From assembly GCF_000263195.1 (NCBI RefSeq), contig NC_018748.1:1860001-1924000 (forward strand): a stretch of 64,000 bases of DNA. Direction: 5' to 3'. This stretch comes from Emticicia oligotrophica DSM 17448. Lineage in GTDB: Bacteria; Bacteroidota; Bacteroidia; Cytophagales; Spirosomataceae. The notes beneath the pieces were generated by a model. The model worked only from the letters and a program-made list of their open reading frames with translations. It was not told the DNA's origin and searched no databases. This document shows positions 1 through 64,000 of this stretch, piece after piece; positions within the stretch are counted from its first letter, which is position 1, and every line of letters begins with the position of its first letter. Both the position numbers and the translations under genes were made by a program.

Positions 1-547
1 CATCAGCATTTAGAAAAAGGCCTCTGAGATTAATTCCTGCTTTTATGAGCATTTGACACAGTTCTTCAAAGAGTTCCTGAATATTATAAAGGTCGTTGTG
101 TTTTCCTTCTTGTGGGCTGGCACATGCCAACATTTGTCCCTGATTATCAGCTAAAAAGAGCAAATTAGTTGTTTTTGATGCTTTTCGACCTTGATACCCA
201 ACAGCTTCACCTCCACGTTTGGCAAGTGTATGACTACCATCAAGTTGGATACAAGATAAGTCTAAATATGAATAGTTTGATGCTAAAATATTTATCCAAA
301 CTTTTGTCCAAGAGCCGTCCTTGACCCATTCATTAAAGTGATAATAGACTCCTTGCCATGTTAAAACCTTATTATTAAAAAATTGCTTTACTGGCAGTTG
401 ACGCCATTGACAACCTGTTTTCAAACGATATAAAATTGCTGAAACAATAGCTGTCAACTGTTCTATTTCACACTCTTTTCCACGTAAACCAATACTTAAA
501 TTTGGTAATATATATTGTTCAATCGTATTTTTACTCAAGATTTCCAC
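1..547 (-). CDS. IS5-family transposase, partial (runs off left edge)
   Basis: The reverse strand reads as the N-terminal 180 or so residues of a DDE transposase. It includes the typical IS5-type stretch ILYRLKTGCQWRQLP, then LDGSHTLAKRGGEAVGYQGR with the first catalytic Asp. The stretch LFLNAD, with the second Asp, lies at the very edge of the window. The C-terminal part, including the catalytic Glu, lies beyond base 1. I chose the GTG at 547-545 as start (V-E-I-L-S-K-N-T); TTG at 538-536 is an alternative. No ATG is available in this frame after the upstream stop. Such an element can explain the broken genes just to its right. Family assignment is firm; the subgroup and intactness cannot be judged. 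Confidence 0.85.
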   Translation of the reverse strand, partial: MEILSKNTIEQYILPNLSIGLRGKECEIEQLTAIVSAILYRLKTGCQWRQLPVKQFFNNKVLTWQGVYYHFNEWVKDGSWTKVWINILASNYSYLDLSCIQLDGSHTLAKRGGEAVGYQGRKASKTTNLLFLADNQGQMLACASPQEGKHNDLYNIQELFEELCQMLIKAGINLRGLFLNAD

Positions 548-565
548 TGTAGGTCTTTTTGATGA

Positions 566-811
566 TTCGCACCACAAAATTCAACCTATTTTGGGAATCT
601 TTTTATAATACTAAACAACCTCTATATAAAAGAGTTAAAAACATCTCTTCTTTTACTATTGCTTTTATATCTGAACTACTCAATTTCTGCTTTTCACAAT
701 AATATTAATAATGCTTCTTTTTCTATATGCTATGTGGTTATTTCAATTTTACTTTTGTACTATTATTCAAATCAAATAGGTAAAATTATTGAAGAACTAG
801 ATGTAATGTAA
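566..811 (+). pseudogene. C-terminal remnant of a membrane protein next to the IS end
   Basis: An open frame without a convincing start runs from just after a stop at 563-565 to TAA at 809-811. It encodes two hydrophobic segments (around KTSLLLLLLLYLNYSISAF and SICYVVISILLLYYY) and a short polar tail, KIIEELDVM. The 5' part adjoins the IS5-type transposase, so I infer that transposition or recombination removed the N-terminus. Its position just before another toxin-like tail fits a degraded immunity gene. The function is not recognisable from the sequence. Confidence 0.45.
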
Positions 812-929
812 TCATTACCAATGTGGTTTTGTTAGTAAGTATGTATTAGTTTCTGCGGGATATAGCTTACAGAATGATAAAACAGGGCAATGGCAAATAC
901 TGTATTGGGTTAGTCAACACTATAAATAA
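807..929 (+). pseudogene. C-terminal tail of a lost protein, possibly a toxin
   Basis: The frame opens right after a stop at 804-806 and reads about 40 codons to TAA 927-929. It ends in a convincing protein-like tail (YSLQNDKTGQWQILYWVSQ). It has no start codon, so it looks like the last residues of a larger gene whose body has gone. The membrane-protein gene starting at 937 follows at once, the arrangement expected of a toxin C-terminus followed by its immunity gene. The reading as a coding remnant is inferred from residue composition only. Confidence 0.4.
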
Positions 930-936
930 TATTTCT

Positions 937-1293
937 ATGAAACTTATCGTGAAACAGATTAGTATATCTAATTTAGTATTTGTTTGTTTTTGGATTTTAG
1001 GAAACTCTATTTCAGAAAGTTTACATGATTATGGCTTTTTTTTCTATTCATTTGCTTTATTGAGTATATCATTTTTAGTTGGATATTCAAGCATTAGTAT
1101 TTTAGAAATAATCAAGAATAAATTCATTCGCATTTTTATTGGGTTGATTATATATGCAATATTACTATTCATTTATATACGTTTAGATGAAAAGTTTACA
1201 AAATGGGGCTTACTTATCATCATAATTGCGATACAAATATTTTTATTCTATCTCTTCTTAATGATAAACAAGTATTTTTTTCAAAAAAACTGA
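937..1293 (+). CDS. Small multi-spanning membrane protein, immunity-like
   Basis: This 118-residue protein has about four hydrophobic segments: around residues 9-24, 32-52, 64-80 and 90-110. I chose ATG 937 (MKLIVKQIS). The upstream in-frame start at 874 would add 21 residues that overlap the toxin-like tail ending at 929 and look unlike a protein N-terminus. I recognise no family. Its size, hydrophobicity and place directly after a truncated toxin-like tail suggest a membrane immunity protein, but that is inference from context. A ten-cytosine run follows the gene. Confidence 0.55.
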   Translation: MKLIVKQISISNLVFVCFWILGNSISESLHDYGFFFYSFALLSISFLVGYSSISILEIIKNKFIRIFIGLIIYAILLFIYIRLDEKFTKWGLLIIIIAIQIFLFYLFLMINKYFFQKN

Positions 1294-1325
1294 CTAAAAA
1301 TTCTATAATATTTTGTAATTGACTG

Positions 1326-1335
1326 CCCCCCCCCC
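1326..1335. repeat. Homopolymer run of ten C
   Basis: Ten consecutive cytosines lie between two small membrane-protein genes in otherwise very AT-rich DNA. Such runs are prone to slippage. Here it is intergenic, about 108 bases before the start at 1444, so any effect would be on promoter spacing rather than reading frame. Confidence 0.9.
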
Positions 1336-1443
1336 ACTCCTTATTGTAGTTTTTTTAATTATATCATATGCAAAAGCGTAATATCAAAAAGAAGCCTGTG
1401 TCAGCCCCCAAAAAGTTGGGAAATCATACTTTATTGTATTTAA

Positions 1444-1851
1444 ATGAAAAGAATAGCTTTGATAATGTTAGTGATTCTTGAAACACTATCAATACCTTTA
1501 ATATTTTTAACGGTAGAAAAATTTTTATTAGAAAATGTATTTTCTTGGGGAAAGGAAATGTTCCACGGAGTTTATCAAGATGTACTCGCTGTTTTGTTTT
1601 GGATACTATTACTCTTAATTTATTTCATATCAAATTTGGTATTTATTAAAAAAGCTAAAACACATTTCTTTTCAATTACAATATATTCTATTTGTTTTTA
1701 TATTATACCGTATAGAAGGGTATATTTAATTTATTTTTTAAAACATACTCTTTTAGTGTCAATTATTACTACTTTAATTTTGATAGTTTTTTATGTTTTA
1801 TACCAAATACCTATTGTAAAACGATTAAGATACAAAAACGATGAATCTTGA
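1444..1851 (+). CDS. Four-segment membrane protein of unknown function
   Basis: This 135-residue protein starts MKRIALIMLVILETLS and has about four hydrophobic helices, near residues 4-24, 47-68, 76-92 and 100-122. It ends in a basic tail (KRLRYKNDES). No catalytic motif is visible and I do not recognise the family. The next frame (TTG 1848) overlaps its stop by four bases, which looks like a recombination joint rather than designed coupling because that downstream protein lacks a proper N-terminus. It lies in a block of toxin/immunity-like fragments, so a membrane immunity role is a guess from context. Confidence 0.55.
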   Translation: MKRIALIMLVILETLSIPLIFLTVEKFLLENVFSWGKEMFHGVYQDVLAVLFWILLLLIYFISNLVFIKKAKTHFFSITIYSICFYIIPYRRVYLIYFLKHTLLVSIITTLILIVFYVLYQIPIVKRLRYKNDES

Positions 1852-3083
1852 TTTGTGATAATGGGAAATTAGTAATAGAAGCTCCTATAACTACCGAAAA
1901 GGTAAAAACACTAAAAAATACTATCCTTCAAAACCCTATTTTTGAAGAGCAAGGAATTACATTACCACCAATAACAGATGAGTTTTTAACAAAAATATCC
2001 AACGAAGCCACTTGCCAAACTGCGATTGAAGGCTTAGTAAAAGATGTACAAGGTACTTCTTTAAAAGAAGATTTTAATGACTTGGTTAGCACAGGAAAAT
2101 TGGTAGAGGATGCTGTTGAGGCGATTGACAATATCATTTTCATGAAACCACCACCAATAATAATAAGCATTAATGCTTGTTTTGATGGAGTAAACCCTAC
2201 TAATGCCCCCAAATCAGATATACACAATTGGTATAATTCGGCTTTGCACAAAGATTGGAAACATCTATATGCTGACTGGGGTAATTTTATAACCATAAAA
2301 GAAAATGGCAAATACTATCATATTTGCAGACAAACAACCGACGGTTGGGGTGATGAAAAGTTTATGTTTGTAGAAGCAGGTAAAACGAATTACCAAGAGT
2401 TTAAACCAGTAGGCTACGATTGCCCCAAAGATACTTATATTGCCTATGGTCAAAGTTTGAATGCTTTTGGAGATATGATGGGAAAAAGTATCATTATTGC
2501 TACGACCACATTTGCTACTGGAGGTTTAGGTAGTGCCGCGGGCTTAGGTATTTTAGGAGAAATAGGCTTAAATATGGGTGTAGAAGCAAGCAAACAAATG
2601 GTAACTTTGTATATAGAACAGGGCAAAGATTTTTCGATGCAAAGTGTAGTAGATAACCTTGATTTGTTTGATATAGCCATAGAAGGATTACCGATTGTCA
2701 ATAAAACTATTGGAATAATGGGTGGTAAAGAAGTAGCTATTTTGGCAAAAAATTACTTTAAAGATATTTTGACTGCAACTTTTGATTATAAGAATAAAGA
2801 CAAGTGGCAAATTGCTTTCTTCAGTAAAAAGCCAAGTCAAGCAATAGGAGACCTTGTAACGGATAGATTAGCAGGCGAGTTAATTGGTAAATATTCTTCC
2901 ATATGGGAAAAATCCTTTACCGATGCAGGCATAAAACAAGATTTAGCAATTAAAATTATTCAAGAATTCAGTATCAAAACAAAAGAATATGCAGCAGAAA
3001 TTCTAAACTTTACGTTAGTAAATTATTTTAACAGAAGTGATTTAGGCGAGCTATTAAATGATAATTTTTTTGTAAACAAATAA
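1848..3083 (+). CDS. C-terminal part of a polymorphic-toxin-like protein (N-terminus missing)
   Basis: This frame of 411 codons begins after a stop at 1842-1844; the only early starts are a poor TTG at 1848 and an ATG near 2142. The protein begins in mid-domain (VIEAPITTEKVKTLKN) and has no signal peptide, so I infer loss of a long N-terminal part. An Ala/Gly-rich hydrophobic stretch (about residues 213-245) is followed by a mixed alpha region (270-330) and a C-terminal helix-rich part. The segment from about residue 272 to 325 is duplicated at 3521-3679. Domain names are not recognisable. The layout (large fragment, then a small membrane protein five bases downstream) matches toxin-immunity cassettes. 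The toxic activity, if any, is unknown. Confidence 0.55.
   Translation: MICDNGKLVIEAPITTEKVKTLKNTILQNPIFEEQGITLPPITDEFLTKISNEATCQTAIEGLVKDVQGTSLKEDFNDLVSTGKLVEDAVEAIDNIIFMKPPPIIISINACFDGVNPTNAPKSDIHNWYNSALHKDWKHLYADWGNFITIKENGKYYHICRQTTDGWGDEKFMFVEAGKTNYQEFKPVGYDCPKDTYIAYGQSLNAFGDMMGKSIIIATTTFATGGLGSAAGLGILGEIGLNMGVEASKQMVTLYIEQGKDFSMQSVVDNLDLFDIAIEGLPIVNKTIGIMGGKEVAILAKNYFKDILTATFDYKNKDKWQIAFFSKKPSQAIGDLVTDRLAGELIGKYSSIWEKSFTDAGIKQDLAIKIIQEFSIKTKEYAAEILNFTLVNYFNRSDLGELLNDNFFVNK
2662..2820 (+). repeat. Direct repeat, copy 1 (copy 2 at 3521-3679)
   Basis: About 159 bases coding for FDIAIEGLPIVNKTIG and the following residues recur at 3521-3679 with only a handful of mismatches. The copies share orientation and flank the immunity-like gene at 3088, so recombination between them would delete that gene. 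Confidence 0.85.
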
Positions 3084-3087
3084 GTAT

Positions 3088-3504
3088 ATGAAAATATCAA
3101 CAAAAATTAGAGAAAAAATAATAATACCCATATTATTTTTTTTAGGAATTGTATTGGTAGCAATAATATTCCGAAGTTTTAGAGATAATGAGGAAATAAA
3201 ATTAAAAAACGAGAATAATTGGTCAGAAGGTGAGATATATGAAATTAATTTAGGAAGAAATACTTACTCATTTCATTATAGATATAAAGTGAAAGATATT
3301 GTATTTTTTAAAAATGCGACTGATTATGAATTAAAAAGGTCTGGCTCCAAGTTTAAACAATTCAACAATGATAAACAAACTCTAATCGGCTACAAATTCA
3401 AAGTATATTATGACCCTAAAAACCCTGAAAACAATTACATGGATTTTAATGAGTTTTTGGGAATAGATTCTACACTTTGGAAAGCTGCAAGAAGAGTAAA
3501 ATAG
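3088..3504 (+). CDS. Single-helix membrane-anchored protein, possible immunity protein
   Basis: This 138-residue protein has a basic N-terminus, one hydrophobic helix (about residues 12-29) and then a soluble domain. The domain's motif-like stretch HYRYKVKDIVFFKNA and ending IGYKFKVYYDPKNPENNYMDF resemble DUF3592-type small membrane proteins. It starts four bases after the stop of the toxin-like gene, so co-transcription is likely. A protein anchored with its domain outside or inside the membrane next to a toxin-like C-terminus would suit an immunity role. That role is inferred; the family call is tentative. Confidence 0.55.
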   Translation: MKISTKIREKIIIPILFFLGIVLVAIIFRSFRDNEEIKLKNENNWSEGEIYEINLGRNTYSFHYRYKVKDIVFFKNATDYELKRSGSKFKQFNNDKQTLIGYKFKVYYDPKNPENNYMDFNEFLGIDSTLWKAARRVK

Positions 3505-3753
3505 ATTTCAGACAACGTTTATTTGTTTGATATAGCCATAGAAGGATTACCGATTGTCAATAAAACTATTGGAATAATGGGTGGCAAAGAAGTAGCTGTT
3601 TTGGCTAAAAATTACTTTAAAGATATTCTTACAGCAGTATTTGATTATAAAAATAAAAAACAATGGGAAATTGCATTTTTATGTTCCCTCAGAGTCTCCA
3701 GAGTGCGTAAGGAAAATCAGTGCAAAGGAGACTCTGAGGTGCTGAGGTGGTAG
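3505..3753 (+). pseudogene. Second copy of a toxin-like segment, truncated
   Basis: The frame opens directly after the stop of the preceding gene (TAG 3502-3504). It reads ISDNVYLFDIAIEGLP and continues to about 3679, nearly identical to residues 270-325 of the 1848-3083 protein (offset 859 bases; few substitutions such as I/V and T/V). Similarity then ends within the start of a palindromic element, and the last 25 codons are unrelated. It has no plausible start. I read it as a displaced, decayed cassette from the same toxin family, left by recombination at the shared segment. Confidence 0.75.
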
Positions 3754-3846
3754 AATGATGAAATAAATTAGAAGGTAAAAAATAGCTTGGATAACCTCAG
3801 AGTACCTGCAAGCACAGCCAACGCACAAAGGAGAATATGAGGGAAC
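3683..3846. repeat. Palindromic mobile-like element
   Basis: The outer inverted repeat GTTCCCTCA (3683-3691) / TGAGGGAAC (3838-3846) encloses a perfect 13-bp inner hairpin CCTCAGAGTCTCC (3687-3699) / GGAGACTCTGAGG (3727-3739). A third CCTCAGAGT copy lies at 3795-3803. It is non-coding and interrupts the truncated toxin-like copy. The structure suggests a REP- or MITE-like element; a target duplication was not evident. Confidence 0.6.
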
Positions 3847-4037
3847 GAGGCACTTCAATAATGAACTGTTGTTGTACATGTATTGACCTATTCTGACTTA
3901 ATTACATTAAATTTGGAACAAAACTTGCACTAAACCAAATAAACTATTTGTATAGCTTTTTGCGTTATAGAATTCTATTATTAATTTTATGAAACGATGC
4001 TTGTAAAGGCGGGCATTTCGCAAACCAAACACTAAAA

Positions 4038-4478
4038 ATGAAGAAAACACTTTTTATAGCACTTGTTGGCGTTTTCATGAGCATGGCGTCATTTGCTCAA
4101 CACGGTAAGAGTACGACAGGAATACAATTTACAGAAGGCTCTTGGAAAGAAATCCTTAAAAAAGCGAAAGCTGAAAAAAAACTCATTTTTATGGATGCTT
4201 ACACTACTTGGTGCGGGCCATGCAAGATGCTGCAAGCAAAGGTTTTTCCTGATAAAACTTTGGGCGAATTTTTCAACCAAAACTTTGTAAATGCCGCAGT
4301 TGATATGGAATCTGATGAAGGCGTAAGACTATCAAGCATTTATGAAGTACAAGGTTATCCATCATTATTCTTCATTGACCCAAACACAGGAAAAGTAGTG
4401 AAAATGTTTTTGGGCTACACCGAAATCAACCAACTATTAAGTGCAGGAAAGAAATTAGTAGAGAAAAGAAAAGTATAA
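4038..4478 (+). CDS. Secreted thioredoxin-fold protein
   Basis: This 146-residue protein has a signal peptide ending near residue 21 (MASFAQ). A thioredoxin domain follows, with the active site WCGPC at 58-62 preceded by DAYTT, and the cis-proline in YPS (Pro108). The family reduces or exchanges disulfides; with a signal peptide it should act in the periplasm. The stretch FMDAYTTWCGPCKMLQ followed by GYPSLFFIDPNTGK is typical of Bacteroidota thioredoxin-family proteins used in envelope redox chemistry. It is monocistronic, with a strong terminator 22 bases downstream. The substrate is unknown. Confidence 0.9.
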   Translation: MKKTLFIALVGVFMSMASFAQHGKSTTGIQFTEGSWKEILKKAKAEKKLIFMDAYTTWCGPCKMLQAKVFPDKTLGEFFNQNFVNAAVDMESDEGVRLSSIYEVQGYPSLFFIDPNTGKVVKMFLGYTEINQLLSAGKKLVEKRKV

Positions 4479-4500
4479 AACATTGATAATAAATAACGTA

Positions 4501-4535
4501 AAAGGAGAAAACATTTAGGTGTTTTCTCCTTTTTG
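4501..4535 (+). terminator. Rho-independent terminator after the thioredoxin gene
   Basis: A perfect 12-bp stem, AAAGGAGAAAAC / GTTTTCTCCTTT, has an 8-nt loop and is followed by a T run. Confidence 0.9.
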
Positions 4536-4574
4536 TTTCATGGTAAAAACCTTTTTTAACCCATAGTGGTTTAT

Positions 4575-4586
4575 ATGTACGTACAT
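4575..4586. promoter_or_regulatory. Palindrome ATGTACGTACAT upstream of the dienelactone hydrolase gene
   Basis: This perfect 12-bp palindrome lies 25 bases before the start codon at 4612, where an operator or a promoter-proximal site could sit. It is a single occurrence with no second copy seen, so the role is only a possibility. Confidence 0.3.
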
Positions 4587-4611
4587 TTAATTTCAAACTT
4601 TTTCTAAAAAC

Positions 4612-5457
4612 ATGAAAAAACTTATCTTAACACTTTTCTTGGCAGGTTTTTCTGCGGTTGGTTTTTCACAAAGCTGTTGTGAGTTAGTTTTCGCCAGCAA
4701 CGATGGTAATATGGGTGTTTTTGCTTCTGATAAATCATTTATTGCTTCGCACTTGGCTCCAATTGTTTACAAACATACCAGCGAAGTAGGTGGAAAAATG
4801 ATTGAATTTGCCACTCCAGATGGCAAAAAAGCAAATGGATATTTTGTAAAAGCAAAAAAGAAGTCGGATAAATGGCTCTTTGTTTATCAAGAATGGTGGG
4901 GACTAAACGACCACATTAAGCGTCAAGCCGATGTATTTTATAATGATTTAGGTGGAAATGTAAACGTACTTGCCCTTGATATGTACGATGGAAAATTAGC
5001 TACTGATGCAAGCGAAGCAGGAAAACTCATGCAAGGAGTAGTTGAAGCACGTTTAGAAAGCATTGTGCAAGGTGGTTTGCAATTTGCTGGCAAAAAAGCA
5101 AAAGTAGCCAATGTGGGTTGGTGCTTTGGTGGAGGCTGGTCGCTTAAATCGGCAATTCTCGGAGGCAAACAAAATGTTGGCTCGGTAATGTACTATGGTA
5201 TGCCTGTGAAGGATGTTGATAAACTAAAAACACTTAATAGCGATGTACTTGGCTTATTTGCTACCGAACAATGGATTTCAAAGCAAGTAATCGAAGAGTT
5301 TGCTGCCAATATGAAAACCGCTGGCAAAAAATTAGATTATAAAATCTTTGATGCTGTTCATGCTTTTGCAAATCCAAGCAACCCTAAATACGATGAAGCT
5401 AAAGCAAAAGAAGCCTACGGAATGGCTATTGAATATTTGAAGAAAAGACTTCTATAA
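4612..5457 (+). CDS. Dienelactone hydrolase-family protein, secreted
   Basis: This 281-residue protein has a signal peptide (MKKLILTLFLAGFSAVGFSQ). An alpha/beta hydrolase domain follows, with YQEWWGLNDHIK typical of dienelactone hydrolases, the nucleophile motif GWCFGGG (Cys171) and the catalytic His in DAVHAF (His250). The expected acid, usually in a 'GEKD' loop, is not in the usual place: the loop reads LFATEQW, with Glu219 as the nearest acid. Family members hydrolyse dienelactones or other small esters. In heterotrophic Bacteroidota the substrate is usually unknown. The gene stands alone. Confidence 0.85.
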   Translation: MKKLILTLFLAGFSAVGFSQSCCELVFASNDGNMGVFASDKSFIASHLAPIVYKHTSEVGGKMIEFATPDGKKANGYFVKAKKKSDKWLFVYQEWWGLNDHIKRQADVFYNDLGGNVNVLALDMYDGKLATDASEAGKLMQGVVEARLESIVQGGLQFAGKKAKVANVGWCFGGGWSLKSAILGGKQNVGSVMYYGMPVKDVDKLKTLNSDVLGLFATEQWISKQVIEEFAANMKTAGKKLDYKIFDAVHAFANPSNPKYDEAKAKEAYGMAIEYLKKRLL

Positions 5458-5597
5458 GAATTCTCTCTCATAAACCTTTTCATGAGTTATTAGCAAACTT
5501 AATTTCCGATTAAAATTGCTAATAACTCATTTTTTTTATCAGCAGATTTCAATAAATTCACCTCACGATTTCATCTAAACTAAACCCTCTTTAAACC

Positions 5598-6884
5598 ATG
5601 CCCTCGCGACGTAATTTTATTAGCAAAGCAGCCATGCTTGCCAGCACCTCATTTATTCCATCATTAAAAGCATTTTCTAAAGAAGACTTAGCGGCCTTTG
5701 CGGCGTATAAGCCACAAAAAACGGCTCTCGAAATGGCCACTGACGAAGATTATTGGTGGCAAATTCAGCAAGCTTATACCGTTTCACCGCAAATTATCAA
5801 TTTGAATAATGGTGGCGTAAGTCCATCTCCTTCAGTTGTTCAAAATGCCGTTGACCGCTACAATAAATTGGCCAATGAAGCTCCCAGCTATTATATGTGG
5901 CGAATCATCGACCAAGGACGCGAGCCACTGCGTGAAAATTTGGCCAAATATGCTGGTGTTTCGCCCGAAGAAATTGCCATCAACCGAAATGCTACTGAAG
6001 CCTTAGATACCGTAATTCTGGGAATGCCACTTCAAAAAGGGGATGAGATTGTCATGTGTCGCTACGATTATCCCAATATGCTACACGCGTGGCGTCAAAG
6101 AGAATTGAGAGATGGTTTGAAGATAAATTATGTTGAATTAGACCTACCTGCCGAAGATAATGAACTGATTGTGAAGAAATATGTGGAGCAAATGACTCCA
6201 CGAACTAAAGTTGTACATATTACGCATATTATCAATTGGAATGGACAGATTCTTCCTTCAAAAAGAATCGCCGAAGAAGCACACAAACGTGGCATTGAAG
6301 TGCTTATTGATGGGGCACACTCTTTTGCACACCTCGAATATAAAATTCCTGATTTAGGTGGAGATTATTACGGAACAAGCCTCCATAAGTGGCTATCGGC
6401 TCCCATTGGCTCGGGAATGTTATGGATGAAAAAAGAAAAGATAAGTAAAATATTTCCCTTAATTCCAAACGATAAACCAAACTCTGATAACATTCGAAAG
6501 TTTGAAAACCTCGGTACTCGTCCATTTATGATTGAACAAGCCATCGGGCAAGCCCTCAATTTTCAATTAGCCTTGGGAAATGCAAGAAAAGAAGCACGTT
6601 TACGCTTTCTAAAAGATTATTGGGCCAAAGAAGCGAAGAAACTTCCGAAAGTGAAACTCAATACTTCGCTGAAAGCTGAGTTTTCTGGAGCTTTAGCTCA
6701 TTTTGGTATTGAAGGTTTAGAGGCTGGAAAAATCGAAAGCGAACTTTTTGGTAAATTCAAAATTCATACCTCACCAATCAAATGGGAAAAATTAGATGGT
6801 GTACGTGTTACGCCTCATGTTTATACATCATTACAAGATTTAGACCGTCTTTTAGAAGGTGTTCAATATCTTTCAAAATTGTAA
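5598..6884 (+). CDS. Class V aminotransferase with twin-arginine signal
   Basis: This 428-residue protein starts with a twin-arginine type signal (SRRNFISKAAMLA) and hydrophobic segment to about residue 25, so it is probably exported folded. The PLP-dependent fold type I domain shows the substrate loop NLNNGGVSPSP, DGAHSF as the PLP-nitrogen aspartate region, and the Schiff-base lysine in SLHKW (Lys264). This is the isopenicillin-N epimerase/cysteine desulfurase-like branch; the reaction here could be racemase, lyase or desulfurase. Export of a PLP enzyme fits the Tat route, which carries folded cofactor proteins. The substrate is unknown. Confidence 0.9.
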   Translation: MPSRRNFISKAAMLASTSFIPSLKAFSKEDLAAFAAYKPQKTALEMATDEDYWWQIQQAYTVSPQIINLNNGGVSPSPSVVQNAVDRYNKLANEAPSYYMWRIIDQGREPLRENLAKYAGVSPEEIAINRNATEALDTVILGMPLQKGDEIVMCRYDYPNMLHAWRQRELRDGLKINYVELDLPAEDNELIVKKYVEQMTPRTKVVHITHIINWNGQILPSKRIAEEAHKRGIEVLIDGAHSFAHLEYKIPDLGGDYYGTSLHKWLSAPIGSGMLWMKKEKISKIFPLIPNDKPNSDNIRKFENLGTRPFMIEQAIGQALNFQLALGNARKEARLRFLKDYWAKEAKKLPKVKLNTSLKAEFSGALAHFGIEGLEAGKIESELFGKFKIHTSPIKWEKLDGVRVTPHVYTSLQDLDRLLEGVQYLSKL

Positions 6885-6910
6885 TTTTTCTGAAAATAGT
6901 ATCATTTTAT

Positions 6911-6957
6911 AAAAATATTAGTATGCTTGCATACTAATATTTTTGTTTATATCTTTG
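6911..6957 (+). promoter_or_regulatory. Operator-promoter of acyl-CoA dehydrogenase gene (fatty-acid regulon site)
   Basis: A perfect inverted repeat with 16-bp arms (AAAAATATTAGTATGC, 6911-6926; mirror 6929-6944) surrounds a 2-nt centre. The centre supplies TTG (6927-6929), spaced 20 nt from TATCTTTG (6950-6957), a perfect Bacteroidota -7 element. A repressor bound here would cover the -33 region. The same arrangement precedes the other acyl-CoA dehydrogenase gene, near 53.9 kb. Confidence 0.85.
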
Positions 6958-6993
6958 ATTCATCAACAATAACAAACGATAAAACCAAATAAA

Positions 6994-8157
6994 ATGGCAG
7001 CTACAACAATTGAAGGAATAAACTTTAATCTCACCGAAGAGCATTTAGCGGTAAGAGAAGCCGCTCGTGAATTTGCTCAAACTGAGCTTTTACCAACCGC
7101 CATTGAGCGTGATACCCACTCGGTTTTTCCCTATGAACAAATCAAAAAAATGGGAGAACTGGGCTTTATGGGTATGATGGTCTCGCCAGAATACGGTGGT
7201 GGTGGAATGGATACAATCTCGTATGTGTTGGCGATGGAAGAAATTTCAAAAATTGATGCTTCTGCTTCAGTTGCGATGTCAGTTAATAATTCATTGGTCT
7301 GCTGGGGCTTAGAGGCGTTTGGTACAGAAGAACAGAAGCAGAAATACCTCAAACCTTTGGCATCAGGACAAATCATTGGAGCGTTTTGTTTGTCGGAACC
7401 AGAAGCTGGTTCGGACGCTACTTCACAAAAAACAACTGCTGAAGATAAAGGCGACTATTATTTGGTAAATGGTACTAAAAACTGGATTACTAATGGCGGA
7501 ACATCATCAGTTTGTTTGGTTATTGCTCAAACCCACCCAGAGTTGAAGCACAAAGGCATCAATGTGCTGATTATAGAGAAAGGTACCGAAGGATTTGTGG
7601 TTGGCAAAAAAGAAGATAAAATGGGTATTCGTTCTTCAGATACACATTCGTTGATGTTTACTGATGTAAAAGTGCCCAAAGAGAACCGAATTGGTGTCGA
7701 TGGTTTTGGATTTAAGTTTGCCATGAGTACACTCAATGGTGGTAGAATAGGCATTGCAGCTCAAGCACTCGGCATTGCGGCAGGTGCGTATGAATTGGCC
7801 GTGAAGTATTCGAAGGAAAGAAAGGCTTTCGGAAAGTCGATTAGCGAGCATCAGGCTATTCAGTTTAAATTGGCCGAAATGGCAACCAAAATCGAAGCGG
7901 CACGTTTGTTAGTTTATAAAGCAGCTCGCGATAAAGACGAAGGTAGAGATTATGTTGAGTCTGCCGCAATGGCCAAACTTTTTGCCTCAGAAGTGGCCAT
8001 GTGGGCTACTACCGAAGCCGTCCAAATTCACGGTGGATATGGCTACGTGAAGGAATTTCACGTTGAGCGTTTGATGCGTGATGCTAAGATTACACAAATT
8101 TATGAAGGCACTTCTGAGATTCAGAAACTTGTTATTGCTCGCGAGATTTTAAAGTGA
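6994..8157 (+). CDS. Short-chain type acyl-CoA dehydrogenase
   Basis: This 387-residue enzyme has the usual length and order of acyl-CoA dehydrogenases: an N-terminal helical domain, a middle beta domain with AFCLSEPEAGSDA and NWITNGG (FAD and substrate contacts), and a C-terminal helical domain ending IYEGTSEIQ. The catalytic base Glu371 lies in that last motif. It oxidises acyl-CoA to trans-2-enoyl-CoA in beta-oxidation or branched-chain amino-acid breakdown, with electrons passing to ETF. The closest pattern is butyryl-CoA dehydrogenase. Expression is probably controlled by the palindromic operator at 6911-6944. Confidence 0.95.
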   Translation: MAATTIEGINFNLTEEHLAVREAAREFAQTELLPTAIERDTHSVFPYEQIKKMGELGFMGMMVSPEYGGGGMDTISYVLAMEEISKIDASASVAMSVNNSLVCWGLEAFGTEEQKQKYLKPLASGQIIGAFCLSEPEAGSDATSQKTTAEDKGDYYLVNGTKNWITNGGTSSVCLVIAQTHPELKHKGINVLIIEKGTEGFVVGKKEDKMGIRSSDTHSLMFTDVKVPKENRIGVDGFGFKFAMSTLNGGRIGIAAQALGIAAGAYELAVKYSKERKAFGKSISEHQAIQFKLAEMATKIEAARLLVYKAARDKDEGRDYVESAAMAKLFASEVAMWATTEAVQIHGGYGYVKEFHVERLMRDAKITQIYEGTSEIQKLVIAREILK

Positions 8158-8198
8158 TAGCTTTGCAATAACAAACTTTATAAAAACAGAAAAATTCA

Positions 8199-8561
8199 AT
8201 GAAAAAATTGATGCTTTTGCTATTTATTTGCCTTGGTTTCAATGCTTTTGCACAAGAAACTATTACGGCATCGCAAGCCAAAGATTTCGTGGGGAAAGAA
8301 GTAATCTTAACAGGCAAAGTGGCGGGTTCGAGGTTATTTCAACGACAAACTGGCGATATGCTTTTACTCAATATTGATAAGCCACACCCAAGCAATGAAG
8401 TGACGATTGTGGTAGAAGGCGAGGTTTTATCAAAGGGCAAATTCACCGAGGCTGCTCTACAAGATAAAAATATTAAAGTGAAGGGTATTGTGAGTATTTA
8501 TAAAGAAAAACCTCAAATAAAACTCGATAATGAGGCGAATCTTACCGTAATAGAACAATAG
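8199..8561 (+). CDS. Secreted OB-fold protein
   Basis: This 120-residue protein has a signal peptide (MKKLMLLLFICLGFNAFAQ). A single beta-rich domain follows whose pattern (DFVGKEVILTGKVAGSRLF...TIVVEGEVL...NIKVKGIVSIYKEKPQIKL) is that of small OB-fold (tRNA_anti-like/YdeI-like) domains. Exported OB-fold proteins may bind carbohydrate, peptide or nucleic acid; nothing here decides which. It follows the acyl-CoA dehydrogenase gene by 41 bases on the same strand and precedes a strong terminator, so it may be co-transcribed. Confidence 0.75.
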   Translation: MKKLMLLLFICLGFNAFAQETITASQAKDFVGKEVILTGKVAGSRLFQRQTGDMLLLNIDKPHPSNEVTIVVEGEVLSKGKFTEAALQDKNIKVKGIVSIYKEKPQIKLDNEANLTVIEQ

Positions 8562-8581
8562 TTTTAAAAATATTAAATCTG

Positions 8582-8612
8582 AATAAAGGCTCCTACGGGG
8601 CCTTTATTTTTT
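8582..8612 (+). terminator. Terminator after the OB-fold gene
   Basis: The stem AATAAAGGCTCC / GGGGCCTTTATT (one G-T wobble) has a 3-nt loop, followed by TTTTTT. Confidence 0.9.
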
Positions 8613-8744
8613 GTTGTACCTTTTATAAATTAAATTATTTTAAAAAATAAAATTTTGAACAAAGGGCATAATTAAAAATAAAGTTTTATTTTAGTACCTT
8701 AAATGTTTTTAAGCAATTAATTTCTATTTCATCCCTAATAAAAA

Positions 8745-10493
8745 ATGAATTTATTTGAGATTAAAGAGCAACCGAAAGTTTACGATGTTGTAATTGTAGG
8801 TTCGGGAGCTGGCGGTGGTATGGCTGCATATCAACTGGCAAAAGCAGGTGCCAAAGTTTGTTTACTGGAAGCCGGTGGATACTTCGACCCTGCCGACCCA
8901 AAGTATATTACGCAAATGAAAAACCCATGGGAATCTCCTCGACGTGGTGCAAGTACACGTCACCGTCCATTTGGCGATTTTGATGCCGCTTGGGGAGGTT
9001 GGGATATTGAAGGTGAACCTTATACAGCTGCTGCAGGCACTCAATTTCGTTGGTTCCGTTCAAGAATGTTGGGGGGCCGCACCAACCACTGGGGACGTAT
9101 TTCAATGCGTTTCGGTCCAGATGATTTCAAAAGAGGTTCATTAACTGGTATTGGCGATGACTGGCCTATCGACTACGAAGACCTTGCTCCTTATTATGAT
9201 AAAGTTGATAAAATGATTGGTCTTTTCGGTACTAAAGAAGGTATCCGAAACGAACCAGATGGTATTTTCTTACCTCCACCGAAACCACGTTTACACGAAT
9301 TAATGATTAAAAAAGCCGCTACGGGCATTGGTATCCCTGTGATTCCTTCTCGTATGGCTATGCTCACAAAGCCAATCAATGATTCGCGTGGTTCGTGTTT
9401 CTATTGCGGTCAATGTGGTCGTGCATGCCAGGCTTACGCTGACTTCTCGGCTTCTTCGGTACTTTGTATTCCTGCCGCAAAAACAGGTAACTTGACTTTA
9501 ATAAACAACGCAATGGTGCGTGAAGTATTGACTGATGCAAACACAGGTCTAACTACGGGTGTTTCTTATGTCAATAAAATGGATTTGAAAGAATACTCAA
9601 TCAAAGGAAAAATCGTGGTTTTGGCCGCAAGTACTTGCGAAACTGCTCGTATTCTCTTAAATTCAAAATCTTCAAGATTCCAAAAAGGATTGGCCAACGA
9701 TAGCGGAGTTGTGGGTAAATATCTCAATGACTCAACAGGTGCGAGCCGTTCGGCATTTATACCTGCCTTGATGGATAGAAAACGCTATAACGAAGATGGT
9801 GTGGGTGGTATGCACGTATTTACACCATGGTGGTTAGACAACAAAAAACTTGATTTCCCTCGTGGTTATCACATCGAATACGGTGGCGGTATGGGTATGC
9901 CAGGCGGCGGATTCGGTGGTGGAATTGAGCGTGTAAATGGCTTATACACAGATAAAAATGGCAATAAAAAACGTGCGGGCGGATACGGTGCTGCTTTGAA
10001 AGAAGATGTTATTCGTACTTACGGAGCTTATATTGGTATGGCCGGCCGTGGAGAACCGATTCCATTGGAATCTAACTACTGTGAAATCGACCCTAATAAT
10101 GTTGATAAATACGGTATTCCGACGCTTCGCTACAACTATAAGTGGAGCGAAAATGAGATTAAGCAGGCTAAACACATGCAAGATACTTTCGAGCAAATTA
10201 TTCATTCAATGGGTGGTATTGCTTTAGGAAAGAAACCAGATGCAAGTAATAACTATGGTTTGGCACAGCCTGGTGAAATTATCCACGAAGTAGGAACGGT
10301 TCGTATGGGCAATGACCCTAAAAAATCGGCATTGAACAAATGGCAACAAGCTCACGATGTGAAAAACTTATTCGTAGTTGATGCCGCTCCATTTGTTTCG
10401 CAAGGAGATAAAAACGTAACATGGACAATCTTGGCAAGTTCGTGGCGTACATCCGATTATATCATCGAACAAGTAAAAGCCAAGAATTTATAA
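8745..10493 (+). CDS. GMC-family sugar/alcohol dehydrogenase, catalytic subunit
   Basis: This 582-residue flavoprotein has the FAD-binding GSGAGGG motif near residue 20 and LLEAGG at the end of the second strand. GGRTNHWGR follows, then a cysteine cluster SCFYCGQCGRAC (about residues 217-228), and the GMC C-terminal domain with HEVGTVRMG, VVDAAPF and NVTWTILA. It resembles gluconate/fructose/sorbose-type membrane-bound dehydrogenases that oxidise a sugar or polyol and pass electrons to the respiratory chain. It has no signal peptide. The small subunit encoded 130 bases downstream carries a Tat signal and probably carries this folded flavoprotein across the membrane. The substrate cannot be read from sequence. 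Confidence 0.9.
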   Translation: MNLFEIKEQPKVYDVVIVGSGAGGGMAAYQLAKAGAKVCLLEAGGYFDPADPKYITQMKNPWESPRRGASTRHRPFGDFDAAWGGWDIEGEPYTAAAGTQFRWFRSRMLGGRTNHWGRISMRFGPDDFKRGSLTGIGDDWPIDYEDLAPYYDKVDKMIGLFGTKEGIRNEPDGIFLPPPKPRLHELMIKKAATGIGIPVIPSRMAMLTKPINDSRGSCFYCGQCGRACQAYADFSASSVLCIPAAKTGNLTLINNAMVREVLTDANTGLTTGVSYVNKMDLKEYSIKGKIVVLAASTCETARILLNSKSSRFQKGLANDSGVVGKYLNDSTGASRSAFIPALMDRKRYNEDGVGGMHVFTPWWLDNKKLDFPRGYHIEYGGGMGMPGGGFGGGIERVNGLYTDKNGNKKRAGGYGAALKEDVIRTYGAYIGMAGRGEPIPLESNYCEIDPNNVDKYGIPTLRYNYKWSENEIKQAKHMQDTFEQIIHSMGGIALGKKPDASNNYGLAQPGEIIHEVGTVRMGNDPKKSALNKWQQAHDVKNLFVVDAAPFVSQGDKNVTWTILASSWRTSDYIIEQVKAKNL

Positions 10494-10500
10494 TTTAGAC

Positions 10501-10606
10501 ATGAGATATGAGATTCGAGATATGAGATTATGGAGGAAATCATTAGGTTATGTACATTTTGAAAAAACTCTTTCTATCTCAAATCTTGTATCTTGTGTCT
10601 CGCATC
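10501..10606. repeat. Degenerate GAGATATGAGAT repeats with inverted copy
   Basis: Two direct copies of GAGATATGAGAT-like sequence (about 10503-10530) face an imperfect inverted copy (about 10577-10606, reading ATCTTGTATCTTGTGTCTC). They fill the gap between the two dehydrogenase-subunit genes and could fold into a long imperfect hairpin in the mRNA. This could set the ratio of the two subunits, but that is untested. Confidence 0.5.
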
Positions 10607-10622
10607 AAAATAAAGAAAAAAC

Positions 10623-11255
10623 ATGAAACGTCGAGATACATTAAAAGCAATATCGTTAAGTACGTTTGGTTTTGCGGCCTTACCAACGACCGATTTGGTA
10701 GCTGCCCCAGAGCCGAAACCATTTAAAACTACACCCGCACGTGTAGCTGAAGAAATCGAGCGTGATAAAAAACTCATGACCGAGAAGTTCTTCACACCAG
10801 CGGAAATGGCAACTATCGGCATCTTGTGTGATATTATCATGCCTGCTGATGAAAAATCAGGTAGTGCAACACAAGTAGGTGTACCTGCCTATATTGAGTT
10901 TATGGCCAAAGACCAACCCGGTAATCAAACCCCTCTTCGTGGAGGTCTGAAATGGTTAGATAATGCTTGCACTAAGCGTTTTGGTAAATCTTTCGCTCTA
11001 TGCACGCCTAAACAAAGAATTGAAATTGTTGATGAGATTGCCTACCCAGAAGAAGTAAAGTCGGAATATGCACAAGGTGCGGCTTTCTTTACTTTGATGA
11101 GAAACATGACCATTACTGGTTATTTCACCACTCAAACTGGTTTTGATGTATTAGGTTATGTTGGAAATCGTCCGAATCAATGGGATGGTGTACCACAAGA
11201 TGTTTTAGACAAATATGGTTTAAAATATGACCCACTTTATGATAAGAAAGATTAA
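10623..11255 (+). CDS. Gluconate 2-dehydrogenase subunit 3-family protein (Tat signal)
   Basis: This 210-residue protein begins MKRRDTLKAISLSTFGF, a twin-arginine signal, with a cleavage-like AAP region near residue 28. The rest matches the gluconate dehydrogenase gamma-subunit family: FFTPAEMATIGILCDIIMPAD, then VPAYIEFM and a C-terminal part with TGYFTTQTGFDVLGY. It is a partner of the GMC catalytic subunit and, as the only Tat-bearing member, the likely export carrier. A cytochrome subunit is not adjacent, so electrons may go to an unlinked cytochrome. Confidence 0.9.
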   Translation: MKRRDTLKAISLSTFGFAALPTTDLVAAPEPKPFKTTPARVAEEIERDKKLMTEKFFTPAEMATIGILCDIIMPADEKSGSATQVGVPAYIEFMAKDQPGNQTPLRGGLKWLDNACTKRFGKSFALCTPKQRIEIVDEIAYPEEVKSEYAQGAAFFTLMRNMTITGYFTTQTGFDVLGYVGNRPNQWDGVPQDVLDKYGLKYDPLYDKKD

Positions 11256-11276
11256 TTCTTAATCAATTAATTATAG

Positions 11277-11312
11277 AAAAAGGCTCGGTAGATAAATCTA
11301 CTGAGCCTTTTT
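11277..11312 (+). terminator. Terminator of the GMC dehydrogenase unit
   Basis: A 16-bp stem (AAAAAGGCTCGGTAGA and mirror, one G-T pair) has the 4-nt loop TAAA and a T-rich end. Confidence 0.9.
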
Positions 11313-11328
11313 AATGATACCTTAAACA

Positions 11329-11361
11329 AACGTCGGCATGGCTTGAAGCCATGCCGACGTT
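11329..11361. repeat. Palindromic intergenic repeat (REP-like)
   Basis: Perfect 16-bp arms, AACGTCGGCATGGCTT and mirror, are separated by one base. It has no T run and sits behind an adequate terminator, between convergent genes. It resembles dispersed palindromes of Bacteroidota genomes rather than a terminator. Confidence 0.7.
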
Positions 11362-11379
11362 ATAAAGCGATATTATTTT

Positions 11380-12162
11380 CTACAACAAAGCCCTATCTAA
11401 ATGCACATAACCACCATCCACATGAATCAGTTGGCCAGTGGTGTGGCTAGATTTATCCGACAATAAAAATACCACCATATTGGCAATTTCTTCAGAAGTT
11501 GTCATTCGGTTTTCTAATGGAATTTTTGAGTTGATTTTTGCCAAAGTCTCTTCTGGATTTGGCAGAGTTTTTATCCACTTTTCGTAAAGAGGCGTATAAC
11601 ATTCTGCCACGATAAGAGCATTTACTCTAATTCCGTATTTTAATAATTCTACTGCCCACTCACGGGTAAGGGCATTTCGCCCACCATTGGCTGCCGCATA
11701 AGCCGATGTTCCACCTTGTCCTGTTTCAGCGGTTTTTGAGGTAATATTCACAATTGAGCCTTTTGATGCCTTCAGGGCAGGTAAGGCATGATGCACAATT
11801 AAGTAGTAATGAATAAGGTTTTTATGTAAAGATTCTACAAAACGCTCATAGTTACCATTTTCGAGGCCAACGCCATCGTTCACCCCTGCATTATTCACGA
11901 TACCATCTATCCTACCAAACTTTTGCATAATTTCCTGAATAGCCTTTTCACAATCTACTGGCACAGAGAGTTCAGCCACTACTTGCTCACATGCTTGGCC
12001 TAGTGCCTTTATTTCATTGACAAGTTTGAGGTTATCCTCTTCATTTCGGCCAATAATGACAGGGGTTGCCCCTTCCGCTGCTAAAACTCTTACAATTCCT
12101 TCACCAATTCCTTTTGCTCCGCCCGTAACGATGATTACTTTACTGTCTAAATTAAGATTCAT
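11380..12162 (-). CDS. SDR-family oxidoreductase with altered active site
   Basis: This 260-residue classical short-chain dehydrogenase has the nucleotide-binding TGGAKGIGEG near residue 14, the NNAG motif, catalytic Ser in NITSKT and Tyr155 in SAYAAANGG. The C-terminal VDGGYVHLDRAL is typical of L-fucose dehydrogenase-like members. The invariant lysine of YxxxK is replaced by Asn159 (codon AAT), which should weaken NAD(P)-dependent catalysis unless another residue substitutes. The role may be sugar (for example fucose or rhamnose) oxidation. Fourteen bases after its start codon on the opposite side lies only the serine hydrolase tail, so it may be co-transcribed from that gene. Confidence 0.85.
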   Translation of the reverse strand: MNLNLDSKVIIVTGGAKGIGEGIVRVLAAEGATPVIIGRNEEDNLKLVNEIKALGQACEQVVAELSVPVDCEKAIQEIMQKFGRIDGIVNNAGVNDGVGLENGNYERFVESLHKNLIHYYLIVHHALPALKASKGSIVNITSKTAETGQGGTSAYAAANGGRNALTREWAVELLKYGIRVNALIVAECYTPLYEKWIKTLPNPEETLAKINSKIPLENRMTTSEEIANMVVFLLSDKSSHTTGQLIHVDGGYVHLDRALL

Positions 12163-12206
12163 AATTGTATAATTAAATGGATAGTTTTAAGGTTGAAAGA
12201 GGTAAA

Positions 12207-13760
12207 TTATTTGACTACTTTAAATTCTAAATCCTGAAAATCGAAGCTAAAATCAGTCAGAGGGGAAATAGCTTCCATAATTGCACCAGCCGCCTTACCT
12301 TCGGTGTCTAAGCTAAATTTCACATAGGCATCAGCATCGAGGCTTCGGTCATTCCATTTTACAACGAAAGTATTTCCTTTGTAATAAAGCATTTCTCCAG
12401 ATAAACGAGGTGAACGTTTTGAATCGAAAAACATTTTTCCATTTTTCAATGAAATAATAATATCACCAAACCACGCATCACGGTAAGTACCTACGTATAG
12501 ATTAGGGTCAACTTTTGCATTACTTTTTGGTTGAGCCTCAATGGTCTTCCAAATTTCATCAGTTATTTTCTTGGCATTTTCGTTGGCGGCTACTACTCTT
12601 GCATGGTATTCGGCCACTCTATCTACTTTTGGCATACCCAAGTAGCTATCTTTAATCGTATTTGTTATGGCCGAAAAAGCTGCTCCAACTTGTTGATTAG
12701 TAAAAACAATGATGCCAAGTTTTAATTCGGGTAAAATCGTTACTTGTGTTACAATTCCTGCTAAACCTCCTGTGTGAGTTGCTTGTTTATAGCCCTTTAC
12801 ATCGCTCAAAAACCAACCCAAACCATAAGCAGAAAAATGCGTATTATAGGCATTCTGTCCACGAACAGGTATAATTGTCTGAGGTGTCCACATTTCTTCA
12901 TGCACATCTTGACTAAACAATCTTTTTGTACCATCGCCATATTTTCCACCATTTATTTGGGCGATTACCCATTTGCTCATATCGGCAACACTGCTATAAA
13001 TTCCGCCTGCGGCATTAGCTGTTTCGCTCCAATCAATACCAATGGCTTGTACTTTTCCATTCACTGGGGCGTGCGGGTCAATTACATTCGATTTATCTTT
13101 CACCCTTCCTAAAGAAGCAGCACTTTTATTCATACCTAATGGTTGCATGATTCGTTTCTCAACAAATTCTTCCCACGAAATACCAGCCACTCGTGCAACT
13201 ACCTCACCAGCAACAATGTATAAGTTATTATCGTAGTCATATTTGGTACGAAAACTTGATACAGGTTTCAAAAATCTTAAATTATGAATGATATCAGCCT
13301 TCGTAAAATTGCTTGAATCTGGCCACATCATCAAATCACCAGCTCCTAAACCCATTCCACTTCGATGACAAAGGAGGTCTCGAACCGTAAACTCTTCTGT
13401 TACGTATGGATTATAAAGTTTAAATTCGGGAATAATGTCGGTTACCTTCGTATCCCAACTTATTTTCTTTTCATCTACCAACATTCCTAAAGCGGCTGCC
13501 GTGTATGCTTTACTATTTGATGCTACCCCGAAAAGTGTATTTTCATCAACTTTCTGACCCGTACGTAGTGAACGAACGCCATAACCTTTGGCGTGAATCA
13601 CTTTATCGTCTTTAATAACGGCCACTGCTATACCTGGCACATCAAAAGTTTTTAAAGTACGCTCAACTAAAGCATCTATTTCGGGTGATGTGATTGCCTG
13701 TGCTTGACTAGAAAAAATGCTTGATGAGGCAATTATAAGGGCAAAAATGATTTTTTTCAT
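12207..13760 (-). CDS. Secreted serine hydrolase, beta-lactamase/PBP4* family with DUF3471
   Basis: I use the ATG at 13760 (MKKIIFALIIASSSIFSSQAQ), which gives a clean signal peptide. A longer frame to 13862 adds 34 non-signal residues. The protein has 517 residues. The serine beta-lactamase fold shows SxxK as S81-N-S-K84, the YxN motif in YDNN, and HTGG near the end of the domain. The C-terminal region (about 420-517; VGTYRDAWFGDI...) matches DUF3471. These are usually esterases, D-aminopeptidases or D-Ala carboxypeptidases rather than drug-resistance enzymes. It lies upstream of the SDR gene with 44 bases between them. Confidence 0.9.
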   Translation of the reverse strand: MKKIIFALIIASSSIFSSQAQAITSPEIDALVERTLKTFDVPGIAVAVIKDDKVIHAKGYGVRSLRTGQKVDENTLFGVASNSKAYTAAALGMLVDEKKISWDTKVTDIIPEFKLYNPYVTEEFTVRDLLCHRSGMGLGAGDLMMWPDSSNFTKADIIHNLRFLKPVSSFRTKYDYDNNLYIVAGEVVARVAGISWEEFVEKRIMQPLGMNKSAASLGRVKDKSNVIDPHAPVNGKVQAIGIDWSETANAAGGIYSSVADMSKWVIAQINGGKYGDGTKRLFSQDVHEEMWTPQTIIPVRGQNAYNTHFSAYGLGWFLSDVKGYKQATHTGGLAGIVTQVTILPELKLGIIVFTNQQVGAAFSAITNTIKDSYLGMPKVDRVAEYHARVVAANENAKKITDEIWKTIEAQPKSNAKVDPNLYVGTYRDAWFGDIIISLKNGKMFFDSKRSPRLSGEMLYYKGNTFVVKWNDRSLDADAYVKFSLDTEGKAAGAIMEAISPLTDFSFDFQDLEFKVVK

Positions 13761-14206
13761 GAGGTTAAGAATGAAGATGAATATCAAGCCCGAATTTATC
13801 TCAATTTGAGGAGAAATACAATTTATCGAAACAAGGATGGAGCAATGTTTAATACGGCACAAGGTCTTTTCATTGGATTCTACAGACGTTGTAATATTTT
13901 TTATGGATTTATATTGCTTATTTGAATAAAATTATGCCCAAATCGTCGATAAAGCTTAAAATCCTTGAGTATTTACAATATAAAAGGTTTAGTGATAAAA
14001 GTATCCTATTTCAAAGCACTTGCACAAACGTGCCGATGTGAGTATCACCCAATTATTTATGATAACCCTAATTTGTAGCACCGTAGTTATGAAGCCAATA
14101 GAATAATTCATTCAAACACATAGCCAATATTTAGTTGAAAACTTTAGCTATGAAATCGGGGCAGTTTTGTATTTTTACACTCAGAATCAATCCTTAATAA
14201 AAAACT
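13761..14206. other. Divergent intergenic region, no gene found
   Basis: This 446-base spacer separates the serine hydrolase (leftward) and gnd (rightward), so it should hold both promoters. I found no perfect TTG-N19-TAnnTTTG pair, no long palindrome and no plausible small gene. A possible weak -7 (TATTTTTA, about 14170) precedes gnd. Confidence 0.5.
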
Positions 14207-15109
14207 ATGCAAATCGGACTTGTTGGACTCGGAAAAATGGGTTATAATTTAGCTCTTAACCTCAGAAACAATGGATATGAAGTGGTAGCACACGATGTAA
14301 ATGATGCCTCGGTTGATAAAATCGGTGAAGAAGGAGGTATAATCGGAGCTTATTCATTGGAGAGTCTTTGTAGTAAACTTAAAGGCCGAAAAGTTATTTG
14401 GTTGATGGTACCATCGGGCGAAATCGTAGAAGGTGTTATTGATGAATTGGCGGAATATCTCAAACCTAAAGATATTGTTATTGACGGAGGTAATTCGAAT
14501 TTTAAAGATTCTGTAAGAAGATATAATGCACTCAAGGAGAAACAAATCGAATTTCTTGATTGCGGCACGAGCGGTGGCACGAGTGGAGCTTTGAATGGTG
14601 CATGTACGATGATTGGCGGAGATAAATCTACGTTCGACTACGTTGAAAAAGTATTTAAGGATATTTCGCTAGAAAACGGTTATCTATACACTGGAGAAGC
14701 AGGTAGTGGGCATTTTGTAAAAATGGTTCACAATGGTATTGAATATGGTATGATGCAAGCCATTGCTGAAGGGTTTGAGGTATTTGAAAAATCCAACTAT
14801 GACCTTGATTTTGAGGCAGTTGCCAAATTATTCAACCATGGTTCGGTTGTGCGAGGGTGGTTAATGGAGCTCACAGAAAATGCTTTCAGAAAAGATGCTA
14901 AACTAGATGCTATTAAAGGCATTATGCACTCATCGGGCGAAGGGAAATGGACACTCGAAACTGCACTTGATATGGGCGTGGCCACTCCTGTTATTGCACT
15001 TTCATTGATGATGCGTTATCGCTCTCAACAAACTGATACTTTTTCAGGGAAAGTTGTGGCCGCTCTAAGGAATGAATTTGGTGGCCACGCAGTAGAGAAA
15101 AATGAGTAA
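14207..15109 (+). CDS. gnd: 6-phosphogluconate dehydrogenase, decarboxylating (short type)
   Basis: This 300-residue enzyme is of the short, NAD-preferring YqeC/GntZ type. It has the Rossmann motif GLVGLGKMG at the N-terminus, VIDGGNSN (substrate loop), a GTSGGTSGA loop, and HFVKMVHNGIEYGMMQ carrying the catalytic lysine (about residue 170). It converts 6-phosphogluconate to ribulose 5-phosphate and CO2. The short type lacks the long C-terminal extension of E. coli Gnd. The gluconokinase gene follows, so the pair is a gluconate-use module. A terminator separates them, suggesting partial uncoupling. Confidence 0.95.
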   Translation: MQIGLVGLGKMGYNLALNLRNNGYEVVAHDVNDASVDKIGEEGGIIGAYSLESLCSKLKGRKVIWLMVPSGEIVEGVIDELAEYLKPKDIVIDGGNSNFKDSVRRYNALKEKQIEFLDCGTSGGTSGALNGACTMIGGDKSTFDYVEKVFKDISLENGYLYTGEAGSGHFVKMVHNGIEYGMMQAIAEGFEVFEKSNYDLDFEAVAKLFNHGSVVRGWLMELTENAFRKDAKLDAIKGIMHSSGEGKWTLETALDMGVATPVIALSLMMRYRSQQTDTFSGKVVAALRNEFGGHAVEKNE

Positions 15110-15121
15110 TTGAATACTTCT

Positions 15122-15159
15122 GAATGAAAGCGTACTTACTATGCTTTCATTCTTTTTTT
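15122..15159 (+). terminator. Terminator after gnd
   Basis: A perfect 10-bp stem, GAATGAAAGC / GCTTTCATTC, has an 11-nt loop followed by seven T. It starts 12 bases after the gnd stop. The hairpin contains the ATG (15124) that would otherwise be taken as the start of the next gene. Confidence 0.9.
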
Positions 15160-15201
15160 CTTAGTTTCGAAATTTTCTCTCACCTTTTCAATTATTCGAA
15201 A

Positions 15202-16605
15202 TTGTATTTCACAGGACTTGACATCGGTACAACTAGTACTAAAGCCGTTGTTTTTGACATTTCGGGCCGAGTTATTGCTCAAAAAAGCATTAATTACCAA
15301 ATGATTCACTCCCACCCCGATTGGAGTGAGCAAAATCCCGACGAAATTTATAATGCAGTAAAAGAGTGTCTCGATTATTTGGGAAAACGTTCACTCATTC
15401 AATACGTAAGCTTTTCATCGGCCATGCACAGCATCATGGCAGTTGATGAAACGGGCACTCCCCTGACCAATCTTATTCTTTGGGCTGACAATAGAGCCAT
15501 TCAAATAGCCAATGAGTTAAAAACTAGCGAAATTGGTCAAGAAATCTACCACCGAACGGGCACACCCATTCACCCATTTTCTTTTCTCTGTAAAATATTA
15601 TGGTTAAAAGAGCACGAACCTAGCATTTTTAAGCAAACACATCAATTTATTGGTATTAAAGAATATGTTTGGTTTAAGCTCTTCGGTCATTATGAAATTG
15701 ACTACTCTTTGGCATCAGCTACGGGTATGATGAATATTTCAAATCTTGAATGGGATACAATGGCTCTTGCATTAGTAGGAATTTCAGCCAACAAATTCCC
15801 GACGATTGTCTCTCCTACTTTTAGTCGAACAATGGCCAATAAACGGTTTTTCATGGGTGCGGCAGATGGTCCATTAGCTAACCTTGGAACTGGAGCGATT
15901 TCGCCAAATAAAATGGCATTAACCATTGGTACAAGTGGTGCAGTAAGGGTTTGCTCGACAACCCCTTACACTGATTCACAAATGCGAACTTTCAACTACC
16001 TATTAACCGATAATCAGCACATCATTGGTGGGGCCACTAATAACGGTGCTGTGATATTACAATGGTTGAAAGAACAATTATTACAAACAGATGAGTCTAT
16101 TGAAAAATTAATCGAAAACGCAGAAAAAGTACCTATGGGTGCCGATAGACTTTTATTTTTACCCTACCTTTTAGGCGAAAGAGCACCCATTTGGAATGCA
16201 GAAGCTAGAGGTATTTTCTTTGGTTTAAGTATCAATCATTCTCAAGCACATCTCACAAGAGCTGTTTTAGAAGGTTTAATTTTAAATATTTATTCCGTTG
16301 GTAAAATCTTAATGGAGCAAAACCCTATTACTGAAATATGTGCTAGTGGAGGCTTTGCTAAAAGTAGTTTTTGGCTTCAGCTAGTAGCAGATATTTTTCA
16401 AAAAAAGGTAGTGGTAAGCGAGAACGTCGAAAGTTCAGCTTGGGGAGCAGTAATTTTAGCCTTACAAGGTTTAGAATTAGAACCTAAAAATGCTATTCAG
16501 AATACAGCAAAAGTTTTCTTACCTGATGAAAGCAAAGCAACTTTTTATACTGAATTACATCAAAAATTTGAAAGAATTTATTTAAAAATGAAAGATGAGT
16601 TTTAG
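15202..16605 (+). CDS. gntK: Gluconokinase, FGGY family
   Basis: This FGGY carbohydrate kinase of about 467 residues has the phosphate-binding GLDIGTTSTKAVVFD at the N-terminus, SFSSAMHSIMAVD and WADNRA (substrate region), IGTSGAVR in the second ATP motif and GGFAKSSFWLQLVADIF. This pattern is that of GntK-type gluconokinases, which make 6-phosphogluconate from gluconate. I choose TTG 15202. The ATG at 15124 lies inside the gnd terminator hairpin and would add 26 residues unlike any kinase N-terminus. The product feeds directly into Gnd. Gluconate could come from the GMC dehydrogenase nearby, which is inference. Confidence 0.9.
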   Translation: MYFTGLDIGTTSTKAVVFDISGRVIAQKSINYQMIHSHPDWSEQNPDEIYNAVKECLDYLGKRSLIQYVSFSSAMHSIMAVDETGTPLTNLILWADNRAIQIANELKTSEIGQEIYHRTGTPIHPFSFLCKILWLKEHEPSIFKQTHQFIGIKEYVWFKLFGHYEIDYSLASATGMMNISNLEWDTMALALVGISANKFPTIVSPTFSRTMANKRFFMGAADGPLANLGTGAISPNKMALTIGTSGAVRVCSTTPYTDSQMRTFNYLLTDNQHIIGGATNNGAVILQWLKEQLLQTDESIEKLIENAEKVPMGADRLLFLPYLLGERAPIWNAEARGIFFGLSINHSQAHLTRAVLEGLILNIYSVGKILMEQNPITEICASGGFAKSSFWLQLVADIFQKKVVVSENVESSAWGAVILALQGLELEPKNAIQNTAKVFLPDESKATFYTELHQKFERIYLKMKDEF

Positions 16606-16702
16606 GTCAAGCCTTTGGTCAATAGCTAATTAAATAGCCCAAAGTTTTTGCAAGATTAAATTAAAAATTGCAACTTCATACCACAAAAATTTCAACCCAA
16701 GC

Positions 16703-17512
16703 ATGAACCGTAAAGAGTTTCTCAAACAAATATCATTCGCAAGCATACTTTTAGCAGATGGCAGCGTTATTCCTGCATTTGCAAGTGATTTTTCTAATAA
16801 AAAGACAACACTACGTTTTGTTGTTGCTTCCGATGGGCACTTTGGTCAACCCAAAACCGAATACAAAGATTTTTTCAATACTTTCACCCACAATGTTAAT
16901 TCTCAGCATCGTCAACATAAATTTGACTTTTGTGTAATCAATGGCGATATCATTCATGATGATGTTAATTTTCTTGCCACAGCCAAAAGTCATTTCGATG
17001 ACCTTGAAATGCCTTATTTTGTTACTCAAGGAAACCATGACCACGCTACACCCGAGCAGTGGGAAAGAGTTTGGGGTGTTCCTCTAAATTATGACTACGT
17101 ATTGGGAAATAATGCTTTTCTTTTTGGAACAACCTCTAATTTAGAGGGGAAATACTTATCTCCTGATGTTGAGTGGTTCAGTCAAAAACTTGAGCAATAC
17201 AAAAAGAAGAAAAATATCTTTATCTTCGTTCATATCACTCCTGTCAAGTGGACAGATAATGGTGTTGATGCGAAAGAATTTCAAGCCTTACTCAGCAAAT
17301 ACAAAAATGTAAAAGCTGTTTTCAACGGACATGACCACGACCAAGAGGGTATTAAAACCCATGAAGGTATTCCATATTTGTTCGATTCTCATTTTGGGGG
17401 AAACTGGGGAACTTCTTACAGAGGCTTTAGAATCGTAGAACTTCAAAAAGATAATAGCATACTCACTTACCTAATGAACCCGACAACAAAAATTAACGAA
17501 GCAACCTTATAA
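16703..17512 (+). CDS. Metallophosphoesterase with Tat-like signal
   Basis: This 269-residue protein has an N-terminal signal, NRKEFLKQISFASILLA, Tat-like but with RK rather than RR. The calcineurin-like phosphoesterase metal motifs appear in order: SDGHFG, NGDIIHDD, GNHDH, a VHITP histidine and GHDHDQEG. Together they form a di-metal centre. Such exported enzymes hydrolyse phosphodiesters or monoesters. It precedes the propeller protein by 30 bases on the same strand, and both are exported, so an operon is likely. The substrate is unknown. Confidence 0.9.
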   Translation: MNRKEFLKQISFASILLADGSVIPAFASDFSNKKTTLRFVVASDGHFGQPKTEYKDFFNTFTHNVNSQHRQHKFDFCVINGDIIHDDVNFLATAKSHFDDLEMPYFVTQGNHDHATPEQWERVWGVPLNYDYVLGNNAFLFGTTSNLEGKYLSPDVEWFSQKLEQYKKKKNIFIFVHITPVKWTDNGVDAKEFQALLSKYKNVKAVFNGHDHDQEGIKTHEGIPYLFDSHFGGNWGTSYRGFRIVELQKDNSILTYLMNPTTKINEATL

Positions 17513-17542
17513 CCTTTTTTCTATTCAACCTTCAAAATAAAC

Positions 17543-18592
17543 ATGAAACAGTACCTAACACGACGAAATTTCTTGAAAATTACAGGAGTTTCAACCGCCT
17601 TGGCGGCATTCCCAGAAATAAGCTATGGCAAAAATGACGAGATAATTATTGGGCATAATTCGCATAAATACAAAGTAGTTGTTGGATGGGGCGTATTAGA
17701 TGCTGGGAAAAACCCAGTAAACGATTGTCACGAAATGGTTGAAGATGCCAAAGGTCGTTTAATCATGCTTGGAAATGAAACAAAGAATAATGTATTGATT
17801 TATGATAAAGCAGGTAAACTGCTAGAAACTTGGGGTAATTCTTACCCCGGAGGGCACGGACTCACGCTTATTAATGAAGGAGGCGAACAATTCCTATTGA
17901 TTTGTGATACAGATAGAAATCAAGTAATAAAAACCGATTTAAAAGGTAAAGAAATTTTTAAGATTGAATACCCAAAAGAAACTGGCAAGTATAATTATCC
18001 CGGCCAATTTAAACCAACAGAAAGTGCCGTAAATCCAGTGAATGGAGATATTTATGTAACTGATGGTTATGGTTTAAACTACGTAATACAATACGATTCT
18101 AAGGGAAGGTATATCAAACACTGGGGTGGAAGTGGTGATGCAAATGATAAATTCAAATGTAATCATGGCGTGGTGGTAGATACACGAAACAAGCAGAATC
18201 CTACGCTAATTGTTACTTCAAGAATTGAAAATTGTTGGAAACGTTTCACCCTTGACGGTCAATTTATTTCGAAAATAAGTTTACCGGGTACTTATATTTG
18301 TAGACCTGTAATTAAAGGCGAAAACCTATATGGTGCAGCTTTTCGATCAACTTCTGATTCTTACCCTGACTCTGGTTACATTCAGATTTTAGATAAAAAT
18401 GACCGTGTAGTTTCAACTCCAGGAGGAAGTGAGCCAGTTTATCAAAATAATCAATTACAAGAACAACGCAAACAAGACCCATTTAAGGTTTTCTTGCATC
18501 CTCATGATGTATGTATTGATTCAGATGATAATATTTATGTGCCACAATGGGCTTCAAGAAAGACCTATCCGATAAAATTGGAAAGAGTTTAA
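17543..18592 (+). CDS. NHL-like beta-propeller protein with Tat signal
   Basis: This 349-residue protein begins with a clear twin-arginine signal (TRRNFLKITGVSTALAAF). The body has blade-like repeats of the NHL/six-bladed type: NPVNDCHEMVEDAKGRLIMLG, GHGLTLI, VNPVNGDIYVTDGYGLNYV, and DVCIDSDDNIYVPQWA at the C-terminus. Related proteins include peptidylglycine lyase-like and other exported propellers that may bind metal or cofactor. A Tat signal on a propeller suggests a folded or cofactor-bearing product. It shares an operon with the metallophosphoesterase. Confidence 0.8.
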   Translation: MKQYLTRRNFLKITGVSTALAAFPEISYGKNDEIIIGHNSHKYKVVVGWGVLDAGKNPVNDCHEMVEDAKGRLIMLGNETKNNVLIYDKAGKLLETWGNSYPGGHGLTLINEGGEQFLLICDTDRNQVIKTDLKGKEIFKIEYPKETGKYNYPGQFKPTESAVNPVNGDIYVTDGYGLNYVIQYDSKGRYIKHWGGSGDANDKFKCNHGVVVDTRNKQNPTLIVTSRIENCWKRFTLDGQFISKISLPGTYICRPVIKGENLYGAAFRSTSDSYPDSGYIQILDKNDRVVSTPGGSEPVYQNNQLQEQRKQDPFKVFLHPHDVCIDSDDNIYVPQWASRKTYPIKLERV

Positions 18593-18597
18593 AAACA

Positions 18598-18624
18598 AAG
18601 GGGCGAACAACTGTTCGCCCTTTT
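18598..18624 (+). terminator. Terminator of the phosphoesterase-propeller operon
   Basis: The stem AAGGGGCGAAC / GTTCGCCCTTT (one G-T pair) has loop AACT and ends in TTTT. The convergent lipoprotein gene ends just beyond. Confidence 0.85.
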
Positions 18625-18626
18625 GC

Positions 18627-19217
18627 TTATTTAATGTTTTTATCTCTTAATTTCACAACATTAATTGATTTTACCACTTCTGATTTTCTTAGAACTATAC
18701 TCCAAATAGCAAAACCAGTATCATCGCTAAAGCAAAGCTTGCCAACTCCTTTTTCATAAGGGATTTGCGAAGTATATACAAAAAGTGAATCACCAATTTT
18801 TTGTATATTATCTCCTACATTTACTTTTTTAGCGGCATTATCGGCATATGCTTCTAAAACTTCTCTTTCTTTCGCATATAATTGATTATTACTCCCAATA
18901 TCTGGTTGCCCTAAAAGCCTTACTTTCAAATTATATTGTTCAGATAAAGAGTCGATTAATTGCATGTTTTTCAACTGGCATATCTCTTCTATACGTGCCT
19001 GATTGGCATTTTTCATTTGTTTTTCGAAATCGACAGTTAGAGCTTTCGTTATTTCGCTACCCATAACCTCCACTTGATAAGCAATTTGAGCAGGAGAAAC
19101 TCGCTTCACTTTGTAATCTTCCATTGTCCCTAAAATCTTACTTGTATCCATTCGTTCAAGATTAGAACAGGAAGATATTATAAAAAGTATTAAAAGTATT
19201 ATTGTGCTATTTTTCAT
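18627..19217 (-). CDS. Lipoprotein with DUF3365-like domain
   Basis: I choose ATG 19217 (MKNSTIILLILFIISSCSN), which gives a lipoprotein signal with lipobox ISSC. The longer start at 19247 adds ten residues before it. The 196-residue protein has a helical region with ARIEEICQLKNMQLIDSL and later LEAYADNAAKKVNVGDNIQKIGDS. This pattern recalls DUF3365/Tll0287-like sensor or haem-binding domains, with one matching cysteine only. Function is unknown. It is monocistronic between two terminators. Confidence 0.65.
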   Translation of the reverse strand: MKNSTIILLILFIISSCSNLERMDTSKILGTMEDYKVKRVSPAQIAYQVEVMGSEITKALTVDFEKQMKNANQARIEEICQLKNMQLIDSLSEQYNLKVRLLGQPDIGSNNQLYAKEREVLEAYADNAAKKVNVGDNIQKIGDSLFVYTSQIPYEKGVGKLCFSDDTGFAIWSIVLRKSEVVKSINVVKLRDKNIK

Positions 19218-19298
19218 TGGTATTAATTTTTTCACAAAGCTAAGCACAGTAAGTTCTTGAAAAGAGATTTTGTATTAAAAAAATCATTTATAAAAATA

Positions 19299-19336
19299 AA
19301 AACCTACAATTCTTTTGGCGAATTGCAGGTTTTTAA
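19299..19336 (-). terminator. Terminator between the dehydrogenase and lipoprotein genes
   Basis: The stem AAACCTACAATTC / GAATTGCAGGTTT has one A-C mismatch, a 7-nt loop and A/T runs on both sides. It serves the leftward amino-acid dehydrogenase transcript. Confidence 0.8.
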
Positions 19337-19394
19337 ATGAAAATTTTATGGTTGATGAAGTGAATCTACTCGTTTCCAAGTATAAATATTTGTA

Positions 19395-20672
19395 TCATCC
19401 ATATCCACCTCTAAACTTATAGGTACTCGCTACTTTATCGATTGCAACGATATAAGCAGCTAAACGCATCGAAACGCCATGTTTCTGCGAAGTTTCGAAT
19501 ACTTTATCGAAAGCATCTTTCATCATGCGGTCAGAGCGACGGTTAATTCTATCTAATGTCCACTTATAACCTATGCGATTTTGTACCCACTCGAAGTAAG
19601 ATACTGTAACCCCACCTGCATTCGCCAAGATATCTGGCACCACCATGATACCTTTTTCATTGATAATTTCATCAGCACTTGCAGATGTAGGTCCATTTGC
19701 ACCTTCTACGATTAATTTTGCTTGAATTTTAGCGGCATTTTCATGTGTAATAACATCTTCTTTTGCCGCAGGAACCAATACATCAACATTTAAAGCTAGA
19801 AGCTCTTCGTTTGAGATTAATTCAGCTTCCTTAAAACCTTCAAGTGTGCCATTATTAGCATTTCTGTAAGCGATAGCTTTCTCTATATCAATTCCTTTTG
19901 AATTGTAATAAGCTCCCGAAATATCGCTTAAACCACAAATTGTTACGCCTTTTTCATGCAAAAGCTTTGCACCCCACGAACCAACATTACCAAAACCTTG
20001 TACTGCTGCTGTTGCACGGTAAGGGTTCAATCGAAGTTTTTCCATACCTGCTAAAGCAGAAACCATAACCCCACGGCCAGTTGCTTCTGTACGGCCTAGT
20101 GAACCTCCCAAAACTAAAGGCTTACCAGTTACTACTGCATTTACAGTCATACCTTTTGCCTTTGAGTATTCATCCATTAACCAGGCCATTTCTCGTGGGC
20201 CTGTACCCATATCTGGAGCTGGAATATCTTTATCTGGACCAAATATGTCAAGCATCGCGTTGGTATATGCACGCATCAAACGCTCCATTTCTCCTGCCGA
20301 CATTTGGCGAGGGTTACAGGCAATACCACCTTTGGCACCACCATAAGGAATATCAACCACCGCACATTTCCATGTCATCCACGCCGCTAATGCTCTTACC
20401 TCGTCAATGTTAACGGCTGGGTCGAAGCGGATACCACCTTTACTTGGGCCTAAAATAGTAGAGTGAATAACTCTGTATCCTTCAAAAACTTTGATTTGGC
20501 CGTTATCCATCGTAACTGGCAAACCCACAGTCACCTGACGAGCAGGTACTTTTAAAATATAATACATTTCGTCGCTGATACCAAGAATCTTCACAGCGGC
20601 ATCGAATCTTTGCATCATTGACTCCAATGGATTCTCTGTATCCTTAATTGGAGCTGGTTCTATATATGTCAT
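19395..20672 (-). CDS. Glu/Leu/Phe/Val dehydrogenase
   Basis: This 425-residue enzyme has the hexameric glutamate dehydrogenase pattern: SKGGIRFDP, WKCAVVDIPYGGAKGG with the catalytic lysine, the aspartate region PAPDMGTG, and the Rossmann motif VQGFGNVGSWGA. It reversibly deaminates glutamate (or a branched-chain amino acid) with NAD(P). The length and motifs fit the RocG/GudB-type catabolic enzyme, but cofactor and substrate are not decided by the sequence. A perfect -7 element (TAAGTTTG, 20721-20714, minus strand) lies 42 bases upstream. It is divergent from the DksA-like gene. Confidence 0.93.
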   Translation of the reverse strand: MTYIEPAPIKDTENPLESMMQRFDAAVKILGISDEMYYILKVPARQVTVGLPVTMDNGQIKVFEGYRVIHSTILGPSKGGIRFDPAVNIDEVRALAAWMTWKCAVVDIPYGGAKGGIACNPRQMSAGEMERLMRAYTNAMLDIFGPDKDIPAPDMGTGPREMAWLMDEYSKAKGMTVNAVVTGKPLVLGGSLGRTEATGRGVMVSALAGMEKLRLNPYRATAAVQGFGNVGSWGAKLLHEKGVTICGLSDISGAYYNSKGIDIEKAIAYRNANNGTLEGFKEAELISNEELLALNVDVLVPAAKEDVITHENAAKIQAKLIVEGANGPTSASADEIINEKGIMVVPDILANAGGVTVSYFEWVQNRIGYKWTLDRINRRSDRMMKDAFDKVFETSQKHGVSMRLAAYIVAIDKVASTYKFRGGYG

Positions 20673-20901
20673 AAACAGAATAATATTTTGTTTGTGAATG
20701 TCGTTTCACGATACAAACTTAGAAAAAAGAAAGTATTTCTTAAAATCGTCAAATTTTACTACTTTTTTTTTGAATAATATTTGGAAAATAAACATAATTC
20801 GGTTTTTCAGATTCGCTTCAAAGCCAAATTTTTTATTGTTTTCTGACAAGAACCTTTTAATAAATTTTTTTCAGCATTTTCTAAGATTTCTATCTTGGGT
20901 A

Positions 20902-20931
20902 TTGTTTCAGTCTATCAAAACACTATATTTG
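20902..20931 (+). promoter_or_regulatory. Promoter of the DksA/TraR gene
   Basis: TTG at 20902-20904, a 19-nt spacer and TATATTTG at 20924-20931 match the Bacteroidota primary-sigma consensus. The leader before the start codon is about 45 bases. Confidence 0.8.
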
Positions 20932-20979
20932 TGCGATTTTTCAAAAACCCCAAAACATAAACATTACTGCTTTATACTT

Positions 20980-21369
20980 ATGGCCGCAGTTGAAGAAAAG
21001 ACTAGATATTCTGAAGAAGAATTGAAGGAGTTTGAGGAGATTATTACTCAAAAATTGGAAGCGACTCGTAATGAATTGAATTTTATTAGAGAAACTTTGA
21101 GTAGAAAAAACGACAACGGTACTGAATTTACTGCCAATAGCACAAAGCTAATGGAAGACGGTGCCGATGTGAGTGAAAAAGAGCAATTAAGCCAGTCGGC
21201 TGGCAGATTGCAGAAATTTGCTCAACAATTAGAAGCGGCTTTAATCAGAATCAAGAATGGTACTTACGGAATTTGCCGTGATACAGGGAAATTGATTCCT
21301 AAGGAACGTTTGAGAGCGGTGCCACATACGCAACAAACAATTGAAGCAAAGCTGAAAGCTTCTAATTAA
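20980..21369 (+). CDS. TraR/DksA-family RNA polymerase-binding regulator
   Basis: I choose ATG 20980 (MAAVEEKTRYSEEELKEF), downstream of a good promoter; a longer open frame from 20698 would cross that promoter. The 129-residue protein has a coiled-coil-like helical hairpin (residues about 10-85, with an acidic turn near the GADVSE tip). A C-terminal domain follows in which only one zinc-ligand-type cysteine remains (GICRDTGKLIPKERLRAVP). That loss is known in Bacteroidota members. It probably binds the RNA polymerase secondary channel and tunes initiation. Confidence 0.9.
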   Translation: MAAVEEKTRYSEEELKEFEEIITQKLEATRNELNFIRETLSRKNDNGTEFTANSTKLMEDGADVSEKEQLSQSAGRLQKFAQQLEAALIRIKNGTYGICRDTGKLIPKERLRAVPHTQQTIEAKLKASN

Positions 21370-21399
21370 TAAGTCAGCAGAAAATCATTAAATTCTTCG

Positions 21400-21422
21400 C
21401 CTTGTAAGGCCTATTTACAAGG
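21400..21422. repeat. Short palindrome CCTTGTAA-N7-TTACAAGG
   Basis: Perfect 8-bp arms follow the DksA-like gene. No T run follows on either strand, so it is more like the dispersed palindromes of this genome than a terminator. Confidence 0.45.
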
Positions 21423-21448
21423 GAAAGAAATCATTGTCTTTAAACAGT

Positions 21449-21467
21449 AGGTGTGAATACACCTTTT
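21449..21467 (+). terminator. Small terminator after the DksA-like gene
   Basis: The stem AGGTGT / ACACCT has loop GAAT, followed by TTTT. Confidence 0.6.
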
Positions 21468-21480
21468 AATCATAAAAATA

Positions 21481-21514
21481 AAGCCTTCTGATATATAAAT
21501 CAGAAGGCTTTTAT
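21481..21514 (-). terminator. Terminator of lpdA (bidirectional)
   Basis: A perfect 12-bp stem, AAGCCTTCTGAT / ATCAGAAGGCTT, has a 6-nt loop and A/T tracts on both sides. It ends 23 bases after the lpdA stop. Confidence 0.9.
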
Positions 21515-21536
21515 ATTTAGGTTTCTCCTAAAACTC

Positions 21537-22928
21537 TTATAAGTGAATCACTTCGCCATAAGCTGCGGCAGCGGCTTCCATGATAGCCTCTGACATCGTT
21601 GGGTGTGGGTGAACCGACTTAACGATTTCCATGCCAGTTGTTTCAAGTTTACGAGCGACAACCGCCTCGGCTATCATTTCAGTTACATTGTTACCAATCA
21701 TGTGGCAACCTAACCACTCCCCGTATTTGGCATCGAAGATAACTTTTACAAAACCTTCAGGTGCACCACTTGCTTTGGCTTTACCTGATGCAGAGAATGG
21801 GAATTTACCAACTTTTACTTCATACCCAGCTTCTTTGGCTGCTTTTTCTGTATAGCCAACCGATGCAATTTCTGGCGTACAGTACGTACAGCCTGGAATA
21901 TTTTTGTAATCAAGTGGTTGTGGGTGGTGCCCAGCAATTTTCTCTACGCAAATAATACCTTCTGCCGATGCTACGTGAGCCAAAGCTTGGCCCGGTGTTA
22001 CATCACCGATGGCATAATATCCAGGGATATTAGTTTCGTAATAACTATTTACTAAAATTTTACCACGGTCTGTAGCGATACCAACATCTTCTAAACCAAT
22101 GTTTTCGATATTTGCTACTATACCTGCTGCTGAAAGTACTACATCTGTTTCGATAGTAATTTCACCGGTTGGTGTTTTCACAGTTGAAACACAACCTTTA
22201 CCAGAAGTATCAACTTTCTCTACACTTGAGCTTGTATAAATTTCAATGCCCATTTTCTTGTAGATTTTCGCTAATTCTTTCGAAATATCTTCATCTTCTA
22301 CAGGAACAATGTTTGGCATAAACTCAACGATGGTTACTTTCGTACCCATGCTTGCATACACATAAGCAAACTCAACACCAATAGCACCCGAACCCATTAC
22401 CAACATTGATGCTGGTTGCTTTTCAAGGCTCATGGCTTTGCGGTATTCGATTACTTTTTCACCATCAAGTGGAACATTTGGTAATTGTCTTGCTCTTGCA
22501 CCAGTAGCAATGATGATGTATTTTCCTTCAACTTCTGATTTTTTTCCTTCGGCGTCTGTTACTTCAACTTTTTTGCCTGGTTTTACTTTACCATAACCGT
22601 TGATTACGTCGATTTTATTTTTTTTCATTAAGAAAGTTACACCTTTGCTCATTCCTTCAGCAACCCCGCGTGAACGCTTAATAACTGCCTCAAAATTTGC
22701 ATTAGCTTCCCCAACCTCAATACCATAATCTTTTGCGTGTTTGATATACTCAAATACTTGAGCAGATTTTAATAACGCTTTGGTAGGAATACACCCCCAG
22801 TTTAGGCAAATTCCGCCTAAATTTTCTTTTTCAATGATAGCTGTTTTCAAGCCTAATTGTGATGCACGAATGGCAGTTACATAACCGCCCGGACCACTTC
22901 CAATTATAACAACGTCGTATTGAGCCAT
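21537..22928 (-). CDS. lpdA: Dihydrolipoyl dehydrogenase (E3)
   Basis: This 463-residue flavoprotein has GSGPGGYVTAIRASQLG for FAD and the redox disulfide in GGICLNWGCIPTKALL (about residues 40-45 for the cysteines). It also has a second Rossmann motif (GSGAIGVEFAYVYASMG) and the His-Glu pair in HPHPTMSEAIMEA near the C-terminus. It reoxidises the lipoyl groups of 2-oxoacid dehydrogenase complexes and makes NADH. The pyruvate dehydrogenase E1-alpha gene is upstream on the same strand but behind its own terminator. lpdA therefore has its own promoter near 22960-22989. Confidence 0.97.
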   Translation of the reverse strand: MAQYDVVIIGSGPGGYVTAIRASQLGLKTAIIEKENLGGICLNWGCIPTKALLKSAQVFEYIKHAKDYGIEVGEANANFEAVIKRSRGVAEGMSKGVTFLMKKNKIDVINGYGKVKPGKKVEVTDAEGKKSEVEGKYIIIATGARARQLPNVPLDGEKVIEYRKAMSLEKQPASMLVMGSGAIGVEFAYVYASMGTKVTIVEFMPNIVPVEDEDISKELAKIYKKMGIEIYTSSSVEKVDTSGKGCVSTVKTPTGEITIETDVVLSAAGIVANIENIGLEDVGIATDRGKILVNSYYETNIPGYYAIGDVTPGQALAHVASAEGIICVEKIAGHHPQPLDYKNIPGCTYCTPEIASVGYTEKAAKEAGYEVKVGKFPFSASGKAKASGAPEGFVKVIFDAKYGEWLGCHMIGNNVTEMIAEAVVARKLETTGMEIVKSVHPHPTMSEAIMEAAAAAYGEVIHL

Positions 22929-22959
22929 AAAAATGTTTCTTTTAATTGAAAACTCGGTG

Positions 22960-22989
22960 CAAAATTAGACAAAATCGCTGATACTCAAA
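22960..22989 (-). promoter_or_regulatory. Probable lpdA promoter
   Basis: On the minus strand TTTG (22989-22986), 18 nt, then TAATTTTG (22967-22960) give a near-consensus Bacteroidota promoter about 30 bases before the lpdA start. Confidence 0.6.
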
Positions 22990-23148
22990 ATGTGTAGCTG
23001 AATATGTTGAAAATGAAGCAGAAAAGTATTGAATATGGCAGGTTTTATACAATACTATTGCTTATTTATAGTAATGATATGTGTATTGCGAAGTACTTTG
23101 TGCATCTATATACCTTTGTTTACATTTTAAGTGACTTTATTTGATCAT

Positions 23149-23185
23149 AAAAAATCCCATTTCGAGTACTCAAAATGGGATTTTT
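23149..23185 (-). terminator. Terminator of pdhA
   Basis: The stem AAAAATCCCATTT / AAATGGGATTTTT has an inner GAGTACTC palindrome and T/A tracts on both sides. Confidence 0.9.
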
Positions 23186-23204
23186 CAATATTCATTATCA
23201 ATAA

Positions 23205-24221
23205 TTACTCTCTTAAGAATGGATATTCTTTATCAGCATAAACATCATCGAATGCTTCTTCTGGTTGAGGGAATGGAGATTCTTCTGCAAATTTCACAGA
23301 TTCTTCAACAATCACTTTCACTTTTGCGTCAATTTCGTCTAATTCTGCTTCTGTAGCAATACCATTAGTTAAAATGCGGTGACGAACCATTTCGATTGGG
23401 TCACGCATTTTCCATTGCTCTACCTCTTCTTTTGTACGGTATTTTTGTGGGTCAGACATTGAGTGACCACGGAAACGATACGTTTTAAACTCTAAAAAAG
23501 TTGGGCCTTCACCAGCTCTTGCACGGTCAGCAGCACGTTTTACTGCTTCGTGTACCATTTCAACATCCATTGCATCAACTGGTTCAGCTGGCATATCATA
23601 CGCTTCACCAATTGTGTAAAGTTCACGAACATTAGAAGTACGTTCTACCGAAGTACCCATGGCATAACCATTATTTTCTACCACGAAAATTACTGGTAAT
23701 TTCCATGTCATAGCCATATTGAAAGCTTCGTGTAAGGCACCCTGACGAACAGCACCATCACCGAAGTAACACATACAAACATTTTGATTTCCTTTGTATT
23801 TATCGGCAAATGCAATACCAGCACCTAAAGGAATTTGAGCACCAACGATACCATGTCCACCAATAAAGTTTACTTCTTTATCAAAAATGTGCATCGAACC
23901 ACCTTTTCCTTTGGTTGTACCTGTTACTTTACCATAAAGTTCGGCCATAATACGCTTAGGGTCAGTACCCAAAGCCAAAGGGTGTCCGTGGTCACGGTAA
24001 GCCGTAATCCATTTGTCATCTTTTGTTAAAGCCGAAACCGCTCCCGAAGAACATGCTTCTTGTCCGATATATAAATGGCAGAAGCCGCGTATTTTTTGCT
24101 GACCATATAATTGCCCTGCTTTTTCCTCAAATTTTCTTTGTAGGTACATTGACTCGTACCAATACATATAGGTACTTTTATCGTATTTAACCTTTGGGGC
24201 TTTTTCTTTAGTAGATGCCAT
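23205..24221 (-). CDS. pdhA: Pyruvate dehydrogenase E1 component, alpha subunit
   Basis: This 338-residue protein has the thiamine diphosphate-binding motif GDGAVRQGALHEAFNMA (about 160-185) with the later NNGYAMGT. The phosphorylation-loop region RFRGHSMSDPQKYRTKEEV and GLCHLYIGQEA-like GFCHLYIGQEA are typical of E1-alpha of branched-chain/pyruvate complexes. With E1-beta it decarboxylates pyruvate and acetylates E2-lipoate. The beta and E2 genes are not here. lpdA (E3) is the next gene downstream, but it is separately transcribed. Confidence 0.95.
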   Translation of the reverse strand: MASTKEKAPKVKYDKSTYMYWYESMYLQRKFEEKAGQLYGQQKIRGFCHLYIGQEACSSGAVSALTKDDKWITAYRDHGHPLALGTDPKRIMAELYGKVTGTTKGKGGSMHIFDKEVNFIGGHGIVGAQIPLGAGIAFADKYKGNQNVCMCYFGDGAVRQGALHEAFNMAMTWKLPVIFVVENNGYAMGTSVERTSNVRELYTIGEAYDMPAEPVDAMDVEMVHEAVKRAADRARAGEGPTFLEFKTYRFRGHSMSDPQKYRTKEEVEQWKMRDPIEMVRHRILTNGIATEAELDEIDAKVKVIVEESVKFAEESPFPQPEEAFDDVYADKEYPFLRE

Positions 24222-24340
24222 TTTGACTTCTTGAATCTTTTATGGTGAATATAAATCGCTTAGAATTACCGCAAATTTAGAAATTAAATCATTACACTCA
24301 AAGAGTTTAGGGGGTAGAGTTATGAATACCTGCATTAATA

Positions 24341-24376
24341 AAAAAGCCTATCTGCTTGTGAGCAAATAGGCTTTTT
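24341..24376 (-). terminator. Terminator of rpsJ
   Basis: A perfect 11-bp stem, AAAAAGCCTAT / ATAGGCTTTTT, has a 14-nt loop region. It ends 20 bases beyond the rpsJ stop. Confidence 0.9.
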
Positions 24377-24395
24377 ATCGTCAGTGATATAAAAA

Positions 24396-24701
24396 CTACA
24401 CTTTGATTTCAACATCAACACCACTTGGAAGTTCCAATTTCATCAAAGCATCAACAGTTTTCGGGCTTGCCGAATAGATGTCGATTAGACGCTTGTAAGT
24501 ACATAATTGGAATTGTTCACGAGCTTTTTTGTTCACGTGTGGTGAACGCAATACAGTGAAGATTTCTTTACGAGTTGGCAACGGAATTGGACCGCTAACA
24601 ACCGCACCTGTAGATTTTACAGCTTTCACAATTCTCTCAGCCGATTTGTCCACTAAGTTGTGGTCAAATGACTTCAATTTAATTCTAATTTTTTGTGACA
24701 T
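24396..24701 (-). CDS. rpsJ: 30S ribosomal protein S10
   Basis: This 101-residue protein starts at ATG 24701 ([18 protein letters not shown]). The longer frame to 24794 crosses the promoter. It contains the conserved S10 stretch [31 protein letters not shown]10 is a small-subunit protein that also binds NusB/NusG in antitermination. Unusually, it stands alone, with its own promoter and terminator, between pdhA and nadB, not in the usual fusA-rpsJ-rplC cluster. Confidence 0.97.
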
Positions 24702-24791
24702 TGGTTCGTTATTTTTTAGATTTTGGAAAAACCTTGCCGAAAGAACCATTCGCTTCGACAAAGCAACAAGATACTTCTCAGTATCGGGGTG

Positions 24792-24822
24792 CAAAATTAG
24801 ATATAATTTTTCTTATTTGCAA
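24792..24822 (-). promoter_or_regulatory. Promoter of rpsJ
   Basis: On the minus strand TTG (24822-24820), a 20-nt spacer and TAATTTTG (24799-24792) make a consensus promoter, giving an mRNA leader of roughly 85 bases before rpsJ. Confidence 0.8.
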
Positions 24823-24862
24823 TTTTGTTTCCTTCAATTTGACAAGTTGAAAACTTGTTTTA

Positions 24863-26458
24863 CTACAAAACCGAATTTTCAGGTTTTCCGCCTAATTTGT
24901 AAGGATAGTCAGTTGTATAATGTAGGCCTCGACTTTCTTTGCGTTTCATGGCACATTTGATTACCAATTCGGCACACTGAACCAAATTACGTAATTCGCA
25001 AAGTTTCATCGAAAGTTTGGTTTTCTTATAAAATTCTTCCGTTTCATCTTTAATGAGCTTTAATCGACGCATGGCACGCTCTAAACGAAAATCGGAACGA
25101 ACAATTCCTACATAATCAGACATCATTCTTTGTAACTCACGCAGATTATGTGTAACTAAAATTTCTTCGTTCGATTGCTCTGCCCCAAACTCATTCCAAT
25201 CAGGCACATTTTCCTGAAAACTAAGGTTTTCGAAGTCATCAAGAGCTTCTTGTGCAATTCGGTGCCCAAAAACGGCAGCTTCAAGTAATGAATTTGAAGC
25301 CAAACGATTGGCCCCATGAAGACCCGTAGAAGAACATTCACCACAAGCAAACAATCGATTAATAGTTGAACGGCCAATTTCATCAACCAAAATTCCGCCA
25401 CATAAGTAATGGGCTGCAGGAACAACCGGAATTTGGTCTTTAGTGATATCAATACCTATGCTCAAACATTTTTCGTAGATTGTTGGAAAATGTTGTAGAA
25501 TGAGTTCTTTAGGTTTAAAAGAAATATCAAGATAAACGTGGTCATCGCCTGTTTTCTTCATTTCTGCATCAATCGAACGAGCAACAATATCGCGAGGAGC
25601 GAGCGAACCACGTGGGTCGTAATTTTGCATAAACTCCTCTCCTCTTTTGTTTTTCAACACGCCACCTTCTCCACGCACTGCCTCAGTAATCAAGAAACTT
25701 GGATATTCTCCTGGGTTATAAAGTGAGGTTGGGTGAAACTGTATCATTTCCATGTCACGCACTCGCCCCTTTGCACGATAAACCATCGCAATGCCATCGC
25801 CCGTAGCGATTACAGGGTTAGTAGTAGCCGAATAAATATGCCCCGCACCTCCACTCGCCATGACTGTAAGTTTTGAGAGAATTGTCTCAACTTGTCCAGT
25901 TTGTAGGTTGAGGGCATAAACACCATAACAAGTAATATCATTGGTTTCTCGATTTACTTCAATACCTAAATGGTGTTGCGTAATAAGCTCAACGGCGTAG
26001 TAATGAGTAAGTATTTCGATGTTTGGGTTTTTACTTACTTCTTCGAGTAATGCACGCTCAATTTCTTTACCCGTAATATCTTTATAATGTAAAATTCGTT
26101 TGGCCGAGTGTCCACCTTCACGCGTGAGGTCATACTCGCCATCGTGTTTATCGAAATTGGTTCCGTAGTCAATTAACTCCTGAATACGGTCGGGGCCTTC
26201 TTTTACCACAATTTCAACGATTTTTCTATCACAAAGGCCATCGCCAGCAATGAGTGTATCGCTGATATGTTTTTCAAACGAATCAGTGTCGGGGTCGAAA
26301 ACAGCAGCAATGCCTCCTTGAGCATATTTGGTATTCGTTTCGTCGGCATTTACTTTCGTGAGTACCAAAACCTTTCCTTTTGCAGAGGCTTTAAGAGCAA
26401 AACTCAAACCTGCAATTCCCGAACCAACTACTAAAAAATCTACTTTTGTCATTTTCAA
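24863..26458 (-). CDS. nadB: L-aspartate oxidase
   Basis: This 531-residue flavoenzyme is of the succinate dehydrogenase/fumarate reductase family. It has FAD motif GSGIAGLSFALKA at the N-terminus, TKYAQGGIAAV, the active-site region EGGHSAKRILHYKDITG, QFHPTSLY, VPAAHYLCGGI and SSTGLHGANRLASNSLLEA. It oxidises L-aspartate to iminoaspartate in NAD synthesis. The quinolinate synthase gene nadA is not adjacent. A -7-like TAACTTTG lies upstream (26524-26517, minus strand). Confidence 0.96.
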   Translation of the reverse strand: MKMTKVDFLVVGSGIAGLSFALKASAKGKVLVLTKVNADETNTKYAQGGIAAVFDPDTDSFEKHISDTLIAGDGLCDRKIVEIVVKEGPDRIQELIDYGTNFDKHDGEYDLTREGGHSAKRILHYKDITGKEIERALLEEVSKNPNIEILTHYYAVELITQHHLGIEVNRETNDITCYGVYALNLQTGQVETILSKLTVMASGGAGHIYSATTNPVIATGDGIAMVYRAKGRVRDMEMIQFHPTSLYNPGEYPSFLITEAVRGEGGVLKNKRGEEFMQNYDPRGSLAPRDIVARSIDAEMKKTGDDHVYLDISFKPKELILQHFPTIYEKCLSIGIDITKDQIPVVPAAHYLCGGILVDEIGRSTINRLFACGECSSTGLHGANRLASNSLLEAAVFGHRIAQEALDDFENLSFQENVPDWNEFGAEQSNEEILVTHNLRELQRMMSDYVGIVRSDFRLERAMRRLKLIKDETEEFYKKTKLSMKLCELRNLVQCAELVIKCAMKRKESRGLHYTTDYPYKLGGKPENSVL

Positions 26459-26576
26459 TGAATGATTGTGCGAAACGGAATGCTGCCCGTTTTTAGTGAA
26501 TGAATGAATAGATATTCAAAGTTAATAGCAAAACATTCATTCTTAATTTTTAATTCTAAATTCTTAATTGATTAAG

Positions 26577-28073
26577 CTACTTCTCCCAATCAAACGAACG
26601 CTTGATTGCTTTCTTCCAGCCAGTATAGAGTTTCTTGCGTTCGGCGGCCTTCATTTTTGGCTTCCATGTTTTGTCTTTGCCCCAATTTTGCAGCAAATCA
26701 TCTAAATTTGCCCAAAAACCAACCGCCAAACCTGCGGCATAAGCAGCACCCAATGCGGTGGTTTCAATCATTTTCGGGCGAATAACTGGTACTTTGAGCA
26801 TATCCGACTGAAATTGCATCAATAATTCATTTACCACCATTCCACCATCTACTCTAAGAGAAGACACTTCTATTCCCGAATCTTTTTCCATTGCCTCCAA
26901 AACATCTTTGGTTTGATAGGCGGTTGCTTCTAAAACTGCACGAGCAATGTGTCCTTTATTTACATAACGAGTAAGACCCGCAATTACTCCACGAGCAGAA
27001 GATTTCCAATAGGGTGCGTATAGCCCCGAAAAAGCAGGAACAAAATATGCTCCTCCGTTATCTTCAACTGTTTTGGCAAGAGCTTCTACATCCGTACTCT
27101 TTTCAATAATTCCTAAATTATCTCTTAGCCATTGTACCAAAGCACCTGCGATGGCCACTGAGCCTTCGAGGGCATAGTGCACTGGCTGATTTTCGAATTG
27201 ATAAGCAACCGTAGTGAGCAAACCAGCTTTCGATGGCACAATTTCAGTACCTGTATTCATCAACATAAAACAGCCTGTTCCGTAAGTATTTTTTGCTTCA
27301 CCTGGTTGATAACAAGTCTGCCCCACGAGTGCAGCCTGTTGGTCGCCCAAAATTCCCGCCAACGGAACGCCATTCATTGCTTCCGAAATAATTTTACCAT
27401 AAACTTTGCTACTCGGCTCAATTTTTGGCAACATTTGTAATGGAATGTTCATGATTTTGGCCAATTCTGCATCCCATTGAACGGTTTCGAGATTCATTAA
27501 TTGTGTACGACTCGCATTCGTTACATCAGTAATATGTATACCACCATGAATGCCACCCGTTAGGTTCCACATTAAGAAGGTATCCATATTTCCGAAAATG
27601 GCTTCCCCTTTTTCGGCATCTTCTCTTACACCTGCTACATTATCAAGAATCCATTTGATTTTCAAGCCACTAAAATAAGTAGCCAAAGGAAGACCTGTAC
27701 GGTCTTGAAAAAACTGTGAGCCATGACTTTTAGTTAGGGCATTTACCACATCACCTACACGAGTATCTTGCCAAACGATGGCATTGTAATACGCACGCCC
27801 CGTACGTTTATTCCAAACAACGGTTGTTTCTCGTTGATTGGTAATGCCACAAGCTGCAATATCTTCAACTTTGATATTTTTATTGATTCGAGCCTTCGCT
27901 ATAACTTCAAGTGTATTTTTCCAAATTTCTTCTGGGTTATGCTCTACCCAACCTGGTTTCGGGTAAATTTGCTCGTGTTCTTTTTGTCCAACCGATACAA
28001 TATTTCCTTTTTTATCAAAAATAATACAACGAGTACTGGTAGTACCTTGGTCGATAGATGCAACGTATTTCAT
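26577..28073 (-). CDS. glpK: Glycerol kinase
   Basis: This 498-residue FGGY kinase has [10 protein letters not shown] at the N-terminus, [17 protein letters not shown] with the catalytic region, [18 protein letters not shown] and [14 protein letters not shown]. It phosphorylates glycerol to glycerol 3-phosphate. The length and motifs are full. A -7-like TATATTTG (28130-28123, minus strand) lies about 50 bases upstream. No glpF or glpD lies beside it. Confidence 0.97.
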
Positions 28074-28148
28074 AGTTTGGTATAATTGAATAGATATATT
28101 TTTGAGAGTTGAATATGTTGGTCAAATATAGGAATAAACTTGTTATAG

Positions 28149-28175
28149 AAAAAAGACAGGTTAAAAACCTGTCCT
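28149..28175 (-). terminator. Terminator of the RNA methyltransferase gene
   Basis: The hairpin GACAGGTT-AAA-AACCTGTC (28156-28174), read on the minus strand, is followed by TTTTTT. It ends nine bases beyond the stop codon. Confidence 0.8.
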
Positions 28176-28182
28176 ACAATAT

Positions 28183-29388
28183 TTATTTGCGTTCAATCAA
28201 AGCCATATAAAAACCATCGAAACCATCTTTTGCTGGCGAAGTGCGTTTTTCGCTAATAAAATTAAAGTCGGGGTTTTGGGCTAAAAATTTCTTCACTTGT
28301 TCTTCACTTTCTGAGGGTAAGATACTACAAGTGGCATAGACCATTTTTCCGCCTTTTTTGAGCATTTTTGAGTAATTTGTAATGATTTCGGCTTGTGTTT
28401 GCTTGATTTTTTCAAGAAAATCTTTTTTTAGTTTCCATTTTGCATCGGGGTTACGACGTAAAACTCCTAAACCCGAACATGGTACATCAAGCAATAGGCG
28501 GTCGGCAGTTTCTCTTTGGCGTTTGATGGTCTTAGCTTCTATCAAACGTGTTTCTACATTTCCAATTCCATTGCGTTTAGCTCGACGTTGGAGTTCTTGA
28601 AGTTTATAGTCTTCTACATCCATCGCTATAATTCGGCCCTTGTTTTCCATCAAAGTTGCTAAATGAAGCGTTTTTCCGCCCGCACCTGCACAAGCATCTA
28701 TCACACGCATGCCTGCTTGTACATCTAAATATTCGGCAATTAACTGACTACCAGCATCCTGTACTTCAAAAAAACCTTTTTTGAAAAGTTCGGTTGAAAA
28801 AACATTGGCACGTTTGGGTAAAACCAAAGCATCTGTAACATTTGGTAAAGTTTCGGTTTCGATGCCAATTTCACTAAACGAGGCTTTTAAATCTAATTTA
28901 TTGGTTTTTAGTGTATTAGTTCTTAACACAACTGGTGCTTGGGTATTCATGGCGTGCAATTCTGCTTCCCAATTTTCTCCTAATTCCTCTTCGCCAATAG
29001 TATCTATCCAATCGGGCACTGATTCTCGTACTTTTCTGAGTTGTTGAGCCTCTTCATTTCGAGTAATCACTTCTTTGGCATTTACAGCCTTAAAATCTTG
29101 CCAATCGGGCAGTTTATCTCCTTGTAATACACGCCATGCGGCAAAAATCTGCCAAAAAAGAGCTTCTTCTTCAACTCTTACACAATTAATGTTAGCTACA
29201 AATTTGAGTAAACGCCACCACCGTACAATTTCGTAGGTGTTTTCGGCGATGAATGCCCTATCCCTGCTTCCCCATTTTTTATTTGACTTCAAAACCTGCT
29301 CAATTACCTTGTCTGCTTGGCGATTTTCGTTGAAAATCTGTTGCAGGGCAAAAACTACGGCTTCGACTAAAACTCGGTGATATTTCAT
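28183..29388 (-). CDS. RsmB/NOP-family RNA m5C methyltransferase
   Basis: This 401-residue protein has an N-terminal NusB-like helical region (about 1-130). A Rossmann methyltransferase domain follows, with the SAM motif VIDACAGAGGKTLHLA, IAMDVEDYKLQEL, the DVPCSGLG motif (catalytic-cycle cysteine in PC) and YATCSILPSESEEQV (nucleophilic cysteine in TCS). It methylates cytosine C5 in rRNA, most likely the 16S site of RsmB. It is divergent from the class D beta-lactamase gene, with only 60 bases between start codons. Confidence 0.92.
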   Translation of the reverse strand: MKYHRVLVEAVVFALQQIFNENRQADKVIEQVLKSNKKWGSRDRAFIAENTYEIVRWWRLLKFVANINCVRVEEEALFWQIFAAWRVLQGDKLPDWQDFKAVNAKEVITRNEEAQQLRKVRESVPDWIDTIGEEELGENWEAELHAMNTQAPVVLRTNTLKTNKLDLKASFSEIGIETETLPNVTDALVLPKRANVFSTELFKKGFFEVQDAGSQLIAEYLDVQAGMRVIDACAGAGGKTLHLATLMENKGRIIAMDVEDYKLQELQRRAKRNGIGNVETRLIEAKTIKRQRETADRLLLDVPCSGLGVLRRNPDAKWKLKKDFLEKIKQTQAEIITNYSKMLKKGGKMVYATCSILPSESEEQVKKFLAQNPDFNFISEKRTSPAKDGFDGFYMALIERK

Positions 29389-29448
29389 GAGTGGTGTTTG
29401 GTATCTTTGTTTATCTTTAACCCAAAATTAAACTTCTTTCTTCAAGCT

Positions 29449-30237
29449 ATGAAAAAAATCTTTTTAATCGGTCTTTTCCTTGCTTCTTTCTTCGGGGTTT
29501 CTGCCCAAAAAATAGCTAGCTTTAGTAAGCATTTTAAAGAAGCAAATGTTGAGGGTGGATTTTTTCTTTATGACTTCAACAAGAAAATTTATACCATTAC
29601 AGACAAAACTGATTTTGAAAGAACAACCTCTCCTGCTTCTACTTTTAAAATTCCAAATTCCATGATAGCCTTAGAATTAGGCGTAATAAAAGATGAAAAT
29701 GAAGTAATTAAATGGGATGGAGAAAAACGATGGCTTGAAGCATGGAATGCAGACCACAATCTAAAAGATGCTTATAAAAACTCTACTGTATGGTTTTATC
29801 AAGAATTGGCTCGTAGAATCGGCGAGAAAAATTACAAAACCTATCTAAAAGCCTGCGATTATGGTAATCAAGATATTAACGGAGGTTTAACACAATTTTG
29901 GTTAGGTTCTAGTTTGAAGATTTCACCGAAAAATCAATTAGAATTTCTAAGAAAACTACACGAAGAAAAACTCCCTTTCTCGAAGCGAACTTATGAAATT
30001 ACCAAACGAATCATGGTTCGTGAGCAAACGAATGATTATACATTAAGGGCGAAAACAGGTTTGGCTACTGTTAATCAAACTGATATTGGCTGGTTTGTGG
30101 GCTATGTAGAGAAAAAAGATAATGTGTATTTCTTCGCCCTACGTATTCAGAAACCTGAAAATAAAGAAATGCCCGAATTTGCTCCAAAACGTATCGAACT
30201 AACGAAAAACATCTTGATGCAAATGGGCATTCTCTGA
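29449..30237 (+). CDS. Class D (OXA-type) beta-lactamase
   Basis: I choose ATG 29449 (MKKIFLIGLFLASFFGVSAQ, signal peptide); an earlier start at 29377 would prefix 24 residues. The 262-residue protein has all class D motifs: S64-T-F-K67 (nucleophile and carboxylated lysine), S112-T-V114, Y138-G-N140, W151 and K202-T-G204, then WFVGYVE. It should hydrolyse beta-lactams in the periplasm; the spectrum cannot be told. It sits among core genes with a matching base composition and no mobile element nearby, so it looks intrinsic. A -7 element (TATCTTTG, 29402-29409) lies upstream. Confidence 0.95.
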   Translation: MKKIFLIGLFLASFFGVSAQKIASFSKHFKEANVEGGFFLYDFNKKIYTITDKTDFERTTSPASTFKIPNSMIALELGVIKDENEVIKWDGEKRWLEAWNADHNLKDAYKNSTVWFYQELARRIGEKNYKTYLKACDYGNQDINGGLTQFWLGSSLKISPKNQLEFLRKLHEEKLPFSKRTYEITKRIMVREQTNDYTLRAKTGLATVNQTDIGWFVGYVEKKDNVYFFALRIQKPENKEMPEFAPKRIELTKNILMQMGIL

Positions 30238-30254
30238 CATCTATTAAATGCTGT

Positions 30255-30830
30255 TTATTCTACTGTTACATATCCCCAGTTTTCACCCGAACGAATTCTG
30301 TTCAGTTGTGTATGAGTGATTCCGAATTGTTTTGCAATCATTTTTAAGCGAGTACTTTCGTTTTGAAGCATTTTTTTAATCATCTTAACTTTCGACTCGG
30401 TTAATTTATAATTTTTTGTACGCTTCGGAATTGGCTTATTTATGACTGCGGGATTCTGACGATTATGCTCAACCATTTCATCCTTTGTAACCCATTTTAA
30501 GTTTTCAAAATGATTACTCATTTTGTCAAAATCAAGATGAATGACAAATTTGTGTTCTGGACTTGGTTTACTAACGAATGTTTCGGCTACTAATTTATGA
30601 ACATATCGGTTAAACGACTTTCCTTTCGGAAGTCTGATATTCAAAGATTTATATCCTTGTATAACAGAACCTTTGATAACTTCACCTTTTTCATTGTTTT
30701 GAAAACTTCTAAGTCGTCCAAAGTTTGATACTTCATAACGTGGTGGATTTTCTACCCCTTCTACTTCAATAATAACTGGAGTCCACCTTTCAGCCCATAA
30801 AGTGGCTTTTTCACTGTTTACACCATTCAT
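30255..30830 (-). CDS. NUMOD4/HNH-type endonuclease-like protein
   Basis: This 191-residue protein has NUMOD4 (RYEVSNFGRLRSF, about residues 28-42). An HNH-like domain follows, with YVHKLVAETF and HLDFDKMSNHFENLKWVT (about 80-122), and a C-terminal helix-turn-helix (LTESKVKMIKKML ... AKQFGITHTQLNRIRSGENW). This is the architecture of free-standing homing-type nucleases common in Bacteroidota. The HNH core is slightly degenerate, so activity is uncertain. It is convergent with the beta-lactamase gene with 17 bases between stops. No intron is seen. Confidence 0.8.
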   Translation of the reverse strand: MNGVNSEKATLWAERWTPVIIEVEGVENPPRYEVSNFGRLRSFQNNEKGEVIKGSVIQGYKSLNIRLPKGKSFNRYVHKLVAETFVSKPSPEHKFVIHLDFDKMSNHFENLKWVTKDEMVEHNRQNPAVINKPIPKRTKNYKLTESKVKMIKKMLQNESTRLKMIAKQFGITHTQLNRIRSGENWGYVTVE

Positions 30831-30934
30831 AACGGCTATAAATTAATTTAGAGCTAAAGTGTTTGTTGTTAATAGATTAGATTTAGTTTTTCACCTAAGA
30901 ACTTATCTATAAAAAATCAAAAACTTTATTAATA

Positions 30935-31834
30935 CTACTTACCACCTAATTCTTCGTAAGCAGCTTGAAGGCTTCTTTGAATTCCATCGCCTTTCATTTC
31001 TGTTACTCCCGGAATGGCTGTGGTTTTCAAAAATTCTTCTTTTGTTTTACCCGATTTTATCTCTTTTTCGGTATATACGAGAAGTTCGCTCAGATAGTTT
31101 TGAAAAACTTTAATATCTTCTTTATTACCCACAATTTTTTCTGGGTCGAAGGCATGCCCAAAAACAAAAATAGTTTCGTTATCAAAAGTTGATAAAGTTT
31201 TATCTAATACCGTAATCCAATTTTTAATGGAAGCTCCAGCGGCTCTATCTACAAAAGGATAGCGTCGGTTAAAGACCAAATCTCCTGTATGGACTATATT
31301 GGCATGTTCGAAGTGAATTAAACTATCGCCATTTGTATGCCCTGCACCAAAGTAATGAGCCTTGATACTTTCTTTGCCAATTTTACCTTTCCAAGTATCG
31401 GCAAAAGTAACATCTGGATAAAGTTGTTTGTCTTCGGATTTTTGATTTTTAGCCGTTATTTGCTGGTTTTTCAATGAATTTTCATGAGCAACCACGTGTT
31501 CAACAATTCCTTTGAAGGAAATATTACCCCCCGAATGATCACCATGATGATGAGTATTAATTAAAAGCTGAATAGGTTTTTCTGAAAGTTTTTTTATCTC
31601 GTCAATTAAGTGTTTTGATTGCTCAGGAAATTGAGAATCAACCACTGCAAAACCTTTTTTAGTATTTAAAAAGGCAATCGTACCACCGCGTTCGGTAAAT
31701 ACACTCACCCCTCCACGGAGCTCACGAATCTTGTAAGGGTTTTCTGCTATTATGTTCGCTAACGAACTTTTGCTCATCAAAGCAAATGAAGCCAACGACA
31801 TACCTGATGTCTGAAGGAAGTTTCTACGATTCAT
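30935..31834 (-). CDS. Metallo-beta-lactamase-fold hydrolase with Tat-like signal
   Basis: This 299-residue protein begins with a twin-arginine signal (NRRNFLQTSGMSLASFALM). The MBL fold has the metal motif NTHHHGDHSGG (HxHxDH), VVAHE, FGAGHTNGDSLIHF (metal-binding His and Asp), and FGHAF near the C-terminus. Members of this quinoprotein relay/SoxH-like group are hydrolases of broad type; beta-lactam activity is not implied. It is followed by a second MBL gene of another subfamily on the same strand at 31896-32711, upstream in transcription. Confidence 0.88.
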   Translation of the reverse strand: MNRRNFLQTSGMSLASFALMSKSSLANIIAENPYKIRELRGGVSVFTERGGTIAFLNTKKGFAVVDSQFPEQSKHLIDEIKKLSEKPIQLLINTHHHGDHSGGNISFKGIVEHVVAHENSLKNQQITAKNQKSEDKQLYPDVTFADTWKGKIGKESIKAHYFGAGHTNGDSLIHFEHANIVHTGDLVFNRRYPFVDRAAGASIKNWITVLDKTLSTFDNETIFVFGHAFDPEKIVGNKEDIKVFQNYLSELLVYTEKEIKSGKTKEEFLKTTAIPGVTEMKGDGIQRSLQAAYEELGGK

Positions 31835-31895
31835 AGTTTTGTTATTGAGTTTAAGAAAATAAAGTTACGCAAGAATTCAAGGTAAAAGCCGCTGT

Positions 31896-32711
31896 TCAAC
31901 TTACTTGGTTCAGGGCGGCTTCAATCATATACTCTACTGAAACATCATTTGAAAGTAAAAGTTTTAACAAATTATTTTCTTTCAAACGCATAGCCTTCAT
32001 AGTCTCTTTTATTGTATAACCTTTTTGGTAAAAATGCGTGGTTTTTCCTGCAAAATCCTCAAAATATTGTAGTTTTTGGGCAAGCATTTTTTTTCCATCT
32101 TTCAGACGAGGATGGTGCCCACAAAAAAGCACATCAAAATCATAACTAAGGATTTTTCGGAAGGCTTCTACTTGCGGCCAAAATAGCTCCCCCTTTCGAA
32201 AAACACGAATTTTTACGCCTACATACAAATCTCCCGAAAAAAGCCAGCCATTTTCTTTATCAAGAAAAACGGTGTGGTCTTCTGCGTGCCCTGGGGTAAA
32301 GATTGGGTACAACTTATGATTAGGTGTTTCGATAAATTCGCTAAAATCTGATACTTGCCCTCTAAATGGTTTTATTCTTCCGAAAAGAAATTTCTCATAG
32401 GGTAGAATATCAAAACCTTGACGGAGTTTTTCTTGGGTGAAAGAGTGTGCGAAAACATGAGCATTGTGAAGTTTGGCAAGCTTGGCAGTATTCCCCGAAT
32501 GGTCTTCGTGCCAGTGTGTAAGTAAAATTTTATCTATTTGCCTATTCTGAAAGGTTTTAAGTACTTTTTCTTGGCAATTTGTTTGTGCAGTATCAATCAA
32601 AACATTATCAATGAGGTAGCAATAGACACTTAACCAAGGCCTACCGATGGGAGAATAGCCAAAGCGAAACATTTCTACATCAGAAAACTTTTGGTATTTT
32701 AAATATTGCAT
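31896..32711 (-). CDS. MBL-fold hydrolase
   Basis: This 271-residue cytoplasmic protein (no signal peptide) has LLTHWHEDHSGN (HxHxDH), FTPGHAEDHTVFLD, and the metal-bridging aspartate in FSGDLYVGVK. The histidine in FCGHHPRLKDGKK completes the site. This is the glyoxalase II-like MBL family, usually thioester or lactone hydrolysis. It may be transcribed with the Tat-signal MBL gene that follows (61 bases apart). The substrate is unknown. Confidence 0.85.
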   Translation of the reverse strand: MQYLKYQKFSDVEMFRFGYSPIGRPWLSVYCYLIDNVLIDTAQTNCQEKVLKTFQNRQIDKILLTHWHEDHSGNTAKLAKLHNAHVFAHSFTQEKLRQGFDILPYEKFLFGRIKPFRGQVSDFSEFIETPNHKLYPIFTPGHAEDHTVFLDKENGWLFSGDLYVGVKIRVFRKGELFWPQVEAFRKILSYDFDVLFCGHHPRLKDGKKMLAQKLQYFEDFAGKTTHFYQKGYTIKETMKAMRLKENNLLKLLLSNDVSVEYMIEAALNQVS

Positions 32712-32726
32712 GGGTTTGTTGATTTT

Positions 32727-32791
32727 GTGTGCCTTCGACTCCGCTCAGGCACCTTGCATTACTTTGTGTTTTCGGCTTCGCTTAGGCATCG
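32727..32791. repeat. Two copies of a CTTCG-type dispersed repeat
   Basis: CCTTCGACTCCGCTCAGG (about 32733-32750) and TTCGGCTTCGCTTAGG (about 32770-32785) are variants of one short motif, also related to the tandem units at 50453-50568. They lie in the gap between recG and the MBL gene. Confidence 0.55.
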
Positions 32792-32806
32792 AATGAAATA
32801 ATTTCT

Positions 32807-34912
32807 TTAACTAATTCGACTCCAGTTAGTTTCGTTGCTTCTGAGATTATTTACATGTTGCCTGATTGGTTGGTTTTCTTCCAATTCAAGTTCTGGGTCG
32901 TTGTCTAAAATCTCCATAACGGCCTCACGAGCGTATTTCAGAATTTCACCATCTTTGGCTAAATCGGCCACTTTGAGGTCAAGCATGCCACTTTGTTGTG
33001 TACCAGCCATATCACCTGGTCCACGGAGCGATAAATCTACTTCCGAAATCTCAAAACCATTATTGGTTCGTACCATTGTATCTATTCTTAGGCGAGTATC
33101 TTTGCCTAGTTTATGGTCAGTCATCAGAATACAATATGATTGTTCTGCTCCACGCCCAACACGCCCACGCAACTGGTGCAATTGCGAAAGCCCAAAACGA
33201 TTCGCACTTTCAATGAGCATTACCGAGGCATTAGGCACATCAACGCCTACCTCGATAACAGTTGTAGCAACCAAAATTTCGGTTTCTTTATTTTTGAAAC
33301 GCTGCATTTCGTAATCTTTCTCTTTCCAACCCATTTTTCCATGCACAATACTCAAAGCACATTCTGGAAAAGCCCTTGCAATACTTTCGTAGCCATCCAT
33401 GAGGTTTTTCACGGTTAAAGTCTCTGATTCTTCAATAAGTGGGTAAACAATATAGGCTTGTCTTCCTTTACGAAGTTCACTTCTGATAAATTCAAACACT
33501 CTTAGGCGGTCGGAATCATATTTATGTAGGGTTTTAATGGGTTTTCTACCTTTGGGCAATTCATCAATAATAGAAATATCTAAATCCCCGTAGAGAGTCA
33601 TTGCCAAGGTTCTTGGAATGGGTGTGGCAGTCATCACCAAAATGTGCGGCCTAAAGTTTTGGTTTTTCTCCCAAAGTTTAGCACGTTGTGCCACACCAAA
33701 GCGATGCTGCTCATCAATGACACATAAACCCAAATTCTTAAATTGTACGTGGTCCTCGAGTAAGGCGTGCGTTCCAACTATAATATTGATACTACCATCT
33801 AACAAGCCCGCATCAATGATTCGACGTTGCTTCTTTCCAACCGAGCCTGTTAGTTCTACAATGTTAAGACCCATCAAATCCGCAAATTTTTTCAAGCCAG
33901 TATAATGTTGGTCCGAAAGAATTTCGGTAGGAGCCATCAGACACGCTTGTGCATTATTATCAATGGCTAAAAGCATTGAAATAAAAGCCACGATAGTTTT
34001 TCCACTTCCTACATCACCTTGCAAAAGCCTATTCATTTGTTTTCCCGAACGCATATCATGAAAAATCTCACGAATAACTTTCTTTTGTGCGTTGGTCAAA
34101 TCAAATGGAAGGTGATTATTATAAAAATCGGTTAGTAACTGGGTTTTATCAAAAATTTGCCCTTCATAATCTTGTCTACGAATCAACTTTTGTTTGATAA
34201 GCCTAAACTGGTTATAAAAAAGCTCCTCAAATTTTAAGCGTCTTTGTGCTTGTCGAAGTGCTTCTTGATTGATTGGTAGATGAATATGATAAATAGCTTC
34301 TTGTTTAGAAATTAGCCTAAACTTCTGCACCAAAGGCGTTGGGAGTGTCTCTCGAATATTCGCCACAGCCGATTCGAGGAGCGTACGCATCCACTTGCTA
34401 ATCTGTTTGCTATCTATGTATTTCTTGCGAAGTTTGTCTGTTAATGAATACACCGGTTGAAAGTACCCACCACGCTCATTTTCGGTCGTAAGAACTTCCA
34501 TATCTGGGTGTGTAATTTGCCATTTCCCACCAAAAGAGTTGGGCTTACCATAAACCACATAGTCGCCTTGTAGGCGTAAGTTTTTTTCTACCCACGAAAT
34601 TCCCTGAAACCAAGTGAGTTCTAAGATTCCAGTACCATCAGTAAATTGGCCAACCAATCGAGCTTTTGCTCCCTCTCCTATTTTCTCCCACGAACGCAAA
34701 CGTCCTTTGATTTGAGCCGCAAACATTCCTTCGTTTAACTCGGCAATACGGTGGAATTGCGTGCGGTCTTCGTGCCTAAAAGGATAATACTCGATGAGGT
34801 CACCAAAAGTAAAGATATTCAACTCTTTGTTAAGAATCTCTGCTTTTGCTGGCCCAACCCCCTTCAAAAATTCGATTTTTGTATCAAAAAAAGATGTTCT
34901 ACGCTCGCTCAT
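32807..34912 (-). CDS. recG: ATP-dependent DNA helicase RecG
   Basis: This protein of about 701 residues starts at ATG 34912 (MSERRTSFFDTKIEF); a longer frame adds 12 residues. An N-terminal wedge/OB-fold domain (about 50-150) is followed by helicase motifs: LLQGDVGSGKTIVAF (Walker A), DEQHRFGVAQR (DEQH box), MTATPIPRTLAMTLYGD, and QLRGRVGRGAEQSYC in motif VI. It remodels stalled replication forks and Holliday junctions. The tRNA-His promoter lies immediately upstream on the opposite strand. Confidence 0.97.
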   Translation of the reverse strand: MSERRTSFFDTKIEFLKGVGPAKAEILNKELNIFTFGDLIEYYPFRHEDRTQFHRIAELNEGMFAAQIKGRLRSWEKIGEGAKARLVGQFTDGTGILELTWFQGISWVEKNLRLQGDYVVYGKPNSFGGKWQITHPDMEVLTTENERGGYFQPVYSLTDKLRKKYIDSKQISKWMRTLLESAVANIRETLPTPLVQKFRLISKQEAIYHIHLPINQEALRQAQRRLKFEELFYNQFRLIKQKLIRRQDYEGQIFDKTQLLTDFYNNHLPFDLTNAQKKVIREIFHDMRSGKQMNRLLQGDVGSGKTIVAFISMLLAIDNNAQACLMAPTEILSDQHYTGLKKFADLMGLNIVELTGSVGKKQRRIIDAGLLDGSINIIVGTHALLEDHVQFKNLGLCVIDEQHRFGVAQRAKLWEKNQNFRPHILVMTATPIPRTLAMTLYGDLDISIIDELPKGRKPIKTLHKYDSDRLRVFEFIRSELRKGRQAYIVYPLIEESETLTVKNLMDGYESIARAFPECALSIVHGKMGWKEKDYEMQRFKNKETEILVATTVIEVGVDVPNASVMLIESANRFGLSQLHQLRGRVGRGAEQSYCILMTDHKLGKDTRLRIDTMVRTNNGFEISEVDLSLRGPGDMAGTQQSGMLDLKVADLAKDGEILKYAREAVMEILDNDPELELEENQPIRQHVNNLRSNETNWSRIS

Positions 34913-34954
34913 GGTGTCGAAGTTAATGTGTTGTAGAAATTTGAGCAAGTTTTT

Positions 34955-34985
34955 TTTGAGAAATTAAAAAATAATTATACCTTTG
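34955..34985 (+). promoter_or_regulatory. Promoter of tRNA-His
   Basis: TTTG (34955-34958), 19 nt, then TACCTTTG (34978-34985) match the Bacteroidota consensus, with the tRNA beginning 19 bases later. Confidence 0.85.
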
Positions 34986-35003
34986 CAGTCTCAAAATCGA
35001 GAT

Positions 35004-35078
35004 GGAGGTTTTAGCTCAGTTGGTTAGAGCGACGGATTGTGGTTCCGTAGGTCGTGGGTTCGAGCCCCATATTCCTCC
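35004..35078 (+). tRNA. tRNA-His (anticodon GTG)
   Basis: The cloverleaf can be drawn. The D arm is AGCTCAGTTGGTTAGAGC, the anticodon stem ACGGA/TCCGT has loop TTGTGGT (GTG = His), and the T arm is GTGGG-TTCGAGC-CCCAT. The extra G at 35004 pairs with C73 as expected for tRNA-His. In the acceptor stem T5-T68 and T6-T67 do not pair. CCA is not fully encoded. Confidence 0.93.
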
Positions 35079-35085
35079 CATATCT

Positions 35086-35117
35086 AAAAAGACTTGCCTA
35101 AGGCGGGTCTTTTTTTC
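35086..35117 (+). terminator. Terminator of tRNA-His
   Basis: The stem AAAGACTTGCC / GGCGGGTCTTT (two G-T pairs) has loop TAA and is followed by a T run. Confidence 0.85.
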
Positions 35118-35214
35118 TACATAACCCTTCAGTTCAAAAACTTTTCTTAAACCCAATTCTTCAAAAGTTATTTTCTTTTTTGCTAAATTGTAGGCCTATT
35201 TAACCGCCTGTGCA

Positions 35215-36249
35215 ATGTATAAATTACTAACTTTTATATTACTTTTACTTACTACACAAAATTTTGCCCAAAACATTAAACAACAAATTATCGGTGAATG
35301 GGTAAAAGAAAATATCACACTTTATGATGGAAGTCCAATTTTAAAAGATGAAGTTCGAAATATGCAACTTCGCTATACTTTCATGCCCAATGATTCATTT
35401 CAAATAACTGTTAATGGAAAAAGTGGGCGTGGCACGTATTCAGTGAAAAAAGATATACTTACAATTGCGGAAGCAAGTATCTTTAAAATTACACGTGTTG
35501 ATGATATAAGACTCGAACTTACAGCCAATGTCACGGATTCTACTGAACGCCCAAATGCACTAAAATTTAGTTTTATTCCTGCAAAATTTCATAATTTAGG
35601 TTTTAAACCTGTCAGCTACCGAACCAAAGGACAAGATACCATCTATGTTTCAGAGCACAATTATTTAGAACCTTTATTTTTTGACCCTGATAAATCAGCA
35701 GTTCAGTTTATTTCTGAAAACTTTGTTTTTCCAGATTATCGAGCAGGGCTTTTTTATGCTCGCTTCATTATCACCAAACAAGGCGAAATCAAAGGAATTG
35801 AAGTATTGGAAAGTACGCACGAAAAATATAATAAATATTTAATTAAAGCCATTAAATCTTCCGCAGGTAAATGGAGACCCGCCGTCTGGGAAGGACAGGT
35901 TGTAAATACTGAAGTAAAAATGGCTTTTGATATGGGGTGGTCGGAAAAACAAAAGTATAAAAATGCATCCTCAGCACCTAAAGATTCCATCGATTCTAAT
36001 GAATCGAATTATTACTTGATGCAGGGCAATCTAAACGTCGAAGCCAAACGATACGCTACTGGCATAAAAGACCTCTCAAAAAGTATCGAATTAGACCCAT
36101 TAAATATAGATGCCTACTATGCTCGTGCTGCGGTTTATGCAATCACGAAAGACAAACAAAAAATGTGTGCTGATTTACTGCAACTAAAAAATTTACAACA
36201 AACCCGAGGTACAGACCTTTGGAATAAATTCTGCGAAGAAAAGAAATAA
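35215..36249 (+). CDS. TonB C-terminal-like and TPR protein, secreted
   Basis: This 344-residue protein has a signal peptide (LLLLTTQNFAQ). A lipocalin-like beta domain with GEWVKENITLYDG and GTYSVKKD (about 25-110) comes next, followed by a TonB_C-like domain (about 175-245; FYARFIITKQGEIKGIEVLE ... KWRPAVWEGQVVN) and a C-terminal TPR pair (about 265-335; KDLSKSIELDPLNIDAYYARAAVY). Unlike a true TonB it has no N-terminal membrane anchor, so it is probably a periplasmic protein that uses the fold for protein contact. It is followed five bases later by the broken DUF1343 gene, whose start overlaps its end region. Confidence 0.8.
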   Translation: MYKLLTFILLLLTTQNFAQNIKQQIIGEWVKENITLYDGSPILKDEVRNMQLRYTFMPNDSFQITVNGKSGRGTYSVKKDILTIAEASIFKITRVDDIRLELTANVTDSTERPNALKFSFIPAKFHNLGFKPVSYRTKGQDTIYVSEHNYLEPLFFDPDKSAVQFISENFVFPDYRAGLFYARFIITKQGEIKGIEVLESTHEKYNKYLIKAIKSSAGKWRPAVWEGQVVNTEVKMAFDMGWSEKQKYKNASSAPKDSIDSNESNYYLMQGNLNVEAKRYATGIKDLSKSIELDPLNIDAYYARAAVYAITKDKQKMCADLLQLKNLQQTRGTDLWNKFCEEKK

Positions 36250-36253
36250 ATCA

Positions 36254-37417
36254 TTGAAAAGACTTATACAAAACCTCATTCATAATCCTAAATTTAAGCA
36301 AAAACAGGCTATTGGATTACTATGCAATCAAGTTTCTTTCGATTTTATTTCGCATCAATATTTATTTGAACTACTTTCTAATCAGGGTACGCTGAAGCGT
36401 CTTTTTATACCCGAACACGGGCTTTTTAGTGAACTTCAAGACCAAGAGAAATTTGAAGGAACATCAACCTACCATTCGCTGGGTTTACATGGCGTAGATA
36501 TTATTTCTTTATACCAACATCAAGAAAAATCGCTTGCTCCAACTGTTGAAAAACTCAAAGATTTAGATGCCATTGTTATTGATATTCAAGATGTTGGTTG
36601 TAGATATTTCACATTTACTAGCACCGTTTATTATTTATTAGAGGTTTTAGCACAAAACAAGCTTTCACCTAGCTTATTTGTACTTAATCGGTCAAATCCA
36701 GCAGGAGATTCTATAGAAGGTACGCCCATTGATGCTACTTATGCTTCGTTTATTGGATTAGAAGGGTTGCCAAACCGCCATGGAATGAGCACTGGTGAAT
36801 TATGTTTGTATTTCAGAAACCGATTACAAGCAAATGTCGAAATTTCGGTTATTACTGATTCTTGGAGTTCAAGCCTCAATCCAATTAGTATTAATCCTTC
36901 ACCCAATATTCCAAATTCTATTACTCCGCTCATTTACTCTGGACAATGCTTATTTGAAGGTACAAACCTAAGTGAAGGCCGTGGTACTACTCGTCCATTT
37001 GAACTTATTGGTTCGCCAGATTTAACTTGGGAAGAAGTAAAATCTTTCACCGAAAAAATCAACAAACATTGGGGAGAATGGGCAATTCTACGTCCATTGA
37101 AGTTTATTCCTACCTTTCATAAATTTATGGGTGAGGTTTGTCAGGGATTCCAGCTACATCTGATTAACCAACACCAATATCATAGCTTATTACATTCTTT
37201 AATTATAGTAAGAGCCATTGCTGAGCTAAAGGGTGATTTACTTTGGCGAAAAGGCAAATATGAATTTGGCTCCTAGAAAACAGCTATTGAGCTTTTAGTT
37301 GGAGATATTGACTTATTAAATTTTATTATGGGAAAAATTTCACTCGAAAATGTGAAAGAAAAGCTCAATGAAAGTGAATTTGCTTGGAGCGAATTGAGCA
37401 AGAAATACAAACTTTAA
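36254..37417 (+). pseudogene. DUF1343 (NamZ-like exo-muramidase) gene with in-frame TAG
   Basis: Reading from TTG 36254, 340 residues match DUF1343/NamZ: GLLCNQVSFD, FIPEHGLFSELQDQEKFEG, VIDIQDVGCRYFT, VLNRSNPAGDSIEG, LEGLPNRHGMSTGEL and LFEGTNLSEGRGTTRPFE. A TAG stop at 37274-37276 follows YEFGS. The same frame then continues for 46 codons (KTAIELLVGDIDLLNF to YKL, TAA 37415-37417), which is the normal C-terminus of the family. I infer a nonsense mutation or sequencing error. The family cleaves MurNAc from peptidoglycan ends. No signal peptide is seen. Confidence 0.8.
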
Positions 37418-37421
37418 AAAG

Positions 37422-37454
37422 AAAATCCCTTACTTCAAGAGGTAAGGGATTTTT
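37422..37454 (+). terminator. Bidirectional terminator between DUF1343 and desaturase genes
   Basis: A perfect 12-bp stem, AAAATCCCTTAC / GTAAGGGATTTT, has an 8-nt loop and T-rich flanks. Confidence 0.9.
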
Positions 37455-37472
37455 ATGTTTTTGGGGATATTT

Positions 37473-38450
37473 TTAGGCAATCCAGCTAAACTTATATTCT
37501 AAGTTTGGCACTTTTGTACGTTCAGCAACTCTTCTCAAACGTGTTGGTAGAGCCATTACGTAATCACGAGCTTTTTCTCCTGCATCATTCAAATTTCTAA
37601 TGCTGTCTATCTTCCAATCTTTCAACAAAGACTCCATGATATCAATGTAATCGTAAGTAGTATAAACACCCAAACGTTGAGCTGCGTCTGAAAAATGGGC
37701 AAATGTATCGCCGATTTTCACGCCTGTTTCACGTAAGAAGTGAGCTGGCATTACAATTTTCTTTTTCATCATATCTTCAAAAGCTAACATCATTTCAGAT
37801 GGGTCAACTTCAAAAATATGACTAATAAAAGTTTTATAGGCTTTCGCATGACGCATTTCATCAGCAGCAATTACGCCACAAATTTTTGCCAAAGGCACGT
37901 TTCCATATTCTTTGGCCAATTTTGCTGTGTTTCGATGCGAGAGATTCGTTGCTAATTCTTGGAATGACGTATAAACAAAATTACGGTATGGGTCACGTCC
38001 TGTACCAATATCAAAGCCATCGGCAATTAAATATTGCGTCGAAGTTTCCATAGCACGCATATTCACACGTCCAGAAAGGTATAAATACTTATTCAATAAA
38101 TCACCGTGGCGATTTTCCTCCGCAGTCCAAGCTCTTACCCATTTTGCCCATCCATTAGGGTCGTTTACTTGGTCAACGCCAACAACATCAATCAACCAAG
38201 ACTCATACGTAGGAAGAGCTTCTTCGGTAATGGTATCACCAATAAGCACCGCTATGTAATCATAAGGTAAATCTTTGGCTGTTTCTTGCAGGTCTCTCAC
38301 ATCAAGTAAGAAATTCTCATTGCTCGATTCTGGTAAAAAATCTGAAGGTTGCCAGTTAGTATCGATTGGTTTCAAAAATTCATCAACAAAAGTATCAATC
38401 TTTTGTCCAACAAATTTCATCACCTCTAATCTCGAATTTGATAATTGCAT
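37473..38450 (-). CDS. Acyl-ACP desaturase
   Basis: This 325-residue soluble di-iron enzyme is of the stearoyl-ACP desaturase family. It has the two iron motifs EENRHGD (about residue 141) and DEMRHAKAY (about 229), with ANLS/ATNLSHRNTAKL and LPYDYIAVLIGDTITEEALPTY also typical. It introduces a double bond into acyl-ACP, so it makes unsaturated fatty acids for membranes. The nearby genes plsC and fabD also serve lipid synthesis, although each is separately transcribed. Confidence 0.93.
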   Translation of the reverse strand: MQLSNSRLEVMKFVGQKIDTFVDEFLKPIDTNWQPSDFLPESSNENFLLDVRDLQETAKDLPYDYIAVLIGDTITEEALPTYESWLIDVVGVDQVNDPNGWAKWVRAWTAEENRHGDLLNKYLYLSGRVNMRAMETSTQYLIADGFDIGTGRDPYRNFVYTSFQELATNLSHRNTAKLAKEYGNVPLAKICGVIAADEMRHAKAYKTFISHIFEVDPSEMMLAFEDMMKKKIVMPAHFLRETGVKIGDTFAHFSDAAQRLGVYTTYDYIDIMESLLKDWKIDSIRNLNDAGEKARDYVMALPTRLRRVAERTKVPNLEYKFSWIA

Positions 38451-38585
38451 ATTGTAACTAAATAAAAACGTTTTGAATCAACAAAGAAAGCTGCAAGGTA
38501 ATTCTAATTTTAGAAAAAAAGTAGATTATTGTAGTTTTTCTGAATAATATCCCCTTTTTATTTACTTTTGCAGAAAAAAACTTTT

Positions 38586-39326
38586 GTGAAAAAGATTATT
38601 GATTACACCCTTAGTATTGTTTATTTAATTTATTTTGGAATGCTCTTAGCAGTATTTCATGTATTGCAGGTATTGGCTTTTAATTTGTTCGGTCGTGCAG
38701 CTCAGCAAAAAGTAGTAACTATACTGAATATGTTAATTGCATGGGGCTGGTATCTAACAGGTACAAGTATTAAATACACTTCAAATCCAGCTATTCCTAC
38801 CGATAGACCAATCGTATTTATTGCCAACCACCAAAGCACTTTCGATATTCCGGGAATTTACTGGTTTCTAAGAAAGTACAATCCTATTTTTGTTTCTAAA
38901 ATTGAATTAGCCAAAGGTATTCCGAGTATTTCTTATAATCTCAGAAAAAGTAATGCCGCTCTCATTGACCGTAAAGATGGAAAACAAGCTGTAACTGAGA
39001 TTTTAAAATTAAGTAAATTTATTAGTGAAAATAATTTTTCAGCGGTAATTTTTCCCGAAGGTACTCGTTCTCGTACGGGTGAATTGAAACCATTTGCTGT
39101 CGGTGGAATCTCTGCACTTCTGAAAAAAGCCCCTAATGCTCTGGTTGTGCCAGTGGCTATTACAGGAAGTAATCGTTTTGTGCCTAATCGTGGACTTTTT
39201 CCACTTTCTTCATTTTCTAAACTTACTTGGACTGTGCTCGACCCAATTGAGCCCAAAGGCAAGACTGCAGAAGAAATTGCAAATCTTTCTCAAGCAGCTA
39301 TTCAGGTTGTATTGGATAAATCTTAA
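38586..39326 (+). CDS. 1-acyl-glycerol-3-phosphate acyltransferase (PlsC-like)
   Basis: Motif I is ANHQSTFDIPGIYW (NHxxxxD), and FPEGTRSRTGELKPF is motif III. An N-terminal hydrophobic helix (IDYTLSIVYLIYFGMLLAV) anchors the protein. It acylates lysophosphatidic acid to phosphatidic acid. I prefer GTG 38586 (VKKIIDYTLS, 246 residues) over TTG 38568, because the latter forms the end of a TACTTTTG -7 element (38563-38570). It is convergent with fabD. Confidence 0.88.
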   Translation: MKKIIDYTLSIVYLIYFGMLLAVFHVLQVLAFNLFGRAAQQKVVTILNMLIAWGWYLTGTSIKYTSNPAIPTDRPIVFIANHQSTFDIPGIYWFLRKYNPIFVSKIELAKGIPSISYNLRKSNAALIDRKDGKQAVTEILKLSKFISENNFSAVIFPEGTRSRTGELKPFAVGGISALLKKAPNALVVPVAITGSNRFVPNRGLFPLSSFSKLTWTVLDPIEPKGKTAEEIANLSQAAIQVVLDKS

Positions 39327-39343
39327 TCTGCATATATAAATTA

Positions 39344-39389
39344 ATAAATCGAAAAACCCCGAAGTTAACTTCGGGGTTTTTCGATTTAT
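39344..39389. terminator. Perfect 46-bp palindrome, bidirectional terminator
   Basis: Arms of 23 bp (ATAAATCGAAAAACCCCGAA... and exact mirror) have no loop. The core AACCCCGAAGTTAACTTCGGGGTT carries A5/T5 flanks, fitting terminators in both directions between plsC and fabD. Confidence 0.9.
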
Positions 39390-39410
39390 CTTAGGTTGTT
39401 CGTTTTATAT

Positions 39411-40283
39411 TTAAACACCTGCTGTTTCTGCTTCTGGGGCAATTTTCTTCACTAAGCCTTGTAAAACTTTTCCTGGGCCACACTCAACAAATTTAGTAGC
39501 ACCATCAGCAACCATATTTTGAACTGATTGTGTCCAACGCACTGGAGCAGTAAGTTGAGCAATAAGATTTGCTTTGATTGTTTCTACATCGTTCGAAGGC
39601 TGAGCATTAACATTTTGATAAATTGGGCATTTTGGCGTTGAAAACACCGTATTTTCAATAGCTTTTGCTAATTCCTCGCGTGCTGGCTCCATTAAAGGCG
39701 AGTGAAAGGCACCACCTACTGGCAAGATTAAGGCTCTTTTTGCACCAGCGGCTTTGAGTTGTTCGCAAGCTTCGGTTACAGCTTCTATTGTTCCTGAAAT
39801 TACTAACTGACCAGGACAATTATAATTAGCAGCTACTACCACACCATCAATTCCTGCACAAATATCTTCAACCACTTTATCCTCAAGATTTAAGATAGCG
39901 GCCATTGTCGATGGGTTGATTTCGCACGCACGTTGCATTGCATCAGCACGTTGAGCAACTAATTTCAAACCATCTTCAAATGATAACGCTCCAGCAGCAA
40001 CCAAGGCAGAAAATTCGCCTAATGAATGCCCCGCAACCATATCTGGCTTAAAATCTTCGATTGTTGAAGCTAATATTACAGAATGAAGGAATATTGCAGG
40101 TTGAGTTACATTTGTTTGTTTGAGCTCTTCATCGGTTCCTTCAAACATAACTTTTGTAATTTCGAACCCCAAAATTTTATTGGCTTTTTCGAACATTTGA
40201 CGGGCATTCTCTGAACCTTCGTAAAGGTTTTTACCCATTCCACTAAACTGAGCTCCTTGCCCAGGAAAAACGTAAGCTGTCAT
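39411..40283 (-). CDS. fabD: Malonyl-CoA:ACP transacylase
   Basis: This 290-residue protein has the N-terminal FPGQGAQFSGMGK, the active-site serine in GHSLGEFSAL (about residue 92), a conserved Gln-Arg region AQRADAMQRA, and the catalytic histidine in GAFHSPLM (about 200). It transfers malonyl from CoA to acyl carrier protein for fatty-acid elongation. The gene is monocistronic at its 3' end, with the large palindromic terminator, and follows the SPOR-protein gene upstream by about 100 bases. Confidence 0.96.
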   Translation of the reverse strand: MTAYVFPGQGAQFSGMGKNLYEGSENARQMFEKANKILGFEITKVMFEGTDEELKQTNVTQPAIFLHSVILASTIEDFKPDMVAGHSLGEFSALVAAGALSFEDGLKLVAQRADAMQRACEINPSTMAAILNLEDKVVEDICAGIDGVVVAANYNCPGQLVISGTIEAVTEACEQLKAAGAKRALILPVGGAFHSPLMEPAREELAKAIENTVFSTPKCPIYQNVNAQPSNDVETIKANLIAQLTAPVRWTQSVQNMVADGATKFVECGPGKVLQGLVKKIAPEAETAGV

Positions 40284-40384
40284 ATTTTATTTTTCAGTTT
40301 TCAATCTTCAGCCTTCGCTGATATTATCAATTAATAATAATTGTTTAAGAACTAAACCTCCTAGCAATTATTCAAAATCCAAAA

Positions 40385-40939
40385 TTAATTGGTTTGCATA
40401 CTTTTCTTTATATCGATTCGCTCTGATACCATCATAGCCATTGAGTAACGTTGCTTAATTTGCGAGTAATACCTTTCAGCGTCTAATTTTGAAGTAAAAT
40501 CACCTGCTTTTAGCTTGTATGTGGGTTGGCTATAAGAAAGATAAGTATTGAGCTCTGGAAAACTTTGATAGATAAAAGCTTTCGCCTCATCTACTTCTCT
40601 GCGGTCATTTCCTACATATACTTGAATACGATATCCTGAAGCATAGCGAATATTCTTATTTCGAACAGCTATTGAATCAAGGGCAATATCTACTTGTGTA
40701 TTTACTTGCTGCGGAAGTGTTGCAATGGCTGTTGTCGATTTATCTTTTACAACAACCTTTGTTTCTGTAGGTATTGTAGTTGTTGGTTTAGCCTCATATT
40801 TTACCCGTACAGCCGAAAGATCTTCTTCGTAATCGCCGATTGCAATATTAGTATTTTTGCTGGGACTAGCAGAACGGCTACAAGCACCAACAACAATTGA
40901 TAGACAAACACAAAGTATCACTTTCGAAAAAATCTTCAT
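40385..40939 (-). CDS. SPOR-domain lipoprotein
   Basis: This 184-residue protein has a lipoprotein signal ending VGACSRS, then a low-complexity linker (about 30-95, rich in Thr and Lys). The C-terminal SPOR domain (about 100-180) carries YRIQVYVGNDRREVDEAKAF and YKLKAGDFTSKLDAERYYSQI. SPOR domains bind denuded peptidoglycan at division sites, so this may act at the septum or in envelope maintenance. It is upstream of fabD on the same strand. Confidence 0.9.
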   Translation of the reverse strand: MKIFSKVILCVCLSIVVGACSRSASPSKNTNIAIGDYEEDLSAVRVKYEAKPTTTIPTETKVVVKDKSTTAIATLPQQVNTQVDIALDSIAVRNKNIRYASGYRIQVYVGNDRREVDEAKAFIYQSFPELNTYLSYSQPTYKLKAGDFTSKLDAERYYSQIKQRYSMAMMVSERIDIKKSMQTN

Positions 40940-41085
40940 TGTATATGTTTTAGATTTTAGGCCGAACTCTATTTTATCTCGAAAAAGATGGCCAAAATTA
41001 TGAAAATATTTGTTGCTTAACGATAAATTTTGAGAAAAGATATGATTAATATTTAGTAGGCATACTACTTTTTTACTTTTAAGTT

Positions 41086-41125
41086 AAATAAAAAGCTCGA
41101 TTCGGTTGAATCGAGCTTTTTATTT
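41086..41125 (-). terminator. Terminator of the acyl-CoA synthetase gene
   Basis: A perfect 18-bp stem, AAATAAAAAGCTCGATTC and mirror, has loop GGTT. It ends 13 bases past the stop codon. Confidence 0.9.
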
Positions 41126-41137
41126 ATTTTACCTGTC

Positions 41138-42847
41138 TTACTTCTTAGCCATTTCTTCTTCTTTTAAACTTCTACGAAGAATTTTACCAACATTGGTTTT
41201 TGGTAATTCTGTTCGGAACTCAATATGTTTCGGACATTTATAGGCAGTCAAGTTTTCTCGACAATATTTCTTTATATCATCTGCTGTAAGATTTTGGTCT
41301 TTTTTCACCACAAATACCTTCACCGCTTCGGTTGATTTTTCATCAGGCACGCCAATACAAGCAACTTCGAGTACTCCCGGACAAGTAGCTACTACATCTT
41401 CGATTTCGTTTGGATAAACATTAAAGCCCGAAACCAAAATCATATCTTTCTTTCTATCAACAATTTTGAAGTAGCCATCTGCATCCATCACTCCAACATC
41501 ACCTGTTTTAAACCAAGCACGCTTATCGGCATCAATAAACATAACTTTAGCAGTTTCATCTGGTCGATTATAATATCCTGCCATTACCTGTGGCCCGAAA
41601 GCACAAATTTCGCCGGGTTCTCCTACGGCTGCCCAAGTTTCATCATCTTTCAAAATTTTAACTTCAGTGCTTGGCCACGGAATACCAATAGTACCTACTC
41701 TATTCTCTCCAATCAAAGGATTTGATGTAAGTACAGGCGAAGTTTCAGACAAACCATAGCCTTCGGCAGGTAAATTACCCGTAAGTTCTTTCCAACGATT
41801 AGCTACTACACCTTGAAGAGCCATGCCACCAGCCGATGTAATTACTAGTTTACTAAAATCTACTTCTTTGATTTTGGGGTGATTCAATAAACCATTATAA
41901 AGTGTATTCACACCTGTAAATACATGCGGTGGATATTTTTTCAAATCCTTAATAAATGCTTCTAAATCACGTGGGTTGGTAATTAACAAATTCATCGTAC
42001 CCGTTTTCAATGAAGTAAGAGCATTTACAGTTAAAGCATAGATATGATATAAAGGCAATGCTGCCACAACCACCACTTTTTCATCGGTGATTTTATGAGT
42101 CAGTACGCCTTGCCATACATTGTTTGCTTCAAGGTTAGCTACAATATTTCGGTGTGTAAGCATTGCTCCTTTCGAAACTCCTGTTGTTCCGCCTGTATAT
42201 TGGATAAAAGCTAAATCAGAGTTCTTCATTTGAGGCTTCGCCCAAGTAAGGCTAGCTCCTTGTTTCACCGCATTCATGAAAGGCACTGCCGAAGGGAGAC
42301 TAAAAGCAGGCACCATTTTCTTTACACTCTTGACAACAAAATTGACGATTTGCTTTTTCGGGAAACCTAACATATCACCCAACTCTGTCACGAATACATG
42401 CTTAATTGAAGTATGTGCTATTATCTTCTCAAGACTTGAGGCAAAATTTGCTACGATTACGATTGCTTTTGCTCCAGAGTCTTTGAACTGGTGTTCCATT
42501 TCGCGTGGTGTATAAAGCGGATTCGTATTCACAACTGTTAAACCAGCACGTAAAGCACCAAACATCGCCACTGGATATTGTAGTACATTTGGCATTTGAA
42601 TGGCGATACGGTCACCTTTTTGCATACCTATACTTTGTAAGTAAGCTGCAAAGTTTTTTGAGAGAGTATCTAATTGCCCAAATGTAATTTCTTTACCCAT
42701 ACAGGCATAGGCCGACTTGTTGGTATGGTTTTTAAAACCCTCTTCCATCAACTCCAAAATTGAGGGGTAGGCTTCTGGGTTAATTTCGTATGGAACTCCT
42801 TGGGGATAGTATTTCAACCAAGGAAATGTTTCAGTGGTAACAGGCAT
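41138..42847 (-). CDS. fadD: Long-chain acyl-CoA synthetase (FadD-like)
   Basis: This 569-residue adenylate-forming enzyme has the P-loop YTGGTTGVSKGAMLTHRN (about 222-240), EGYGLSETSPV, the hinge TGDVGVMDADGYFKIVDRKKDMI and the C-terminal lysine in KTNVGKILRRSLK. It activates fatty acids to acyl-CoA, feeding the acyl-CoA dehydrogenases encoded elsewhere in the window. No TTAGTATGC operator is seen upstream (42848-43048), so it may be outside that regulon. It is divergent from the glycosyltransferase locus. Confidence 0.95.
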   Translation of the reverse strand: MPVTTETFPWLKYYPQGVPYEINPEAYPSILELMEEGFKNHTNKSAYACMGKEITFGQLDTLSKNFAAYLQSIGMQKGDRIAIQMPNVLQYPVAMFGALRAGLTVVNTNPLYTPREMEHQFKDSGAKAIVIVANFASSLEKIIAHTSIKHVFVTELGDMLGFPKKQIVNFVVKSVKKMVPAFSLPSAVPFMNAVKQGASLTWAKPQMKNSDLAFIQYTGGTTGVSKGAMLTHRNIVANLEANNVWQGVLTHKITDEKVVVVAALPLYHIYALTVNALTSLKTGTMNLLITNPRDLEAFIKDLKKYPPHVFTGVNTLYNGLLNHPKIKEVDFSKLVITSAGGMALQGVVANRWKELTGNLPAEGYGLSETSPVLTSNPLIGENRVGTIGIPWPSTEVKILKDDETWAAVGEPGEICAFGPQVMAGYYNRPDETAKVMFIDADKRAWFKTGDVGVMDADGYFKIVDRKKDMILVSGFNVYPNEIEDVVATCPGVLEVACIGVPDEKSTEAVKVFVVKKDQNLTADDIKKYCRENLTAYKCPKHIEFRTELPKTNVGKILRRSLKEEEMAKK

Positions 42848-43048
42848 ATCGGTTTTATAGTTTGTTTGTATTTTTCGATGTAAAAATAAGACGATTTATT
42901 GATTTAAGGTATCAAATAGGGCAAAAAAACTCTCATAATCAGAATATTTAATGTTATTCTAATATTATAAAGCCTTTTTAAATTAATTTTACCTAGTATT
43001 TAAAGCTTTGTAATAAAGCTCGTATTTGTGTAGTCAATAATTAATTTT

Positions 43049-44089
43049 TTGAATCCATTGGAAGTAGAAAATAATGCCTTTACTCAAAAGGCTCAAGAAG
43101 GGCAATCTGATATAAAAGTTAGTGTAATTGTATTAACTTACAAACACGAAAAATTTATTCGAAAAACACTCGATTCTATACTTGCTCAACAAACCAATTT
43201 TAAATTTGAGGTAATTGTGGGCGATGATGCTTCTCCAGATACTACTGCAGAAATCATTAAAGAATATCATACTAAATATCCTAGTATAATTGTTCCGATG
43301 CTACACCAACAGAATCTTGGTGGTTTTGGCAAGAATAATACCTTAGCAGCCTTGGCTATTGCTAAAGGAAAATACATCGCACCTATGGATGGTGATGATT
43401 ATTGGACAACAGATAAAAAACTTCAGACACTTGCCGACTTTTTAGACCAAAACGAAGATTATGTAGCGTGCTTTCATAATGCTGAAATTATCTTTGATGA
43501 TGATTCTCACCCCAACCAATTTGTTAATCAACCTGACCAAAAAGAAGTTGTAACGGTTGAAGACTTTATTGGCGAAGATGAAGTTTGGTTTATAGCTACT
43601 TCTGCAATTTTATTTAGAAATGGTGTGATTAATCATTATCCACAGTGGTTCCACGAATCAAAAAGTGGTGATATCCCTCGATACATTCTATTAGGCAAAG
43701 GTGGAAACAAATTCAGGTATATAAATGAAGTGATGTCGGTTTACAGAAAAAACCGTCATAGTGGCATGAGCTTCACAGATGGCTATAAAGATGCCGAGTT
43801 CTTGCAAAATCGGATTGGTATGTACCGTGGTATTGATAAAGAATTAAACTATAAGTTTCATCAAACGCTCAATAAAAATATTGCTCGCTACTACCGAATG
43901 ATGCTTGATAGTAAACAATATACAGGCAAATACTTTAAGCAATTACCCGTTGCTATTCAATATCTAAGATTAGGAAAACCAAGCACAGAAATTCGTCGAG
44001 AAATAATCAGAGAGTATATTTTTCCAAAGTGGCTAAGTAATCTTTATAGTTTTTTTGCACTTTTACCTCATCGACTAAAATCTAAATAA
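43049..44089 (+). CDS. Family 2 glycosyltransferase
   Basis: This 346-residue GT-A fold glycosyltransferase has VSVIVLTYKHEKFIRKTLDSIL, VGDDASPDTT and the DxD-type motif MDGDDYWTTDKK, followed by VMSVYRKNRHSGMS. It has no membrane segment except a possible C-terminal amphipathic end. TTG 43049 is taken as start; no ATG is nearby and no SD sequence is evident. It is a close paralogue of the next gene and overlaps it (TAATG). It probably adds a sugar to a lipid-linked or protein-linked glycan. It is the first gene of the locus. Confidence 0.9.
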   Translation: MNPLEVENNAFTQKAQEGQSDIKVSVIVLTYKHEKFIRKTLDSILAQQTNFKFEVIVGDDASPDTTAEIIKEYHTKYPSIIVPMLHQQNLGGFGKNNTLAALAIAKGKYIAPMDGDDYWTTDKKLQTLADFLDQNEDYVACFHNAEIIFDDDSHPNQFVNQPDQKEVVTVEDFIGEDEVWFIATSAILFRNGVINHYPQWFHESKSGDIPRYILLGKGGNKFRYINEVMSVYRKNRHSGMSFTDGYKDAEFLQNRIGMYRGIDKELNYKFHQTLNKNIARYYRMMLDSKQYTGKYFKQLPVAIQYLRLGKPSTEIRREIIREYIFPKWLSNLYSFFALLPHRLKSK

Positions 44090-44916
44090 TGATACCTAAA
44101 GTTAGTATTTGTGTACCTACCTATAATCACGAAAAATATATCCGTCAGATGCTTGACGGTGCTTTAATGCAAAAAACTGATTTTGATTTTGAAATTATCA
44201 TTGGTGATGATGCTTCTACTGATAATAATCAACAAATCATTCAACAATATGTGGATAAGTACCCCGCAATCTTTCGGGCTTTTCTACATAAAGAAAATCA
44301 AGGACCAAAAGAACCGAAGGAATTTGGCGGAAGAAACAATGTTTTGGGTTTGTTAAAAGCTTGTAAAGGAGATTACGTAGCCCTTTGCGAAGGTGATGAC
44401 TATTGGACAGACCCATTAAAACTACAAAAACAAGTAGATTTTATGGAAACAAATCCTGATTATGCGATTTGTCACCATAATATGCGAGTAATTTACGAAG
44501 ATGGTTTTCCTGAACACAATTTCAATGATGATAATCAAAAAATAGAATCAACGATTGTGGATATTTTGGAAGATAGTTGGTTTATCGCCACTGCATCTAC
44601 ACTTTACAGAAATATTTTTCGTGAAAAAGATTTTGTTGATTGGCATAGTCGTGCTGCGGCTGGCGACTGGGCTTTGGTTATTCAACTGGCAGCTACTGGA
44701 AAAATTCATTACATACCAGAAACAATGGGTGTTTATCGAAAACATCGAGGTGGACTAAGTAATATTCATTCAACAACCAATCTTTATTTCCTAAAAAATC
44801 GAAAACAAATGTTTGCTGATGTTAACAAATGGCTAAATTTTGAATATAATTCTACTATTCAACATACTTTGGCAGCTTACGATGAACAAATAAAAACACT
44901 CGAAACTAATTTTTAG
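44089..44916 (+). CDS. Family 2 glycosyltransferase, paralogue of the preceding gene
   Basis: This 275-residue GT2 enzyme has VSICVPTYNHEKYIRQMLDGAL, IGDDASTDNNQQII, CEGDDYWTDPLKLQKQV and MGVYRKHRGGLS, aligning with the upstream protein along its length. The start ATG overlaps the previous stop, so translation is coupled. It lacks the longer C-terminal part of its paralogue. The pair suggests a local duplication, with divergence in acceptor or donor specificity. The sugar is unknown. Confidence 0.9.
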   Translation: MIPKVSICVPTYNHEKYIRQMLDGALMQKTDFDFEIIIGDDASTDNNQQIIQQYVDKYPAIFRAFLHKENQGPKEPKEFGGRNNVLGLLKACKGDYVALCEGDDYWTDPLKLQKQVDFMETNPDYAICHHNMRVIYEDGFPEHNFNDDNQKIESTIVDILEDSWFIATASTLYRNIFREKDFVDWHSRAAAGDWALVIQLAATGKIHYIPETMGVYRKHRGGLSNIHSTTNLYFLKNRKQMFADVNKWLNFEYNSTIQHTLAAYDEQIKTLETNF

Positions 44917-44973
44917 TATTTTTGCCAAATTAATAATTGTATTTTTTTCTCCCCTTTTCGGGGCTGGAGTTTT

Positions 44974-45897
44974 ATGTCTCATAAAATAGCTATCATTACA
45001 CCTCTTTTCAATGACTGGGATTGTCTTTACAAACTCGTAGAAGATGTGCGTAAAGTACTTTTACCAACACAGTTTGCTGATTATCGTTTTGTAGTTGTAA
45101 ATGATTGCTCGAGCCTTGAAGTAAACAAAGCCAAGTTAGAGGGACATCCAGTTGAGATTATTAATCTTAATAAAAATCTTGGTCATCAGAAATCAATCGC
45201 CATTGGTATTTCATACTTGAATGAAAAGTCTGAGCAAGACTTCGTGGTTGTGATGGATGTTGATGGTGAGGATAAACCCGAACATTTACTCATTCTACTT
45301 GAAGAAGCAGTGAGTGGAAAGGCAAATGAAATTGTTTTTGCTCGTCGAACTAAGCGAAAAGAGAGTTTTTTCTTCAAAATATTCTATAAAGTCTATAAAC
45401 TCATTTTTATATTTCTTACTGGAAAAGTTATCAACTTTGGAAACTTCTCGGTTATTCCCAAAAAATTAGTTGATAATGTTGCCCACATCTCAGACATATG
45501 GAATCATTATCCGGGTGGAGTAATTCGTTCAAGATTGTTATATAAATCAGTAGGTTTAGAACGTGGAGAAAGATACATGGGTAAATCTAAGATGAATTAC
45601 ACTTCACTGGTCATTCATGGCTTAAGTGCGGTTGCTGTATATGTCGATACTGTATCTGTAAGATTACTAATTGCCGTTTGTTTCCTTATTTTATTAGCAT
45701 TATTCGGAATTTCGTTGGTATATATTTTTAGCCTTTCTATTCCTTTTTGGGGTCTTCTGTTATTCTTCGGAATCCTGATGCAAGCATTCTTGAGTACTCT
45801 TATCTTAGTTTTTACGGTACTTTCTTACCGAGTAAATTTTAATTTTTTACCCGCTGTTCACTTTCAGAATTACATTCAAACAGTAGAAAAGGTATAA
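44974..45897 (+). CDS. GtrB-like membrane glycosyltransferase
   Basis: This 307-residue GT2 enzyme has IAIITPLFNDWDCLYKLVEDV, VVNDCSS, VVVMDVDGEDKPEHL (DxD) and FARRTKRKESF. A C-terminal pair of membrane helices (about 230-290) follows. This is the pattern of polyprenyl-phosphate hexosyltransferases (GtrB/DPM1-like) that load a sugar on a lipid carrier at the cytoplasmic face. The next gene encodes a polytopic protein that could use the flipped product. Confidence 0.88.
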   Translation: MSHKIAIITPLFNDWDCLYKLVEDVRKVLLPTQFADYRFVVVNDCSSLEVNKAKLEGHPVEIINLNKNLGHQKSIAIGISYLNEKSEQDFVVVMDVDGEDKPEHLLILLEEAVSGKANEIVFARRTKRKESFFFKIFYKVYKLIFIFLTGKVINFGNFSVIPKKLVDNVAHISDIWNHYPGGVIRSRLLYKSVGLERGERYMGKSKMNYTSLVIHGLSAVAVYVDTVSVRLLIAVCFLILLALFGISLVYIFSLSIPFWGLLLFFGILMQAFLSTLILVFTVLSYRVNFNFLPAVHFQNYIQTVEKV

Positions 45898-45922
45898 AAT
45901 TATTTTTCTTTCGCACAAAATC

Positions 45923-47734
45923 ATGAATAAAAAAACAATCATCTATTTATTGATACTTTTGCCTATTGTTGGCTTTTATGTGTTTGTATTAAATAATTCT
46001 TTCAATATTGGTTGGAATGATGATTGGCATGGCATCGAGGGGTTCTTGGCAAGTTGGATGCAACAAGAAACATTCTCTGAGAAAATTGGCTTGCTTTTTT
46101 CTCAAATGTGCGAACACCGAATTCTTTATGTTCGTCTTAGTACGCTACTTTGCTATTATTTATTTGGAGAAGCCAATTATCAAATACTAATGATTATGGG
46201 GGTTTCGTACCTCATGATACTTCCTTTTGTATTTTATCGACTTTTGAGAGAAATTAATTTAGGATTAGCTTATTTAATTCCGATTTTATTCTTCATTTTT
46301 AATATACAACCCATTGAAAATATCTTTTGGGCGATTACCTCACTTCAGCCAAACATTGTGATAATTTTTGGTCTATGGGGGTTTTCTTTACTACTTTTCA
46401 ACAAGCAAAAGTGGGCTTTTTATTTGGCCAATGTCTTATTCTTTATTGCTATGTTTACTAATGGCAATGGAATGTTTTCGTTTATAGCAGCCATTCCGTT
46501 AGTGTTTTATGCTCGTACCCGTTCTGAACGAATTCAATACTTGGCAATTCTTGGTTTTTCATTTATCCTTTATTTCTTTGATTTCAAAAAACCGGGTATT
46601 CGACCTGATGTGATGATAAATTTCACCCAATATCCTCACATTCTGATAGCAGATATTTTTGCTTTTTTTGGTTCACCAATAGATAGCACCGTGCAGTTTT
46701 ATAATATTATGCTTAAATATACGGTGGCTATTTTGTTTGGGGTTTTAATGCTAGCTTGGGTTTTGTATCAATTATGTGTGTTTTTATACTTTTGGTTTCA
46801 AACAACCTACAAGGGATTAGCCATTGAAAAAACGAGTACTTTGTACCAAAATATCATCAAATACCCCAAATTTAACCTCTTTTTACTTGCTGCTTTAATA
46901 TTTGTAGGCTTAAGTGGCTCTGCTTTCGCTGCTTCAAGGGCGAGTCAGGGTTTAGAACAAGCTTTTGCCAGTCGATACAAAACGGTTGCATTGATTCTTT
47001 TTATCATTGTATATCTGAGTTTCTATAATGTTATTCAGGTTAAAAACTGGTCAAAGTATTTAAAAACTTCCATTTTGGTTGCTTTCATTTTCGGTGCTTT
47101 TTCTTACTATGAAGCTTGGGACGATGTAGAAAATCGTAGAAAATTCTTCGGAACTACCATTTTGAATTGGAAAAATAATGGGCGATATTATTATTATGCT
47201 TTTGCACATTCTCGCACTCCCGATGACCACGCTCCTATCTCATCTTATCAAAGATTACCTATCCCGCCCTATAATTATGCAGGTTTTGTTCCGGGAGTAA
47301 TGAAATATGTTAATGATATCTTGTGGATAAGTCGTGTTCATTTCAAAAATTATACACCACCTGCTGAAATAGATAGCTTAAATTTTACACTTTATAAAAA
47401 CCAAATTGTAGGTAATTCGGGCGAATTGGTAAAAATTAAGGAAGAAAGCAATCTTTTCCACATAGAAATCAACAATTTGTTCATTCCTGCCAACCGTAGA
47501 TATGATGGTTACTATGCTTTATTTAGCAATGACAAAAATCGACTGGCTTTTTACCTTGAAACTCAAGCAAATAAATTTTCAAATTTTTTAAGTTCTCAAA
47601 AGTTTTATAACAATCGAATAGATGTCATTGTAGCCAAGCCTGACCTCCCTATTGGAACTTTTAATATGCAAATCGGAAAACTTGAAAACGGCCAATTTAA
47701 AATAATCAAAGAACAAGTGATTGAAATTAAGTAG
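45923..47734 (+). CDS. Polytopic membrane protein, GT-C-like
   Basis: This 603-residue protein has about ten membrane helices between residues 5 and 400, then a C-terminal soluble domain (about 430-603). The first periplasmic loop begins with NNSFNIGWNDDWHGIEG, and an acidic 'NDD' there recalls the catalytic loop of GT-C glycosyltransferases (GtrC/ArnT type). I infer that it transfers a sugar from a polyprenyl-phosphate donor made by the adjacent GtrB-like protein, outside the membrane. No named family is recognised. The FAD oxidoreductase gene is 59 bases downstream. Confidence 0.65.
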   Translation: MNKKTIIYLLILLPIVGFYVFVLNNSFNIGWNDDWHGIEGFLASWMQQETFSEKIGLLFSQMCEHRILYVRLSTLLCYYLFGEANYQILMIMGVSYLMILPFVFYRLLREINLGLAYLIPILFFIFNIQPIENIFWAITSLQPNIVIIFGLWGFSLLLFNKQKWAFYLANVLFFIAMFTNGNGMFSFIAAIPLVFYARTRSERIQYLAILGFSFILYFFDFKKPGIRPDVMINFTQYPHILIADIFAFFGSPIDSTVQFYNIMLKYTVAILFGVLMLAWVLYQLCVFLYFWFQTTYKGLAIEKTSTLYQNIIKYPKFNLFLLAALIFVGLSGSAFAASRASQGLEQAFASRYKTVALILFIIVYLSFYNVIQVKNWSKYLKTSILVAFIFGAFSYYEAWDDVENRRKFFGTTILNWKNNGRYYYYAFAHSRTPDDHAPISSYQRLPIPPYNYAGFVPGVMKYVNDILWISRVHFKNYTPPAEIDSLNFTLYKNQIVGNSGELVKIKEESNLFHIEINNLFIPANRRYDGYYALFSNDKNRLAFYLETQANKFSNFLSSQKFYNNRIDVIVAKPDLPIGTFNMQIGKLENGQFKIIKEQVIEIK

Positions 47735-47793
47735 CCTAATGTTGGTCATAGACAAGAATAAATTTTTATAAATCTCTTTCGAGAACATTTATT

Positions 47794-49161
47794 ATGAATA
47801 CTGAAGTAAACAATACATCCACTACTAGCGGAAAAGAAAAACTAACTATCATCGGTGGTGGAATGACTGGTCTTGCGGCCGCTTATATTGCTGCCAAACA
47901 GGGAGTAAAAGTAACCGTAATCGAAGGAAGCGATAAATTTGGTGGGCTTCTGAATACTTTTGAAATAGGTGGTAACCAACTCGAACATTATTACCACCAC
48001 TTTTTCACACAAGATGCCGAACTTCGTTGGTTGCTTGAAGATTTAAAAATAGCCGATAAAGCTTTCTACAAAAAAACAACCATGGGCGTTTTTCGTAATG
48101 GAAAAATCTATGACTTTAATTCTCCGATTGATTTATTAAAGTTCAAACCCGTTGGAATAATTGGTAAAGTTCGTTTTGGTCTAACAAGTCTTTTCCTTGG
48201 TAAAGTGGCCAAATGGCGTGAAAATGAAGGTATTCCAACATTGGATTGGTTTTATCGTTGGGCAGGTCGAGATATTACTGATGCACTTTGGAAGCCCATG
48301 CTCAATATTAAATTTGGGCCTTATGCCAATAAGGTGCCTTTAGCTTGGATGATTGGTCGGATGGCTCAACGCTTAAACTCTCGAAAAGGAGGAGACGAAC
48401 GTTTGGGATATATCAGCGGTAGCTGGAAAACCTTGATGGATACACTCATGAATCGCTTAGAATCAATGGGTGTAGAATTAATCAAAAACGAGCCAATTGA
48501 AGAGTTTAAATTATCAAATGGTAAAGTAGAAGGCATTATAACAAAAAACATGACTATTGATGGTGGAAAGTTTCTTTTAACAATTCCTTCTCTCTATTTC
48601 GATAAAATTAAAAACTGCCCACTTAATGCCAATGGGGTTGAGTATTTTGGTGCAGTTTGTACAATTTTAGAACTGAAAAAATCATTTAGTCATATTTATT
48701 GGATGAATGTTGCCGACGAAGGATATCCTTTCGGTGGAGTTATTGAACACACAAACTTTATTCCGAAAGAAGAATACAAGGGTTCGCATATCATCTATCT
48801 GTCTCGTTATTTTGCCATGAGTGAGTCATTGGCTAGTATGACCGAAGAAGAAATTAAAGCAGTAATGATTCCACCTTTAAAGAAAATTAATCCTGATTTT
48901 TCGGAAGATTGGATAAAAAATGTCTTTGTTTTCAAAACTAATACAGCCGCAACCGTTTGTGATTTGAACTTTTCGAACAAAGTAACAAATTGTAAAACTG
49001 CTACCGAAAACCTTTACTTAGCAAATATGGTGCATATTTACCCTGATGAACGAAGCACAAATAACTCTATCAGGGTTGCTGCGGAAGCTTGTAAAGCGAT
49101 GGGTATAAGTGCTGATTTTGTACCTTATGGAGCTTCCCTTTCTGGTCAAATTGGATTTTGA
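47794..49161 (+). CDS. NAD(P)/FAD-dependent oxidoreductase (amine-oxidase/UGM-like fold)
   Basis: This 455-residue flavoprotein has the FAD motif IIGGGMTGLAAAYIAAKQG, then VTVIEGSDKFGGLLNTFEIGG, a HYYHHF region and a C-terminal FAD stretch ANMVHIYPDERSTNNSIRVA. The family includes protoporphyrinogen oxidase, UDP-galactopyranose mutase and relatives often found beside GT2 genes. In this locus it may alter a sugar or polyprenyl intermediate rather than make haem. It is cytoplasmic. It sits between the GT-C-like gene and the last GT2 gene, all on one strand. Confidence 0.75.
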   Translation: MNTEVNNTSTTSGKEKLTIIGGGMTGLAAAYIAAKQGVKVTVIEGSDKFGGLLNTFEIGGNQLEHYYHHFFTQDAELRWLLEDLKIADKAFYKKTTMGVFRNGKIYDFNSPIDLLKFKPVGIIGKVRFGLTSLFLGKVAKWRENEGIPTLDWFYRWAGRDITDALWKPMLNIKFGPYANKVPLAWMIGRMAQRLNSRKGGDERLGYISGSWKTLMDTLMNRLESMGVELIKNEPIEEFKLSNGKVEGIITKNMTIDGGKFLLTIPSLYFDKIKNCPLNANGVEYFGAVCTILELKKSFSHIYWMNVADEGYPFGGVIEHTNFIPKEEYKGSHIIYLSRYFAMSESLASMTEEEIKAVMIPPLKKINPDFSEDWIKNVFVFKTNTAATVCDLNFSNKVTNCKTATENLYLANMVHIYPDERSTNNSIRVAAEACKAMGISADFVPYGASLSGQIGF

Positions 49162-49494
49162 TATTATTTTGAAAAATAATTAGACTATTTTTCAAGTGTA
49201 AAACTTTTCAATAAACATCTGCGTTTTTATAACATACGCTCACAAAAATTAAAAGTCTTGTCTTTCCAAAGGCAAGACTTTTTTGTTTTCTTATCGTTAC
49301 TTTTCTCAGTTTTCTCCTTCAAAAAACATATCTTTGCATTATATTAAATGTAATTTGTATAATTGGGCTTATCAATGAACGATAAACATCTCAATCTTAC
49401 CGATTAACTACTATTTAATATTTAGATAATTACTCAACAAATGAAAATAGTTGTTTTTTTCAACTATTGAGCATCGACCTACTTTAGCAGACCA
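49162..49494. other. Intergenic region with terminator, no gene
   Basis: The first half holds a strong terminator (49251-49284). The remaining 210 bases before the next glycosyltransferase contain no open frame of note and only weak promoter-like sequence (TTTGCAT near 49332). The last GT2 gene is therefore probably transcribed separately. Confidence 0.6.
49251..49284 (+). terminator. Terminator after the FAD oxidoreductase gene
   Basis: The stem AAAAGTCTTGTC / GGCAAGACTTTT (two G-T/C-G end pairs) has an 8-nt loop and ends in TTTTTT. Confidence 0.85.
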
Positions 49495-50448
49495 ATGATT
49501 TCGATTGTTATCCCGATTTATAACGAAGAAGAAAACCTCCAAAATCTTTATACTCGCCTTACTAACGCTGCCCCATCTTGGAAAGAAGATTACGAAATCG
49601 TGTTGATTGATGATGGTTCAAGAGATAAATCACTCACGATGATGCGTGTTATGGCTGAAAAGGATTCACACGTTAGGGTTATCAAACTTTCAAGAAACTT
49701 TGGTCATCAACCAGCTATTTCAGCGGGAATTCAAGAAGCAAAAGGCGATGCTATCATTATTATGGATGGCGACCTACAAGACCCACCAGAAGAGCTATAT
49801 CGCTTTTTAGATAAATGGCGTGAAGGCTACGAGGTTGTGTATGCTGTACGTACTAAACGTAAGGAGGGTTTCTTCAAGAAAATAGCTTATTCAAGTTTCT
49901 ATAGAATTCTAGCCGCTATTTCAGATATTGAAATTCCACTTGATTCCGGAGATTTCTGTGTGATGGACAGAAAAGTAGTGAATGTTTTAGTACACGATAT
50001 GCCTGAGCAAATTCGCTTCATTAGAGGAATGCGGGCTTACGCAGGGTTTCGACAAATAGGTGTTACTTATGAGCGTGCCGAACGTGCTGCTGGTGAAGTA
50101 AAATATACTTTCAAAAAACTTGTAAAATTGGCCTTAGACGGCTTATTTGGCTTCTCAAGCTTCCCATTACGTGTTTCCACTTATTTAGGAATTACAATCG
50201 CATTTCCTTCGCTTTTTATAGGTTTATTCTTTTTACTACACCGATTATTTGGATTCAAAGTATTTGGTCATACTCCTGAAGAAACTCCAGGCCTTGCTTC
50301 TTTAGCAGTGGGAATGTTTTTTCTAGGTGGCGTAATGCTAATTATGCTTGGCATTATCGGAGAATATATTAGTCGAATTTATGTTGAAGTGAAAAAACGT
50401 CCGTTTTTTGTAATTGATGAGATTATTGAGAAGAAATCTGGGAACTGA
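49495..50448 (+). CDS. Polyprenyl-phosphate glycosyltransferase (GtrB/ArnC-like)
   Basis: This 317-residue GT2 enzyme has ISIVIPIYNEEENLQNL, IDDGSRDKSL and MDGDLQDPPEEL (DxD), with the strongly conserved RNFGHQPAISAG and ERAERAAGEVKY. Two C-terminal membrane helices (about 232-255 and 273-295) follow. It closely resembles GtrB/YkoT/ArnC enzymes that attach glucose, GlcNAc or a modified sugar to undecaprenyl phosphate. It closes the locus but lies behind a terminator. Five copies of a 23-base repeat begin right after its stop. Confidence 0.92.
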   Translation: MISIVIPIYNEEENLQNLYTRLTNAAPSWKEDYEIVLIDDGSRDKSLTMMRVMAEKDSHVRVIKLSRNFGHQPAISAGIQEAKGDAIIIMDGDLQDPPEELYRFLDKWREGYEVVYAVRTKRKEGFFKKIAYSSFYRILAAISDIEIPLDSGDFCVMDRKVVNVLVHDMPEQIRFIRGMRAYAGFRQIGVTYERAERAAGEVKYTFKKLVKLALDGLFGFSSFPLRVSTYLGITIAFPSLFIGLFFLLHRLFGFKVFGHTPEETPGLASLAVGMFFLGGVMLIMLGIIGEYISRIYVEVKKRPFFVIDEIIEKKSGN

Positions 50449-50452
50449 CCCT

Positions 50453-50568
50453 CGGCTTCGCTCGGGTACCAAATTCGACTTCATTAGGGTACAAAATTTA
50501 GCTTCGCTCGGATACCAAATTTGACTTTGTTCGGGTTCTATGTTTGGCTTTGCTCGGGTACCAAGTTT
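50453..50568 (+). repeat. Tandem array of five 23-24-bp units
   Basis: The consensus is GGCTTCGCTCGGGTACCAAATTT. Units are at 50453-50475, 50476-50499, 50500-50522, 50523-50545 and 50546-50568, with unit 2 one base longer and units 2 and 4 most diverged. There are no unique spacers, so it is not a CRISPR array. It starts four bases after a stop codon. Confidence 0.9.
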
Positions 50569-50646
50569 GACTGTCTCATCTATTGTTTGAAGAGCATAGT
50601 GATTTTCTTTTGGTGATTTGAAATTTTTATCGACCAAAAGAAAATC

Positions 50647-50904
50647 TTAAAGTGATGTTTTTCTGTATTTGAATTTGAAAAACAGAATCACCAAGGAAAG
50701 AATCAATGTAATTGCATTGGCTGCAATCACTGGAAATGCCTTCACTTTAATTCCATATATCAACCACATACCTACACCTGTAGTAAAAATCAAGAACATA
50801 GCTAAGGATACATCTTTAGCAGATTTTGTGCGGTAGATTTGTAACACTTGCGGAACAAATGCCAAGGTGGTTAGAATACCAGCCAAATAACCTAATGTTT
50901 CCAT
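50647..50904 (-). CDS. SemiSWEET-type sugar transporter
   Basis: This 85-residue protein, starting at ATG 50904 (METLGYLAGILTTLAFVPQVLQI), has three hydrophobic helices and the PQ motif in FVPQVLQIYRTKSAKDVS. This is the MtN3/SemiSWEET family, which dimerises to make a passive sugar or small-solute channel. The longer frame to 50961 adds 19 residues without helix and runs over the likely leader. It is monocistronic and ends close to the tandem repeats. Confidence 0.9.
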   Translation of the reverse strand: METLGYLAGILTTLAFVPQVLQIYRTKSAKDVSLAMFLIFTTGVGMWLIYGIKVKAFPVIAANAITLILSLVILFFKFKYRKTSL

Positions 50905-50998
50905 TTTTAATTTATTTTGTTTACTGCAAAATAACGGAAAAGTTATATACTTTTGTTCCAATTAATTGATAATCACAGATAAAACTTTAAATAATACA

Positions 50999-51034
50999 AA
51001 AAGCCTCGGCAGTATTTTACTTACCGAGGCTTTT
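50999..51034 (-). terminator. Terminator of fabI
   Basis: The stem AAAAGCCTCGG / CCGAGGCTTTT is perfect over 11 bp, lies 21 bases beyond the fabI stop and ends in A/T runs. Confidence 0.88.
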
Positions 51035-51054
51035 ATTGAAATTAATTGAATATC

Positions 51055-51867
51055 TTATTTATTCATCATTTCCATTACATCTTCCGAAATACCTGTATTT
51101 ACAAAACCACCATCGTGGAATAGGTTTTGCATCGTAACCATACGAGTAAGGTCAGAGAATAATGTGATACAATAATCTGCACATGAATCAGCCGATGCAT
51201 TGCCAAGTGGAGCAATTTTATCGGCAAAATCGAAGAATTTATCAAATCCTCCAATACCAGAACCTGCTGAAGTTTCAGTTGGAGATTGAGAAATAGTATT
51301 TACACGTACTTTTTTCAACTTACCGAAGCGATACCCATAACTACGAGCAATTGATTCTAACATTGCTTTAGCTTCTGCCATATCTGTATAGAATGGGAAT
51401 GTACGTTGAGCAGCCATATAGCTTAATGCTACAAATGAACCCCATTCATTCATGGCATCAAGTTTTTCGGCTGTTTGTAAGAATTTATGGAATGAAAGAG
51501 CAGAAATATCAACACTTTTCAAAAACCAATCGTAGTTCAAATCTCCGTAAGCTTTTCCTTTACGAATATTTGGTGACATACCAATTGAGTGAAGAACAAA
51601 GTCGATTTTTCCACCGAAATGTTCCATTGATTTTGTGTAAAGATTTTCGATATCTTCTAATGAAGTTGCATCAGCTGGGATTATTGGAGCCTCACATATT
51701 TCGGCTAATTTATTGATTTCACCCATACGCATTGCGATAGGTGCATTTGTCAATACGATTTTAGCACCTTCTTCGTGTGCTTTCAACGCAACCTTCCATG
51801 CGATTGATTTTTCGTTTAATGCACCCGAAATGATGCCTGTTTTACCTTTAAGGAGTCCGTATGCCAT
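51055..51867 (-). CDS. fabI: Enoyl-[ACP] reductase (NADH)
   Basis: This 270-residue SDR-type reductase has LKGKTGIISGALNEKSIAWKVA at the N-terminus and HSIGMSP. The catalytic pair of the FabI type lies in SYMAAQRTFPFYTDMAEAKAMLES (Tyr...Lys), followed by RVNTISQSPTETSAG. It reduces trans-2-enoyl-ACP in the last step of fatty-acid elongation and is the usual triclosan target. A -7-like TACCTTTG lies upstream at 51946-51939 on the minus strand. Confidence 0.95.
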   Translation of the reverse strand: MAYGLLKGKTGIISGALNEKSIAWKVALKAHEEGAKIVLTNAPIAMRMGEINKLAEICEAPIIPADATSLEDIENLYTKSMEHFGGKIDFVLHSIGMSPNIRKGKAYGDLNYDWFLKSVDISALSFHKFLQTAEKLDAMNEWGSFVALSYMAAQRTFPFYTDMAEAKAMLESIARSYGYRFGKLKKVRVNTISQSPTETSAGSGIGGFDKFFDFADKIAPLGNASADSCADYCITLFSDLTRMVTMQNLFHDGGFVNTGISEDVMEMMNK

Positions 51868-51963
51868 AACTTGACTAATTTCAGAGTTTAAGATTGATGA
51901 ATTACGAATAATATCTGTCGAATTATCATTTCAAGTGTCAAAGGTACATATTTTCTGAAAAAT

Positions 51964-51999
51964 AAAAAACCGCCTTCCAAATCAGAAAGACGGTTTATT
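51964..51999 (-). terminator. Terminator of the second acyl-CoA dehydrogenase gene
   Basis: The imperfect stem AAACCG-C-CTT / AAG-A-CGGTTT has A/T-rich flanks, about 47 bases past the stop codon. Confidence 0.6.
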
Positions 52000-52045
52000 G
52001 ATTTTTAGTTGTTGATTCTAAGCCTTTAAAAAATTACCCTATCCA

Positions 52046-53845
52046 TTAAAAAATATACTTGTTCTCGGCAATCATAGCATCAGCTACTCTGCGACGAGCT
52101 TCTTTCACATTCATTGGTTCGATTTTCGTGAAGCGTTTTAAGCCCATTAACATTACTCTCAATTCATCACCTTCTGCAAATGAAGTAATTGCTTCACGGC
52201 CTGCATTATTTACTTTGGCTACTGCTTCTTGTAAGTAAATCAAAGCCATATCTTTTTGAAGTGATACCGCCGCTTCGCCTTTGATACCAATCAGTTTTTC
52301 AACTCTTAATAATGCTGATTCGGCCGCATAAATTTCGATGGCCATATCGGCTACATTCATCAAAATTTCTTGTTCATTTGATAATGACATCATAAACTTC
52401 TGTACAGCAGCACCTGAAACCATTAAAGCAGCTTTTTTCAAGTTTTTCAATACTTTCTTTTCTGCTGCAAATAGTGTTTCATCATCAGAAGCACCAAAAT
52501 CAGGAATAGACATGATTTCTTTGGCAACAGCCATTGCTGGGCCCATCAAATCAAGTTCGCCTTTCATTGCTCGCTTCAAAAGCATGTCAACAATCAACAT
52601 TCGATTGATTTCATTTGTACCTTCAAAAATTCGATTAATACGGGCATCACGATAGGCACGCTCAAGTGGAGCTTCTGCCGAATAACCCATACCACCATAT
52701 ACTTGTAAGCTCTCATCTACTACAAAATCTAAAACCTCTGAGCTATGTACTTTCATGATTGCACACTCAATGGCAAATTGTTCGAGTGCCTTTAACTTCG
52801 CATCAGCATCATTCAAACCTTGTGCTTTTAAATCTTCAATGGCATCGTCAATGTTTTGCCCCGCACGGTAATTTGCAGTTTCAGAAACAAAAATACGAGT
52901 AGCCATTTCAGCTAATTTATGCTTAATAGCTCCGAATGTTGCAATAGAAACACCAAATTGTTTACGCTCATTTGCGTAATTGATTGCATGATTCAAAGAA
53001 CCCTTCGAACCTCCAATAACTGCTACCCCCAACTTGATACGTCCAACATTAAGAATATTTACAGCAATCTTAAATCCATTTCCTCTACTTGAAAGCATAT
53101 TTTCTACTGGAACATGGCAATCATTGAAGAAAATCTGACGCGTATCTGAACCCTTAATACCTAATTTATGCTCAGGCTCATTCATTGTAATTCCACCAAA
53201 CGATTTTTCTACAATAAACGCCGTCAAGTTTTTATCATCATCAATTTTTGCAAAAACAATAAACAAATCTGCAAAACCACCATTGGTTATCCACATCTTT
53301 TGTCCATTGATAATGTAATGCTTTCCATCTGCTGAAAGAACAGCCTTCGATTTACCAGAATTTGCATCCGAACCAGAATCTGGCTCTGTCAAACAGTAAG
53401 CAGCTTTCCATTCTCCCGAAGCAAGCAATGGAAGATATTTTGCTTTTTGTTCATCATTTCCGTAATAAACAATTGGTAATGTTCCAATACCTGTGTGTGC
53501 CGATTGTGCAACTGAAAATGAGTGTCCCGTTCCAAGAGCTTCAGCAACTAGCATTGAAGTATTGAAGTTCATACCAAATCCACCGTATTCTTCTGGTACT
53601 GCAGTACCCAACAAACCTAACTCGCCAGCTTTTGTCATTAGAGTTGACATTAACTCTGGCGATTTTGCATTATCAATTTCATTCAAACGTGGGTGAACTT
53701 CTGTTTTTAAGAAATCACGACAAGTTTCAGCAATCATTAATTGCTCTTCAGTAAACTCTTCTGGTATGAAAATTTGGTGAGCTTCTACTTCTTTCACTAA
53801 GAATTCGCCACCTTTAATCGATGCTTTATTTTCGGTTGCTGTCAT
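52046..53845 (-). CDS. Acyl-CoA dehydrogenase, long form
   Basis: This 599-residue enzyme has the normal acyl-CoA dehydrogenase core (residues about 25-420): AYCLTEPDSGSDANS, MWITNGGFADLF, the Arg-rich stretch NERKQFGVSIATFGA, and IFEGTNEINR with the catalytic glutamate. A 170-residue C-terminal extension of helices follows, like the very-long-chain or VLCAD-type proteins of bacteria. It opens beta-oxidation by dehydrogenating acyl-CoA. Two copies of the TTAGTATGC-type operator flank its promoter, shared with the shorter dehydrogenase gene at 6994. Confidence 0.94.
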   Translation of the reverse strand: MTATENKASIKGGEFLVKEVEAHQIFIPEEFTEEQLMIAETCRDFLKTEVHPRLNEIDNAKSPELMSTLMTKAGELGLLGTAVPEEYGGFGMNFNTSMLVAEALGTGHSFSVAQSAHTGIGTLPIVYYGNDEQKAKYLPLLASGEWKAAYCLTEPDSGSDANSGKSKAVLSADGKHYIINGQKMWITNGGFADLFIVFAKIDDDKNLTAFIVEKSFGGITMNEPEHKLGIKGSDTRQIFFNDCHVPVENMLSSRGNGFKIAVNILNVGRIKLGVAVIGGSKGSLNHAINYANERKQFGVSIATFGAIKHKLAEMATRIFVSETANYRAGQNIDDAIEDLKAQGLNDADAKLKALEQFAIECAIMKVHSSEVLDFVVDESLQVYGGMGYSAEAPLERAYRDARINRIFEGTNEINRMLIVDMLLKRAMKGELDLMGPAMAVAKEIMSIPDFGASDDETLFAAEKKVLKNLKKAALMVSGAAVQKFMMSLSNEQEILMNVADMAIEIYAAESALLRVEKLIGIKGEAAVSLQKDMALIYLQEAVAKVNNAGREAITSFAEGDELRVMLMGLKRFTKIEPMNVKEARRRVADAMIAENKYIF

Positions 53846-53878
53846 GGTATTTATAGATGAATATTTTTATCAAAGAAT

Positions 53879-53940
53879 ATTATGCGTGCATACTGTTACA
53901 AAGATAAATATTTTTAAAATTATTATGCAAGCATACTAAT
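53879..53940 (-). promoter_or_regulatory. Operators and promoter of the long acyl-CoA dehydrogenase gene
   Basis: On the minus strand, operator B (53919-53940, ATTAGTATGC-TT-GCATAATAAT) contains TTG (53930-53928) as the -33 element. A 21-nt spacer leads to TATCTTTG (53906-53899). Operator A (53879-53894, AGTATGC-AC-GCATAAT) lies just downstream of the -7. Both sites are imperfect copies of the perfect palindrome at 6911-6944. Confidence 0.8.
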
Positions 53941-53972
53941 GAAATATTTTTGGAAAATTTTAGAGGTATAAC

Positions 53973-54009
53973 AAAAATCCCCAACACTTTACTTGTATTG
54001 GGGATTTTA
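53973..54009 (-). terminator. Terminator of the rhamnosidase-like gene
   Basis: A perfect stem, AAAATCCCCAA / TTGGGGATTTT, lies just beyond the stop codon of the leftward gene. Confidence 0.88.
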
Positions 54010-54028
54010 TGAGACATTTATTTAGATT

Positions 54029-55699
54029 TTACTCGATTGTTAATTCGTAATTACCACTTCCTACTTCAAATATTGCTTTATCCTTTTCTGATTTCAAGTA
54101 AGTTATTCCTTCTATTTTTACAGGCTTTTTCTTAACTACAAAAAACTTCCCTCCTTCTTTAATATTATTGATAGATTTTCCTGCTATTAATGGCAATTGT
54201 ACTTGTACTGTTTGATTAGCAGGTACTGAAAGTTTCAAACTAAACTTATTACCTTGTAGATTTGATTGAGCTGAAATCTGTCCATAATTAGTATCAATCA
54301 CTTTGGACTCTGTTGAAAGAGATGCACTAATAATTGTCTTGTTCTCATTAAAGTTAGGTTCTGTTACAGATTTTGGGGTATAACGTTTTTGGATAAATTC
54401 ATCTGTATAAGCAAGGTTTTCAACAAACGGATTATTCTCATATATAACCTTTGCCAAGAGCGTATTTTCATCTGCCTTCTTTGGAAGCCCCTCCACTTCA
54501 ACATATCTAAAGCCATGGAAGGTGAATTTTGGCTCCCATTTTTCAATCCCATAACCTTTTAAAAGATATTTATCAGTGGGTTTTATTCCTTTTTGTTCTA
54601 CCAAACCTTTTTCGGTTAATGTCTCGGCATATTTCAATTCAACTTCTTTAGTAGCTTTTCCTTCAGTTTGTAAGTAAACAAATCCTACTATATTTTGCCC
54701 GAAATCAAAAACATACCTACCTTTTCTTGGCTCTGTGATTTTTACAGCTTTTATTTCTTTAATAATTTGTATTTGAGGCGAAATTAATGGTTTTAATTCT
54801 TGACTATTTTGTGGTTCATCCATCAATGCGGCATTTTCCCAGTCTTTTCCGTACTCAAGTTGAGCGTTGTAAACTTCGCCACCATATACATTATTTGATA
54901 TTATTGGTGAAAGTCGAGTTTTCCAACTACCATCTGAAATAACGGTCTGACGAGAACCATCATAAAACTCCATTTCCATTTGAAATAAAAGTTTGTTGAG
55001 TTGATTCCCTTTCTGCCATCCATTTCCAAGAGTTGCAGTAATAAAGTTAATTCCTATGCTTAAATCTTCGTTAGATACTTCATAAATCTGATAAGGTATC
55101 ATTTTTGAATCTTTTAGCAATCCCGGAGTAAGGTAATCTTGACCTACTTTCTTTCCATTAAATATCAAATGATAAGCACCTATTCCGCTTACATATATCC
55201 TTGCACGTGTAGCTCTTTTTCCTAAATTGAATTCTTTCTGAAGCTCAATGGCTTTGCCTTCAGTCGAATTTTTTCCAATCCAATGTGCAGACCAATCTTC
55301 TTTTTTAAGTAGTGCCATTTCCCACCAAGAAGCTTCACTATATAAGGTAGGTTTATTTTTTTCGTTCCAAACTTTAACTTTCCAGAAATATCTTTTTCTC
55401 GACTCGAGTGGTTTTCCTGCATATTCAATTTTTAATGATTGGTCTGATTTAACCATTCCCGAATTCCAAACATTACCATTATCTTTCTTTAGTTCAGCTT
55501 CGCTATCTGCCACCAAAATTTGATATGCTGTTTGTTTTGCCCCGCGAGTGGTAGCTTTCATTTGCCATGAAAGTCTTGGTTTAGTTACCTCTAATCCAAA
55601 TGGTGTTTCTTGATATTCGCAACGAAGTTTTTCTAAAGTTTGAGAAAATAGGCTTTGTGTAATGAGTAGGCTAAATAATACTAAGATTGTTTTTCTCAT
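54029..55699 (-). CDS. Alpha-L-rhamnosidase-like protein lacking the catalytic domain
   Basis: I choose ATG 55699 (MRKTILVLFSLLITQSLFSQ). The 556-residue protein has a signal peptide, an N-terminal beta-sandwich region (LRCEYQETPFGLEVTKPRLSW, YQILVADSE), a CBM67-like/rhamnosidase_N domain (ARIYVSGIGAYHLIFNGKKVG, GNGWQKGNQ), a further domain (YVFDFGQNIVGFVYL, FTFHGFRYVEVEGLP) and then, abruptly, the rhamnosidase C-terminal beta domain (KFSLKLSVPANQTVQVQLPL). The (alpha/alpha)6 barrel with its catalytic acids, normally some 400 residues after the FHGFRYVEV motif, is absent. It may be a binding protein or the product of an internal deletion. Confidence 0.85.
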   Translation of the reverse strand: MRKTILVLFSLLITQSLFSQTLEKLRCEYQETPFGLEVTKPRLSWQMKATTRGAKQTAYQILVADSEAELKKDNGNVWNSGMVKSDQSLKIEYAGKPLESRKRYFWKVKVWNEKNKPTLYSEASWWEMALLKKEDWSAHWIGKNSTEGKAIELQKEFNLGKRATRARIYVSGIGAYHLIFNGKKVGQDYLTPGLLKDSKMIPYQIYEVSNEDLSIGINFITATLGNGWQKGNQLNKLLFQMEMEFYDGSRQTVISDGSWKTRLSPIISNNVYGGEVYNAQLEYGKDWENAALMDEPQNSQELKPLISPQIQIIKEIKAVKITEPRKGRYVFDFGQNIVGFVYLQTEGKATKEVELKYAETLTEKGLVEQKGIKPTDKYLLKGYGIEKWEPKFTFHGFRYVEVEGLPKKADENTLLAKVIYENNPFVENLAYTDEFIQKRYTPKSVTEPNFNENKTIISASLSTESKVIDTNYGQISAQSNLQGNKFSLKLSVPANQTVQVQLPLIAGKSINNIKEGGKFFVVKKKPVKIEGITYLKSEKDKAIFEVGSGNYELTIE

Positions 55700-55960
55700 G
55701 GAATTCTTTGGTTTCTTTTTTTTATTCAATTTTTTTACTCGGCAATTTCCAAAAATAATCTTTATTTGTTGCCTATTTTGACACTATTTTTGTTTTTAAA
55801 GGTTGCTCTGTTTCTTAAATTCTCCCTTTCATCCTTCATTATTTCGGCTTTGTCAAGCATTCCTTTATAACCTTCTCTGGCTTGTTTAGTTTTGTATTAA
55901 ATAGTACTAAAACTAATCTGTAGTTTTCACATTAAATTTTTTATTCACAAAATCCAATTC

Positions 55961-58321
55961 ATGAAAAAACTATTATTGTTGTTAATTTCCCTAAATTTCA
56001 CGTGGAATCTTATGGCCCAAGAAAAGATGACCATAAGTGGTTATGTAAAAGATGCTTCAAATGGTGAAGGATTAATTGGGGTTTCGGTCTATGTTCAAGA
56101 AGTAAAAACAGGTGCTCAAACAAATCCTTATGGATTTTATTCTATTACTCTTCCCAAAGGAACGTACAATTTAGTTTTTACGTATGTAGGCTACCAAAAA
56201 ATCACTAAGAATATTGATTTGCAAAATTCTGATGTGAAACTTGATATTGAATTAAAAGACGATTCAAAGCTATTGCAAGAAGTGGTAATTACTTCAAAAA
56301 AAGCCGATGAAAATGTTAAAAGTCTTGAGATGTCAGTGAATAAAGTTGATATTAAGACTATTCAAAAAATGCCTGCTTTATTGGGTGAGGTTGATATTAT
56401 TAAGAGTATTCAATTTTTACCTGGGGTAACTTCAGTTGGAGAGGGAGCATCTGGCTTCAATGTTAGAGGTGGTGGAATTGACCAAAACTTAGTCTTGCTT
56501 GATGAAGCTCCTGTTTATAATTCTTCGCATTTATTTGGTTTTTTCTCGGTATTTAACCCTGATGCGGTGAAAGATGTAAAGCTTATCAAAGGCGGTATTC
56601 CTTCACAATATGGTGGAAGGGTTTCTTCTATTTTAGATGTAAGAATGAAAGAGGGAAATGCTAAAAAGCCACAGTTTTCTGGCGGAATTGGAAGTATCTT
56701 TTCTAGGTTTACTTACGAACGTCCCTTTCTTCAAGATAAAGGTTCATTTATTGTTGCTTTAAGGAGGTCTTATATTGATGTATTGGCAAAACCTTTTCTA
56801 AATTCTGATTTAAAAGGTACTTCTTTTTATTTTTATGATTTTACTGCGAAAGCAAATTATAGAGCGAATGAAAAAAATACTTTCTTCCTTTCAGGCTATT
56901 TCGGTCGTGATACATTTGGAGCAGACTTTGGTTTTAACTGGGGAAATGCCACTACCAGCTTCAGATGGAACCACGTTTTCAACAACAAGCTATTTTTAAA
57001 TAATACTATTTTTTATAGTAATTACGATTATGCTCTTCAATCTGATTTAAAAGAAGAGAATAAGCAGGATGCTTTTCGTTGGAAATCAAATATCATTACT
57101 TACAGCATAAAACCTGATTTTACGTATTATCCAAATACCAAAAATACCATTACTTTTGGCGGACAAATGATTTATTATACATTCAACCCTGGGCAGGCAG
57201 TTGCTATTTCAGGAGGTGTTGAAAGGACAATAGGTTTAGATGATAAATTTGCTTCTGAGAGTGCACTTTATATTGGTAATGAACAAAAAATCAGCTCAAA
57301 GATATCCTTACAATATGGATTAAGATATTCGCTTTATAATTATCTTGGTAAAGGTAAAGCGATAGAGCTAAGTAAACCTACAACTAATGGAGAGCGTAGA
57401 GATGTGATTAGTACTACTACCTTTGAATGGGGGAAATCTATTCAACAATATGGGAATTTAGAGCCTCGATTTGCCGCTAATATTGGTCTTGGACAAGATA
57501 ATTCAATTAAACTTAGCTACAACCGTTTAGCTCAATATTTGCACTTGTTATCGAATACAACTGCCTCTTCTCCATTAGATGTTTGGACTCCTAGTAGTAA
57601 TAATATCAAACCTCAAATTGCTGACCAATTTGCATTAGGTTATTTTCAAAATTTCAATGATAATCTTTTTGAAACTTCAATTGAGGTTTTCTATAAAAAC
57701 CTTTATAATCAAATTGATTATGTCCGTAATGCTGACTTACTTTTAAATCCAAATGTTGAGGCAGATTTACTCTTTGGAAAAGGCCGAGCTTATGGTGCTG
57801 AATTTTATGTAAAGAAAGCTAAAGGAAAATTAAATGGCTGGGTAAGTTATACTCTTTCACGTACAGAAAGAAAAATCGAAGGACTCAACCAAAATCAATG
57901 GTTTCCGAGCCGTATTGACAAAACACATAATCTTTCTGTAGTCGGAATATATGATTTGAATAGTCGTTGGAGTTTTTCCACTAATTTTACCTTTAGCACT
58001 GGTACACCTGCTAGCTTTCCTACTAATAAATTTATTTGGCAAGGTTATGCTCTACCACATAATTATTATGATACTCGCAATGGTTATCGAATTCCTGCAT
58101 CGCATCGCCTAGATATCGCAGCTACTCGCCAAACCAAATTTGCTTTATTTAAGCGTGGTACTGGCGAATGGGTATTTTCTATATATAATGTGTATAATAG
58201 AAGAAATCCATTTTCTGTTTTTGTCAGACAAAACGAAACTGACCCAACCAAAACTGAGGCAGTACGTTATGCTGTATTTGGTTCAATTATTCCTGCAGCT
58301 ACTTATAATTTTAAGTTTTGA
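55961..58321 (+). CDS. TonB-dependent receptor with carboxypeptidase-like domain
   Basis: This 786-residue outer-membrane protein has a signal peptide (NFTWNLMAQ). A carboxypeptidase-regulatory-like (CarboxypepD_reg) domain follows (about 22-110: GYVKDASNGEGLIGVSVYV), then a plug domain (VDIIKSIQFLPGVTSVGEGASGFNVRGG) and a beta-barrel with many aromatic-rich strands ending YAVFGSIIPAATYNFKF. It binds and imports a substrate with TonB energy. The next gene is a DUF4249 lipoprotein, the usual partner. The divergent rhamnosidase-like gene is 230 bases away, but a shared role is not shown. Confidence 0.93.
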   Translation: MKKLLLLLISLNFTWNLMAQEKMTISGYVKDASNGEGLIGVSVYVQEVKTGAQTNPYGFYSITLPKGTYNLVFTYVGYQKITKNIDLQNSDVKLDIELKDDSKLLQEVVITSKKADENVKSLEMSVNKVDIKTIQKMPALLGEVDIIKSIQFLPGVTSVGEGASGFNVRGGGIDQNLVLLDEAPVYNSSHLFGFFSVFNPDAVKDVKLIKGGIPSQYGGRVSSILDVRMKEGNAKKPQFSGGIGSIFSRFTYERPFLQDKGSFIVALRRSYIDVLAKPFLNSDLKGTSFYFYDFTAKANYRANEKNTFFLSGYFGRDTFGADFGFNWGNATTSFRWNHVFNNKLFLNNTIFYSNYDYALQSDLKEENKQDAFRWKSNIITYSIKPDFTYYPNTKNTITFGGQMIYYTFNPGQAVAISGGVERTIGLDDKFASESALYIGNEQKISSKISLQYGLRYSLYNYLGKGKAIELSKPTTNGERRDVISTTTFEWGKSIQQYGNLEPRFAANIGLGQDNSIKLSYNRLAQYLHLLSNTTASSPLDVWTPSSNNIKPQIADQFALGYFQNFNDNLFETSIEVFYKNLYNQIDYVRNADLLLNPNVEADLLFGKGRAYGAEFYVKKAKGKLNGWVSYTLSRTERKIEGLNQNQWFPSRIDKTHNLSVVGIYDLNSRWSFSTNFTFSTGTPASFPTNKFIWQGYALPHNYYDTRNGYRIPASHRLDIAATRQTKFALFKRGTGEWVFSIYNVYNRRNPFSVFVRQNETDPTKTEAVRYAVFGSIIPAATYNFKF

Positions 58322-58356
58322 TTTTCTGCACTAAATCTTAGAAATATTATATAAAA

Positions 58357-59259
58357 ATGAAAAATATTCGTATTTTACTTTCAATCTACTTTTTATCCGC
58401 ATTTTTATTTTCATGCACTGATGTAGTTGAAATTACAGTAAAAGAGGGCGTGTCTCAGCTTTCGGTTGATGCTTTGATTAATAATCAAGCAGAAACTCAA
58501 AAAATAAAGCTTACACTTTCTCAAGGTTATTTTGATAATTCACCCATTAAACCTGCTATTGGTGCTCGGGTAATTGTTTTTGATGAAGATAGTGTTGCTT
58601 ACGAATTTAAAGATTTAAAAAACGAAGGTATTTATACTTTCGACGCAAAATTTAAACCTTTAAATAAACTCGGAAAACAATATGCTCTTTATATTAATTA
58701 TGGCGGTGAAGAATATGTTTCTCTTTCAAAACTAAATAGAGTACCTAAAATTGATTCTATTAATTACGAAATAACAAAGCTTCCTATAAAGCCAGAGAAT
58801 GGACCACAAGATGGTTTTCAACCTCAGTTTTATGCCAATGATTTTACAGGTGAAGGAGATTGTTATTGGGTAAAAGCAGCTAAGAATAGCAAGTATTTTT
58901 CGAAAGCAAATGAAATAACTGTTGCCTATGATGCTGGCTTTAGTCCTGGTTCAAGAACAGATGGACTTCTATTCATTCAACCTATAAGACAATCAGTGGG
59001 TAGAGAACTTTATTCTGATAAGGATACTCTTAAAGTTGATTTATATTCGATTACTAAAGAGCAATTTTATTACCTTCAATTTGTACAACAGGTATCTCAG
59101 GATGGTGGACTATTTTCTACTCCTTTATCAAATATTCCTACAAACATTATCAATCGAAATGCAAACTCTACTAAAAAAGCTGTTGGTTTCTTTGGTATTT
59201 CAGCGGTGAGCTCTTTGCAAGCAATTATTGATAAAAATAAGGCAAAACCCAAAAAATAG
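58357..59259 (+). CDS. DUF4249 lipoprotein
   Basis: This 300-residue protein has a lipoprotein signal (LSAFLFSCTDV). A DUF4249 domain (about 25-290) follows, with IGARVIVFDEDSVAYEF, YALYINYGGEEYVSLSKLNRVPKIDSINYE, and a later GDCYWVKA and GFFGISAVSSLQ. DUF4249 proteins accompany TonB-dependent receptors in Bacteroidota and probably lie on the outer membrane face, helping to bind the receptor's ligand. It is 36 bases after the receptor stop, so in the same operon. It is convergent with the radical SAM gene. Confidence 0.9.
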   Translation: MKNIRILLSIYFLSAFLFSCTDVVEITVKEGVSQLSVDALINNQAETQKIKLTLSQGYFDNSPIKPAIGARVIVFDEDSVAYEFKDLKNEGIYTFDAKFKPLNKLGKQYALYINYGGEEYVSLSKLNRVPKIDSINYEITKLPIKPENGPQDGFQPQFYANDFTGEGDCYWVKAAKNSKYFSKANEITVAYDAGFSPGSRTDGLLFIQPIRQSVGRELYSDKDTLKVDLYSITKEQFYYLQFVQQVSQDGGLFSTPLSNIPTNIINRNANSTKKAVGFFGISAVSSLQAIIDKNKAKPKK

Positions 59260-59261
59260 AT

Positions 59262-60239
59262 TTAAAATAATTCCTTCCAAGTTCCTTTTATATAATTGTA
59301 TTTTAGGGTACTTGGAAGGGCTTTCCAAAAGTATTTATTAATTTCTACCGAAAAAGAAGGTTGCATATAACAATTAATTACACATCCTTCACACTCTTTT
59401 AATCTTCCTTCTAAAGCAACAATCTCTTGTACTTCTTTCGATTTGTAGAGTTCTAATAAATTATTTTTAATTTGAAAATCCTTTGTCCCGAGATGGTAGC
59501 ATGGCAAAATAAGTTTATTTTCTGGAGATATTACAATTGTTGTAGAAGCTGCTTTACATACAGGATTTTCTATCTTATTCCCACCATTTTTTCTTAGCTC
59601 TATGAAGGCTTCATTTAAGTAAACATTTTTTTGTTTTCCCCAACAAACAAGTTTTTTCAAAGTTTCGGCTGATAATGATTCTCCCGTTTCTACATTATTA
59701 TATTCGAATACTGGATTTAGTATTAAGACCAAATTATTGGGTCTACATATTTCTTTCCACACTCTTTCTATCTTATCTACATTTTCTTCAAATACTGTAA
59801 ATAATATATCTGGTCTTTCCTTATTTTTTTTCGCAATTTCTATTGAATCTAATACTTTATCGAAGCACTTTACACCTCTTGATTGATTATGTTCTTCTTC
59901 ATCCGGAGAATCTACTGAAAAATGAAGCATATCTATTTTTCCTTTGAGACGTTCGGCATACTTTGGATACAATAGACAATTGGTTGTAACAGTTGTGATA
60001 AAACCTTCTTTCTTTGCTAAAGCCAATAATTGGTCTAATTCTCGGTGAAGTAAAGGTTCCCCACCAGTAAAATCAATTACTTTAACACCAAGTTTTTTTA
60101 AATCACGAATATTTTCTTTGAAGTTTTCTAGTGTAATGTACGGAGAAGGTTTTTCCCATATATCGCAGAATCCACAAGTTGCATTACAACGGTAGGTAAG
60201 ATAGTAGTTGCAAAGAACTGGGTGGTTAATCAGTTTCAT
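59262..60239 (-). CDS. Radical SAM protein with SPASM-like C-terminus
   Basis: This 325-residue protein has the CxxxCxxC motif as C18-N-A-T-C22-G-F-C25. TGGEPLLHRELDQLL (SAM binding) and a central TIM-barrel region come next. The C-terminus has more cysteines (CKAAST, LPCYHLG, KECEGCVINCYMQP), as in SPASM/twitch auxiliary Fe-S clusters. This resembles MoaA/HpnH-type and peptide-modifying enzymes. No small precursor peptide or biosynthetic partner is beside it. A palindromic repeat lies between it and accD upstream, so independent transcription is possible. Confidence 0.85.
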   Translation of the reverse strand: MKLINHPVLCNYYLTYRCNATCGFCDIWEKPSPYITLENFKENIRDLKKLGVKVIDFTGGEPLLHRELDQLLALAKKEGFITTVTTNCLLYPKYAERLKGKIDMLHFSVDSPDEEEHNQSRGVKCFDKVLDSIEIAKKNKERPDILFTVFEENVDKIERVWKEICRPNNLVLILNPVFEYNNVETGESLSAETLKKLVCWGKQKNVYLNEAFIELRKNGGNKIENPVCKAASTTIVISPENKLILPCYHLGTKDFQIKNNLLELYKSKEVQEIVALEGRLKECEGCVINCYMQPSFSVEINKYFWKALPSTLKYNYIKGTWKELF

Positions 60240-60254
60240 GTGAATTTCGTTTGG

Positions 60255-60283
60255 GTGTTTACAGGCCTTTAACCTGTAAACAC
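60255..60283. repeat. Palindromic intergenic repeat
   Basis: GTGTTTACAGG (60255-60265) and CCTGTAAACAC (60273-60283), a perfect 11-bp pair, have loop CCTTTAA. No T run follows on either strand. It sits in the 56-base gap between accD and the radical SAM gene. Confidence 0.65.
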
Positions 60284-60295
60284 TTTCAAGAACGA

Positions 60296-61138
60296 TTACT
60301 TAATTATTTTTAATAAACTAGCTAGTTTATCTTTAAGGTCTTTTCTATCCACAATAAAATCAAGGAAGCCGTGCTCCAACACAAATTCTGCAGTTTGGAA
60401 GCCCTTTGGTAATTCCTTTCCGATGGTTTCTTTAATTACGCGTGGTCCGGCAAATCCAATTAATGCTTCTGGTTCAGAAATATTAAAGTCACCGAGCATG
60501 GCATAAGACGCTGTCACTCCACCTGTAGTTGGGTCTGTCAATAAAGAAATATAGGGTAATCCTGCTTCTGATAATTGTGCTAAACGAGCAGAAGTTTTGG
60601 CCATTTGCATTAATGAAAAACCAGCTTCCATCATTCTAGCTCCTCCCGATTTAGAAATCATCAAGAATGGGAGTTTGTTTTTTAAAGCGAAATCAATTCC
60701 TCTTGCAATCTTTTCTCCAACCACTGATCCCATTGAACCACCAATGAAACTGAAGTCCATACATGTGACTACAATTTCAATTTCATCCAATTTTCCTACT
60801 GCTGTTCGAGCCGCATCTTTCAAGCCTGATTTTTTCTCAGTTGATTTGATTCTATCAACATAAGATTTCGTATCATAGAAGTTTAATGGGTCGCCCGAAC
60901 GAAGGTCTGCATCTAATTCTGTATATTCACCTTCATCGAATAATAATTGAAAATATGCTTCTGAGCCAATTTTTTCGTGATAGTTGCAATTGATACATGT
61001 GAATGCATTTAGCTTATGTTCACGTGTGTGCATTGCCTTTTTGCAATTTGGACATTGATACCAAAGCCCATCAGGGGCTTCTCGTTTCATCTCCGTTGGA
61101 GTCTGAATTCCTTTATCTGTTCTCTTAAACCAAGACAT
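60296..61138 (-). CDS. accD: Acetyl-CoA carboxylase carboxyltransferase, beta subunit
   Basis: This 280-residue protein has the N-terminal zinc finger (CPNCKK ... CINCNYHEK, about residues 29-51). The carboxyltransferase domain follows with [36 protein letters not shown] and [17 protein letters not shown], and ends with [20 protein letters not shown]. With AccA it moves CO2 from biotin to acetyl-CoA to make malonyl-CoA, the substrate of FabD. A -7-like TACCTTTG lies upstream at 61170-61163 on the minus strand. Confidence 0.97.
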
Positions 61139-61245
61139 ATTAGGTTATATATTTTGAGGTGACAAAGGTAACTAAACTTAGTATTCGATTTACGGACTAA
61201 TGCCCAAATTTTTATAATTTACCCATATTTTAACCTTTTGAAAAC

Positions 61246-61276
61246 AATAAATCCCACTTTTTGAGCGGGATTTATA
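61246..61276 (-). terminator. Terminator of the protease-MORN gene
   Basis: The stem ATAAATCCC / GGGATTTAT has an 11-nt loop and lies 10 bases past the stop of the leftward gene. Confidence 0.75.
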
Positions 61277-61285
61277 TACAGTTTT

Positions 61286-62575
61286 TTAATATTGTCTTGC
61301 CTTTTTATCAGGAATATATCCTTTTCTTTCTATATCATTGATATAAAAAGTATCCTCTCTTCTACCATCTGGATATATTCTCATTGCTTTACCATGTTTG
61401 ATATTATTTTCCATCCTAACTACTAATCTTATGTTATTATTGAAGATAAAATAACCTTTATCATCATTCATGAACCCATTTTTAAACTTACCCACATACT
61501 TATCCCCATTCTTATAAAAATAGGTTCCGTTGCCTTCATATTTACCTATTTTGAAATTCCCAACATATTTTTTCTCACCATCAGGATAAAACTCTACGCC
61601 TCTTCCATCTCTTTTTCCGTTTCTCCATTCACCTTCATACTTTTCTTCTGTTTTTGGGTTAATCATTTTACCAAAACCATTTGAACAATCTCCTTCAAAA
61701 CACCCACCTTTTTTAGTTTCTCCATTAATTTCTTCTTTCTTTGGTGAATCTGTCAAGACTATTTCAGGCTTTTTAAAAGTACCTTCAGCGTTTTCCACTG
61801 GGTTATCCACTTTATCAACATTTCCATTGTTTTCTATGGGTAAAGGATTGTGTGTAGGTATTTGTTGTGGAATTGTTCTTGGTGTATTTTGTGGTTGAGA
61901 TATTGTTTTCGTTGGCTCTTCTGATGTTTGATTTTTTGCTTGAACCAAAATACTTCCATCAGTTTTTTTAATATTTGGGTAGAGCTCTTGAGCATTCTCA
62001 TATCCTTTTTTTATCGCAGCTAATCTTTTGGGGCGAGCTGGGTGTGAGCCACCATCATAATCAGATGTAAGTTTACTTATAGCAGCTTGAGCTTCTTTCA
62101 AAGTTGCTCCCATTTGATACATCACAAATCCGGAGAATTCATCTGCCTCTAATTCTTTAGTTGGGTCTGAACCTCCTTCAATAATTGTATGGCCTTGCAA
62201 ATGATGACCAATTTCGTGAGCTAAAATACTTAATGCACCCCAATCTGATTTCGAAAGGTCATTGGCTTTTTTCATAAATGCTCCATCATAGACAATCAAC
62301 CTTGTTTGACCTTGAATAGCTGCAAAACAATTATCCGTATTTGGACATTCCATCACATAAAAGTTTCTTTTCAATCCACTTCTTCTTACAATTTCATCCA
62401 CTGCTTTTTCAGCAATTTCTTTTGAACGGAAACTAAATTGACTACAAAATGCTCTTTCGTTTATTTTTTGTCCGTAATAATTATATCCAAGTGAATGTAC
62501 TGTTTCTTCTTGAGCATTTGCAATACTTAAGATTGTGGAAAACACTGTGGACAGTGTTAATAACTTTAGTTTCAT
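61286..62575 (-). CDS. Secreted metalloprotease fused to MORN repeats
   Basis: This 429-residue protein has a signal peptide (FSTILSIANAQ, about residue 22). An M48-like zinc metalloprotease domain follows, with H120-E-I-G-H124 in SILAHEIGHHLQGH and the third-ligand Glu in KELEADEFSG (about 141-150). A Pro/Gln/Thr-rich linker spans about 205-275. MORN-type repeats then run from about 295 to 410 (YEGEWRNGKRDGRGVEFYPDG, YVGNFKIGKYEGNGTYFYKNG, YVGKFKNGFMNDDKGYF). MORN repeats bind membranes or proteins; here they would hold the protease at a surface in the envelope. The pairing is uncommon. Confidence 0.88.
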   Translation of the reverse strand: MKLKLLTLSTVFSTILSIANAQEETVHSLGYNYYGQKINERAFCSQFSFRSKEIAEKAVDEIVRRSGLKRNFYVMECPNTDNCFAAIQGQTRLIVYDGAFMKKANDLSKSDWGALSILAHEIGHHLQGHTIIEGGSDPTKELEADEFSGFVMYQMGATLKEAQAAISKLTSDYDGGSHPARPKRLAAIKKGYENAQELYPNIKKTDGSILVQAKNQTSEEPTKTISQPQNTPRTIPQQIPTHNPLPIENNGNVDKVDNPVENAEGTFKKPEIVLTDSPKKEEINGETKKGGCFEGDCSNGFGKMINPKTEEKYEGEWRNGKRDGRGVEFYPDGEKKYVGNFKIGKYEGNGTYFYKNGDKYVGKFKNGFMNDDKGYFIFNNNIRLVVRMENNIKHGKAMRIYPDGRREDTFYINDIERKGYIPDKKARQY

Positions 62576-62666
62576 TGGGTGAAAGTTTTACAAATATTAA
62601 ATAGACTATTATCGTGTAAAGTATATTTCGATAGTGTAAAGGAGGTTTTTGAGGTTGATTTAACAA

Positions 62667-62699
62667 AAAAGCCTCAAAGCAGAAAGGTTTGAGGCTTTT
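62667..62699 (-). terminator. Terminator of the TPR-protein gene
   Basis: The stem AAAAGCCTCAAA / TTTGAGGCTTTT, perfect over 12 bp, has a 9-nt loop and lies 24 bases past the stop codon. Confidence 0.85.
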
Positions 62700-62722
62700 C
62701 AATATATAAATGTGGAAAACAA

Positions 62723-64000
62723 TTAGTTTATTGTATCTCCTCGTAAATTTCTAAATCGCTTTCGTGCCTCCGCACCATAAATTGAACCAGGGAACTTTTG
62801 AAGTATTTCTCTATACAATTCCATAGCTTTATCTTTTTGGCCAAAATACTCTTCATAAATTTTTGCTTCTAAAAATATCGCATCATCAGCCAATATATCG
62901 AAGTTATAATTTTTTCTTAGTAGCTCTAAATCTTCAAGAGCTTTTTGTGGTTCATTTACTTTTAAATGCGTGTTTGCTTTAAGCCAAAGTATATCATCGG
63001 CCAAACTATGTGACTTATATTTTTCGAATATTGAATCCAATGCACGCATGGCTTCATCATTTCTATTTTGAAATAACAATAAATCAACTTTGGCATATTC
63101 TTGCATGGCAACTTCAGAGGTATCAAGCCCAATATTATCTTGTATCAGCAAACTCAATTGCATGGCATCATTGGCAATTTCTCGGGTAGTTGCTTTTTTT
63201 AAAATGTCAAGGATTTCCTTTGCTAGGTCAAACTCACCGCTGTAGTAATGAAGTTTTGCGTTTCTCAGCTTAGCTTCTTGCCCGAGTTGGTCTTCCTTTT
63301 GAGATTTTTCAACCTGTGAATAGAGCAGAGTGGCTTCCCAAGGTTCGTTTTTTAGTATGTAAATATCACCCAAATCTAACTTACATCTATCTCTAAAGGC
63401 ATTATCTGAGCCTGCTATCTTGATTGCTGTTTCAAGTACTGTGATGGCAGTGTCTTTTTCATTCAAATAAAAAGCATAAAGTTGAGCTGCATTGCGTAAT
63501 GCCTCCATTGTCTTGATGTTTCTGCCTAAATCTGAAAATAAACTTTGATAATCTTTAATCAATGCCCTTATGTCTGTAATGTTGACAGGATAAGTTGTTT
63601 TTACCACTTCTTCTTTGCAGAATAACGCATTTCTTCTTGCATAAATATAGTATTGACCTTGAGGATATTCTTTCATCACATAGTCATACATTTGTATGGC
63701 ACTTTTAAAATCTTTATTTACCAAAGCAGTTTGAGCTAATTCAAAAACACTTTGTCCATCTTGTCTAAGGCGTCGGTCCAATGCTCTTGTTTGTATAAAG
63801 GCCTTAGAAAACTCTTTCTGCTGCACTAAATGCCAAATTAGAAGGTTTGCATAGTATTGTTCCGTTGGAAACCTCTGTACCTTGCTGTAAAGGGCTTTTT
63901 CAAGCATTTCTATTTCAGCATCTGTTTTCAAATTATCTTGGAACGTTGCTTTTACGTAATCGGCATTGCCTTCTACTAATCCATACTTCAACATTTCTTC
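62723..64000 (-). CDS. TPR protein, partial (N-terminus beyond right edge)
   Basis: At least 425 C-terminal residues are present; the frame is still open at base 64000, so the true start lies outside. Several tetratricopeptide repeats can be seen: FELAQTALVNKDFKSAIQMYDYVMKEYP, CKLDLGDIYILKNEPWEATLLYSQVEK, DDAIFLEAKIYEEYFGQKDKAMELYREILQKFPGS. This is the layout of YbgF/BamD-like or large gliding/secretion accessory TPR proteins of the envelope. No signal peptide can be judged here. The terminator is at 62667. Confidence 0.8.
   Translation of the reverse strand, partial: EEMLKYGLVEGNADYVKATFQDNLKTDAEIEMLEKALYSKVQRFPTEQYYANLLIWHLVQQKEFSKAFIQTRALDRRLRQDGQSVFELAQTALVNKDFKSAIQMYDYVMKEYPQGQYYIYARRNALFCKEEVVKTTYPVNITDIRALIKDYQSLFSDLGRNIKTMEALRNAAQLYAFYLNEKDTAITVLETAIKIAGSDNAFRDRCKLDLGDIYILKNEPWEATLLYSQVEKSQKEDQLGQEAKLRNAKLHYYSGEFDLAKEILDILKKATTREIANDAMQLSLLIQDNIGLDTSEVAMQEYAKVDLLLFQNRNDEAMRALDSIFEKYKSHSLADDILWLKANTHLKVNEPQKALEDLELLRKNYNFDILADDAIFLEAKIYEEYFGQKDKAMELYREILQKFPGSIYGAEARKRFRNLRGDTIN

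Follow-up and report, generated by a model that had tools for sequence, protein, structure and literature searches.

The 64-kb stretch of DNA analyzed here (the window) lies on contig C5 of the 5.22-Mb genome (G000) of Emticicia, a freshwater bacterium that belongs to the Cytophagales. Two acyl-CoA dehydrogenase genes in it are preceded by the same palindrome, AGTATGC-NN-GCATACT, which occurs once at 6920-6935, before the short dehydrogenase gene, and twice before the long one (53922-53937 and 53879-53894). This raises the question of whether both genes obey one regulator, and of which protein that would be. A sequence-only reading had proposed that a single regulator acts through a shared operator on a fatty-acid oxidation regulon. 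The genome-wide motif search, the conservation of the sites before orthologs, and a candidate regulator that carries the site itself all fit this proposal. Judging from these comparisons, we consider it probable that the palindrome is the operator of a MarR repressor that controls the fatty-acid β-oxidation regulon of Emticicia and is putatively released by acyl-CoA.

The long acyl-CoA dehydrogenase (599 aa; 52046-53845, minus strand) contains PF21263, PF00441, and other Pfam domains and scores 808 bits against NF058590 (cut-off, 600). Before it, the minus strand carries in order TTAGTATGCTTGCATAATAA (53939-53920), TATCTTTG (53906-53899), and AGTATGCACGCATAAT (53894-53879); in the direction of the gene, this reads TTAGTATGC-TT-GCATAATAA, then TATCTTTG, then AGTATGC-AC-GCATAAT. 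The first site (O1, 53920-53939), which is kept in relatives, covers the −33 region. As the sequence-only reading had noted, a TTG occupies its center (53928-53930); this is a probable −33 element. The −7 element (53899-53906) fits the TAnnTTTG consensus, and the second site (O2, 53879-53894) follows directly downstream, with transcription predicted to start near 53894. Two core sites are present in 19 of 24 family orthologs. The short dehydrogenase (387 aa; 6994-8157, plus strand; PF00441, PF02771, and PF02770) has the same layout in TTAGTATGC-TT-GCATACTAA, a perfect palindrome (6918-6937, plus strand) from which TTAGTATGCTTGCATAATAA differs by one mismatch over 20 nt, followed by TATCTTTG (6950-6957, plus strand), with a predicted transcription start near 6962. 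The −7 box had been placed 21 nt on, which holds for the 6.9-kb copy; for the long dehydrogenase, the distance is 22 nt after the G of the TTG. Likewise, the second site described as weaker is indeed present just past the −7 box, but since O1 and O2 each match 13/14 positions of the 16-bp core, the word “weaker” fits only its outer flanks.

Within the window, only three positions match AGTATGCNNGCATACT at 12/14 or better, and all are operator sites of the two dehydrogenases. RKTATGCNNGCATAMY matches three times in the window vs zero in each of 100 first-order Markov resamples. By itself, the half-site TTAGTATGC is not enriched there (18 found with up to one mismatch vs a mean of 16.0 expected), and TATCTTTG alone is equally unremarkable (8 found, a mean of 4.0 expected, and the count reached in 9 of 100 shuffles). 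The significance thus belongs to the full palindrome, and the half-site and the −7 box alone carry no signal. The identical −7 boxes had been offered as an argument for one regulator. We find them unsuited as evidence, because TATCTTTG is common and because the box in relatives becomes TAACTTTG or TATATTTG while the operator stays intact. The reported absence of a copy before fadD, fabI, accD, and the desaturase was borne out in the window, where the best upstream matches reach 8-9/14; Pfam matches identified fadD and the desaturase, and fabI and accD were assigned by inspecting their translations. The fadD-like acyl-CoA ligase (41138-42847, minus strand; AMP-binding domain; upstream best, 9/14) accordingly stands outside the regulon. 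Downstream of it, at 41053-41068, lies TTAGTAGGCATACTAC, a near-palindrome resembling overlapping half-sites, which was left uncounted because it lacks the 2-bp spacer.

Extending the motif search to the whole genome, a check proposed with the sequence-only reading, yielded 19 occurrences of the core TATGCNNGCATA vs 3 for the same pattern read backwards, and AGTATGCNNGCATA gave nine forward and nine reverse matches vs one and one for the control. When two mismatches are allowed, the contrast falls to 23 sites vs 12 reversed. Two-mismatch matches at C5:339, 406428, and 593163 were read but left out of the site count, and those at C5:905820, 3295327, 3358324, and 4299544 lie outside the examined set. 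Sixteen of the 19 core copies are intergenic; the three inside genes (C5:1258771, 1600512, and 4145545) are taken as background.

Behind the intergenic sites stand most steps of β-oxidation, namely acyl-CoA dehydrogenases, ECH/3HCDH, 3HCDH, thiolase, and ETF. Besides the window dehydrogenases (C5:1866922, 1913881, and 1913924), sites precede a nucleotidyltransferase-like gene with a fadB-type ECH/3HCDH (470034), a thiolase (1194659), a CCG-domain Fe-S protein (1393979), the MarR gene (1626660), an SCP2 gene with an acyl-CoA dehydrogenase-like gene (1822994), a 4Fe-4S protein (2114932), a same-strand cluster running from DUF4442 through 3HCDH to thiolase (2217390 and 2217434), an NADP-dependent reductase (2228398), a fatty-acid hydroxylase (3315640), ETF beta and alpha together with a small divergent gene (4378676), and an ABC transporter (744438); one more (1979569) lies between a divergent DUF3089/TonB-receptor pair. 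The nucleotidyltransferase, the ABC transporter, ETF alpha, the third dehydrogenase, and the cluster's 3HCDH and thiolase were labelled from sequence or similarity rather than Pfam. Dehydrogenases, ECH/3HCDH, thiolase, ETF, or Fe-S proteins account for 11 of the 16 intergenic sites, and one site precedes the MarR-family gene. Five of the 16 precede genes that are not clearly β-oxidation, which counts against our explanation. No fab gene stands behind any of the 16, and fabI and accD of the window have no core site.

Comparing upstream regions in relatives, we found the motif conserved before the orthologs, whereas the sequence-only reading had named a lack of conservation as the contrary outcome. 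Within the family, the core is present upstream of 22/24 long-dehydrogenase and 16/21 short-dehydrogenase orthologs. Across 11 relatives (G021, G022, G023, G003, G101, G062, G200, G044, G138, G090, and G036; the MarR site of G023 excluded), 45 of 61 sites adjoin homologs of the reference set from the Emticicia genome (−40 to +360 bp from the start), some of these homologs being weak (e.g., 33% identity). With five regions chosen by MarR added, the count becomes 51 of 67. Family f2 fits most poorly, with 4/12 sites, and most of its sites precede other genes. Six flavobacteria-like genomes hold 14 sites, in five of them, and zero matches to the reversed pattern; 10 of the 14 lie before ETF (four), MarR-3HCDH (three), or TonB receptors (three, one of them at 28% identity).

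The likely reader of the palindrome, as far as sequence can indicate, is a MarR-family gene outside the window (C5:1626717-1627184; 156 aa) with a winged-helix domain (PF01047, 48.5 bits; cut-off, 24.6). Its nearest named relatives include a protein of Emticicia aquatilis at 97% identity. A perfect 16-bp palindromic site, a predicted operator, lies in its own promoter, 59 nt before the ATG. A MarR match is present in each of the 23 other genomes of the family that were searched, and the core is found within 250 bp upstream of MarR in 21 of the 24 orthologs from the family (all but G016, G017, and G019) and upstream of 3/6 in other families (missing in G034, G036, and G037). In the flavobacteria-like family f26, it lies within 200 bp upstream in 17/17 loci, these being the f26 members among the 30 best-scoring MarR loci, mostly with the flank GCATAGT instead of GCATACT. 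In other families, MarR heads a β-oxidation operon with the same core in front; 3HCDH is directly beside MarR in 25 of 26 loci read (3 of the 26 being already within the set of 24 family and 6 other-family orthologs), and G032 and G027 share the order MarR, 3HCDH, thiolase, long dehydrogenase. In the recognition-helix span P55 to E72, residues G58, E60, S63, R66, and E72 are invariant in 41 aligned orthologs.

The site and MarR also occur together across the order. Among 194 genomes drawn from it (MarR match at E ≤ 1e-20), the strict motif is present in 105 of 134 genomes with a MarR ortholog vs 6 of 60 without (Fisher p = 5.6e-20, ancestry ignored), and site totals are 345 vs 12 reversed in the former and 11 vs 5 in the latter. 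The association also holds within families: the sole MarR genome of f9 has two sites and its ten genomes without MarR have none, and MarR-less genomes in f2 (G024 and G153), f16 (G039), and f18 (G041) have zero. Contrary cases exist. Twenty-nine of the 134 MarR genomes lack the strict motif, and in some of these the core remains with another flank; in f14, G082 has three sites and no MarR match, while G108, G160, G189, and G197 have MarR and no sites. Two of the six genomes with motif and without MarR (G103 and G185) are 75% and 62% complete, and their congeners have MarR. MarR was the sole regulator covered by this comparison. It bears on the alternative that the regulon is real but another factor, such as a TetR-type FadR, reads the sites and MarR is merely a target. 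Repressors of fatty-acid degradation from the TetR family do exist elsewhere (PMC6449355). However, MarR co-occurs with the site both in the order as a whole and inside single families, its own promoter contains a copy, and in other families it is the first gene of the operon; this makes the alternative unlikely.

How a repressor would act is suggested by where the sites lie. Bacteroidota sigma-A promoters carry TAnnTTTG at −12 to −5 (PMC9723704) and TTTG near −33, a −33 motif not being found in F. johnsoniae (PMC7366714, PMC2483708). In the Emticicia genome, the site falls in two registers, with its center either 18-25 nt before the start of the −7 box (both dehydrogenases, MarR, the SCP2 cluster with TAACTTTC, the TonB receptor, and DUF4442) or 20-26 nt after it (fadB, thiolase, ETF, the hydroxylase, DUF4442, and the long dehydrogenase); the two Fe-S sites were put in the downstream register by eye. 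A strict TAnnTTTG stands in register in 11 of 17 site-gene pairs, counted by hand with registers chosen after seeing the data, vs a 5.4% background (225 of 4,200 positions in the upstream regions of 35 genes in the window). It is absent in register from both Fe-S promoters, the SCP2 cluster, DUF3089, the reductase, and the ABC transporter. In three ortholog sets, whose members are not independent, the central TT that yields TTG is found in all 34 sites whose distance to a following −7-like box is 21-23 nt vs 8/47 other sites. Within the Emticicia genome, it occurs in 5/6 upstream-register vs 1/8 downstream sites (p = 0.016; p = 0.005 with MarR left out), the MarR site being the upstream exception with a CT center at 18 nt. 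Thus, an operator-embedded TTG is a plausible promoter element at most but not all sites.

Based on this anatomy, a MarR dimer would bind TATGCNNGCATA centered near −34, over the −33 region with TTG as its center, or at about +8 to +14, past the −7 box, and at either register it would block RNA polymerase. Since both are blocking positions, repression is the natural mode. The long dehydrogenase and the DUF4442/3-hydroxyacyl-CoA dehydrogenase cluster, which have both sites, would be shut most tightly, and because the MarR gene carries the site, the repressor would limit itself. When fatty acids arrive, FadD, standing outside the regulon, would make acyl-CoA, and acyl-CoA or an early intermediate would release the repressor; since fadD has no site, acyl-CoA could be produced while the regulon is still closed, which makes it the likeliest signal. 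Upstream of the long dehydrogenase, 19 genomes have two core sites, which bracket the −7 box at spacings of 43 bp (nine genomes), 45 bp (two), 48 bp (three), 51 bp (four), and 52 bp (one). Looping, which the sequence-only reading had suggested for the double site, is not indicated because this spacing is not helically constant; we reject a looping or cooperative phase on this variation.

The same positions weigh on the idea that MarR reads the site but activates, or that its main task is the breakdown of branched-chain or other acyl-CoAs and not of long-chain fatty acids. MarR activators have been described (PMC5487221), and the top NCBIfam match of the short dehydrogenase is an acryloyl-CoA reductase, below cut-off. 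Yet the operators cover part of the −33 region or follow the −7 box, where they would block, and the targets cover the whole β-oxidation cycle with ETF; we regard this idea as improbable, more so than another reader. That the palindromes are RNA hairpins or terminators is rejected as very improbable on site position and number: perfect palindromes can fold once transcribed, as the downstream class would be, but the upstream class precedes the −7 box and so is untranscribed from it, and there are just 19 copies, before related genes in many genera.

The proposed MarR repressor resembles known systems in part. Members of the MarR family commonly keep catabolic genes, and the gene that encodes them, repressed until early intermediates of the pathway relieve the repression; for HcaR, the reported inducers are hydroxycinnamate-CoA thioesters (PMC5487221). 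HcaR and CouR are MarR repressors of aromatic acid catabolism and thus share catabolic targets with the regulon described here; they serve a different pathway, and their similarity to the Emticicia protein is weak (CouR is among its PDB matches at E = 2e-4). FabT, the nearest lipid-related MarR regulator considered, is alike in family, in its link to lipid metabolism, and in being the first gene of the operon it controls (PMC13046290), just as MarR heads the operon in other families. In contrast, FabT acts on synthesis, and its co-repressor is acyl-ACP (PMC5487221), whereas here degradation genes carry the operator and fabI has no site. The FabT model NF050133 gives the Emticicia MarR 22.6 bits (cut-off, 200), so that neither the score nor operators at synthesis genes place it with FabT. 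Repressors of the FadR type control fatty-acid degradation through a GntR protein in E. coli and a TetR protein in Bacillus. They do the same job on a β-oxidation regulon and, like the repressor proposed here, would probably be released by acyl-CoA, but they belong to protein families other than MarR (PF01047) and use a different operator.

Full-text searches of the open-access literature brought up no regulator of fatty-acid degradation, MarR or other, for Bacteroidota. β-Oxidation genes of Flavobacterium psychrophilum, a species outside the genomes surveyed here, rise in mucus and plasma (PMC9723704). We give roughly even chances to the broader reading that an undescribed master β-oxidation repressor operates across Cytophagales and flavobacteria-like families, with operators placed in the unusual Bacteroidota promoter in two registers, the −33 TTG forming the palindrome center in one, and with the TonB receptor as a fatty-acid or lipid importer. 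If the MarR proposal is right, one gene and one 12-bp core would allow the regulon to be predicted in many Bacteroidota genomes; the uncharacterised TonB receptor, DUF4442, DUF3089, Fe-S protein pair, and fatty-acid hydroxylase would be probable parts of lipid use; and the sites would offer a test of repressor action on the −33/−7 promoters of Bacteroidota.

Several minor observations concern individual genes. The 603-aa ORF at 45923-47734 of the window has no Pfam match at E ≤ 1e-5. The core site before the ABC transporter (C5:744438; L325:2939) has no −7 box in register and is either a real target or a chance match. Two Fe-S proteins stand behind the operator, a 4Fe-4S membrane-like protein (L037:4044-5387) and a CCG-domain protein (L033:5128-5922); the pair is adjacent in several relatives (L173, L203, L205, and L219) and is a possible electron outlet for ETF. 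The TonB-dependent receptor behind the operator (C5:1976266-1979547; L036:1267-4548) is a candidate lipid importer, and homologs that also carry the operator occur at about 40% identity in two flavobacteria-like genomes and at 63% in the same-genus G003 (L304, L305, and L196). Finally, in two f2 genomes, the operator precedes a phasin-like gene (L199:2527-2949, labelled by a Pfam Phasin match of 20.4 bits, below cut-off, and L208:2517-2939, labelled by eye), hinting at storage-polymer targets in that family.
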